IMG/VR virus record: IMGVR_UViG_3300033388_002168
Span: 1 to 37,392 of that record
Length of the DNA: 37,392 bases
Strand: one strand, 5' to 3'
DNA from: a virus
Shown: piece after piece, positions 1 to 37,392 of the stretch
Numbering within the stretch: position 1 is the first letter of the stretch
Layout of the letters: the number at the start of each line of letters is the position of its first letter
Made by a program: the position numbers and the translations under genes
The notes under the pieces: generated by a model
The model's input: only the letters and a program-made list of their open reading frames with translations
Database searches by the model: none
What the model was told of the DNA's origin: nothing

Positions 1-2
1 CT

Positions 3-167
3 ACCCGGCTCCACGGGCTGCTGGACATGGTGGTCGAGGCTACTGAGGGACGGCTGGTTGTGGACGACCTCATGAACGGACGGGCGATGCTGCCAGTAGT
101 CGAGGCGGATCACGGGGTGGGCCAACTGATTGGACTAGGTGGCGGCGAGGGGGTGGCCCATGCCTAA
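3..167 (+). CDS. Hypothetical protein, 5'-truncated
   Basis: An open frame enters from the left edge and stops at TAA 165-167, giving the last 54 residues of a protein whose start is outside the window. The visible part is acidic with a glycine-rich end (GLGGGEGVAHA) and has no family signature I recognise. The next gene starts inside its last codons (ATGCCTAA, 8-base overlap), which suggests translational coupling and supports this frame being real. Function unknown. Confidence 0.55.
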   Translation, partial: TRLHGLLDMVVEATEGRLVVDDLMNGRAMLPVVEADHGVGQLIGLGGGEGVAHA

Positions 168-513
168 GCATACGCCGGAACCGTGGATGCTCCACAGAGA
201 CAACCATATGGGCCTCACCTATCCCATGGGCGAGGAGGTCAGCCACCGGATCATTTGGGGGGACGGGCGTGATGTGGCCTACCTTCCCCCACACTCTGAT
301 GGGGACAATGGAAACGCCAACGCTGCCCGCATCGTGGCTTGCGTCAATGCCTGCAAGGGGCTGAACCCTGATGCGATTCCCGAACTCCTGGAAGCGGCCA
401 AAACGCTCCTGGATAACCGGGTGCCCATCCCTGACAAGGGTGCTGACTACGCAGTACGGAGCCACGTTGCCGCACTCCGGGAAGCATGTAATGGGGTGGA
501 GGGTGCCGCATAA
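160..513 (+). CDS. Small phage early protein (ARIVACVNAC family)
   Basis: 117 residues. The core NAARIVACVNACKGLNPDAI followed by a helical segment (PELLEAAKTLLDN) is a pattern I recognise from many uncharacterised phage early proteins; no function has been established to my knowledge. The ATG at 160 overlaps the previous stop, and an upstream in-frame GTG at 139 would add only seven residues that look non-conserved, so ATG is preferred. The stop overlaps the next start as TAATG, so it sits in a tightly coupled operon. Confidence 0.7.
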   Translation: MPKHTPEPWMLHRDNHMGLTYPMGEEVSHRIIWGDGRDVAYLPPHSDGDNGNANAARIVACVNACKGLNPDAIPELLEAAKTLLDNRVPIPDKGADYAVRSHVAALREACNGVEGAA

Positions 514-794
514 TGCAAACCCTCCAGAACGCATGGGGTACGACCCTCGTTCTATTGCGGGACGATACTCGCGCCTGGGCATCACGTCCGGGCGCGGCGT
601 GGCCCTGCTCCACATTGGCGGGTAGGCGGGTGTTCGCACAGTTCGATAGGGAAGGGGACTTGATAGAGCTATTGGTTGACGGGATCCTGGCTGGCGACGA
701 CGTTGACGGCCACGAGTTCACGGCCATGTCCTCCGATTTTCTCCGGGAAGAGTATGGCCCGGATCACCCTGCAATCCGGGGGGCGTCATGTTAA
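513..794 (+). CDS. Hypothetical early protein
   Basis: 93 residues starting at the ATG of a TAATG overlap and ending in ATGTTAA, which contains the next start. The second half is acidic (DREGDLIELLVDGILAGDDV) and looks like a genuine folded segment. The first half is richer in Arg, Ala and Trp and less convincing. There are no membrane segments and no recognisable motif. The frame is supported mainly by coupling on both sides. Confidence 0.55.
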   Translation: MQTLQNAWGTTLVLLRDDTRAWASRPGAAWPCSTLAGRRVFAQFDREGDLIELLVDGILAGDDVDGHEFTAMSSDFLREEYGPDHPAIRGASC

Positions 795-1003
795 TCTGGT
801 GGACTCATTGGGATCCGGTCCCGGTCCGGCCTTGGTGCCTAATCGACCAGAACGGGCGTAGGCTCCGGGACGGGCAATTTAAGACCGTGCGTTTCCGCAC
901 AGCGCCGGACGCGCTGGCCCATGCCGTGGAGGCGGGGATGCCCTTAGCGGTCCAGGACGGCAAGGTGGTTGAGACTTCATGGGGAAGGGGGGCACCGTGC
1001 TAA
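788..1003 (+). CDS. Hypothetical small early protein
   Basis: 71 residues beginning MLIWWTHWDP. The middle (FRTAPDALAHAVEAGMPL) looks like a short helix-turn of a compact domain. The start lies within the previous gene's last codons, and the stop lies within GTGCTAA, where the next gene probably starts with GTG. No known family recognised. Confidence 0.55.
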   Translation: MLIWWTHWDPVPVRPWCLIDQNGRRLRDGQFKTVRFRTAPDALAHAVEAGMPLAVQDGKVVETSWGRGAPC

Positions 1004-1584
1004 TCTGGGGATTGACGCAACAGGAGATTCAGCAAGCGGCGGGGCGATCCTGCACCCGCATCAAGGGGGGCGGCGGCAGCGATCACGGGACGCCTCGGAA
1101 GGTGGGCCGAGCGTTCTCCTGCACCCTAGCGACAACGAGGCGTCCTCCGAAGTGGGGACGGCGGTCGAAGCACGTCCAGAACAAAGACGGCCAGTACAGG
1201 CGGATCCCTGGGGCCGTTTGTTGGCACGGACACCGGGAGTTCATGCGGCAGTGCTTTCAGGTCAACCCTGAGGCCCGGATCAAGTCTCAGCTTGCCGACT
1301 ACCGGGGGTCCAACGACTTCGAGTTTCGGCACCGTAAGACCTTTGGTAAGCCGTACAGCCACCACGGGGCGCGTCCGGTGGGCCAGGCTTGCGACTGCCA
1401 CGAGGACGCTAATGGCGTCTCCACCCTGCCTCCACCCCCTCCACCGTCTCCAAGGACGGTGATGGACCGACTGGTGGAGGGGGCTGGGGGGCACACAACT
1501 TTTCGCTTCGTGGAGGAGGTCCAATATTCCAACGGAGACACTATGCAGTTCAACGATCTAGTGATGGGGTTAGCCATTGATTAA
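997..1584 (+). CDS. Hypothetical early phage protein with HGHREFMR motif
   Basis: 195 residues from GTG 997. The start was chosen because GTGCTAA overlaps the previous stop, a purine-rich stretch precedes it, and the resulting N-terminus (MLIWGLTQQEIQQAA) fits a phage-type opening; an ATG at 979 is the alternative. The middle holds CWHGHREFMRQCFQVNPEA, followed by a YRG motif and a C-terminal CDC, a layout seen in uncharacterised phage proteins. A proline run of seven or so residues at about position 150 is a linker. Function unknown. Confidence 0.65.
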   Translation: MLIWGLTQQEIQQAAGRSCTRIKGGGGSDHGTPRKVGRAFSCTLATTRRPPKWGRRSKHVQNKDGQYRRIPGAVCWHGHREFMRQCFQVNPEARIKSQLADYRGSNDFEFRHRKTFGKPYSHHGARPVGQACDCHEDANGVSTLPPPPPPSPRTVMDRLVEGAGGHTTFRFVEEVQYSNGDTMQFNDLVMGLAID

Positions 1585-1633
1585 GTGCGCATTGATTCTT
1601 CTTGTCCTTGCGGCGTTCGGGAGCGCAAGCTAA
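1577..1633 (+). CDS. Possible 18-residue hydrophobic mini-ORF
   Basis: TTG 1577 overlaps the previous stop and the frame ends with TAA at 1631-1633, immediately followed by the next gene's ATG at 1634. It would encode MIKCALILLVLAAFGSAS, a short hydrophobic peptide like a signal or membrane segment. It exactly fills the gap between two coupled genes, so it may act as a translational relay or be a membrane micropeptide. There is no Shine-Dalgarno of its own and the start codon is weak, so it could be chance. Confidence 0.35.
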   Translation: MIKCALILLVLAAFGSAS

Positions 1634-2020
1634 ATGAAACAGATATTTCTTTTGGACATGCGACCCCCTGTCCCTTCCAACCCTGCCGACGACCCCCGGC
1701 AAGAGGTAGTAAACGGGATCGTTCGGGCAATCGTGGAGACGGACGACGAGGTCCTGATCCATGTGATTGACGATAACCCCGGCGAGTTCGAGGTTGCCAT
1801 GACGAAGCTGTTCCTGGTGGCCCACCTGGCTAGAGTTAAGCCCCATGAGGTGGTTGCTTGCTGGAAGGGGTCTAACACGGGCACCTTGACCGACCGGGAA
1901 GCCCTACGCATCAGTCAAGCGGTCTGTTTCTTGAAGGTGCGCAACGTGGAAGTGAGGTGCGCGGAGCCGTGGATGCTGGGGGACAACTCGAACGGAGGTG
2001 GTGATGGCAATTTCGATTAG
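1634..2020 (+). CDS. Hypothetical early protein
   Basis: 128 residues starting at an ATG directly after a TAA. The sequence alternates strand-like (DEVLIHVIDD) and helix-like (VAMTKLFLVAHLARV) segments, consistent with a small alpha/beta domain, and ends in a flexible Gly/Asn/Asp tail. No Shine-Dalgarno is visible upstream, so initiation probably depends on translation arriving from upstream. No family recognised. Confidence 0.6.
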   Translation: MKQIFLLDMRPPVPSNPADDPRQEVVNGIVRAIVETDDEVLIHVIDDNPGEFEVAMTKLFLVAHLARVKPHEVVACWKGSNTGTLTDREALRISQAVCFLKVRNVEVRCAEPWMLGDNSNGGGDGNFD

Positions 2021-2219
2021 TACAGAGCGGTGGGAGATGGCGCGGAAGGTTCGGCCCAGTGGTGCGCACTTCTGGCAGTTTCAGTGCGTCCACCCAACAA
2101 AGGGCTCGCATATGGTGTCCACGGACGGCCAGTACCCTAAGGCCAGGGATTACGCCCTGGCCCGGTTCCGTAAGGCGTTCGGAGTGCGGTCCGAATTGGT
2201 TGGAGAATTGCTGCCATAA
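2004..2219 (+). CDS. Hypothetical small protein
   Basis: 71 residues. The ATG at 2004 is preferred over in-frame GTGs at 1998 and 2001 because GGAGG at 1994-1998 is correctly spaced for it. The sequence (VRPSGAHFWQFQCVHP, then YALARFRKAFG) looks like a small basic domain. It overlaps the previous gene by 17 bases and the next by one base (TAATG). Function unknown. Confidence 0.6.
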   Translation: MAISISTERWEMARKVRPSGAHFWQFQCVHPTKGSHMVSTDGQYPKARDYALARFRKAFGVRSELVGELLP

Positions 2220-2425
2220 TGGAACGCGAACTCAGGCACCCGCTCACGGAAGGTGTCAACCTGATCCTGAGGGCGAACCCCGCAAGGGGCAGGGAGTCGG
2301 ACACTGAGGTCACGGTCCAGCGTATCAAGGGTGACAAGGCGCTAGTCGAGGTCTTAATTTGGGGTTTCGTGACCGGGAAAAGGTGGGTCAGATTAAGTGA
2401 ACTCAAAGAAGCGAGGTGGGAGTAA
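2219..2425 (+). CDS. Hypothetical small beta-rich protein
   Basis: 68 residues with alternating strands (TEVTVQRIKGDKALVEVLIW, then RWVRLSELKEA), resembling a small barrel such as an SH3-like or KOW-like fold; this is inference from pattern only. It starts at TAATG with the previous gene and ends at TAATG with the next. Confidence 0.6.
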   Translation: MERELRHPLTEGVNLILRANPARGRESDTEVTVQRIKGDKALVEVLIWGFVTGKRWVRLSELKEARWE

Positions 2426-2574
2426 TGGAAAACATGGACACGGTTTCACTGGTGGTCGGCTGGATCGCGGGGGTCTTCACGCCGTTTGCAATAGGGTTCC
2501 TGCTCTTGGGGCTGAACCGGATGGTCCAGAACGAGAATGACGGGGCCCAGGACGACCCCCAGGACCCAGGGTGA
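2425..2574 (+). CDS. Single-pass membrane peptide, 49 residues
   Basis: Starts at the ATG of TAATG 2423-2427 and ends at TGATG 2572-2576. It encodes one clear transmembrane helix (residues about 8-30, including GWIAGVFTPFAIGFLLLGL), then a short acidic Asp/Gln/Pro tail. Tight coupling on both sides supports expression. It could insert in the host membrane as an accessory or holin-like peptide; nothing specific can be assigned. Confidence 0.55.
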   Translation: MENMDTVSLVVGWIAGVFTPFAIGFLLLGLNRMVQNENDGAQDDPQDPG

Positions 2575-2843
2575 TGAGACGCGCTGGCGCGGTGGTCTAC
2601 TGGCTCCTAGTAATCGTGGTTTATTCGTGGGCCACGGTCCTTGGGGTGAGGTACGTCAAGTACACCCACGGCCTAGAGGACGCGGTCGGCGCGTACCATG
2701 AAGTGGCCTTCAGGCAGGTCAAAACAATCGACTCGCTTGAGGCGCTCTTACACATTCAGGTAGTGGACATGCCAGACTTCAAGACGCTTTGCTACCTCAA
2801 GACTCCAGCGAAGGCGACTGATGGCGATTCTGACACTCAGTAA
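2574..2843 (+). CDS. Membrane-anchored small protein
   Basis: 89 residues from ATG 2574 (TGATG overlap with the preceding membrane peptide). There is one N-terminal transmembrane helix (residues 5-28, VVYWLLVIVVYSWATVLGV), then a helical soluble part (AVGAYHEVAFRQVKTIDSLE) and a polar tail. The membrane anchor plus helical domain resembles an inner-membrane spanin only superficially. No lipoprotein partner is seen, so I leave it unassigned. It pairs with the membrane peptide just upstream. Confidence 0.6.
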   Translation: MRRAGAVVYWLLVIVVYSWATVLGVRYVKYTHGLEDAVGAYHEVAFRQVKTIDSLEALLHIQVVDMPDFKTLCYLKTPAKATDGDSDTQ

Positions 2844-3000
2844 ACACACAGTAGGGCCGACGCCCAAGCTCTTAATTGAGTGCTGGAACAGCGTTTGCGG
2901 GACTCGGGTGCCACCGACGTTGCCGGGCTCCGGGACGAGGCACTTGCGTTTCGTGTGGAAATGGCCGCATTTTTCGACGTTGGCCCGCACAGATTACTAA
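2821..3000 (+). CDS. Hypothetical 59-residue protein, uncertain
   Basis: An open frame starting 23 bases before the end of the preceding gene and reaching TAA at 2998-3000. It is basic, with two cysteines (ECWNSVC) and Trp/His near the end. No good ribosome site is visible. It fills an otherwise empty 180-base gap, which argues for it, but the composition is not persuasive. Confidence 0.35.
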   Translation: MAILTLSKHTVGPTPKLLIECWNSVCGTRVPPTLPGSGTRHLRFVWKWPHFSTLARTDY

Positions 3001-3025
3001 CCCCACGGACCCTTAGGAGGGCCGA

Positions 3026-3769
3026 ATGAAGCATCTTCGATACCTTGTTTTAGTAATGGCTCTAGTACCCGGACTTCTTTCGGGACAAGAGGCAACCATT
3101 GAGATCACCGGGATGGCTTACGGAACGATCGCCGGGATTGGGCACGAGTGTCCCATGAGGGAGCAGGCGGGTGGCTACCGAATGGACGGGTACGTTGGGA
3201 TGCAAGTCTCCTGCCCCGTCTGGGCCATTGACTCTCAGGACGGGTTCACGCCCTCCACGATAAACGTCCAGGTGAACGACTCCTCCCGACTCTCTGCGGT
3301 GGTGGTACACCCCACTCCCGACACGTTGGGCAATTACTCCGCCGACACACTAAAGATTCAAATTCTCAGGCCCGGAAACTGGCGACTAACTGTTAACGCC
3401 AAGCCCATTCTCTTCGTTATGGGAGCCACAACCAGGCCCGCCAGTGCGACATGGCCGCAGTATGAATACCCGCCCGTGATGAACTTCGTGTTGAATGAGG
3501 TCTTCACTCTCTGCGCTTACCAGGGAGGGTATGGAGTAGACGCCACAGCCAAGAGCTACGCTCGCCCAACCCCATGCCCGGACCTGGGGGGTACGCCACT
3601 GCCTGAATTTGAAGTACAGTGGACGCTGCCGGACATCCTGGAAGACTGGGATCCGAACGCGGTGCCCACGACACGGATGGTGCTATTACAGCAACGACCG
3701 GATCTCTGGGGAGCGATCCACCTGAACAAGACGCTTCACGGCGTTCCACTGGTTGCGGTCACACAGTAA
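3026..3769 (+). CDS. Secreted protein with signal peptide, function unknown
   Basis: 247 residues. The N-terminus is a classic Sec signal: basic MKHLR, hydrophobic YLVLVMALVPGLL, then SGQEA as a likely cleavage region. The mature part is beta-rich, with cysteines at about 42, 64, 163 and 184 that could form disulfides in the periplasm. A good ribosome site (AGGAGGG at 3015-3021) precedes ATG 3026. A secreted protein of this size among early genes is unusual; possible roles include envelope modification or superinfection exclusion, but nothing in the sequence decides. Confidence 0.7.
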   Translation: MKHLRYLVLVMALVPGLLSGQEATIEITGMAYGTIAGIGHECPMREQAGGYRMDGYVGMQVSCPVWAIDSQDGFTPSTINVQVNDSSRLSAVVVHPTPDTLGNYSADTLKIQILRPGNWRLTVNAKPILFVMGATTRPASATWPQYEYPPVMNFVLNEVFTLCAYQGGYGVDATAKSYARPTPCPDLGGTPLPEFEVQWTLPDILEDWDPNAVPTTRMVLLQQRPDLWGAIHLNKTLHGVPLVAVTQ

Positions 3770-3781
3770 AAAGGGGAGGCA

Positions 3782-4063
3782 GTGCCGATAAAACAGGGGG
3801 ACAGGATTTTTCTGGGGGAACAGAAGACTCCATTCAGAGCGGTCACGTTGGGACACCTGAACGGCGAGAGGGCCGTAGGTGTGTGCGCGAGCGGGGATTC
3901 CAAGGCCCTCAACGACTGGCTGAAGAACCACACACTAGACAGCTATGGACCCGTCAGCAAACACGTTCCCATCATCCGATGGGTATGCCTTGCCGACCTA
4001 GTACGGGACGACCTTCGCAAGGGATGGCGTGAGCGCTGGCAGCAAATAGCCCTACCGTTGTAA
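3782..4063 (+). CDS. Hypothetical protein
   Basis: 93 residues from GTG 3782, preceded by a strong GGGGAGG. The first half is strand-rich (GDRIFLGEQKTPFRAVTLGH) and the second helical with several Trp (CLADLVRDDLRKGWRERW). It is well spaced from both neighbours, with its own ribosome site. No family recognised. Confidence 0.6.
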   Translation: MPIKQGDRIFLGEQKTPFRAVTLGHLNGERAVGVCASGDSKALNDWLKNHTLDSYGPVSKHVPIIRWVCLADLVRDDLRKGWRERWQQIALPL

Positions 4064-4072
4064 GGGGGAGGA

Positions 4073-4321
4073 ATGGCAAAGATGGATGTGAAGTTGACTC
4101 CCGTGCGCTGTACGCAGTGCAAGGGCAGTAAGAAGGTACTCATGGAGAAGCCGGACGGCACCCTGCCTAAGTATTTCGTGGACTGCCCCGGCTGTAACGG
4201 GCTTGGCGTCACCTACGAGATGTCAGTGGACGCACTGAACCTGCTGAAGCTCATCACCCCGAGGGTGAAGGGCACGGCAACGTCCAGACCACCCGCTACG
4301 GAGGGGGCCGAAGATGACTAG
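4073..4321 (+). CDS. Small zinc-binding protein, DnaJ-type CxxCxG knuckles
   Basis: 82 residues with two cysteine pairs at about 14/17 (CTQCKGSKK) and 39/42 (CPGCNGLG), separated by a beta-hairpin. This is the pattern of a single DnaJ-type zinc repeat, used for peptide or nucleic-acid binding, here without any J domain. GGGGGAGG immediately precedes ATG 4073. It is a common small phage product of unproven role. The end overlaps the next gene by 8 bases. Confidence 0.65.
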   Translation: MAKMDVKLTPVRCTQCKGSKKVLMEKPDGTLPKYFVDCPGCNGLGVTYEMSVDALNLLKLITPRVKGTATSRPPATEGAEDD

Positions 4322-4925
4322 AGAGAAGCTGGCGAGGTTAGAGGCGTTTATACGGTCCCATGCGGGATGTGGTGAGGCGTTGGACGAACTCCTAGCACTG
4401 ATGGGTGGGGAGCCGGTGGCGTGGTTGGCTGTCGATGAGTCTGGAAAGCACGTTGATATGTGCCGAGAGGTTCACAAGGAGGTGTGCAAAACGATCTGGG
4501 AATCTGAAGGCTGGTCTGTCATCCCCCTCTACCTACACGCCGCACCCCCGGAGCCGATCACGAAGAAGCTAGCCCTTGAGGTGTTGTTCGACATTCACCG
4601 AGAGATCCCCGGACGCTGTAAGCCACCCGTTTACGGGGGCGATCATTGTCCGTGCGGTAACTACTCCGACGAGGAGAACTGGGAATACCTTTGGAGAAAA
4701 GCGTGGGAACCCAAGTGCATGAATCCCGACAGCGACAATGTTCCCTGCGCCGCACCCCAGCGGGACCGGGAGGCGATTATGACGCTGGTAGCGGCCGCTG
4801 AAAACCTTACGGAAGCCTGTGACGAATCTGGGGACGGGGTGTTCTCTGCCGACCTCTTAGAAGAACTGAGAATGGCGACAGTGGCCGCAGACTCAATCCT
4901 CGCCGGGGAGAAAGACGATGACTGA
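4314..4925 (+). CDS. Modular early phage protein (EPVAW...PLYLH module)
   Basis: 203 residues. Residues about 30-75 (GEPVAWLAVDESG ... VIPLYLHAAPPEP) match a module common in mosaic phage early proteins such as Ea22-like products. A central Cys/His cluster (HCPCG) could bind metal. The C-terminus (APQRDREAI ... DSILAGEKDD) is repeated in the next gene, indicating module shuffling. Function unknown. The stop overlaps the next start by 8 bases. Confidence 0.65.
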   Translation: MTREKLARLEAFIRSHAGCGEALDELLALMGGEPVAWLAVDESGKHVDMCREVHKEVCKTIWESEGWSVIPLYLHAAPPEPITKKLALEVLFDIHREIPGRCKPPVYGGDHCPCGNYSDEENWEYLWRKAWEPKCMNPDSDNVPCAAPQRDREAIMTLVAAAENLTEACDESGDGVFSADLLEELRMATVAADSILAGEKDDD

Positions 4926-5421
4926 TCCCAAGGATGTGGTGGATCTTGCAGCCGTTAGACAACAAGAGTCAGTGAACGACCTCAAGATCATAGACGCTGG
5001 AACCCTGGATGGATTGATTGACGACCTTGCTGACGCCCTCTCTGAGATCACCCGGTTGAAGGGGGCGGAAGACAACTGGGCCGCACCCCAGCGGGAGCCT
5101 TGCCCAAGCTGTGAGAGGGGCGACACGCCGATCATGCTGGACGAACACGGCACACGATCAGAAGTGAGTGGCGAACCGGGACGCCCTGGACACGCCATAG
5201 ACGACTACTGGTGGTATTGCGACCAATACGAACCGAAGGCACCCCAGCGGGACCGGGAGGCGATGGAGAAGTTGAGAGAAATCCTTAAACGGTGGAAGGT
5301 GGATTGTGATAAGCCCGTCCTTCCAAAGATCATGCAAATGTGGCTTCGGGTAGCCTGTAGGGACTTGGACGCAATCCTCGCCGGGGAGAAAGATGATGGG
5401 TGATCCCAAGGATGTGGTGGA
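4753..5421 (+). repeat. Direct repeats bounding early-gene cassettes
   Basis: Two repeat families flank the gene at 4918-5403. A 25-base block at 4753-4777 recurs exactly at 5240-5264, with a 14-base remnant near 5083-5096. A 50-base block at 4894-4943 recurs at 5372-5421 with three differences and contains each gene's ribosome site and start. The repeats sit at gene boundaries, so recombination between them would delete or duplicate one complete cassette in frame. Confidence 0.8.
4918..5403 (+). CDS. Modular early protein, paralogous ends
   Basis: 161 residues starting MTDPKDVV, an N-terminus copied in the following gene (MGDPKDVV). Its C-terminus (APQRDREAMEKL ... DLDAILAGEKDD) is a copy of the preceding gene's end. 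Between lie a helical stretch and a cysteine pair (CPSCERGD) that may bind zinc. The mixture suggests it arose by duplication of cassette ends around a different middle. Function unknown. Confidence 0.6.
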   Translation: MTDPKDVVDLAAVRQQESVNDLKIIDAGTLDGLIDDLADALSEITRLKGAEDNWAAPQREPCPSCERGDTPIMLDEHGTRSEVSGEPGRPGHAIDDYWWYCDQYEPKAPQRDREAMEKLREILKRWKVDCDKPVLPKIMQMWLRVACRDLDAILAGEKDDG

Positions 5422-5608
5422 GGATTGGTCCTGGTTAGAAGATTTAGATTGGTCGGGCATAGTGCGTCTGGTTAAGGACCTGTGTCGTCGTAGGGACAAC
5501 CTCAGAACTGAGATCGAACGGTTGCGGGAGGCATTGGAGGGGATACAGGACAACTCAAGCGGTATTGATTACATCCACGAGATCGCCACCGAAGCACTGG
5601 AGGGGTGA
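5396..5608 (+). CDS. Small coiled-coil early protein
   Basis: 70 residues. ATG 5396 is chosen over ATG 5393 because it aligns with the start of the preceding paralogous cassette and GGGGAG lies upstream. The N-terminus MGDPKDVV is shared with the previous gene. The second half (NLRTEIERLREALEGI) is a short coiled coil followed by IATEALEG, a helical ending common in phage early proteins. Role unknown. Confidence 0.6.
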   Translation: MGDPKDVVEDWSWLEDLDWSGIVRLVKDLCRRRDNLRTEIERLREALEGIQDNSSGIDYIHEIATEALEG

Positions 5609-5639
5609 ACCTTTTTCAGAAACGGTGAACGTTTTTCAC
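5605..5639. promoter_or_regulatory. Paired operator-like palindromes
   Basis: Two 15-base sites, 5605-5619 (GTGAACCTTTTTCAG) and 5625-5639 (GTGAACGTTTTTCAC), match at 13 of 15 positions and start exactly 20 bases apart, about two helical turns. Each has the form GTGAA-N5-TTCA(C/G), an imperfect palindrome as expected for a dimeric repressor site. They lie at the end of one gene and upstream of a gap before the next transcriptional group. No clear promoter boxes were found around them. Confidence 0.45.
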
Positions 5640-5666
5640 GACTAGACCAACGGGGGAGCCTAAAGA

Positions 5667-5735
5667 ATGAGTCCGAAAGTACACCAAAACAGGATAGTAC
5701 ACCATGACGATGTACTTACCGGAGAACGGAGATGA
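5667..5735 (+). CDS. Possible 22-residue leader mini-ORF
   Basis: ATG 5667 is preceded by CGGGGGAG and encodes MSPKVHQNRIVHHDDVLTGERR, given here as a short polar peptide of 22 residues, ending in a TGA that overlaps the next ATG as ATGA at 5732-5735. The ribosome site and perfect coupling suggest it is translated and delivers ribosomes to the downstream gene. The peptide itself may have no function. Confidence 0.4.
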   Translation: MSPKVHQNRIVHHDDVLTGERR

Positions 5736-6055
5736 GCAAATGTCGTTCGTGTCGCTACTGGCAGCCCTATGAGTTGCACTACCGGGATCTCGACTCCGAA
5801 GCCAACGCCTACTGTGGCTGGCCTGACGCAAGTATGTGGAGGGTCACGGAAGGCGAAATAGACCCGCCTTGGGTCCACGGTTACCACTGGTGCAGACATT
5901 ACCGCAGGGCATGGTGGAGCATGACTAAACTGTGGGTACTTGACTGGTGGTTCAAGTTGGTGGATTCAGTCAAGTGGAATTGGAGTAAAATGCGTACGGA
6001 ACTGCCAAAACGTGTACGGAGGACGAGATGGGGAATCGACCGGAGGACCCGATAG
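5732..6055 (+). CDS. Small Trp-rich protein with Cys/His metal site
   Basis: 107 residues. The N-terminal half has CRSCRYW, a later Cys (YCGWP) and GYHWCRHYRRAW, a set of cysteines and histidines that could bind one zinc or an iron-sulfur centre. The C-terminal half is very rich in Trp, Lys and Arg (LWVLDWWFKLVDSVKWNW), amphipathic and possibly membrane- or nucleic-acid-associated. The start overlaps a mini-ORF stop. Function unknown. Confidence 0.6.
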   Translation: MSKCRSCRYWQPYELHYRDLDSEANAYCGWPDASMWRVTEGEIDPPWVHGYHWCRHYRRAWWSMTKLWVLDWWFKLVDSVKWNWSKMRTELPKRVRRTRWGIDRRTR

Positions 6056-6444
6056 CACTCTTACCCGCAACAGCCTGGGAACGACAGGCCGATGACCGCC
6101 TCGCGGCCCTGGAGGAGAAGGTGGAGAGGATAGAGAACAAGTGTCGCGAGAGCTTCTGTGCCCACGCCCGAGCAACAAACCTTCTTGCCGCACGAGTGGC
6201 GAACCTTGAACGGTTTCCCTTGTATGAACCTGGTAGCGTAGATGTTACCCAACGGGACGTAGCGCAAAACCCAGCTAACCTGAACGAGGCCGAGTCGTTA
6301 GTCCAGGATAGGACAGAACCGCACAAAACGTGCGCTTCTGGTAGTACGGACGAATCACAACAGGACGCCATTTCACAAGAACGTGAAACGCCGCCAGTGG
6401 ATTGCCCAGTTTGTCGCGATCCGTACTGCCGGGGGGCCCACTAA
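6028..6444 (+). CDS. Coiled-coil protein with C-terminal zinc knuckle
   Basis: 138 residues, starting 28 bases inside the preceding gene. Residues about 20-60 form a coiled coil (ADDRLAALEEKVERIE) with heptad spacing. A polar, probably disordered linker follows, then a terminal Cys/His cluster (CPVCRDPYCRGAH) fit to bind zinc. This resembles small scaffolding or DNA-associated phage proteins, but no family can be named. Confidence 0.6.
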   Translation: MGNRPEDPIALLPATAWERQADDRLAALEEKVERIENKCRESFCAHARATNLLAARVANLERFPLYEPGSVDVTQRDVAQNPANLNEAESLVQDRTEPHKTCASGSTDESQQDAISQERETPPVDCPVCRDPYCRGAH

Positions 6445-6464
6445 TGGCCGTGAGGTTTAAATAA
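6444..6464 (+). other. Six-codon relay mini-ORF between coupled genes
   Basis: ATG 6444 overlaps the previous stop as TAATG, encodes MAVRFK, and stops at a TAA (6462-6464) that overlaps the next ATG, again as TAATG. It therefore bridges the 19-base gap between two genes with one-base overlaps at both ends. It may let terminating ribosomes step to the downstream sulfotransferase gene. Chance is possible given the short length. Confidence 0.3.
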
Positions 6465-7066
6465 TGCTGATTAACCTAGAGAAAAATCTGTGCATTGGCC
6501 TCCACGCCAAGGCCGCATCCAGGTGGCTGGAGAACATATTCAAGCGGCGGGGCTTTACTGAGATCGGGGCTCGTCACGAGGGCCCCAGGAACCTCACCCA
6601 GTTGCTCGGCCTACCGATCGAAGACGAGTGGTGGGCGAGGGATCCCATGAGCGTTGACTACTGCTTCGTGGTGCGGAAACACCCCGACGCCCTCTTCTCT
6701 TGGTGGTCTACGTTCAAGGGAGCCCTGCCCCACGCCGACCAAGAGCGCGTCTGTGTGACATTCCTCCAGGAGTGGCCGCGCCAGTTTTCAAGACTCTTCC
6801 CGTGTTCCACGAGACTCTGGCGCTTCGTCTGGGACATGCCCAACGCCTCAATTCTCAGGTTCGAGACGCTAACCAAGGACGTGGACCGATACCTTGACCA
6901 TCATGGCCTCGAAAAACTAGAGGTCTGGGAGACGGCGCGGGATCCAGCCCACATCACTCCCGGAAAGCCTCCCGGAACCTGGGAGCAGTATTTCAACGAC
7001 GAATCAATGGACTTTCTCAGGGAACGCTACCGCGCTGAAGCGGAGTTCCTTGGCTACCACTTCTAG
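6464..7066 (+). CDS. Sulfotransferase-fold protein (copy 1)
   Basis: 200 residues, about the size of minimal sulfotransferase domains. HAKAASRW at residues 14-21 fits the 5' phosphosulfate loop (a Lys plus Ser, as in KxAS variants), and DYCFVVRKHPDALFSWW (65-81) fits the 3' phosphate segment with the Arg and the HP signature. The end (ERYRAEAEFLGY) is typical of the family. Such enzymes transfer sulfate from PAPS to a sugar, lipid or protein; the acceptor is unknown, perhaps host or virion surface glycans. It is paralogous to 8146-8745. The assignment rests on motif recognition, not a search. Confidence 0.65.
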   Translation: MLINLEKNLCIGLHAKAASRWLENIFKRRGFTEIGARHEGPRNLTQLLGLPIEDEWWARDPMSVDYCFVVRKHPDALFSWWSTFKGALPHADQERVCVTFLQEWPRQFSRLFPCSTRLWRFVWDMPNASILRFETLTKDVDRYLDHHGLEKLEVWETARDPAHITPGKPPGTWEQYFNDESMDFLRERYRAEAEFLGYHF

Positions 7067-7074
7067 GGGGAGAA

Positions 7075-7332
7075 ATGGAATACCAGTATCAGCTACACCT
7101 CGGATGGTTCCTCTTCTACATGTTCCTCTTGGTCGGCCTGTTTTATGGTGCCGAGATGTACGGAGTTGGGGCACCTAAGGGGTGGTCCTTCACCGAGAAC
7201 ACCTGTGCCGTGGCAGAGCGCGTGAATTGGTACGGCGTTCTGTTTATGACGTTCCTTACCTGGCTCTGGATCCACTTCGCCATTCGGATCATCCCCATGC
7301 TGCTCGGGAAGTCCCCGATGGAGTGGATCTAA
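7075..7332 (+). CDS. Two-helix membrane protein
   Basis: 85 residues with two transmembrane helices, about 9-28 (LGWFLFYMFLLVGLFYGAEM) and 52-76 (WYGVLFMTFLTWLWIHFAI), separated by a loop with one cysteine. GGGGGAG precedes ATG 7075. A two-helix topology can suit a holin or a membrane-modifying protein, but the early location beside sulfotransferase genes argues against assigning lysis. Confidence 0.65.
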   Translation: MEYQYQLHLGWFLFYMFLLVGLFYGAEMYGVGAPKGWSFTENTCAVAERVNWYGVLFMTFLTWLWIHFAIRIIPMLLGKSPMEWI

Positions 7333-7595
7333 TGGCTAAAGACGTTTGGGAGTGGCAGGGGGACGCCCCAGCCTTCCCGACCCTTCCAGAACACTACCGA
7401 GGCGAATCCGATGGAATCGGTGGCTGTATCGGCCTCACGAAGCTGGAGTTCTTCGCGGCGATGGCTATGGCTGGTTTCCTTGCCGCCGACGCAGCCGGAG
7501 ACTTCAGCCTGACGGTGGCGGCAAGGTTTTCGGTTGACCAAGCGAATACCACCCTCAAAGCCCTCTATAATCCAGAGTTGCTGGATGAAGAATAA
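7332..7595 (+). CDS. Small phage protein (KLEFFAAMAMAG family)
   Basis: 87 residues from ATG 7332 of a TAATG overlap. GLTKLEFFAAMAMAGFLA is a helical motif I recognise from small uncharacterised phage proteins of the type xxREYFAAxAMQGLLA. The rest is a polar N-terminus and a helical C-terminus. No function established. Confidence 0.65.
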   Translation: MAKDVWEWQGDAPAFPTLPEHYRGESDGIGGCIGLTKLEFFAAMAMAGFLAADAAGDFSLTVAARFSVDQANTTLKALYNPELLDEE

Positions 7596-7812
7596 CCTCC
7601 GCAGGCCGTCCACCAGCAAAAGGGTCCTCAGGGCCATTCAGAGCGCCCTGGACGCCGTTGACATCCACACCCTAGACCAGAAGGCCCGAGAAGACCACGG
7701 GATCGCTATTCGGTGGCTGAAGGCTGTCAGGCGGTACAACCGCACCCAGAGGGCCGTGAACAAATACTGGTACTTCAGAAAACTTGAGAGAGAGAAGGAA
7801 AATGCCGAATAA
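7585..7812 (+). CDS. Basic helical hypothetical protein
   Basis: 75 residues from ATG 7585, overlapping the previous stop by 11 bases. It is strongly basic (SKRVLRAIQSALDAV, then RWLKAVRRYNRTQRAV) and predicted almost wholly helical, so nucleic-acid binding is plausible. It overlaps the MazG-like gene by 11 bases. No family recognised. Confidence 0.55.
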   Translation: MKNNLRRPSTSKRVLRAIQSALDAVDIHTLDQKAREDHGIAIRWLKAVRRYNRTQRAVNKYWYFRKLEREKENAE

Positions 7813-8146
7813 CAGACAACCCCAGGGGCCGGGCCCCCTGTGCGCCCTTGCCGCCGACATCCACCACGTAAATCTCGCAAACGGCTGGAAGGTTCCATGC
7901 GCCGAAGACTGGGGCGACACCGACAGGATTCCAGCACTCCTAGCTCTGGTCCACTCGGAGTTGAGCGAGGCCCTGGAGGGGTTCAGGACTGGTGACGAAA
8001 GGAACGTGCGGGAGGAATTGGCCGACGCGATGATCCGCATTTTAGACATAACCCACGGCCTGGGAATCGACATAGACCAGGAAATCGCTGACAAGGTTGA
8101 GACAAACCGGGGCAGGGGCTTCCGTCACGGCGGGAAGAAGCTGTAA
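7802..8146 (+). CDS. mazG: MazG-like nucleotide pyrophosphohydrolase
   Basis: 114 residues of the all-alpha NTP pyrophosphohydrolase superfamily. The metal-binding acids are in place: E53xxE56 in HSELSEALEG, then E72xxD75 in REELADAMIRI. These enzymes hydrolyse nucleoside triphosphates, or in phages possibly (d)NTPs or alarmone-related nucleotides, to monophosphate and pyrophosphate. Phages often carry them to adjust nucleotide pools. ATG 7802 is preferred over one at 7784. The stop overlaps the next start as TAATG, coupling it to the second sulfotransferase-like gene. Confidence 0.85.
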   Translation: MPNNRQPQGPGPLCALAADIHHVNLANGWKVPCAEDWGDTDRIPALLALVHSELSEALEGFRTGDERNVREELADAMIRILDITHGLGIDIDQEIADKVETNRGRGFRHGGKKL

Positions 8147-8745
8147 TGCAAGTGAATTTTGAGGTCGGCGTTGTCTTCATGCACCACCAGAGCGTGGGCT
8201 CCATAACTACGGTTCCCATCCTAAAAAACCGTGGCTTCGAGCAACTAGGCGGGCACCACGATGGTCCGTGGAACTGTAGGCCATTCAGGGGGCAGGACTA
8301 CCGGAGGTGGTGGAAGTCTGACCCCAGGGAGTTCACCTACTGCTACACCGTCCGCAATCCGTTCGCCTGCATCCTCACTCACTGGTGGCAGTGGACCGAA
8401 GACTACGCCCCCGGAATCACTGTGGAGTTTCTGGAAGACTTCATGTACCGGGGACTGAAGTACCACCCTCACCGGGGGCAAATGTTCAGATTCGCCTGGG
8501 AGCCCATGCAGGGCCCCACGCTGTTCGCCAAGACTGAGACGCTGAGGCCCTGTTTGAACAAGATATTCCGCAGGGCTGGGCTTCCCGGCATTAAGGGCCA
8601 AGAATGGGTCCATAAGAATGCGACAGCGGGGAAACCCACCGCGCACCAGGCGTCCTATTTCACGCCAGAAGCCGTTGCCTGGATAGAGAAACACCACGCT
8701 CGGGAGCTTCACCGCTTCGAGTACAGCATAGGAGACTTGCCATAA
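8146..8745 (+). CDS. Sulfotransferase-fold protein (copy 2, degenerate loop)
   Basis: 199 residues, a diverged paralogue of 6464-7066. The same landmarks occur in order: RGFEQLGGHHDGPWNC against RGFTEIGARHEGPRNL, YCYTVRNPFACILTHWW against YCFVVRKHPDALFSWW, a shared ETL, and GKP before the final helices. The N-terminal phosphate loop reads MHHQSVGS and lacks the lysine present in copy 1, so activity is doubtful or altered. It could be a different-specificity enzyme or a non-catalytic partner. Coupled to the MazG-like gene. Confidence 0.55.
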   Translation: MQVNFEVGVVFMHHQSVGSITTVPILKNRGFEQLGGHHDGPWNCRPFRGQDYRRWWKSDPREFTYCYTVRNPFACILTHWWQWTEDYAPGITVEFLEDFMYRGLKYHPHRGQMFRFAWEPMQGPTLFAKTETLRPCLNKIFRRAGLPGIKGQEWVHKNATAGKPTAHQASYFTPEAVAWIEKHHARELHRFEYSIGDLP

Positions 8746-8999
8746 TGAGCAGCGGGGGAAGCAGGACCAGGCGTATGATGCGCCTCCAGGCTCAGATGCG
8801 GAAAGAGGAGATTCGCCAGAGGTTGTCGAAACGCCGACTGGCACCAGACCACATTCAGCGCCTCCAAGCCCTCAAGATGGAGGGCAAGGCCACGTTCGCC
8901 CACCCGAAGGACATGCCTAAGGATTCGCCCAATTATCAGCGCTGGGCGGCTGAGAACCCAAAGGAGGCCAAGAACGATGAAAGCATGGATCGGGGTTGA
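8745..8999 (+). CDS. Basic hypothetical protein
   Basis: 84 residues beginning at a TAATG. The first 45 residues are very Arg/Gln/Met-rich and helical (RRMMRLQAQMRKEEIRQRL), and the rest is polar. It resembles small basic DNA- or RNA-binding phage proteins in composition only. It overlaps the HAD-phosphatase gene by 23 bases. Confidence 0.55.
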   Translation: MSSGGSRTRRMMRLQAQMRKEEIRQRLSKRRLAPDHIQRLQALKMEGKATFAHPKDMPKDSPNYQRWAAENPKEAKNDESMDRG

Positions 9000-9336
9000 C
9001 CTAGATGGCACCCTGGCCGAATACCACGGCTGGCGGGGAGTGGACCACATTGGTCCGCCGATACCACTTATGGTGGACCGCGTCAGGAAGTGGATTGCCT
9101 CCGACAAAGAGGTGAAGATCCTCACCGCCAGGGTGGGCCCGCAGCCGCCCGACGTGGATGTCGGGCACATCCGTTCTGTCATTGAGGAGTGGTGCGAGGA
9201 ACACATCGGAGTTCGCCTGACCGTGACCGCCACGAAGGACTTTGGCATGACGGAGCTTTGGGACGATCGGTGTGTCCAAGTCGTCCCGAACACTGGGATC
9301 GCCCTACGGGATATGTTCGATGCCAGCGCCGATTAG
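8977..9336 (+). CDS. HAD-superfamily phosphatase
   Basis: 119 residues. Motif I is VDLDGTLA (nucleophile D8, acid/base D10), motif II is the Thr of ILTARV (T50), and motif III/IV is likely the Lys of TATKDFG with the acids of LWDDR (D96/D97). This is the compact phage form without a cap domain. It dephosphorylates small phosphorylated substrates through an aspartyl-phosphate; phage versions may act on nucleotides or nucleic-acid ends. Translationally nested between two small genes with overlaps on both sides. Confidence 0.85.
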   Translation: MKAWIGVDLDGTLAEYHGWRGVDHIGPPIPLMVDRVRKWIASDKEVKILTARVGPQPPDVDVGHIRSVIEEWCEEHIGVRLTVTATKDFGMTELWDDRCVQVVPNTGIALRDMFDASAD

Positions 9337-9583
9337 CCCGAGATGCCACATCTGCCAGCGCGAGTGGCACAAATTCATGCCCATAAGGGTTGGTGGAACG
9401 CTCGTTAGGCTCGGTAAGCTCCCAGGGCTCAAGCTCCGCGTCACGGGCCGAATCAAGGGCTCCCCATATAAGCAGTACGCTGAGGTTGAGTGCTTCGACT
9501 GCGGGCACGTTTGGTGGAGCCGTCACAATCATTTGATCCGGTGGGCTAAGAAGGTTGACCAACAACTCCCCCTACCGTTATAG
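9320..9583 (+). CDS. Zinc-ribbon protein
   Basis: 87 residues from ATG 9320, which overlaps the HAD gene by 17 bases. Two cysteine pairs, CHIC at residues 9-12 and CFDC (about 60-63, in VECFDCGHVWWS), flank a basic beta segment, giving a four-Cys zinc ribbon. Likely nucleic-acid or protein binding. Its stop lies inside an inverted repeat and probable promoter for the recombinase. Confidence 0.65.
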   Translation: MPAPISPRCHICQREWHKFMPIRVGGTLVRLGKLPGLKLRVTGRIKGSPYKQYAEVECFDCGHVWWSRHNHLIRWAKKVDQQLPLPL

Positions 9584-9590
9584 TTATAAC
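9555..9590 (+). promoter_or_regulatory. Candidate sigma70 promoter overlapping an inverted repeat
   Basis: TTGACC at 9555-9560 and TATAGT at 9579-9584 are separated by 18 bases, a good sigma70 match. Transcription would begin near 9591, about 12 bases before the recombinase ATG, giving a nearly leaderless message. A perfect 6-base inverted repeat with a 2-base centre, GTTATA-GT-TATAAC (9577-9590), covers the -10 region and could be an operator or a recombinase binding site. Confidence 0.4.
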
Positions 9591-9602
9591 ATGGACTTCT
9601 AA

Positions 9603-10781
9603 ATGGGAGCGGAAAAATTGGGGCCAAACGTCATCAAGGAAAAAATTCTCAGCGACACTAACCCGTTGCGTAGGGCCGTGTCCTACCTGAGCTACGCTGG
9701 CCTGGGAGCAGGTGAGATTTACAGGCTCGGGTGGGATGCGGTCAGGGCACAACCTCCAAAGTTACCAGGTACCACTGACAGTCGGGGCCTAACCTACGAC
9801 CAGGCCAAGGTCTTACTGTCCTCGGTGGGTCGTGGGAACAACCTCCGCGACCAGGTGATCGTGGAAATGGGGCTGGTCTGTGGACTGCGACAGATCGAGC
9901 TTCGCAGGATCCGCCTGGGTGACTTGCGGCCCCGCGAGGATCGCCTCTTCGTACTCGTCCAAGGGAAGGGGGGAACGAGGCGGGAAGTTTATGTTCCAAT
10001 GCCCCTCCGGGAACGGATCACCCGTCTTGCGGCTGGCGATGGTCGCCACCTAAAGCCGACCAAAAAGGTGCATAAGCGCCACGTCAGTCGCCCCCTCTTC
10101 CAGTCGGACACCGGAACCGCCCTATCCGCTAACGGGATGCGGTACATCATCAACCACTACCTCCCGGAAGCGTCCGGCAAGGCCACGCCCCATGATCTGA
10201 GGCATACCTGCGTGACCTGGCTCCTCAACACCGGGGCCACGTTGGAGCAGGCGATGGAGATTGTGGGCCACTCAGAGGCCAGCAGCCACGAGATTTATGC
10301 AGCGGTTGAGGACGGGTGGTTCGTCCAGTCGTGGCGGGACACCCACCCGATCGCCAAGTGGGGAGTCGGGGTCGGCTCCGTCCTGGTCGCCGGGAGGAAG
10401 TACGAGCGCCGGATGTCCAGGGGGACAGAGCGCGTTGTGCCCCTGCCGATGGACGTAGTAGAAGCGGTTCGCCTGGGGTTCCACGAGGGAGGGCTCCCGA
10501 GTGAGGTCATGACCCAGAAGATGCTCGCCTGGATCTACAAGGACTTGAGCTACAACCCCACGGTGCTTCGTCGGCAGGCGGCGATCCACATGGCCGAGAA
10601 CGGGGCCCACCCGTTCCTTATTTCAATGGTGTTGGGCATCACGCCGGACACCGTGATCGACAGCAACTTCGCTCGCAGGGGAAAGAAGGCAGAGGACGAG
10701 CGCGTGGGGGCCATCGACAAGGCGATCGGCAGGCTCTACTACGAGGACGAGGTCGTTGACTTGGAGATTAGGTCAGCCTAA
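9603..10781 (+). CDS. int: Tyrosine recombinase/integrase with degenerate second catalytic domain
   Basis: 392 residues. A short N-terminal region (1-60) precedes a catalytic domain with the full set R96 (CGLRQIEL), K122 (QGKGGTRR), H197xxR200 (PHDLRH), H223 (VGHSEASSHE) and Y232. Residues 255-360 then repeat the domain's layout: GTERVVPLPMDVVEAV mirrors TRREVYVPMPLRERI, and NPTVLRRQ with GAHPFLISMVLG mirrors TPHDLRHT with GATLEQAMEIVG, but His and Tyr are lost. It likely integrates or resolves the phage genome. In-frame TAA at 9600 excludes earlier starts. ATG 9603 lacks a ribosome site; TTG 9618 has GGGAG upstream. Confidence 0.85.
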   Translation: MGAEKLGPNVIKEKILSDTNPLRRAVSYLSYAGLGAGEIYRLGWDAVRAQPPKLPGTTDSRGLTYDQAKVLLSSVGRGNNLRDQVIVEMGLVCGLRQIELRRIRLGDLRPREDRLFVLVQGKGGTRREVYVPMPLRERITRLAAGDGRHLKPTKKVHKRHVSRPLFQSDTGTALSANGMRYIINHYLPEASGKATPHDLRHTCVTWLLNTGATLEQAMEIVGHSEASSHEIYAAVEDGWFVQSWRDTHPIAKWGVGVGSVLVAGRKYERRMSRGTERVVPLPMDVVEAVRLGFHEGGLPSEVMTQKMLAWIYKDLSYNPTVLRRQAAIHMAENGAHPFLISMVLGITPDTVIDSNFARRGKKAEDERVGAIDKAIGRLYYEDEVVDLEIRSA

Positions 10782-10825
10782 TATTCGTACAGCAGTCGGC
10801 CACCATCCCCTTCCCCCGCCGACTC

Positions 10826-10864
10826 GGCCCTGGCGTCCCCCCTGACGCTGGGGCCACTGTTTTT
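10826..10864 (+). terminator. Intrinsic terminator after the recombinase gene
   Basis: Arms 10826-10837 and 10844-10855 pair over 12 bases with two G-U wobbles, with a 6-base loop and a T run at 10860-10864. The orientation stops plus-strand transcription before the convergent minus-strand genes. A second inverted repeat (AGTCGGC at 10794-10800, GCCGACT at 10818-10824) lies just upstream without a T tract. Confidence 0.75.
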
Positions 10865-11099
10865 ACAGGCGTCGTTGCGCTGGGAGGACGTTACCGCTCC
10901 TGTCAGCGAAAATATCAAACACTGCCCGGTCCCCGTCGTCAGCGATCACCTCAACGTACCCGATAGTAACCCTATCCCCGTGGACCGTGGGGGCGGGGTG
11001 TCCTGGGGCGACAGTGAACGGTACAGCCCCCTCTAAGTTAGTCACTTGGACAAACGGGAGCGCCGTCAGGAGCTTCAGTAGTGTTCGTCGGTCCATCAT
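10863..11099 (-). CDS. Small exported protein with Tat-like signal
   Basis: 78 residues, the last gene of the minus-strand replication block. ATG 11099 overlaps the upstream stop as ATGA. The N-terminus MMDRRTLLKLLTALPFV has twin arginines followed by a hydrophobic stretch, close to the Tat pattern RRxxLK. The rest is a small beta-rich domain (YVEVIADDGDRAVFDIFAD). A role is not evident. The N-terminus could instead be a simple basic amphipathic helix. Confidence 0.55.
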   Translation of the reverse strand: MMDRRTLLKLLTALPFVQVTNLEGAVPFTVAPGHPAPTVHGDRVTIGYVEVIADDGDRAVFDIFADRSGNVLPAQRRL

Positions 11100-11608
11100 A
11101 ATTGAGATACGTACCCGTGGTGCGCCGCCCACAGCGCGTCAGCCATGTTGTCAGTGAGCTTCTTCCTTTGGTCCCATTGCCTAGCCTGACCGAAGCCGCT
11201 CCCACGGTGCCACCGCCAGGCCGCAGCCGACATGACGTGGAACTTCTTCGCCTTACCATGACCAGCGGCGTGTTTCTTGAGTGTGCCGATCGGCAGGCCG
11301 TAGTATGGGATACTCCTCCGCTCTAGTTCGTCCAGCAGGATCCCCTTCTGCCCTTCGATGTATGACACGCCCCGAGTGAAGCGGACAGACTCGTACACCA
11401 GTAGGTCCGGTTCCTCTTGATCCAGGAAGTCTCTGAGCCACGTCGCATAGGTGTGATAGATCATCCCAGCGCTTGCGTTCGCTAGGGCGTCGTTTCCAGC
11501 AGTCTCCTCACCGAACGAGACTATTGGGCGGGCGTCAATAGAGCTTTCGATCGTAGCCCAGCCCCACGTCTTGCCGAGGTCCTGCCCGACGACCTTGTAT
11601 AACTCCAT
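11096..11608 (-). CDS. RuvC-like Holliday junction resolvase
   Basis: 170 residues with an RNase H-like fold. Acidic metal ligands are visible: GQDLGKTWGWA near the start, LLVYESVRF in the middle, and TDNMADALWAA near the end. Such phage enzymes cut branched DNA made during replication and recombination before packaging. ATG 11608 is preferred because the first strand begins right after it; ATG 11632, inside the helicase gene, would add eight residues. It sits directly downstream of dnaB. Confidence 0.8.
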   Translation of the reverse strand: MELYKVVGQDLGKTWGWATIESSIDARPIVSFGEETAGNDALANASAGMIYHTYATWLRDFLDQEEPDLLVYESVRFTRGVSYIEGQKGILLDELERRSIPYYGLPIGTLKKHAAGHGKAKKFHVMSAAAWRWHRGSGFGQARQWDQRKKLTDNMADALWAAHHGYVSQL

Positions 11609-11612
11609 GGAC

Positions 11613-12947
11613 CTAGTCTCTGTGCATTTCATAGAACTTCATCGTCTTATCTCGAAAGGTCATGTTGATTACGCCAGTAGGGCCGTTCCGGTTCTTCGCC
11701 AAGTGAAGCTCAGTCTTGCCTTCCAGGTCGTTGCCGTCCCGATCTTGTTTCCCAAAGTAATATTCGGGGCGGTAGAGGAACATCACCACGTCCGCGTCCT
11801 GCTCAATGGACCCAGACTCACGTAGGTCCGACAGCATGGGGCGCTTGTCGGGTCGCTGCTCGGGGCCACGGTTCAACTGGCTCACCGCCAGCACGGGGAC
11901 GTTGAGTTCCCTAGCCAGTGCCTTGAGTCCCCTCGATACGTAGCCAATCTCCTCGTTCCTGTTGTCAGACCGTCGTGGGCTGTGCATCAACTGGAGGTAG
12001 TCAATCACCAAGAGCTTGAAGTCGTACTGGACCATGGCACGTCTCGCCTTGGCCCTCATCGCCAGTATGGAGGCTCCCGGTTCTGCGTCGATCACGACCT
12101 TGCTCTCAGCCATGAGCTTCATTTGCCGTGCGATCTGGAGAGTGTCGTCGCTACGCATCCTCGGAGATCGCAGTTCGTTCATGGGAATCCCGGTCTTCAG
12201 AGACATGATCCGGTGCCCGATGTCTTCCCGGCTCATTTCCAGAGAGAACAGTACGGCTGGCAATTCCAGCGTGGTCCCAACGAAGTCCAGGATGTTGGTG
12301 GCGAGGGCGGTCTTCCCCATGGACGGGCGGGCAGCAAGTATGGTAAGCTCGCCAGCGTGAAGGCCCCCTGTCATGTGGTCCAGTAACTTGAACCCGGACT
12401 CAACGCCGAAGATTTCCTTGCCGGAACTCCTCCGCGCCTCGATTCTCTCCACCAACTCGGGGAGGAACGACGTGAGTAGCTCTGGCTTGCCGGGAGTGAC
12501 GTTGTGGGCAATGTCGAAGATACTCTTCTCTGTCTTCTCCAGAATCTCATCAACCGGCGCACCGCCCTCCTCCTGGAGGTCCCTGATCGCAGTCTGACAG
12601 GCGTTACCAAGGGCGCGTCTCGCCGCAGCCTCCTTCACGAGCTTGCAGTGGTACCACACGCTGTCGCCAGTGGGCACACCGCCGATAAGGTCGGCCACGT
12701 AGGGAGCGCCACCAGCCTCCTCCAGCGCCCCCCTGGCCTGAAGCTCAGAGATCAGGCTTACGCCATCCACTGGGGCCGACTTCTCAAAGAGGCTCTGCAT
12801 AGCCTCAAACACGACGCGGTTTTGCCGCCACGCAAAGTCGGCTGGGGTGAGGAGTTCGATGGCCTCCGAGACGGGCTCGTCGCCCAAGAGCATTGCTCCC
12901 AGGACCGCGAACTCCGCCCTCTCGTTCCGACTAGACTCGTGAATCAC
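11613..12947 (-). CDS. dnaB: Replicative DNA helicase DnaB
   Basis: 444 residues, full length for the family. The N-terminal domain (1-150, RAEFAVLGAMLL) mediates hexamer and primase contacts. The RecA-like C-terminal domain has Walker A AARPSMGKTAL (K212), Walker B LLVIDYLQL (D316), and the sensor region QLNRGPEQRPDKRPMLSDLR with SGSIEQDADVVMFLYRP. It unwinds DNA 5' to 3' at the phage fork. Its start overlaps the end of the initiator-like gene by 17 bases. Confidence 0.95.
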   Translation of the reverse strand: MIHESSRNERAEFAVLGAMLLGDEPVSEAIELLTPADFAWRQNRVVFEAMQSLFEKSAPVDGVSLISELQARGALEEAGGAPYVADLIGGVPTGDSVWYHCKLVKEAAARRALGNACQTAIRDLQEEGGAPVDEILEKTEKSIFDIAHNVTPGKPELLTSFLPELVERIEARRSSGKEIFGVESGFKLLDHMTGGLHAGELTILAARPSMGKTALATNILDFVGTTLELPAVLFSLEMSREDIGHRIMSLKTGIPMNELRSPRMRSDDTLQIARQMKLMAESKVVIDAEPGASILAMRAKARRAMVQYDFKLLVIDYLQLMHSPRRSDNRNEEIGYVSRGLKALARELNVPVLAVSQLNRGPEQRPDKRPMLSDLRESGSIEQDADVVMFLYRPEYYFGKQDRDGNDLEGKTELHLAKNRNGPTGVINMTFRDKTMKFYEMHRD

Positions 12948-13305
12948 CAGTGAAGCCTTCCTCCTGGTATCGGTCGTAGTTGAGAATGAATATGATCCTG
13001 CCAGTCTGGTTAGCTGTCTCGTGGGCCAAGCAGTCTATCCTTTCTTCAAGCTCTAAGTTTTTAAGGAACAAGCGAACCTTGTTGCGGCTCCACCGCCAGC
13101 GCCTCGTTAGGTACGAGTCGGAAGCCACCAGTTCGCCACGCCGAAGAGAAACTTCAAAGCCAGAAACAAGTTTGGTGGTTGGGCGGTGAGTCGCCATAAA
13201 AAGAAGGTCTATCCAAGCCTCTGCCCTAGAGAACACACGGTTCTCGGCCCACATGTCACTGGTCATGAACTTTCGGCTTAATTTTACAAAGCCGAAGTTC
13301 GCCAC
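12931..13305 (-). CDS. Replication initiator/helicase-loader-like winged-helix protein
   Basis: 124 residues from GTG 13305. The pattern FVKLSRKFMTSDMW, RGELVASDSYLTRRWRWSRNKVRLFLKNLE and IIFILNYDRYQ is that of the N-terminal winged-helix domain of phage DnaD/O-type replication proteins. Here the protein ends after this domain, so the usual C-terminal loader part is missing or encoded elsewhere. Placement immediately before dnaB fits recruitment of the helicase to the origin. GGGGGGAT precedes the start. Confidence 0.75.
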   Translation of the reverse strand: MANFGFVKLSRKFMTSDMWAENRVFSRAEAWIDLLFMATHRPTTKLVSGFEVSLRRGELVASDSYLTRRWRWSRNKVRLFLKNLELEERIDCLAHETANQTGRIIFILNYDRYQEEGFTGDSRV

Positions 13306-13316
13306 CTATCCCCCCG

Positions 13317-13378
13317 GAGGTACAGCGTTCGTGTCGGTAGTAGTTGGGTTTACTGTATGTTGAGGTACAGCGTTATGG
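13317..13378 (-). promoter_or_regulatory. Direct repeats upstream of replication genes
   Basis: The 80-base gap upstream of the initiator gene holds two exact 13-base copies of GAGGTACAGCGTT (13317-13329 and 13362-13374), starting 45 bases apart. The second continues into CGTTATGG (13371-13378), an octamer also present at 16092-16099 upstream of the HTH/exonuclease genes. These may be binding sites for an initiator or regulator. No convincing promoter boxes were found. Confidence 0.4.
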
Positions 13379-13385
13379 ATGCCCA

Positions 13386-14627
13386 TTAGAACTCATCGTC
13401 TTCGTTCGGCTGAAGCTCCTGGAACTCCCAAATCACCTTCTTTAGGTCGTTCTCGGCCTTTCGCATCGTGTACCCGGCAGCCTTCCTTGCGCCGATGTGT
13501 TCTTGAGTAGCCATCGACACCTGGGATCCGTACTTCCTTAGGTACTTGACCAGCGTGTCCAGGGCCTCGTCCTCCTCCATGACCTGGACCGAGTCTGTGA
13601 TCTTACCGAAGAGGTCTTGGGCCCTGGCCTCCCATTTTTTCTCCCCATTTTTTTCCGGAACATTGGGGGCGTTTTCCTCAGGAGGGTCGTTTTCTAGGGG
13701 TTCGCCTTCTGGTGCGTCGTCCCCCTCCTCCACCACCTCGTACTCCGCGTCCAGGGTGACGCCAAGCTCGCCCTTCAACTCTTCGAGCGCGGTCTGGCTC
13801 TGGACTGACGCCTCCGTCCCCTCCTCCGGGAAGAACTCGCCAGCTATGTCCTCGGCCTCCTCCATGTCTCGCTCCCGCTGTTCCTTCTGGACCTCCCCGG
13901 CGATCAACTTCAGTTCATCTCTCGCCAGGTCCAACTGACGCTTCGCGGACACCATTCTCTTCCCGGCGTCCTCCATGGACACCGCCAGCACGAGGCCGAC
14001 TTTCCAGGACGTTGACACCTTAACCCCGCCGTCAGCTTTGTACTGATCCTCGGACGGGTACATCACGAGCTTGACGGGGGCCATGAAGAGAGAGCCGAAG
14101 CGCTCGTAAATTTCCTGGAGCGCGGTCTGGATGTTGTTCACCGACTCCCAGGATGTGGTCCGAAACGTGTGGTATCCCATGACGTGACCAGAGGCCCATA
14201 GCTGGAGGTGGAGTCGCCCGTAAGGCTTGCACTCACACTCCCCACCCTGGGCCTTCTTGCAGGGGGTTTCCTTACCCGTGCCGAGGTCGGTCCTGTTGTC
14301 GCCGTCACACGTAGAAACCTTCTGCGTCTTTCCCCTGTAAAGTGCCATCTCTGCGTGATAGTTCTGCTCTGGAGTCTCGTACATAAGGACCCCGGCAAGC
14401 TCTGTCGGCTTCTCCCCAACGTCGGGGTGGCCGTGGACGACGGCGTCTGTCACAAAGTTCCCGTCCTCGCCACGCGCTCGGCTAGTCACAACGAAGTGGT
14501 CGTACTTCACGGGGAGTCGGAACTTCTTACCCCCGGAGCCCGCCCGCTCCGCACCCTTGCCGCCAATCTTGATCTTGCCCAACTCCTGCGGTCGTCGCTT
14601 CAGCAGGTTCCTACTAATGAGCGCCAT
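13386..14627 (-). CDS. phiC31 gp3-like protein (recombination directionality factor family)
   Basis: 413 residues. The first ~220 match the gp3-like family layout: LKRRPQELGKIKIGGKG opening, a strand-rich domain, then a Cys cluster (STCDGDNRTD ... ETPCKK ... ECECK) that probably binds zinc, and RLHLQLW ... GYHTFRTTSWESVNNI. phiC31 gp3 is a recombination directionality factor for a serine integrase; here the recombinase is a tyrosine type, so another role, such as single-strand DNA handling beside the YqaJ exonuclease, is more likely. The C-terminal half is an acidic linker and a helical tail. The start overlaps the exonuclease stop. Confidence 0.6.
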   Translation of the reverse strand: MALISRNLLKRRPQELGKIKIGGKGAERAGSGGKKFRLPVKYDHFVVTSRARGEDGNFVTDAVVHGHPDVGEKPTELAGVLMYETPEQNYHAEMALYRGKTQKVSTCDGDNRTDLGTGKETPCKKAQGGECECKPYGRLHLQLWASGHVMGYHTFRTTSWESVNNIQTALQEIYERFGSLFMAPVKLVMYPSEDQYKADGGVKVSTSWKVGLVLAVSMEDAGKRMVSAKRQLDLARDELKLIAGEVQKEQRERDMEEAEDIAGEFFPEEGTEASVQSQTALEELKGELGVTLDAEYEVVEEGDDAPEGEPLENDPPEENAPNVPEKNGEKKWEARAQDLFGKITDSVQVMEEDEALDTLVKYLRKYGSQVSMATQEHIGARKAAGYTMRKAENDLKKVIWEFQELQPNEDDEF

Positions 14628-15742
14628 TAGAAATCCTCCATTGGGTTGGAGGCGAAGACATCCACCTTGACCTTCTCGTTGGACGCCGTGCTGTACTTGA
14701 ACTCCCCTGAGTCCGGGTCCAGGTCACGGATCCTTCTGAGGTTCATCCTCTTCCGGGCCAGGAGGTACTCTGCCCTGAACTTCTTCCAGTCCGTCCTGCG
14801 CTGGGACGTGGTGCTTTTACGTGTCACCTTCACGCCGTTGCCCGCAACGTGTTGGTCGCCCTCACCTAGCAGCGTGACCAGCTTGGCCTCAGTCTCGGCC
14901 TTGATCTTCTCCGCTTCCAGGAACTCATAATGCTTGTGGACCATCGTGGTAGACCAAAGCATCCAGTCCTCGTCGTTCCGCATAGTCGCTTCCCCAGGGA
15001 TGGGGTCGGGCCACCTCTTGGGTGGTGGAGGCTCACGCTCCGGGCGCAACTCGGTGTCAACGTGGTCCTGGAGCCATTTGTTCGCAGCCTTGAGCAACCA
15101 TCTACAAAAAGCCCAGTCCGTTAGGACCGGGAAAGCCACCAGTTCGTCGTACTCTGGGGTGTAGAACGCGAAGAAGCCCCAGTCGAGGCCCGTCACCAGG
15201 CCGTGTGTCTGCGCCTGGATGATGTGGGCTCGGGGTAGTCCCTCTTCCTTGAACCGATAGAAGCGCGGGATCCGTGGCACCTTCAGTTCCATCCAGCCGT
15301 GTCCCTTCATTCCGGCGACGGAACTCCACACGTCGGAGTTCGTCACAGCTTCGGGCCAGTTACCCTTGCCTGGGTTCACTACCAGCCCATCCGTGTCGGT
15401 CACAATCCGGTAGTTGTCGGGGTGGCGGAGCATGGGGAGTGCCACTACATCCAGGCCGGTTCGCTCCACGAACGTCTGCCTGGCTACCTTCTCCTGCTTA
15501 ATCCCCCTGCGAATGTCCCCACCCTCGGCCTCGGCCCAGTCCCCCAGAACGATGCGATCCCAGATGTCCCACGGCTCACGGTATTCGTCCTGTCCAAAAA
15601 TTGCTGGCATGTCAGAGGAGCCGATGCAAGTACGGCGTACTGACTTCCAGGCTCGGCGGTTCACCGTCGGGTTCACCGCATCCCCGTTCTCATCCCTCAC
15701 GATCCTATCAAGGAGGTGAGGAGCGGGGTGATCTTCGACCAT
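14627..15742 (-). CDS. YqaJ-family viral recombinase exonuclease
   Basis: 371 residues. PD-(D/E)XK nuclease signatures are in order: IGSSDMPAIFG (40-50) with EPWDIWDR, RRGIKQEKVARQTF (E84), VTDTDGLV (D118), WMELKVPR (E152, K154) and IIQAQTHGLVTGLDWGFFAF (Q176/Q178). The 5'-3' exonuclease resects DNA ends for single-strand annealing, usually working with a co-encoded annealing protein; the neighbour downstream is the candidate. The C-terminal 130 residues are helical. GGGGGAAC precedes ATG 15742. Confidence 0.85.
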   Translation of the reverse strand: MVEDHPAPHLLDRIVRDENGDAVNPTVNRRAWKSVRRTCIGSSDMPAIFGQDEYREPWDIWDRIVLGDWAEAEGGDIRRGIKQEKVARQTFVERTGLDVVALPMLRHPDNYRIVTDTDGLVVNPGKGNWPEAVTNSDVWSSVAGMKGHGWMELKVPRIPRFYRFKEEGLPRAHIIQAQTHGLVTGLDWGFFAFYTPEYDELVAFPVLTDWAFCRWLLKAANKWLQDHVDTELRPEREPPPPKRWPDPIPGEATMRNDEDWMLWSTTMVHKHYEFLEAEKIKAETEAKLVTLLGEGDQHVAGNGVKVTRKSTTSQRRTDWKKFRAEYLLARKRMNLRRIRDLDPDSGEFKYSTASNEKVKVDVFASNPMEDF

Positions 15743-15750
15743 CGTTCCCC

Positions 15751-16056
15751 CTAGTCTTTGGTGTTGTAGTTCCGGTAGGTGTCAATGAGATCATTCATGA
15801 CGGCGAGCTTCAGTCCTAACACTCTAGCCAAGAGCTTCCGAATCTTCGGAAGGTCCCTGCCGGGGTATCCCAGGAGGCACATTGAAAGCTCCTCCTGCCT
15901 CACTCCATACTGCTGTGCGAACTCTGCGAACGACCGCTTCAGTAACATCCTGACCGTCTCAGCCAGCGTGAACCCGGACTCGCAAGAGTTCCTAACTGTG
16001 GCAACGGTCCTCGCTGCCCTCTCTTCCCTCTCTACCTTCTCTTCCTCGGTAGCCAT
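15751..16056 (-). CDS. Helix-turn-helix regulator
   Basis: 101 residues from ATG 16056, chosen because GGGGGGAG lies directly upstream; an earlier start at 16080 adds eight unlikely residues. A charged N-terminal coiled part precedes a likely HTH: SFAEFAQQYGVRQEELSMCL, then LPKIRKLLARVLGLK, resembling XRE/phage repressor-type regulators of the FARxxGLxxxxxS kind. It probably controls the replication-recombination block or itself. It is followed after 8 bases by the exonuclease gene. Confidence 0.65.
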   Translation of the reverse strand: MATEEEKVEREERAARTVATVRNSCESGFTLAETVRMLLKRSFAEFAQQYGVRQEELSMCLLGYPGRDLPKIRKLLARVLGLKLAVMNDLIDTYRNYNTKD

Positions 16057-16090
16057 ACTCCCCCCATGTAGGGTCAACAAGTGAGTATGT

Positions 16091-16119
16091 ACGTTATGGC
16101 GTTAACGGCGAGAAGTCAA
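16091..16119 (-). promoter_or_regulatory. Weak promoter and operator-like repeats upstream of the HTH gene
   Basis: On the minus strand TTGACT (16114-16119) is followed after 17 bases by TAACGT (16091-16096), a perfect spacing but poor -10 box. Within it lies CGTTA-N6-TAACG (16092-16107) and the octamer CGTTATGG shared with the region upstream of the replication initiator gene. The regulator encoded next could bind here. Weak evidence. Confidence 0.25.
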
Positions 16120-17360
16120 GCAGGCCGGGCTAGGTCCCCGAAGTCCTTCGAGTCCCCCGTCAGTCTCTTCCCCCTGAAGAAGCACTTCCCATCCAGGACA
16201 TGGATCTGCTCCACTGAGAACTTACGGTAGTCCTTGGCCCACGTCACGACAGCGAATCCCTGGAGCCAGTCGGCCCAAGAGACATAGCGATGTTCGATCT
16301 TGCCCAACATCCCAATCTCCCACCACCCGTGGGTGCCGTTGTAGTCACGCTGACCGAAGTAGCCGATGCGGTGAGAGTGGCCGGACATGCCAGACTTCCG
16401 GTACTTGGCGTACTCGGCCCTCGCCGTGGCTCCGCTCCCTGCTCGCACCACGTCCCCGTGCTTCAGGATGAGTCGGTTGTGGAGCAGCTTGTGGTCGGGG
16501 TACTCAACGACCTCCCAACCCAGGTCCCGGATGCCCAGTAGATTCTCCCACTGGAGGGCATCCACTACGGCAGGCAGGGTTAAGACTTCACCGGCAGCGC
16601 GGTCGTCGGCCATACCCCAGATTAACCTCCGCTTCCGGTCCTCGTGGTTTCCTGTCAGCCACAGGAGTTCCGCGCTCGGAGTGATAGACTTAACCACTCC
16701 GAAGTGGGTGGATGCTAGAAGGACCTCGGCGTTCAGGGGGATGCGTTCGCTGGGATCCTTCTCGTATTTCGAGATGGCGTGGCAGTCCATCGTGTCGCCG
16801 TGGTCTACCACCAATTCCGGGTTCACGAGGTCAAGCACCTGGTAGAGCAGGTTGACCGCCTCGGGGGAGTGGAAGGGAATGTGCATGTCGCTAAAGTGGA
16901 CGCTGACGGGGTTGCCGGGGTTGGGCTTATTATACTTTGGGCGGGTTATCTTTAATACGGTGGGGGCCAGTGAAAAGAAATGTGCAAGTTTCCGCCTGAA
17001 CTTCACCGTCACGCTGAACATTGGGACGACGGTGGGGTTCCCGTCACCGTCCTTCATAAAGCCCTCGTAGCTCTTGTACCAGCCGTCAGTGAACTCCCAC
17101 TCCTCAAGGTCCAGGCTGGCCTTGGCCCACAACGCCTCTGGTGTGCTGATCCTAGTGGAGCCCTCCACCTTCAGCGTCCCCATGTCCCCATCTATTTGAA
17201 CGTCCAACTCGGGCTCTTGGTAGTGGATCGCCTTCCCCGCCTTACCCCTAGCCCTCGCCGCCCGGTACCCGCCGTAGCAGTCCATCCCGCAGAAATGTTT
17301 ACTGTGACCCTTGTACGTCCTCCCACAAAAGTCACACTGTCTCTTGTAAATCTTCGGCAT
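16116..17360 (-). CDS. Metallophosphoesterase with N-terminal zinc finger
   Basis: 414 residues from ATG 17360, preceded by GGAGGGG. Residues 9-28 hold four cysteines (CDFCGRTY ... FCGMDC), a zinc finger. The calcineurin-like domain carries all five blocks: SDMHIPFH, DHGDTMD, TGNHEDR, LKHGDVV and SGHSHRIG, so two metals should bind and activity on phosphodiesters is expected. Related phage proteins include Bxb1 gp47, which serves as a recombination directionality factor, but most are unassigned. It may process DNA ends or nucleotides. It lies upstream of the regulator/exonuclease genes. Confidence 0.85.
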   Translation of the reverse strand: MPKIYKRQCDFCGRTYKGHSKHFCGMDCYGGYRAARARGKAGKAIHYQEPELDVQIDGDMGTLKVEGSTRISTPEALWAKASLDLEEWEFTDGWYKSYEGFMKDGDGNPTVVPMFSVTVKFRRKLAHFFSLAPTVLKITRPKYNKPNPGNPVSVHFSDMHIPFHSPEAVNLLYQVLDLVNPELVVDHGDTMDCHAISKYEKDPSERIPLNAEVLLASTHFGVVKSITPSAELLWLTGNHEDRKRRLIWGMADDRAAGEVLTLPAVVDALQWENLLGIRDLGWEVVEYPDHKLLHNRLILKHGDVVRAGSGATARAEYAKYRKSGMSGHSHRIGYFGQRDYNGTHGWWEIGMLGKIEHRYVSWADWLQGFAVVTWAKDYRKFSVEQIHVLDGKCFFRGKRLTGDSKDFGDLARPA

Positions 17361-17374
17361 ACGCCCCTCCAAGG

Positions 17375-18073
17375 TTATCTGCCGAGAAGCCTGAACTCCC
17401 TCCTTAATCCAAAAGTGAACCACCCGTTGATGTCACGCGACAACTCTATCGACCAGTTAGAAGACGGCCAACGCTTCCACTTCAGCCCCACGCCCGCATC
17501 CATTATGCGCTGGTCAGCTATCGGATCCATTGGGTCATACACGAGGTCCGTGTATAAGAAGAGGTCCAGAACGCCCAGCCGGGGAGTGTCGCAAACGAAC
17601 CTCTCCCCGTTGAAATAAACCTGTGTGCATCTGCTGATGTCCACGTCATTCACTAAAGCAAACTCGTACCTGGGGGTAGGGATAGAGTCTGATAAGAGGC
17701 GGGTGAGCCTGGTGTAGCTCGCCATCCCAGATCCAGTGATCCTTACCTCTGTAATCGCTGTCTCCGGGCAACCCTCGATGGGCTCGTCCAGAATCAGAAC
17801 TTCCGCTGGTGCCACCTCGACACGTCCCCGCAATCGGTTCAGGAGGCCATCGTTTTCAAGCCTGAGGTTCTCCAACTCCTTCTCCATCTGTCTGTTAGAC
17901 ACCTCGCGGATGACCACCGTTGGGATCTCGCCCGGTACGGAGTCCCTGCCGAAGAGGTGTCCAACGAACGCGCTCAAGAGCATGAGTACAAAGACCAGCG
18001 CCACGAAGATGGGCTTCCCGCCCGGCAGTGCTGGTCGTCGCATCAACTCCAGGAACTTCTCCTGATAACTCAT
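17375..18073 (-). CDS. Membrane-anchored coiled-coil protein, possible lysis accessory
   Basis: 232 residues, coupled by ATGA to the endolysin stop. One transmembrane helix at about 20-41 (KPIFVALVFVLMLLSAFVGHLF), a coiled coil at about 62-85 (NRQMEKELENLRLENDGLLN), then a globular part, ending in alternating amphipathic strands (AGVGLKWKRW, WSIELSR, WFTFGLRREF) like an outer-membrane strand signature. Membrane anchor plus coiled coil next to an endolysin suggests a spanin-like job bridging the envelope. It is longer than usual inner-membrane spanins and lacks a lipoprotein partner. Confidence 0.55.
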   Translation of the reverse strand: MSYQEKFLELMRRPALPGGKPIFVALVFVLMLLSAFVGHLFGRDSVPGEIPTVVIREVSNRQMEKELENLRLENDGLLNRLRGRVEVAPAEVLILDEPIEGCPETAITEVRITGSGMASYTRLTRLLSDSIPTPRYEFALVNDVDISRCTQVYFNGERFVCDTPRLGVLDLFLYTDLVYDPMDPIADQRIMDAGVGLKWKRWPSSNWSIELSRDINGWFTFGLRREFRLLGR

Positions 18074-18546
18074 GTAAGCCGCCTTAGCTCCAGGTGTCCC
18101 AGATCCAAAAACGTCTGGTCGTGAAGGTCTTGGTCGCCGTCCCAGTCCCCACCGTAACGAAAACAGAAGCCTCGGTCGTTCAGGTAGTCTTCGGACATGC
18201 CAACAATGAGGCCCGACATGTGGTAGAACTCATCGCTGTTCCTCCACCTGACGTGCGGCACGTTGATGTACCACGGGGCGAAGTCGAGGGCGAGGGATAG
18301 CGGCAAGCCTACGCCAGTGGCGTACCCCTCATCCACGTCCCGTTGGTCGGACTGGTGGTTGTGTTTGCTGGTGGGCCACGGCGTCTTGCTCGCCCCCTGG
18401 GCCACTAATTCGTTCTGGAGTTCTTCCCCCCGCCACCCGTGGATAACTGTGAAGTCATAATACCTGATCGCCAAGTACGAAACTTCTCGTATCAAGGGAT
18501 GGCAGGTAATGAGCTTCCCACTGGATCGCTCACCAAAATTAGGCAT
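18070..18546 (-). CDS. Endolysin, M15-family peptidase
   Basis: 158 residues of the L-alanyl-D-glutamate/VanY-like peptidase type. Family marks: FGERSSGKLITCHPLIREV, DFTVIHGWRG, SKT ... SKHN (zinc ligand H62), LALDFAPW (D88), FYHMSGLIVGMSE, RYGGDWDGD and DLGHLEL (H151). It cuts the peptide stems of peptidoglycan at lysis. The His-to-Asp spacing is longer than in simple members (about 26 residues) because of an insertion (SDQRDVDEGYATG). No signal peptide, so holin-dependent release is expected. Confidence 0.9.
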   Translation of the reverse strand: MPNFGERSSGKLITCHPLIREVSYLAIRYYDFTVIHGWRGEELQNELVAQGASKTPWPTSKHNHQSDQRDVDEGYATGVGLPLSLALDFAPWYINVPHVRWRNSDEFYHMSGLIVGMSEDYLNDRGFCFRYGGDWDGDQDLHDQTFLDLGHLELRRLT

Positions 18547-18548
18547 AC

Positions 18549-18866
18549 CTAATCCTTGTCTGTCTCGACCTTCACCTTAATCTCTGCGTAGGTCTTCGAC
18601 CCACCGGAGGCGGTCACTGTCACCTGTGCGATCAGCACGTCCCCTGGCTCCGCGTCGATGTCGTAGGCTAAGTCTAGTTCATACACCCCGTCCCCGATCT
18701 CGGACGCCTCCGTCGCAGCTACGATCGTCTCACCCAGTCTCACGATTGTCACACTGACCGTGGCCCCGGTGAGGTCCTGCCACACGTCACCCGCGTCCAG
18801 GTACGTGGCGGTCAGGACCAGGGTGCCGTCCGACTTGTACTTCAACGTCAATGGGTTAGCTGTCAT
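18549..18866 (-). CDS. Small beta-sandwich protein, probably structural
   Basis: 105 residues, overlapping the end of the repeat-fibre gene by 11 bases. The sequence alternates strands (GTLVLTATYLDAG, TVSVTIVRLGE, DVLIAQVTVTASGG), like an Ig-like or BppU-type domain found in tail and fibre modules. It lacks signal or membrane segments. It could be a fibre accessory or capping protein for the long fibre encoded upstream. Confidence 0.6.
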   Translation of the reverse strand: MTANPLTLKYKSDGTLVLTATYLDAGDVWQDLTGATVSVTIVRLGETIVAATEASEIGDGVYELDLAYDIDAEPGDVLIAQVTVTASGGSKTYAEIKVKVETDKD

Positions 18867-21444
18867 CGTCTTGGTCCCTTAGCTCGGTATCTAAATTTAG
18901 GTCGTGTTCTAACGACCCCTCAATATCTACGTCCAGATCATGCTCTACGGTAGCGTCCACGTCCAGGTCGTGCTTGATCGTGCCACCAACATCCACGTCC
19001 TGGTCGTGTTCGATTGTCACCGCCACTGACAGGTCATGCTTGATCGTGGCGTCTACGTCCAGCGGCCTCCCGAAGGATGGATCGTTGATCGCCGTACCCG
19101 TCACCGTGAGCGCTGGCAGCGCAAGCGCACCCGAGGCGTTTGATGGCGGAATAGACAGTTCTGCCGTCCCGCTCGCCGTGAGGGCGGGCAGGGTCAGGCT
19201 CGCGGTACCCCTGTTCTCTGCCTGGGCGGTACCGGAAGCCTGAAGCGCTGGCAGTGCCACAGAGCCCGTAGCGTTGAACTGCGGCCTTACGTTAGTGGCC
19301 GTTCCACTGGCCGTGATCGCTGGGAGCGTGACGCTGCCCGTCGCCTGGTACTCGGGCTTGATGAAAGTGGCCGTTCCGGAGGCGGTGATAGCGGGAAGCG
19401 TTATGCTTGCGGCTCCGTCGAACCCAGGCGGGGCGCTTGTCGCTGTGCCACTGGCGACAAGGGCGGGCAAGGACACTGCGGCAGTCCCGGAATGGATCGG
19501 TTTGGCAAATGTCGCAGTGCCCGTAGCTGTAAGCGCCGGGAGTACCGCAGTGCCGGTGCCCTTCGAGTGTGGGAACGTCGCCGTCCCGCTGACCGTCAAT
19601 GCTGGGAGCGTAAGGTTAAAGGCGCTCCCCACGTTGTCAGAGTCTACGTGGGTGGCGGTCCCGGACATCGTCAGCGCCGGGAGGTCTAGGCTGGCGGTGG
19701 CGTCGTTTGTGGAATGGGCCGCAACCCCAGCCATGGTCAAGGCCGGAAGCGTTAGGCTCGCCGTCGCCTGGAACTCAGGCTTGACAAAAGTGGCCGTCCC
19801 GGACGCCGTCAGTGCTGGGAGATCCAGGGCTGCGGTGGCTAGGTCTGGGTGCTGGGCTGTCGCCGTGAGCGTGAGTGCTGGCAGGGTTAGGCTGGCGGTG
19901 GCCTGGACCTCTGGCTTCACGAATGTTGCCGTACCACTGGCTGTCAGGGACGGCAGCGAGATAGTTGCGGAAGCGTTTCGGCCCTCACCCTCAGATACCG
20001 TGAGCTTCGGGACGACTACCGACGTAACAACGTCGCCATCCAGCCTCAGCCTAAACTTCCAGGTCTTCCCAGACGACGGGACCTCGGCCTTGACCGCAAA
20101 CTCAAGCTCAGTGTACCCAGGCCCCCCAGCTAGGTTGGTGGCCGGGTTGGACTCTTCGATGCGTCCGTCGTAGAAATCCCCAGAGGCCATGCCCCCCGGT
20201 GGCGTTAGCTGTGGAGTCGTTACGGCTCCGGTGCCTGGGATATACGTGGAGTCGAAGAACCGGATCGGATCTAGTTCCGTACTGGTCCCACTAGCCTGGA
20301 GTGGGGGCAGGGAAATGGACGCCGTAGCGTTGTGAACGGAGCCCACTGCATGGGTGGCCGTACCACTGGCTGTTAGGGCAGCGAGGTCCAGGGACGCCGT
20401 CGCATCGTGCTGGGGCCCTACGTGCGTAGCGGTGCCGGAAGCCTGGAGGGAGGGCAACGGGATCGTGCCGGTCGCAGTGACCTCTGGTGGTACGTGCGTT
20501 GCCGTACCTGTTGCCGTAATGGCTGGGAGCGTGGCCGACCCCGTACCCTGATACTCCGGCTTCACGAAGGTAGCTGTACCTACGGCAAGCAGGGCAGAAA
20601 GTGTCAGTGCCGCTACGGCGTTGAACGCTGGCTGGAACGTCGCTGTACCCGACGCCGCGAGCGCGGGGAGGTCCACCGACCCGGAGGCGTTGGACGGCGA
20701 TATGGCATGAGTCGCCGTGCCACTTGCCGTCAGGGCCGAGAGGTCTAAGGCGGCTGTCGCAGTGCGTTCTGCGATGGCATGAGTCGCCGTGCCTGCGGCG
20801 GTCAGGACAGGCAGGGTCAGCGCGGCGGCAGCTTGGAACTCGGGCTTGACGTGGGTTGCCGTACCGCTGGCGGTCAGCGCTGGCAGGGTCAGTGCCGCCG
20901 TGGCGTTTGAGTCAATGCTGGCTGCGATCGCCGTGATTCCCGGATACGTCCCTACCGCGTCCCGCGTACCAGTGCCGGGTACAACATCGAACTCAATGAA
21001 CTCATCGCCAGACAGGTCGGCGGACCGAAGCTCCACGCACCACTGATCTTCCCAGGAGGAACTCTTGGCATGTGCGGCACCAACTGAGCCGTCTACCTCA
21101 TCGTACTCACCGTCAGTCTCGAAGCCATAGGCTAAATAGGAACCAAGGATCTGCGTGTCGCATGGGTCGGCATCGGCAGGAAGGCCAGCGGCGATACGGG
21201 CGTTGGAGGAGGAGCCGTCTACGACGTTCCACGACCCACCATCCACCCGGTAGTATAGCTGGAGCGTGGAGTTGAGGTTGGCCCCACTATCATTGTAGCA
21301 CCCCGTCCGCACCATGAACGGCGTGTCGAGCGCAACACTCTCCGCGACCGACCCCTCAGCGCCGTTCGGTGTGCAGCCATCGCAATCGCTGGAGTTGTTG
21401 TCATAAAACCGATGGGTATGAAGACCAGTGTTTGGGGTTGCCAT
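18856..21444 (-). CDS. Long repeat-built tail fibre/adhesin (copy B)
   Basis: 862 residues. The N-terminal domain (1-178, LHTHRFYDNNSSDCDGC) is followed by about 22 units of a 22-25-residue repeat with core ATASLTLPALTASGTATF and linkers such as VKPEVQ, one ~100-residue insertion domain (SGKTWKFRLRLDG), and a C-terminal tail of HDLDVD-type short repeats. Each unit likely forms two strands of an elongated beta fibre. N-terminus, repeat and insertion are all shared with 21779-24133. Probably a receptor-binding fibre; it could instead be a virion surface decoration. Confidence 0.75.
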   Translation of the reverse strand: MATPNTGLHTHRFYDNNSSDCDGCTPNGAEGSVAESVALDTPFMVRTGCYNDSGANLNSTLQLYYRVDGGSWNVVDGSSSNARIAAGLPADADPCDTQILGSYLAYGFETDGEYDEVDGSVGAAHAKSSSWEDQWCVELRSADLSGDEFIEFDVVPGTGTRDAVGTYPGITAIAASIDSNATAALTLPALTASGTATHVKPEFQAAAALTLPVLTAAGTATHAIAERTATAALDLSALTASGTATHAISPSNASGSVDLPALAASGTATFQPAFNAVAALTLSALLAVGTATFVKPEYQGTGSATLPAITATGTATHVPPEVTATGTIPLPSLQASGTATHVGPQHDATASLDLAALTASGTATHAVGSVHNATASISLPPLQASGTSTELDPIRFFDSTYIPGTGAVTTPQLTPPGGMASGDFYDGRIEESNPATNLAGGPGYTELEFAVKAEVPSSGKTWKFRLRLDGDVVTSVVVPKLTVSEGEGRNASATISLPSLTASGTATFVKPEVQATASLTLPALTLTATAQHPDLATAALDLPALTASGTATFVKPEFQATASLTLPALTMAGVAAHSTNDATASLDLPALTMSGTATHVDSDNVGSAFNLTLPALTVSGTATFPHSKGTGTAVLPALTATGTATFAKPIHSGTAAVSLPALVASGTATSAPPGFDGAASITLPAITASGTATFIKPEYQATGSVTLPAITASGTATNVRPQFNATGSVALPALQASGTAQAENRGTASLTLPALTASGTAELSIPPSNASGALALPALTVTGTAINDPSFGRPLDVDATIKHDLSVAVTIEHDQDVDVGGTIKHDLDVDATVEHDLDVDIEGSLEHDLNLDTELRDQDDDS
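19090..20907 (-). repeat. Tandem ~66-75-base coding repeat array (fibre B)
   Basis: About 22 imperfect in-frame units, interrupted once at about 19980-20270 by a non-repeat domain. Codon-level similarity is high in the AxGTAT core and lower in the linkers. The array shares near-identical stretches with the array in 21998-23599, so unequal crossing-over within or between the two genes could change fibre length or swap units. Confidence 0.85.
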
Positions 21445-21779
21445 TATTTACCCCGCACTTCGAGAGTGGCCCTGACGACGATTTTCTTGAAAGGTTCGGT
21501 CGGCATGTCCCAGCCGAGGCGATGGCAGTCCAAGTCCTGCATACCGTAGGTCGTCTGGTCTACGAACCCAATCAGGTCATGCGCCGACCACCCTCCGCCC
21601 CGGTGATGTAGGTAATGATTCTCGTTCCACAGGACATCCTTTCCCGAAGCCCCAGGCTGGCTAATGCAGACCACGCGCTGGACCGGGGCCTCCCACGGGT
21701 GGCCGTCCTCAGAAGAAAAGGACGACTCGTCAGCGTACCAGAGCTTCCAGCGGTAGGTGGGTGTGACGAAGCCGCTCAT
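21444..21779 (-). CDS. Fibre companion protein (copy B)
   Basis: 111 residues from ATG 21779, which overlaps the stop of the preceding fibre as TAATG. It is a clear paralogue of 24135-24470: PTYRWKLWYADESSFSSEDG against PTYAWKLWYEDGTVFSSEEG, GFVDQ in both, and the same VRGK ending. It sits between two fibre genes, as does its paralogue, so a role in fibre assembly or tip attachment is likely. The family is common near phage fibres but uncharacterised. Confidence 0.7.
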   Translation of the reverse strand: MSGFVTPTYRWKLWYADESSFSSEDGHPWEAPVQRVVCISQPGASGKDVLWNENHYLHHRGGGWSAHDLIGFVDQTTYGMQDLDCHRLGWDMPTEPFKKIVVRATLEVRGK

Positions 21780-24133
21780 TAGGGTGGGCCCTCCACCTCG
21801 AACCAGTCCTCTGTGCCATCCTCGGCACATTCGAGGGTGTAGTCCCCAACTCCTGGGATCTGGACAATCACACGAATCCTCAGTTCGGTGCCCGCCTCAC
21901 AGGCATGGTTCACATCCTGAAGCTGGAGCCAGTCAGCGGTGATCTCATTTCCGTTGTCGTCTCTCCACCTAAATCCTTCAAGCTCGAAGGTGTCGAAGAT
22001 TGCGGTCCCGGTGGCCGTGACTGCGAAAAGCTGAAGCGTGGCGGTGGCGTTACTGGGCCACCTGGTCGCCGTGCCAGCCATTGTAAGCGCCGGAAGGTCC
22101 AGTGACGCGGTGGCCTGGACTTCGGGCTTGACAAAGGTTGCCGTACCGGAAGCCTGGAACGCCGGGAGGTCTACCGTACCACTGGCGGCGTACTCGGGCG
22201 GTGTGTGTGTTGCGGTCCCAGACGCAGTCAGCGCACCCAGGTCCAGGCTGGCCGAACCCTGAGAATGTGGGAACTCAGCCGTGCCCGCCGCCGTCAGTGC
22301 CGGAAGCGTAAGTGACGCGGTGGCTTGAACTTCCGGCTTCGTGAACGTCGCCGTAGCGGTCAGAGTCAGCGCACCGAGCGCCAGTGAGGCCGTGGCGTCG
22401 GACGGCGATATGGCGTGAGTGGCCGTGCCCGCAGCGGTTAGTGCTGGGAGGTCCAGCGAGGCCGTGGCGTCTGACGGCGACAGGATGTGAGTGGCCGTAC
22501 CGCTTGCCGTCAGCGCCGGGAGGTCCAGGGCTGCTGTGGCGTCTGACGGCGAGATCGCATGTGTCGCCGTGCCCGTGGCGGTCAGTGCCGGGAGGTCCAG
22601 GGTCGCGGTTGCCTGGAACTCGGGCTTCACGAAGGTTGCGGTTCCGGCAGCGGCCAGGGCTGGGAGTTGGAGTGCCGCAGTCGCTAGGTCTGGATGCTCA
22701 ACCGTCCCCGCAGCCTGCAAGGCTGGAAGCACCAGGGTCGCCGTAGCGGAGACTTCAGGCTTTACAAAAGTCGCTGTACCGCTCGCTGTAACAGGCGGCA
22801 ATACGATGGCGGCTTCGGCCTGGTCTGGGTGCTGGGCGCTCCCACTGGAAACCAGTGCGGGGAGGTTGAGTGATGCTGTGGCCTGAACTTCCGGCTTAAC
22901 GAAAGTCCCAGTGGCGGCTACCTGTAAGGTTGGGAGCGTGAGCGCCGCTGTGGCCTGAACTTCCGGCTTAACAAAGGTCGCGGTACCCGATGCCTCCAGT
23001 GCGGGAAGCGCCAACGCAGCAGTAGCGTTCGAGTCGATCCCCGCTGAGACAGTCAGCTTGGGCGTAACGTCAAGCGTTAATGGTGTGCCGGTCCGAGACA
23101 GCCTGAACTTCCACGTCTTACCACTGGCAGGCGATCTCGCTACAAGCGACCACTCCAACTCGGTCCAGCCGGTAGCATTGGCAGCAACCGAATCGGCTGG
23201 GTTCTCATCGTCCTGGATCCGACCAGTAGAGAAGGCGTCGGCACCCGCAGGACCAGTCAGTTGTTCGGTGGTATCCTCTCCCCCAGCCGAAATGTACGAC
23301 GAATCGGAGAGTTCGATCGGGTCAAGGACTGTCGCCGTGCCGGAGGCTGTGAGGGCGGGCAACGCGAGGGACGCGGTGGCATCATGGTCGGGCTTAACAA
23401 ACGTCGCGGTCCCAGCAGCCAAGAGGGCGGCGAGTACGAGTGTTGCAGTCGCGTTGTGGGGCGGGCCTGTATGGGTCGCCGTTCCAGCCGCCGTCAGGGC
23501 TGGGAGCGTGAGTGTGGCCGTGGCGTCGTGATCGGGTGGAACATGGGTCGCCGTTCCAGCCGCCGTCAGGGCCGGAAGGACCAACGCGGCAGTGGCGTTA
23601 CGGGCGTCGGCGGAGACGTTGACTTCAATCTGGGCGTACAGGCCATAGGTGAAGGCCGCTCCAGCCACCCGGAGGTAAACGGCATCCGCGTCCGTGAGGT
23701 CCGCACCCCTGAGTTGGACGCACCACTGATGTTCTACATAATCGTCCTTCGTGTGGGAGTAGTTTGCCAGCGCACCATCTACTTCATCGTACTCCCCGTT
23801 TATAAAGGAACCGACGCCACCTGAATCAAGAAGCTGCGTGTTGCAGGCCGCGCCATCAGCAGGAGTCCCCGCCGCACTCCTGACATTAGAGGAGGAGCCA
23901 TCTACGGCATACCAAGTGCCACCAGTGCCATTGATCTGGTATTCTAGGTAGAGGTCAACGGCGAGGGTCTTGTTGGCGGTTTCGTCCGCTCCAATCCGGA
24001 CCATGAGGTTCGTGTCGGCGTCCCAAACCTCGGCTACACTGTTGTCTGCACCAATTTGGGTACAGGCGTCGGGGTCCGAGTTGTCGTCCTGGAAAAACCC
24101 GTGGGTGTGCTGGTTGAGGGAAAAGGTAGTCAT
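21779..24133 (-). CDS. Long repeat-built tail fibre/adhesin (copy A)
   Basis: 784 residues. The N-terminal domain (1-178, QHTHGFFQDDNSDPDAC) is homologous to that of the other fibre. About 19 units of the ATASLTLPALTASGTATF repeat follow, with a ~100-residue insertion (SGKTWKFRLSRTG) after unit four. The C-terminal domain (EGFRWRDDNGNEITADW ... CAEDGTEDWFEV) is shared with the LamG protein upstream rather than with the other fibre. This mosaic suggests a receptor-binding fibre shaped by domain swapping. Confidence 0.75.
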   Translation of the reverse strand: MTTFSLNQHTHGFFQDDNSDPDACTQIGADNSVAEVWDADTNLMVRIGADETANKTLAVDLYLEYQINGTGGTWYAVDGSSSNVRSAAGTPADGAACNTQLLDSGGVGSFINGEYDEVDGALANYSHTKDDYVEHQWCVQLRGADLTDADAVYLRVAGAAFTYGLYAQIEVNVSADARNATAALVLPALTAAGTATHVPPDHDATATLTLPALTAAGTATHTGPPHNATATLVLAALLAAGTATFVKPDHDATASLALPALTASGTATVLDPIELSDSSYISAGGEDTTEQLTGPAGADAFSTGRIQDDENPADSVAANATGWTELEWSLVARSPASGKTWKFRLSRTGTPLTLDVTPKLTVSAGIDSNATAALALPALEASGTATFVKPEVQATAALTLPTLQVAATGTFVKPEVQATASLNLPALVSSGSAQHPDQAEAAIVLPPVTASGTATFVKPEVSATATLVLPALQAAGTVEHPDLATAALQLPALAAAGTATFVKPEFQATATLDLPALTATGTATHAISPSDATAALDLPALTASGTATHILSPSDATASLDLPALTAAGTATHAISPSDATASLALGALTLTATATFTKPEVQATASLTLPALTAAGTAEFPHSQGSASLDLGALTASGTATHTPPEYAASGTVDLPAFQASGTATFVKPEVQATASLDLPALTMAGTATRWPSNATATLQLFAVTATGTAIFDTFELEGFRWRDDNGNEITADWLQLQDVNHACEAGTELRIRVIVQIPGVGDYTLECAEDGTEDWFEVEGPP
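21998..23599 (-). repeat. Tandem ~66-75-base coding repeat array (fibre A)
   Basis: About 19 imperfect in-frame units interrupted by one non-repeat domain (about 23030-23330). Three consecutive units near 22395-22600 are almost alike in protein (AISPS/ILSPS linkers), suggesting recent local duplication. Extensive similarity to the array at 19090-20907. Confidence 0.85.
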
Positions 24134-24134
24134 A

Positions 24135-24470
24135 CTACTTGCCCCTCACCTCAAGGACTACGGAATGGTGGAGGCGCTGGAACTCTTCCGTATCGGGGAA
24201 CTGGCGAGTGATTCGGGTACAGGTGATGAACCGGCCATAAGCCTGTTGTTGATCCACAAAGCCAGCGTAGTCCACTTCCATCCACCGTCCTACATCCTCC
24301 CGATAGATGAGGTAGTCCCGGCTGGCTAGAATATCATCCCGGACTATCGGAGGTTGGGCTAGTAGGCACACTCCGAGGATGGGACCCTCCCACGGCTCTC
24401 CCTCCTCCGAAGAGAACACAGTGCCGTCCTCGTACCAGAGCTTCCAAGCGTAGGTAGGGGGCGTAAACAT
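24135..24470 (-). CDS. Fibre companion protein (copy A)
   Basis: 111 residues, paralogous to 21444-21779 along its length (YAWKLWYEDGTVFSSEEG opening, GFVDQQ, EVRGK ending). It starts at TAATG with the LamG gene upstream and ends one base before the start of fibre A. The arrangement is adhesin, companion, adhesin, companion, adhesin. Probably an assembly or attachment factor. Confidence 0.7.
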   Translation of the reverse strand: MFTPPTYAWKLWYEDGTVFSSEEGEPWEGPILGVCLLAQPPIVRDDILASRDYLIYREDVGRWMEVDYAGFVDQQQAYGRFITCTRITRQFPDTEEFQRLHHSVVLEVRGK

Positions 24471-26257
24471 TAGTCCACCTTGAACCAGTCTTCGGTGCCG
24501 TCTTCGGCGCAGTCTAGTTGGTACTGTCCTCCTTCTGGCGCTTGGATTACGATACGCAGTCGTGTGGTGCCGTCCTCACCAACCGCGTGGCTAACGTCCT
24601 GGACTTGGGCCCAAGTCGCCGCCGCTTCGTTGCCGTCGTCGTCCCTCCAACGGAAGCCTTCAAGTGTTTGCGTTAGGGCCGAAACTGTACGAACAGGAAT
24701 AGCTGCGGCAGGACGTATCAGACCGAAGGGGTCGGCGGCCATCGCCCTTATTTCCTCAAGAGAAACAGTTCGGTTCCAGACACCCGCCCAGGAGATCGGT
24801 CCAGCCCAAGGATCCCACCATCCAGAAACGGCGTGTTCTTTTGAGCAACCGATGTTTATGTTTGGTGCGGCTGGTGAAGCCAACGGTGCGCTTCCAGTAT
24901 CCGTGTCGTCACCATAAACAATTCCGTCCAACCCTACGCACATGAATCGGTGGCTAGTAACGGAGGCGTTAGCTATCGCCAAAATCATCCAAGTGTCTAG
25001 TGGGGCTTGGAAGTTAGCAACGATTGAATCCCCCCCATTGGCTTGATTGTACCAGAAAGGAGCCCGATAGCTAGACTCCTTGTGGAGCAAAAGATTCCAT
25101 CCCCCACTACCGTAATAACCCGTAGCAAGTACAGCCCTCCATTCCGCTGTCGCACTATCCAGGCGGCAAAGGGTTGCCACTGAAAGAGGGTAATTTTCAG
25201 GCACACCCGAGGGGTGAAGAAGAGTTTCAGCGTAATCACCATTGGCCCCGGCACACATAAGAGCATGGCCTATGCTGGTGTCCTCAAGCTCATGGTTGGC
25301 AGTCTCCAACAAGGTGCCGGGGAACAGCGGCTCCAGGTACCTCAAACCCTTTGCGACACCTTTGAATGGTTCCTCTAGCTTGGACTCTTGCCAAGGCCAG
25401 CGAGCCGGTTTTATTCCCGGATTGAGGATCTGGATGCCACCGCGCCCTCCGCCCTGGAGATACCGCGGGTAAGTGAACTCTTCCGGGGCGGGACGAATTA
25501 AACCAAAGGGGTCTTGGTGAAGCAACGTCATCTCAGGAGCAGTTAGCGCCCTGCCTTTCCAGACGTAGGCACACTCGTAGTTCCCAAACATGGAATCGAA
25601 GGTGGCGGGAACCCCATAAGCCCCAATCGCTAGAGGATGGTCTTCATCCATCGTAGTAGCAGGAACATTGTTTTGATAATCCCCTTCAAAGGGGACCCCG
25701 TTGACATAGAGCTTCCAGTAGTTTGTTTTGTCGTAGACGATCCCGAGGGTAATGGGGCCATTCCCGATGGGGTCCATCGTCGGCCAGTTCACATTCCTAC
25801 CAGTACCTCCCTCATCTTTGAACCACAGCCGGAGATATTCCAAGGCAGTCGAATATTGAAACTCCCAAAATCCGCGTTCAGAAGTCGTCCCGCGTCCCCC
25901 CATGATGCCCGGAGTGGTTCCCTCGCTTCCGGTAACATTCAAAGAGACAAAAAAGGATAGGTATTCACCTCCAACCAAGCTGTAAACCGGATCGACAGGA
26001 AAGAATCCAAGAGCGTCCTCGGGTTCGGTAACTGCAACCCCCCTCCCCTGCTTCCCAACCTCCCAATCCGTCGTCCACCCGGAAGTCGGAACCCCTCGGA
26101 TTCCTTGGATGAGATCAATCGGTGCCCCACCCCCTTCCCACAGCGGGACGCAGGCCACCAAGCCGTCCGCTAGTGACCTGAATGGACCCGACAGCCTCTC
26201 CTGGCTCCACGGCCAAGGTGCAGGCTTCATTCCAAGAGAAAGGATCTGGACGCTCAA
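24470..26257 (-). CDS. Double LamG/concanavalin-like tail adhesin
   Basis: 595 residues from TTG 26257, chosen because GGAGG lies 7 bases upstream and the frame closes beyond it. The protein is an internal duplication: each half opens with QIL-x-GxKPAxWPW, contains a LamG-like beta-sandwich (KLYVNGVPFEG in the first), and ends DPFGLIRPA. The C-terminal domain (EGFRWRDDDGNEAAATW ... CAEDGTEDWFKV) is shared with fibre A. LamG domains bind glycans, so this is a likely host-recognition protein. Confidence 0.75.
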   Translation of the reverse strand: MSVQILSLGMKPAPWPWSQERLSGPFRSLADGLVACVPLWEGGGAPIDLIQGIRGVPTSGWTTDWEVGKQGRGVAVTEPEDALGFFPVDPVYSLVGGEYLSFFVSLNVTGSEGTTPGIMGGRGTTSERGFWEFQYSTALEYLRLWFKDEGGTGRNVNWPTMDPIGNGPITLGIVYDKTNYWKLYVNGVPFEGDYQNNVPATTMDEDHPLAIGAYGVPATFDSMFGNYECAYVWKGRALTAPEMTLLHQDPFGLIRPAPEEFTYPRYLQGGGRGGIQILNPGIKPARWPWQESKLEEPFKGVAKGLRYLEPLFPGTLLETANHELEDTSIGHALMCAGANGDYAETLLHPSGVPENYPLSVATLCRLDSATAEWRAVLATGYYGSGGWNLLLHKESSYRAPFWYNQANGGDSIVANFQAPLDTWMILAIANASVTSHRFMCVGLDGIVYGDDTDTGSAPLASPAAPNINIGCSKEHAVSGWWDPWAGPISWAGVWNRTVSLEEIRAMAADPFGLIRPAAAIPVRTVSALTQTLEGFRWRDDDGNEAAATWAQVQDVSHAVGEDGTTRLRIVIQAPEGGQYQLDCAEDGTEDWFKVD

Positions 26258-26272
26258 GACTCAGCCTCCTTT

Positions 26273-26773
26273 TTACTGAATTTCGAGGTCCATCGGGATG
26301 ATCTCGAACAGGCTGTCGGTCGGGCTCGTGTCGTCGTCCAGGGTGTCCTGGGTAGCATTGTAAATCACCGGGGCAATCTCTCTCCCTGTGATTTCAATGA
26401 CCCCAGAGGCCGACATGGGTACATCAGACACTTCCTCATCGACCACAATGGCACCTATGAGCATGAGGTTCTTGAGCTTATCGACATGGGAGAGGGCAAT
26501 ATCCCCTTCGCCGTCGTCGTTGTCCCAATGCGTCCCGTCGCCGGTCTTGAGATAGATGTAGACCACCTCGCCAAGTACGGGAGCCGTAGCGGTATCAAAA
26601 TGAACCATACAGCGCCAGGCGAAGCGGTAAGATACGGCATCAACGCCGAAGTCGTGGGTCGCTCCCTGCCTTCCGGTGAGCGTGGCAAGCCCCTTGAACG
26701 TCAAGGCGTAGGTTGCGCCAGAATCCATCCAAACGATGGGAGTTCCGGCGTTCTGTTTGATGGCGTTAGCCAT
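26273..26773 (-). CDS. Structural-region hypothetical protein
   Basis: 166 residues with GGGAGTG before ATG 26773. It is beta-rich (GATYALTFKGLATLTGRQGA, EVVYIYLKTGDGTHWDND) and resembles small phage proteins encoded near fibres, of unknown role. Possibly a fibre-base or decoration protein. Confidence 0.6.
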   Translation of the reverse strand: MANAIKQNAGTPIVWMDSGATYALTFKGLATLTGRQGATHDFGVDAVSYRFAWRCMVHFDTATAPVLGEVVYIYLKTGDGTHWDNDDGEGDIALSHVDKLKNLMLIGAIVVDEEVSDVPMSASGVIEITGREIAPVIYNATQDTLDDDTSPTDSLFEIIPMDLEIQ

Positions 26774-26783
26774 GATTCACTCC

Positions 26784-27230
26784 CTATTGGTTAGCCGCAC
26801 CACCAACATTGGACGCGGTGATGACAGTTCCTTGACCCCAAAGGACCTCGGCGCGAGAGCCAGGAGTTTCTATGAGGCCCTTGATCGCGGCAGGGGCGTC
26901 CGTATCGGCAATGGCCCAGATGCCACCGCCCCCGTTTTCCTCTGCCAGCTTGGTCTTGATCTCAGGGGTGACGGGAAGCTCCCCATCCCCCGTGGTCAAC
27001 CAACGAAGCCATTCCTGTTCGTCGATGAGAAGGCCATCGTATTCATCGAATGGCACTACACTCCTGATATCGCCCATCGAGATCGAAGCACGATCCACGG
27101 TGTAGTTCTTGGCGTTAAGGAGGTCGGCTATGGCCCGATCCCCATTCCATACTGCCCCGCTCTTGTAGCCCAACGCGAGCGCGTCGGCCTCGATCTCGTC
27201 GTGGAGGGCTTGCAAACTGAAGTCAGCCAT
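26784..27230 (-). CDS. Phage protein of the LHDEI...GYKSG type, unknown role
   Basis: 148 residues with GGAGG before ATG 27230. The opening (LQALHDEIEADALALGYKSG), the short Asn-rich turn (LLNAKNYTVDR), the middle (EWLRWLTTGDGELPVTPEI) and the end (SRAEVLWGQGTVITASNV) follow the layout of a small protein family found in the tail regions of many phages, often annotated as hypothetical. It is mostly helical. It is the first gene after an intrinsic terminator, so it may need its own promoter or depend on read-through. Confidence 0.65.
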   Translation of the reverse strand: MADFSLQALHDEIEADALALGYKSGAVWNGDRAIADLLNAKNYTVDRASISMGDIRSVVPFDEYDGLLIDEQEWLRWLTTGDGELPVTPEIKTKLAEENGGGGIWAIADTDAPAAIKGLIETPGSRAEVLWGQGTVITASNVGGAANQ

Positions 27231-27244
27231 TGGGGCCTCCTGTT

Positions 27245-27285
27245 AAAAAATAGGGACAGACGGATCCCTTACCCGCCTGTCCCTA
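27245..27285 (-). terminator. Intrinsic terminator within the late region
   Basis: On the minus strand, TAGGGACAG and CTGTCCCTA (27251-27259 with 27277-27285) form a perfect 9-base stem, extendable to 13 with one mismatch, followed by six T (27245-27250 read as A on the plus strand). It would stop transcription coming from the tail-tip and holin genes before the adhesin block. Confidence 0.85.
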
Positions 27286-27326
27286 GTTTCAGTGTGTTTC
27301 TCAACATCCGAGTTGTCTACCTGGTT

Positions 27327-27725
27327 TTATGCAGTTTCAGGCATAGTCACAGTGAAGGCGGTGACGGTGACAACTCCACCAGCGACGATTGAAGCGTCAT
27401 CGAAGCTCAAGTCGCCGGAGCCCTGTCCGCACGATCCGTCCAGGCGATACGTGTCGCCCGCGTCCTTCAAGCGGAACCAGGTCGTGGTGCCAGATGCGTC
27501 GGCGCTGGAGTCCTGCCAGGTGCCAGCTTTCGCAATAGCGCCAGCAGACGAGGCACCGAACGCGGTCGCCGGAAGATCAATGTCCGCAAGCAGCGATCCG
27601 GCTGCGGCGTCATCGGCGTCCGTGGGCTGGGAACCGTCCCTGATCTCCAACTTACCGCTGTCGAAATATGCAGCGAACGTGTCGGCAAGACCGTCCACTA
27701 CGCTTGTGTCAACTCTTACAGTCAT
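27327..27725 (-). CDS. Small structural-region protein (GKLEIRDGSQP family)
   Basis: 132 residues with a strong AGGAGGA before ATG 27725. GKLEIRDGSQPTDADDAAAG, then an ALADIDLP-like strand and a glycine-rich beta region, is a pattern I recognise from small phage proteins encoded near tail and head genes; the role is not established. The strong ribosome site and following terminator suggest high expression, for example as a decoration protein. Confidence 0.65.
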   Translation of the reverse strand: MTVRVDTSVVDGLADTFAAYFDSGKLEIRDGSQPTDADDAAAGSLLADIDLPATAFGASSAGAIAKAGTWQDSSADASGTTTWFRLKDAGDTYRLDGSCGQGSGDLSFDDASIVAGGVVTVTAFTVTMPETA

Positions 27726-27818
27726 CTCTTTCCTCCTGGAGTTCGGCCAAACCCACTGGGGGTTCGTTTTAATCTACATTCGTACCGCCGTCAGCAAAAG
27801 CGAAACGAATACGGGTCA

Positions 27819-28085
27819 CTACTCGGCGGGCGGCTGTGGGTGGGCACTGCCCTCCCACTTCCTTACCCCCGGTACGGCGTTAATGAGGTTCTGGCCCTGG
27901 TAGACACCGCCCATGGTCCCGATCATCAGGATGAACAGTGTCGTGATGTCCGTGAACTCTGTCCCAGTGAGCTTCCCCTCGAATAGAGCCCAGATCAGCA
28001 AAAGCTCTACTATCATCAGCAGGCCGGAACACCAGACAACAATGCTGTACCCCCGCCCGCCAATGTTCTTCGTCGTCGCCAGCAT
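27819..28085 (-). CDS. Two-helix membrane protein, holin-like
   Basis: 88 residues with two transmembrane helices, about 13-36 (YSIVVWCSGLLMIVELLLIW) and 45-62 (DITTLFILMIGTMGGVY), short basic N-terminus and polar tail. This matches class II-type holin topology. It is the last of three successive membrane proteins (28392-28502, 28085-28399, this), a likely lysis-timing cluster, though the endolysin gene is 9 kb away. Starts at TAATG. Confidence 0.6.
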   Translation of the reverse strand: MLATTKNIGGRGYSIVVWCSGLLMIVELLLIWALFEGKLTGTEFTDITTLFILMIGTMGGVYQGQNLINAVPGVRKWEGSAHPQPPAE

Positions 28086-28399
28086 TAAAACCCTCCCCCG
28101 ATTCTGGTTTCCAGTCTGTCGAATCGTGCGTTCATCTCGGTCCTAAGGGCACGGATCTCGTTCGCCACCCCCTCCTCGACACGGTTCTCCCAGTTTAATG
28201 CGTCCTGGGACGTGAACCGGTTGCCCTGGATTACCGCGATGTCCGTTGTGTGGTCTGCCAACTTATCTCCGTGCGACACCAGCGTCGTGCTGGCAAGGGA
28301 GATAACGACCACCGAGATCGCCAGCAGCACTCCATTCACGCCAGCCAGGACCTTCGCCAGCGTGGTACCATTTATCGTCAACCCCGTCCCGTTAGCCAT
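28085..28399 (-). CDS. Single-pass membrane protein with coiled coil, holin/antiholin-like
   Basis: 104 residues. One transmembrane helix at about 17-40 (VLAGVNGVLLAISVVVISLA), then a helical region ending in a coiled coil (ANEIRALRTEMNARFDRLETR). This is a common layout for small phage membrane proteins near the holin. It overlaps its upstream neighbour by 8 bases and its stop overlaps the next start, so the three membrane genes form one unit. Confidence 0.6.
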   Translation of the reverse strand: MANGTGLTINGTTLAKVLAGVNGVLLAISVVVISLASTTLVSHGDKLADHTTDIAVIQGNRFTSQDALNWENRVEEGVANEIRALRTEMNARFDRLETRIGGGF

Positions 28400-28502
28400 T
28401 ACCCTCTCCGTCGTCGTCGTCCGTTTTGTTGGGCTTGAAAAAACTCCACCCGATCATGAGAAGGATGGCAAACATTAAACCCATTAGAACCCAATTTATC
28501 AT
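28392..28502 (-). CDS. 36-residue membrane peptide
   Basis: ATG 28502 is preceded by GGAGAGGGAG. The peptide is one transmembrane helix (MINWVLMGLMFAILLMIGW) with a polar acidic tail rich in Asp (KTDDDDGEGNG). It overlaps the next gene by 8 bases (ATGGCTAA). Short single-helix peptides like this may act as holin partners or regulators. Confidence 0.6.
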   Translation of the reverse strand: MINWVLMGLMFAILLMIGWSFFKPNKTDDDDGEGNG

Positions 28503-28512
28503 GCTCCCTCTC

Positions 28513-30396
28513 CTAATCTGGACAGAAGGTTTCAGCCCACGCGGAAGTTGAGTACGCGCCGCTTCCACCGCTGTTGAATTTAATGTGGTACCAGTTGTCG
28601 CCGTCCGCCGCCGCCAGGTGGCTGTACGCCTCGTCGCCAGCGGAGGTCGTGGACGTGATCGTGTTCCACGGCCCAGAACTGGACGTGGATGAATGTTGGA
28701 TCGTGACGGTCGCACCGCTATTCCCGCCATCGAGCCAAGTGAGGTCAACCCAATACTCCTCTGGCTCCTCAGCGCAGGAGTCTGTGTCGTGAGTTCCACC
28801 GAGGGACAGTGGCGTGTCGGGCCAAGTTGTATCCTCTCCATACGCAGAGGTTGTGGAGTCTGGGCCGTCCAGCGTAACGGGCCCATTCACCGACAGCGCT
28901 CCTGTTCCACCACAATCGTTGATATGGTACAGCCTGTAATGGAAGGTGTCCCCATCCGCCTTGTGGGCCATCACCTTGTAGAAATACTGCGTGTTGGAAC
29001 TCAGGCCACCACCATCGTCGTCGTCGTCGAACGTCAGGTTGGTCCCGGCGTAGATGCAGTTGCCCACCCCTGCCGTTGTTCCCGAAGGCGTAAACCCGCT
29101 GGTCAGGCCCCGGTGGAGCGTGTAGTTGTCAACGTCCGCAACTACGTCCCACGTCACGCGGATCTCATCCCTAGCCAACGCCGCCACACCAAGGATCACG
29201 GGTGTCCCTAACGCACCTGCACCCAGACCGTCATCGTTGTAGGTCGTGACAGCCGCGTCCACCGTATTAACCAAGGCTCCCTCCCCTGGCGGCGTAAACG
29301 GCGTACTCGTGTGACGGTAAATCTTCGTGTCGTCTATCGTGCCCGTGACCCCGTTGTCCCAGGCCAGGTCTACGTCGTCCGTCGGATCGCCAGAATCCAC
29401 CTGTGGATAACCGCCGTCCCATGTCGGAGCCACGGGCGTCACGGTATACTCAACAGCCTCGCCGTCGAGCATTGTGTCGTAGGCCGAATCACCACCAGCG
29501 TTCTCAGCGCGGACTCGGAACACGTACTCGTAACCTTCTAAGATCACGCCCCAATCGTAAGTTTCTAGGTTTGCTGTTGGGTCAGCTACCCATCCCCAGG
29601 CACCGAAAGAGCCGCCGCAAACACGCTCCTTATACTCAATACGGAAGTTGGCCTCGTTGTCAGAGTTGTCTTGCCAGGTGATCCTCATGTCGGTGCCGAC
29701 CACTGAGGCGGCTACGAGGGTCGGGGCGGTCGGAATGGCTATTACAATCGTCGCGTTACCGAAGGCGGCTGGCCCCTCAGAGGTCGCGTGGTAGCCAGTC
29801 ACACCATAATAGATCACATCACCAGTGCCCCAACCCGATTCCGTGTGGTCGTACTCAACCTCGATGTCGCCACCCGGCCAATCAAAATACCCGTCAGCGT
29901 TCGTTGGTGGATCCCCGGAGAGCGAAGCGTTCTTTTTCCAGTAGACCCTGTGCGTATCCGCCTCCGGTGCTGGCCCCGACATCTTGATAAGGATGGAGAC
30001 GGCGTCCGCTGGATCGTCCTTCGGGTAAGTCGCGGCCCACGTCGGAGGTGACGTGACAGGTGTTCGCCAGGTCGCACCACTGCTTTGGGCATACCCAGAC
30101 ATCCAAGGGTGGTGCCAGTTGCCCGTATGGACGCGGTAATAGTAGGTCCGCTCGTCAGACAGTCCGGTGTGAGTGTAGGGGCTCCCGCCCGTCCATTCGG
30201 ATTCCAAAGTCGCCCAGCCTGACGGCGAATCAGCAGCCCATTCGATAACGTGCCACTTGAACCCTTGTGGCGCAGGGTCCGTCCAGGTCAGCCTAAGCTG
30301 AGAATCTTCGTTCCCGGAGACGGGCGCTACACTCAGTCCGGTCGGGGTTCGGGGGGACGGTTGGCACAGGGCAGCGCCAAAGAAAGGAATCGTCAT
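28513..30396 (-). CDS. Fibronectin type III tail protein
   Basis: 627 residues made of about five Fn3-like domains; typical cores include LRLTWTDPAP ... YYYRVHTG, MRITWQDNSDNEANFRIEY and IRVTWDVVADVDNYTLHR, with several Cys near the end. It starts by ATGA overlap with the tail-tip gene. Such modules in phage tails mediate adhesion to surface carbohydrates or act as spacers. Likely attached to the tail tip or a side fibre. Confidence 0.8.
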   Translation of the reverse strand: MTIPFFGAALCQPSPRTPTGLSVAPVSGNEDSQLRLTWTDPAPQGFKWHVIEWAADSPSGWATLESEWTGGSPYTHTGLSDERTYYYRVHTGNWHHPWMSGYAQSSGATWRTPVTSPPTWAATYPKDDPADAVSILIKMSGPAPEADTHRVYWKKNASLSGDPPTNADGYFDWPGGDIEVEYDHTESGWGTGDVIYYGVTGYHATSEGPAAFGNATIVIAIPTAPTLVAASVVGTDMRITWQDNSDNEANFRIEYKERVCGGSFGAWGWVADPTANLETYDWGVILEGYEYVFRVRAENAGGDSAYDTMLDGEAVEYTVTPVAPTWDGGYPQVDSGDPTDDVDLAWDNGVTGTIDDTKIYRHTSTPFTPPGEGALVNTVDAAVTTYNDDGLGAGALGTPVILGVAALARDEIRVTWDVVADVDNYTLHRGLTSGFTPSGTTAGVGNCIYAGTNLTFDDDDDGGGLSSNTQYFYKVMAHKADGDTFHYRLYHINDCGGTGALSVNGPVTLDGPDSTTSAYGEDTTWPDTPLSLGGTHDTDSCAEEPEEYWVDLTWLDGGNSGATVTIQHSSTSSSGPWNTITSTTSAGDEAYSHLAAADGDNWYHIKFNSGGSGAYSTSAWAETFCPD

Positions 30397-33300
30397 GGGA
30401 CGTGGAACATGATGCCGGTGTAGAGGTCCCCGCCGATCTTCACAGCCGAGATGATGAGGTCCCCGCTACTGTAAGGTGTCCATGGCCCCTGTCCATAGGG
30501 GCAGAGCCAGAGGTCGTCCAGCGTCAACGTATCGCCCGATCCACCCTGGACCCTGATGTGGAAGGTGGCACCGTCAGGCATGTTGGTCGGAGGATCCAGG
30601 TGAGTCGTCGTCGTGATGATTAACTTCTGCACCGGACCATCAGCAAAGTCAGGCACAACAGTCCCGGAAAGTGAACCCAGATCGTGGGTGGTCGGAACCC
30701 CTAGCTCGGGATTATACGAAGTGGCCTCAGTCACCTCGAACATCGGAGCCAACTCCATCACCCGCCCACCGATCTCGGTAGAGTCCTGAGCCACTACCGC
30801 CACCCCAGCCCCAGAGTTTGCGGGCGGGAGCATGTCGAAGAACCGATGCGCCCCCGCATCACCACCCTTGTCTACCGCTGAGAAGGGTTGGACCTCAATG
30901 ATGATAGGATCGCCGTCCGTCATTTCAAAAGTCTGGTCCGGCGACCCGCCCGTGGCTTTCAAGTAATCTGAATAGTCCGCGCTGGTGTTGATCGTGTAGC
31001 TGTACTCCGCTCCAACACCTACCACCGTGAACTCCATCGACTCAACAGCAGCCCCTACTTGGATGTTGAGCAGGACCTTGTGGGTTGAGGTTGAGGTGAC
31101 GTGAGGCACCCACTCGCCAAAGACGACGATGCCCAAGGGCGCGAGGTCGTCTCCGGTTCCGCCAGCGTTGTACTGGATCTCGCCTTCCCACGTTTCCGCG
31201 CTTTCGGAGCCCGTCTTGCCAGCCCCGGACCAACCTCGTGCCCATACATACAGCGTCTCGCCGTCAGCCAGGGCGCTCCCGGCGTTAACAATGTCCTGGC
31301 GGTTGTCTGAATAACTTGAGCTAGTCCAGTCCGTGATGACGCTCGTGCTTGCTTTGTATTCAACGCAGGCTGTGTCCTCGTCGCCCGTCCAGGCCAACCG
31401 CCCTTGCGTTCCCACCAGCGTAAGGGATGGGCTGATGTTCGGGAGGGTGTCGAAGTCGAAGGTGTGTGAGCCCGTAACCCACACGTCACCAGCACCAGCA
31501 TCGTATCGGAAGCCCCACAACATCGCTGAGTTGTGCTTCTCGCTAATGAGGACGCCAGTGTCGTGGAGGAGCCTGTAGACCACGGTGTTGTCGTACTGGT
31601 CCCATGATGTCGGCTCCCCGGCGTTGTGAACCACACCCCCGGCGAGCGTGTGGAACGACGTAGCGCTTAGGAACCCAGACGGATCCTCAATAGCCAGCGT
31701 GATGTTCCCGTAGCTGCCAGCCTGGGACGGGATCACCTTGGCAGTCGGTATAACGGTGTCCGTGTCAGTGAACCCGATGTACCCAGTGAAGTTCTCAGAC
31801 GACGGGTCGCCAGAGCCAGCCAGGCCACCCGTGTCGTTGTAGGCTTCCACCCGGACGCCAAGCTCACTGCCCTCAGCGAGCCCGGCATAAATCTCCACTT
31901 GCCCCGACTGAGTGTCCACGTAACTCCCGCCAGACACGTCCCCTGGGATAGAGCCAACGGCGGTCTTGTACTGAATGGACTGCGTGTCTTCGTCACCGAT
32001 CCACGAGAACTTCACGTCACCGTCAGGATTGATGGAAAGCGAGCCCGAGAAGTTCGGCAAGAGGTCCACGTCGAAGGTGTGGGATCCAGTGATCCACACG
32101 GCTCCAGGGCCAGCGTCGTACCTCACGCCCCAGAAGATCACCGAGTTGTGCTTCTCGCTAATCGTGACTCCGGTGGAGTGAGTGAGTTGATACGGGTCCG
32201 AGTCGTCGTACTGATTCCAGGTCGTCGGATCGCCTGGGTTGTGGATGCCGCCGCCGTCAATGGCATCCATCGAGGTGGCGTCCACGTACCCGTTGGGGTC
32301 CTCAATCGTCAGGGTGATATTGCCGTTGGTCCCGACCTGCTCCGCGATCACCTCCACTGTTGGTGAGATCGTGTCCACGAACGCTAACTGCAACGACATG
32401 TCTTCCGTGGAGTCTGTCCCAGCGCCGCCCGTTTGGGTGTGACCCCTACAACGGACGTACAACGTCTGACCAGCGGTGAAGGTAGTGTGGATAGAGGTTA
32501 GACCAGTTCGGGTGTTCACGACGCCGTCAGGGGTGTCTAGGTCCACTGCCGTCACTGGTGCCGACACACTCTTTGAGTACGAGAGTGACAGTAGGTCCTC
32601 GTCCCCGATGTGGCTTAGATAAACCGTAGTGCCGTCCTGCAACAGGGTCGCTGAGAACTCGGGCAAGAGGTCCGCGTCGTAAGTGAACGACCCAATGATC
32701 CAGAACTCCGTGGATCCACCGTCCAGGCTATACCTCACGCCCCAGAAGATCGTTGACGGCTTGCCCTCAACCAGGGTGACGCCAGCGGTGGGGGCTAGGT
32801 CGAAGACTGGCCCAGTTACGTCCAAGTCCTCCCACGGGTCTTCTGGATCGCCCGGAGCGAGGCCAGTGCCGCCCTGGATGCGCTGGAACGCCGTCCCGGT
32901 GACGCGATCTTGAGGATCGTTTAGCTCAAGGACTAAGTTTCCCACGCTCCCAGTCTGGCTTGGTATCGCCTTGACCGTTGGTACGATTGTGTCACTGCCG
33001 AGATAAATGACAAACTGCATCGCCTCGCTGGGGATGGACACTTCTTGGGTAGCGTCGTCCGTGGCCGAAGTCCGATAGAACTGACCCTCCACGCACAAGC
33101 ACTCGCCGGAGGCCAGTACAAACGACTCAAGGTCCTGGTAGTTGAAGGTGTTGCCGCTGTACTCAGTTCCCTCCGCGTCGTCGAATATGATGGAGTTGAA
33201 GACCTCGCTACCAACGTCAGTCTTGTTGACCCGGAACCTCCAGCTTTGGCAGTCGGTGTCGATGGCCTGGGGGATGATTACCGGAGTCCCGTCTTCCTCG

Positions 33301-35879
33301 GTCGTGAAGTTGAAGTAACCATTCGGTATGGCGTTGCCGTCCACGAACAGCCTGCCGGGGTCGTCCGCTGGCCTGAAGAGGTTTCCGGCAGCGTCCACAG
33401 CATTGAAGAGGATCACCTTCCTGGTCCCGCCCTCATCTGGTTTCGCCACCTCGACGTTTATATCCACTGGGTCCGCCACTATGCCCGTCACTGTGTAGTC
33501 ACCGGGCCAGGTCGGCTCGCCATCCCCCTCATCCATCGTGTAATACCCGAAGTTCACCTCGTCCGAGTCGTCCGTGGCGACGAAACGGACCCCCTCGTTG
33601 AGGGTGCTGTCTGGGATGTACGGGAACCAGACCACCCTCGGGTTGTTGTTTTTGACATGGTAGGTGTACCGGAGGCCGGTCAGCCCGCTCTCGCCCTGGG
33701 TACACGCCTCGTCCGTGTAGAACACAATACCGACGTAGCGGACCTCCCCATCGGTGTTGAAGGTGTGGACATTCTCTCCGCCCGTTGGCAGGCCGTCGAA
33801 GGTGAGAATTGCGCCCGTCGTGGTCACGTCGTTCTTAGTGGGCTCGGTGTCGGAATCAACGTACTTACAGCCCTCGCCCAAGAGCCACCCTGGGAAGAGA
33901 AATAGGTCGCCGTCGTCTTCATCTAGGTGTGGATTGCCGTGCGCGATCCCAGCAGTGATCTGTTCCTGAACGACGGGGGCGGGGACGTAAAGGTCGTAGA
34001 CCGAGGTGCCGTTGGGTGTAACGTCCCAGGTGGCCGTGACCGTAATCTCGGTGGCAGTGTTGCTGGCGACCTCACGGATGGGGTCGTCGGCGTCATAGCC
34101 AGCCCCTTCGATAATCTTGATGTGACACCCATCCCACTCATCAACCTCCCACGCCTTAGTGGTATCGTTCAAGGTGTTCGAGGTGTTGCTACCAGAGGAA
34201 AGTCCGTTGTCTAGCGGGTCGTCCGCCCTCACGCCCATACCACTCAGGAGTACGGGACGCACCTCCACCATGCCGATGCGCGATGCCCGAAAAGCGATCT
34301 TCCTGGTCTTCGACACCCCAAGCTCGGTCCAGTCCGTCCACGCCAGCGTCTTCGGATTCTGATACCGGAAGTCCACAACCACCGACCAGTTGGCGTAAAG
34401 CCACTCCGGTTCGTCCCAGTCCACTACCACCAACGGCTGCTCACCATCAAGCTCAACGTAGTGGTCAATTAGGACCCCGGTGACGTGGGGCGGCACCCCA
34501 TGGGGCGGTACGAGCGTGGATGAAATATCCACCGAGTCAAAGTCGTCAGTCGGGTAGTCTAGGTAGACGTGATCGCGAGTGAGTTCGCAAGTCAGATTGT
34601 ACGTGGCGGTACCGCCATCCTCTAGCCTGACCACCCTGGCTGTCTCGTTGGCGATCCCGCTGATGTCGTGGTTAATGAGGACGTGATCGCCCACCTCCAG
34701 AACCAAGCCCTCAATGTTCAACCCAGTGATGACGAACTCGAAATTGTGGTCTAGTTCACGACGAAGCTCGTACCACCCGTTCCGGACGGCCTGCTGCCAC
34801 TCTGTCGTGGCAGGCATGTCGATCGTCCTCTCGTTCAGGCCGAACTTGTCGAAGTGATAGTTGCTCTGGTCGTCCTCATAGGTGTCCGGAATCGGGACGG
34901 TGGCACCCCTGCCCTGATCCTTTGTGGACTCCCAGGAGGCGATCACTTGGTTGGTCAGTTCGTGAAGGGCCTTCTTGTGGCGCACCTGGATGGGTCCGAC
35001 GTTGTCCGTATTAAGCTCAAGCGCATAAATGGCGAAGGTGCCACCAACGGACGGGGTGGGGCTAAAGGCCGAAGACACTGTGAATGTCGTCTTCGTGTTC
35101 GAGGCGATGGTTCGCACCTGTCCCGCGCCCGTCCCCGTGAGGATCTTCGCCTTCAGCCCAGTGAGGAGTCCACTCACGCCACCGTCCGGCCAGGATGAAT
35201 CAACTAAACCAGTCCTAGTAGACTCTGTAATCACGGTTGACGTGGCTCCCGTAATCGTGCCCGTCCCTCCAGTCGGCGCGTCCAGCACGAGGCCAACCTT
35301 GCCGTCCTTCGCTACCAGCGTACCACGGCAAGCCTGGAGCAGCATCTTGAGAACTTCGCCGCGCTTCCCAGACTTCACGTACAGGTCGGACCTGTACCGC
35401 TCAACGCTAATGAGGCTGTTGTCAAAGTCGTAAACGCTGATCGTGTCTTCTGCGTAGTCGCCCCAGTCGATGAACGAGCCAAGGTCAACGTCACCAGCCG
35501 GTAGCCCAGCGGACCAGCGGTCGCTGGAGTCCTCTCGATGGGGGGCTATTAGGACATCGAGGATCTGCCAGACCGGGTTCCTCGAAAACTCGTAAGCGCC
35601 CGTCACTGGGTTGGACCCCGAGTACACGTATTTCCTGACCTTCTTCCCTTTGTACAAGCACTGGATGTCCGGGACCTGGGTGGTCCAATAGCGCGTCCCA
35701 CGGACACGCGGGATGATCGCGCCTGGGCTGATGTTCCAGGTGCCGAGGTCCTGCGAGAGCGTCTCCCACACCGTGTTCGTGACCTGGGGGGATAGCTCAT
35801 AATTCGTGGGTAGCTCCATGATGAAGTAGCCCACATTGCGGAGGCACTGAAGCCTGGGATGGCCTTGTCCCGATCCCAC
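30393..35879 (-). CDS. Tail-tip/host-specificity protein, gpJ-like (downstream part of frameshifted gene)
   Basis: About 1,820 residues. From about residue 15 it resembles a gpJ-type hub (VGYFIMELPTNYELSP, RGTRYWTTQ, NPVWQILDVL, RGTLVAKDGKVGLVLD), followed by beta domains and three ~200-residue tandem repeats near 31130-32995 (core TGVxISEKHNSxIFWGxRYD). The C-terminus is beta-rich. The first residues (GSGQGHPRLQ) are out of frame with the upstream ORF, so the true product probably continues from 37114 via a -1 shift near 35835. It could start alone at ATG 35819 (MELPTNYEL). Confidence 0.8.
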   Translation of the reverse strand: MGSGQGHPRLQCLRNVGYFIMELPTNYELSPQVTNTVWETLSQDLGTWNISPGAIIPRVRGTRYWTTQVPDIQCLYKGKKVRKYVYSGSNPVTGAYEFSRNPVWQILDVLIAPHREDSSDRWSAGLPAGDVDLGSFIDWGDYAEDTISVYDFDNSLISVERYRSDLYVKSGKRGEVLKMLLQACRGTLVAKDGKVGLVLDAPTGGTGTITGATSTVITESTRTGLVDSSWPDGGVSGLLTGLKAKILTGTGAGQVRTIASNTKTTFTVSSAFSPTPSVGGTFAIYALELNTDNVGPIQVRHKKALHELTNQVIASWESTKDQGRGATVPIPDTYEDDQSNYHFDKFGLNERTIDMPATTEWQQAVRNGWYELRRELDHNFEFVITGLNIEGLVLEVGDHVLINHDISGIANETARVVRLEDGGTATYNLTCELTRDHVYLDYPTDDFDSVDISSTLVPPHGVPPHVTGVLIDHYVELDGEQPLVVVDWDEPEWLYANWSVVVDFRYQNPKTLAWTDWTELGVSKTRKIAFRASRIGMVEVRPVLLSGMGVRADDPLDNGLSSGSNTSNTLNDTTKAWEVDEWDGCHIKIIEGAGYDADDPIREVASNTATEITVTATWDVTPNGTSVYDLYVPAPVVQEQITAGIAHGNPHLDEDDGDLFLFPGWLLGEGCKYVDSDTEPTKNDVTTTGAILTFDGLPTGGENVHTFNTDGEVRYVGIVFYTDEACTQGESGLTGLRYTYHVKNNNPRVVWFPYIPDSTLNEGVRFVATDDSDEVNFGYYTMDEGDGEPTWPGDYTVTGIVADPVDINVEVAKPDEGGTRKVILFNAVDAAGNLFRPADDPGRLFVDGNAIPNGYFNFTTEEDGTPVIIPQAIDTDCQSWRFRVNKTDVGSEVFNSIIFDDAEGTEYSGNTFNYQDLESFVLASGECLCVEGQFYRTSATDDATQEVSIPSEAMQFVIYLGSDTIVPTVKAIPSQTGSVGNLVLELNDPQDRVTGTAFQRIQGGTGLAPGDPEDPWEDLDVTGPVFDLAPTAGVTLVEGKPSTIFWGVRYSLDGGSTEFWIIGSFTYDADLLPEFSATLLQDGTTVYLSHIGDEDLLSLSYSKSVSAPVTAVDLDTPDGVVNTRTGLTSIHTTFTAGQTLYVRCRGHTQTGGAGTDSTEDMSLQLAFVDTISPTVEVIAEQVGTNGNITLTIEDPNGYVDATSMDAIDGGGIHNPGDPTTWNQYDDSDPYQLTHSTGVTISEKHNSVIFWGVRYDAGPGAVWITGSHTFDVDLLPNFSGSLSINPDGDVKFSWIGDEDTQSIQYKTAVGSIPGDVSGGSYVDTQSGQVEIYAGLAEGSELGVRVEAYNDTGGLAGSGDPSSENFTGYIGFTDTDTVIPTAKVIPSQAGSYGNITLAIEDPSGFLSATSFHTLAGGVVHNAGEPTSWDQYDNTVVYRLLHDTGVLISEKHNSAMLWGFRYDAGAGDVWVTGSHTFDFDTLPNISPSLTLVGTQGRLAWTGDEDTACVEYKASTSVITDWTSSSYSDNRQDIVNAGSALADGETLYVWARGWSGAGKTGSESAETWEGEIQYNAGGTGDDLAPLGIVVFGEWVPHVTSTSTHKVLLNIQVGAAVESMEFTVVGVGAEYSYTINTSADYSDYLKATGGSPDQTFEMTDGDPIIIEVQPFSAVDKGGDAGAHRFFDMLPPANSGAGVAVVAQDSTEIGGRVMELAPMFEVTEATSYNPELGVPTTHDLGSLSGTVVPDFADGPVQKLIITTTTHLDPPTNMPDGATFHIRVQGGSGDTLTLDDLWLCPYGQGPWTPYSSGDLIISAVKIGGDLYTGIMFHVP

Positions 35880-37114
35880 TTGGGGAAGAAGTCCGCTGGT
35901 GCCTGCGACGTGGTCCCGGTCAGGATCTCGAACTTGTCGGCCCAGTCTCGGTTCACGTAATACTGGGTAGCTCGGACGTGTACACCGTCCAGCAGGACGT
36001 TGTCCGCGACGGCTTCCAGCCCAGTGTCAAGGGGGCCCTCACCGATCACACAAACCGCGAACGGGCCGTCGTTGTCCGTCCCCCACGAGGCCCAGTTCTT
36101 TGTCCCACCACCGGCCTTCGAGTGGACGCCCACGATCATCGGCGTCACCCAGCGAGTGCCGTAAGGGATGGGCACGATATTACCCGCCACCCCCTCCATC
36201 TGCGCAACGGCACCTTGCTTAGGCGTGGCCCTTCCGAACTGTTCGCGGAAGTAGTCCATCCCGCCAAACTTGTCCTGCTGGCGAGTGGAGTTCGCAAACT
36301 GCCAGCGCCGTCCGCACTCACGGATCATATCCCTCGGGCAACCCTGGTAAACAATCTTGTCGCCAGCGACCAGGGTGCCGCTCCAGGTGATCGTGGAGTT
36401 CAGCTTGATCTGCCCATTAGCTAGGTCCGCCTCAGTGACTCGTAGGTTCGTGTAGACTGGGGACGAGGCTCGTTCGATTGTGACGTAATTGGATGGATAA
36501 TCGGATGGCTCAAGGGCAACCCCAGCCTGCCCAGTTGCCGCCGACCCCGTAATTGGGATCCACGTTGTGTTGGTGTAGCCGCCGCCCGTCGTTACCGTAG
36601 CCGAATCAGTGTACCCACAGTTGGTGTCCGCGCTTCCGAAATCCCACCCACAGTGGTTCATCATGACGCGCCCGACGCTGCCGCCCTTCGCCATTCGTGC
36701 GTCGGCCATGACGTTAAGCGTTATTACATCAGCGTTCACCTCGGGGCGGTAGACCGTTCCAGAGAAAAGTAGGACGGGTCCCTCGAAGGCGGTGTACTCG
36801 GCATTAGTGGCGAAATACTGACTCACCTCAGCGGTGGCCCCATCGAAGTCGTTCGTGTTGTGGTAGGCCGAGAACGCCCAGTCTGCGTTGTTGAATTTCA
36901 GGACGATGTGGTCGATCCCGTCCGCCGCGCTGACGACGATCCTTGGGAGGTCCATCATGTCGCCAGTGTACGGCTGGGCGGAGATCGTCACCGCTGCCGT
37001 GGCTACAAAAAGCTCCGTCGCACCCGAGTCTACTAGGGTGATCTTCGCTACCGTGATAGGGCGGCTCTGGTCTGCGTCCAGAATCGTCTGGATCGCACCA
37101 CTAACGGTTCTCAT
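35603..37114 (-). CDS. Tail hub protein, gpL/BR0599-like (upstream part of frameshifted gene)
   Basis: 503-residue frame, of which only the first ~420 residues look authentic. The N-terminal domain (about 1-270) has Cys-bearing segments MNHCGWDFGSADTNCGYT and CPRDMIRECGRRWQFANS followed by FGGMDYFREQFG, typical of gpL-like siphovirus tail proteins (metal or iron-sulfur bound). A second domain follows up to DFFPKWDRDKAIPGFSAS. After that the frame becomes Arg/Ser/Pro-rich nonsense while the other frame carries the sensible sequence. The start overlaps the upstream stop as TAATG. Confidence 0.75.
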   Translation of the reverse strand: MRTVSGAIQTILDADQSRPITVAKITLVDSGATELFVATAAVTISAQPYTGDMMDLPRIVVSAADGIDHIVLKFNNADWAFSAYHNTNDFDGATAEVSQYFATNAEYTAFEGPVLLFSGTVYRPEVNADVITLNVMADARMAKGGSVGRVMMNHCGWDFGSADTNCGYTDSATVTTGGGYTNTTWIPITGSAATGQAGVALEPSDYPSNYVTIERASSPVYTNLRVTEADLANGQIKLNSTITWSGTLVAGDKIVYQGCPRDMIRECGRRWQFANSTRQQDKFGGMDYFREQFGRATPKQGAVAQMEGVAGNIVPIPYGTRWVTPMIVGVHSKAGGGTKNWASWGTDNDGPFAVCVIGEGPLDTGLEAVADNVLLDGVHVRATQYYVNRDWADKFEILTGTTSQAPADFFPKWDRDKAIPGFSASAMWATSSWSYPRIMSYPPRSRTRCGRRSRRTSAPGTSAQARSSRVSVGRAIGPPRSRTSSACTKGRRSGNTCTRGPTQ

Positions 37115-37392
37115 TACAGGACCTCAACCAGGGTGAGGTTCACCTTCTCTGCCTCGTACAGGAAGGTTTCTCGGTCCATCATGTCCATGTCGTACCTGAC
37201 GGAGAACTCCGCCTCGCTCAGGTACTCGAAGTAGCTGAAGGAATACAGCCTCCCCTCCTGGGCCAGAAAGTGGTTCCAGAGAGTGTCCGCGTCGGTCGGC
37301 GTCAGTTGGTCGAAGAGGATCACGAACTTGCGCTTCAGCGGCACTTTGGCGGTCCTCTTCTCCTTTCCTCCCCACCCGGCGTTCACGATCGT
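37114..37392 (-). CDS. Tail protein, gpM/distal-tail-like (partial)
   Basis: The frame is open to the right edge; a GTG lies at 37386, so the gene is probably truncated. The visible ~90 residues (LTPTDADTLWNHFLAQEGRLYSF, EAEFSVRYDMDMMDRETFLYEAEKVNLTLVEVL) follow the layout of minor tail proteins encoded just before the gpL-like gene, with the typical VRF/EVEV-type ending. Ends at TAATG with the hub gene, so translation is coupled. Confidence 0.6.
   Translation of the reverse strand, partial: TIVNAGWGGKEKRTAKVPLKRKFVILFDQLTPTDADTLWNHFLAQEGRLYSFSYFEYLSEAEFSVRYDMDMMDRETFLYEAEKVNLTLVEVL

Follow-up and report, generated by a model that had tools for sequence, protein, structure and literature searches.

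The window analysed here (that is, the whole 37,392-nucleotide stretch of the IMG/VR virus record IMGVR_UViG_3300033388_002168) contains a tyrosine recombinase gene whose product runs on for 160 residues beyond its active-site Tyr232, which raises the question of what this extra stretch is and where it came from. A preliminary description had taken it for a decayed tandem copy of the protein's own catalytic (CAT) domain. On the basis of profile comparisons, the chain appears to hold two related recombinase domains, an intact one inside a dead one, with the following parts:

9603–10781, plus strand: whole recombinase gene (392 aa, with stop codon; three full-length homologues, L002, L014 and L020)
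9603–9752, plus strand: predicted N-terminal piece of a split degenerate CAT domain, residues 1–50 (hhalign to box I; best single match L041)
9753–10361, plus strand: complete CAT domain forming the insert, together with a linker and an XerC-like C-terminus, residues 51–253 (PF00589, aligned catalytic residues)
10296–10298, plus strand: codon of the catalytic Tyr232 (alignment with other recombinases and with the family)
10362–10778, plus strand: predicted C-terminal piece of the split degenerate CAT domain, residues 254–392 (hhalign 89.6%; 96.8% when joined with residues 1–50)

With regard to the gene start, an in-frame TTG at 9618, located 3' of a GGGAG-like ribosome site, may be the true one; the homologue L014 begins at the matching ATG, 3' of AGGGGAG.

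The inner domain is readily recognized by Pfam, in which PF00589 covers residues 63–236 (E=1.8e-24, 86.9 bits versus a cut-off of 27.1). Its catalytic set, R96, K122, H197, R200, H223 and Y232, aligns with the Arg, Lys, His, Arg, His/Trp and Tyr of other recombinases, and all six residues are invariant in four out of four phages. The complete CAT domain extends over about residues 60–251 (51–253 with the linker and C-terminus), and its end, WRDTHPIA, aligns with the XerC C-terminus YRQFHPRA. Judged by these motifs, the XerC-like inner domain is probably active. No core-binding domain was found in the protein; the ∼50 residues before the CAT linker align to CAT box I instead.

We then consider the tail (residues 254–392). 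When it was searched alone, PF00589 was the sole Pfam family at E⩽10, with E-values of 0.057–0.071 that lie below the curated Pfam cut-off and a match confined to profile positions 127–155. Comparison of a four-sequence tail profile with a general CAT profile, which was built from 39 diverse recombinases with the family of the 392-aa protein left out, gave an hhalign probability of 89.6% and a score of 39.8 over 80 columns, and none of 400 column shuffles reached the real score (maximum 25.2). Similarly, hmmsearch with the family-excluded CAT profile placed all four tails above 2,000 shuffled tails. In that search, some tails were in turn exceeded by two decoy ORFs; both lie on the opposite strand at recombinase locus L032 and, according to their coordinates, may be antisense to the recombinase gene there. 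Because the profile comparison beats the shuffle controls, the resemblance of the tail to CAT domains is confirmed, and at the level of sequence profiles the tail is related to the C-terminal two-thirds of a CAT domain. The preliminary description was thus right that a decayed, inactive catalytic-domain segment is fused C-terminally to the active domain, and the substitutions that it had listed, loss of His and Tyr with Arg kept, were borne out by the four-phage alignment: His is replaced by Thr/Ser and the second His (His III) by Ile/Val, Arg II is kept as R323, and Phe356 lies at or adjoining the Tyr position. In other collections, the tail had no match in NCBIfam and one in PHROGs (E 0.14), and a genome-collection scan with it found no relative. 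The sole PDB match of the tail profile was Ocr (E 0.6), which was taken as chance.

The first third of a CAT domain, that is, the helices around Arg I, is absent from the tail and sits at about residues 3–50, a partner piece that the preliminary description had overlooked. The box I-like stretch comprises residues 19–47, TNPLRRAVSYLSYAGLGAGEIYRLGWDAV, in which Gly35 stands in for Arg I. When the target profile held both the core-binding region and the CAT domain, the N-terminal piece was still aligned to box I (hhalign, 0/200 shuffles). Its best single match was RNPLRNRVIVLLSAKAGLRAGEIAALTWDMV of L041, which reached 17.8 bits, whereas shuffles did not exceed 3.7; for most other single recombinases, no usable score was obtained. 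When joined in order, residues 1–50 and 255–392 aligned as one continuous CAT domain with a probability of 96.8%, a score of 63.8 and an E-value of 2e-10, it being noted that hhalign E-values apply to single comparisons and that the profiles were made in this analysis. The score was 39.7 with the piece order reversed and likewise 39.7 for the tail without the N-terminal piece. Shuffling of the N-terminal piece alone gave at most 51.9 (n=300), shuffling of the whole composite at most 21.5 (n=300), and 30 control windows taken from the remaining proteins of the phages did not exceed 21.3. The junction of the composite was chosen by us, and two nearby junctions scored 56.3 and 57.9 to 60.9. In Pfam scans of the joined pieces, all of which stay under the curated cut-off, PF00589 was matched with a stretch across the junction in L014 (E 0.0012) and L020 (E 0.16) and with the best stretch in the tail in the window protein (E 0.012), whereas no Pfam family was matched by the L002 composite. 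Single-sequence matches of the outer pieces were weak.

These comparisons bear on two other readings. In the first, the N-terminal ∼50 residues would represent a core-binding domain that has been shortened, which would leave the tail as the sole degenerate CAT fragment, appended to an ordinary CAT domain. When ordinary recombinases are aligned by BLAST, the alignments do extend into the core-binding region, though with gaps and low identity, and residues ∼47–60 resemble the linker between core-binding and CAT domains. However, the N-terminal piece picks CAT box I when both regions are offered, no single sequence matches it better than box I of L041, and ordered joining lifts the tail score from 39.7 to 63.8, above all 300 shuffles of the N-terminal piece, so that we regard this reading as improbable. 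The second, that residues 250–392 form an unrelated fold and resemble a CAT domain by chance, could draw on the weak individual HMM scores of the tail, but the shuffle and real-protein controls speak otherwise and make it extremely improbable. It seems, from the profile evidence, that an intact CAT domain is nested in a split degenerate CAT domain. The outer domain lacks Arg I, the beta-hairpin Lys, His II, His III and Tyr and retains Arg II, and the insertion point within it would lie between helix C and the beta-sheet.

Structure prediction was also performed. The AlphaFold model from 2 sequences (pLDDT 44.5) was too poor for use. The model from 18 sequences reached a pLDDT of 68, with the core modelled well and the tail weakly (about 40–77); in this model, predicted elements lie in CAT order on either side of the insert, with low confidence in the tail. 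Fold searches were filled by inner-domain matches and were uninformative on the tail.

The origin of the outer domain was examined by comparing it with the protein's own core. Against the own core, the composite scored 17.9 and the tail 14.8, whereas the general recombinase profile gave 63.8 and 39.7, respectively; among 41 single targets, the own cores came 13th and 31st. These ranks and scores indicate that the outer domain came from another recombinase lineage or, alternatively, that it diverged long ago. The tandem duplication put forward in the preliminary description, with the second copy decayed, now appears very unlikely: a degenerate CAT segment does follow the active one, as had been described, but the tail is no closer to the own core than to other recombinases, and the first third of the outer domain precedes the active domain, at about residues 3–50, rather than following it. 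Membership of the outer domain in the Caulobacter phage phiCbK-type group of small recombinases without a core-binding domain (L041, L073–L083) was considered and rejected. The N-terminal piece is most like the box I of these proteins and fits this group better, whereas for the tail the general recombinase profile is the better fit. The phiCbK-type recombinases are single intact domains of about 190–260 residues.

The full architecture was identified in three IMG/VR phage contigs, L002 (71% identical), L014 (72%) and L020 (64%), so that the known family consists of four members, the window protein included. Other searches, at the sensitivity that they reached, added no member to the family: a genome-collection scan with the family gave matches solely around the catalytic motif of other recombinases, and no match over 80% of the protein was found in phage and plasmid collections. 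Among the computable pairs (some were saturated and gave no value), dN/dS was about 0.14–0.18 for the N-terminal piece, 0.15–0.32 for the core and 0.09–0.31 for the tail. The values are similarly low in the three segments, and thus the dead pieces are under purifying selection, like the live domain. Since the dead domain is kept in related phages, it probably does useful work other than cutting.

The control elements around the gene are as follows:

9555–9584, plus strand: sigma-70-like promoter, TTGACC-18-TATAGT (10/12 consensus positions)
9577–9590, no strand assigned: operator-like dyad GTTATA-GT-TATAAC over the -10 box (sole match in the window)
10826–10855, plus strand: intrinsic-terminator-like hairpin 3' of the gene (12-pair stem and T run; stretch conserved in four phages)

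Sequence similar to the promoter occurs upstream of all three homologues. Upstream of the gene, G001 carries the dyad unchanged and G003 carries it with one mismatch; in L014 the sequence differs but keeps its dyad symmetry. Such an arrangement raises the possibility that the outer domain is an autorepressor, that is, a dead recombinase domain that would bind the dyad at its own promoter and limit expression. A precedent exists in MrpR (YopR) of phage SPbeta, a recombinase-fold repressor that is devoid of recombinase activity and works by DNA binding (PMC10516654), and the dyad over the -10 box is conserved. On the other hand, a dyad this short might be the target of a different regulator, and its sequence has changed in L014; we consider this role unlikely, if less so than the shortened core-binding domain discussed above.

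Several other elements were observed in the neighbourhood. An inverted repeat, AGTCGGC-N17-GCCGACT, is located 3' of the gene at 10794–10824. All four phages have it, the spacer varying from about 14 to 21 bases; it could form a hairpin in RNA or belong to a recombination site. The next gene (11096–11632, minus strand) encodes a product whose motifs resemble RuvC-like resolvases by eye and which has no Pfam match. Its homologues, as well as DnaB, are present in all three related contigs, and in L014 and L017 they adjoin the recombinase gene on the other strand, with DnaB then following in L017. Further away on the minus strand, 13386–14627 matches PF18897 (E=1.2e-27) and is similar to recombination directionality factors (Gp3-like), and 18856–24133 encodes two large proteins of 862 and 784 aa that consist mostly of short repeats such as ATASLTLPALTASGTATHV. 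The sole tRNA in the window is a tRNA-Gln with anticodon TTG (346–437, minus strand).

Taken as a whole, the protein would probably be a phage tyrosine recombinase in which an active-type CAT domain lies inside a dead outer CAT domain that serves as its DNA-binding or assembly partner, a reading that we favour with some reserve. The inner domain would most likely be the part that cuts and rejoins DNA, whether for integration, for excision or for a reaction of a related kind. The outer pieces, about residues 3–50 and 254–392, would fold together from the two ends of the chain into one module. Because no core-binding domain was found, we infer that this module takes its place, acting in DNA binding or assembly and helping the active domain to hold or pair sites. 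The preliminary description had put forward that a fused inactive partner could dictate synapse asymmetry. A further proposal concerns a synapse of two chains, which would contain four CAT units, two of them able to cut, and would perform a single strand exchange or follow a fixed order, with the junction resolved otherwise; such a mechanism is rather doubtful.

In comparison with known systems, the inner domain shares the CAT fold, the catalytic residues and the C-terminal helix ending with simple tyrosine recombinases of the XerC/XerD/XerA type. However, each of those proteins combines one CAT domain with a core-binding domain, whereas the window protein yielded no core-binding domain and its inner CAT domain seems to be enclosed by a second, split one. 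MrpR resembles the proposed outer domain in having a recombinase fold without recombinase function, but it forms a protein of its own, in which a CAT domain accompanies a core-binding domain, and is not split around an active domain. According to the portion of a tyrosine recombinase survey considered here, CAT insertions change function in integron integrases and the Tn916 group (PMC8138268). These insertions likewise lie in the CAT fold, but are described in that portion as short strands or helices and not as a second CAT domain, and a term search of the survey text found neither 'duplicat' nor 'inactive' (PMC8138268). A tyrosine recombinase with a nested layout was not described in the literature that we searched. 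If the dead outer domain replaces the core-binding domain or a neighbouring protomer, the protein would be a natural single-chain pairing of a live and a dead recombinase. It is unusual for a domain to be inserted into another that is homologous to it. Such a pairing, if true, would bear on how recombinases control which strands get cut.
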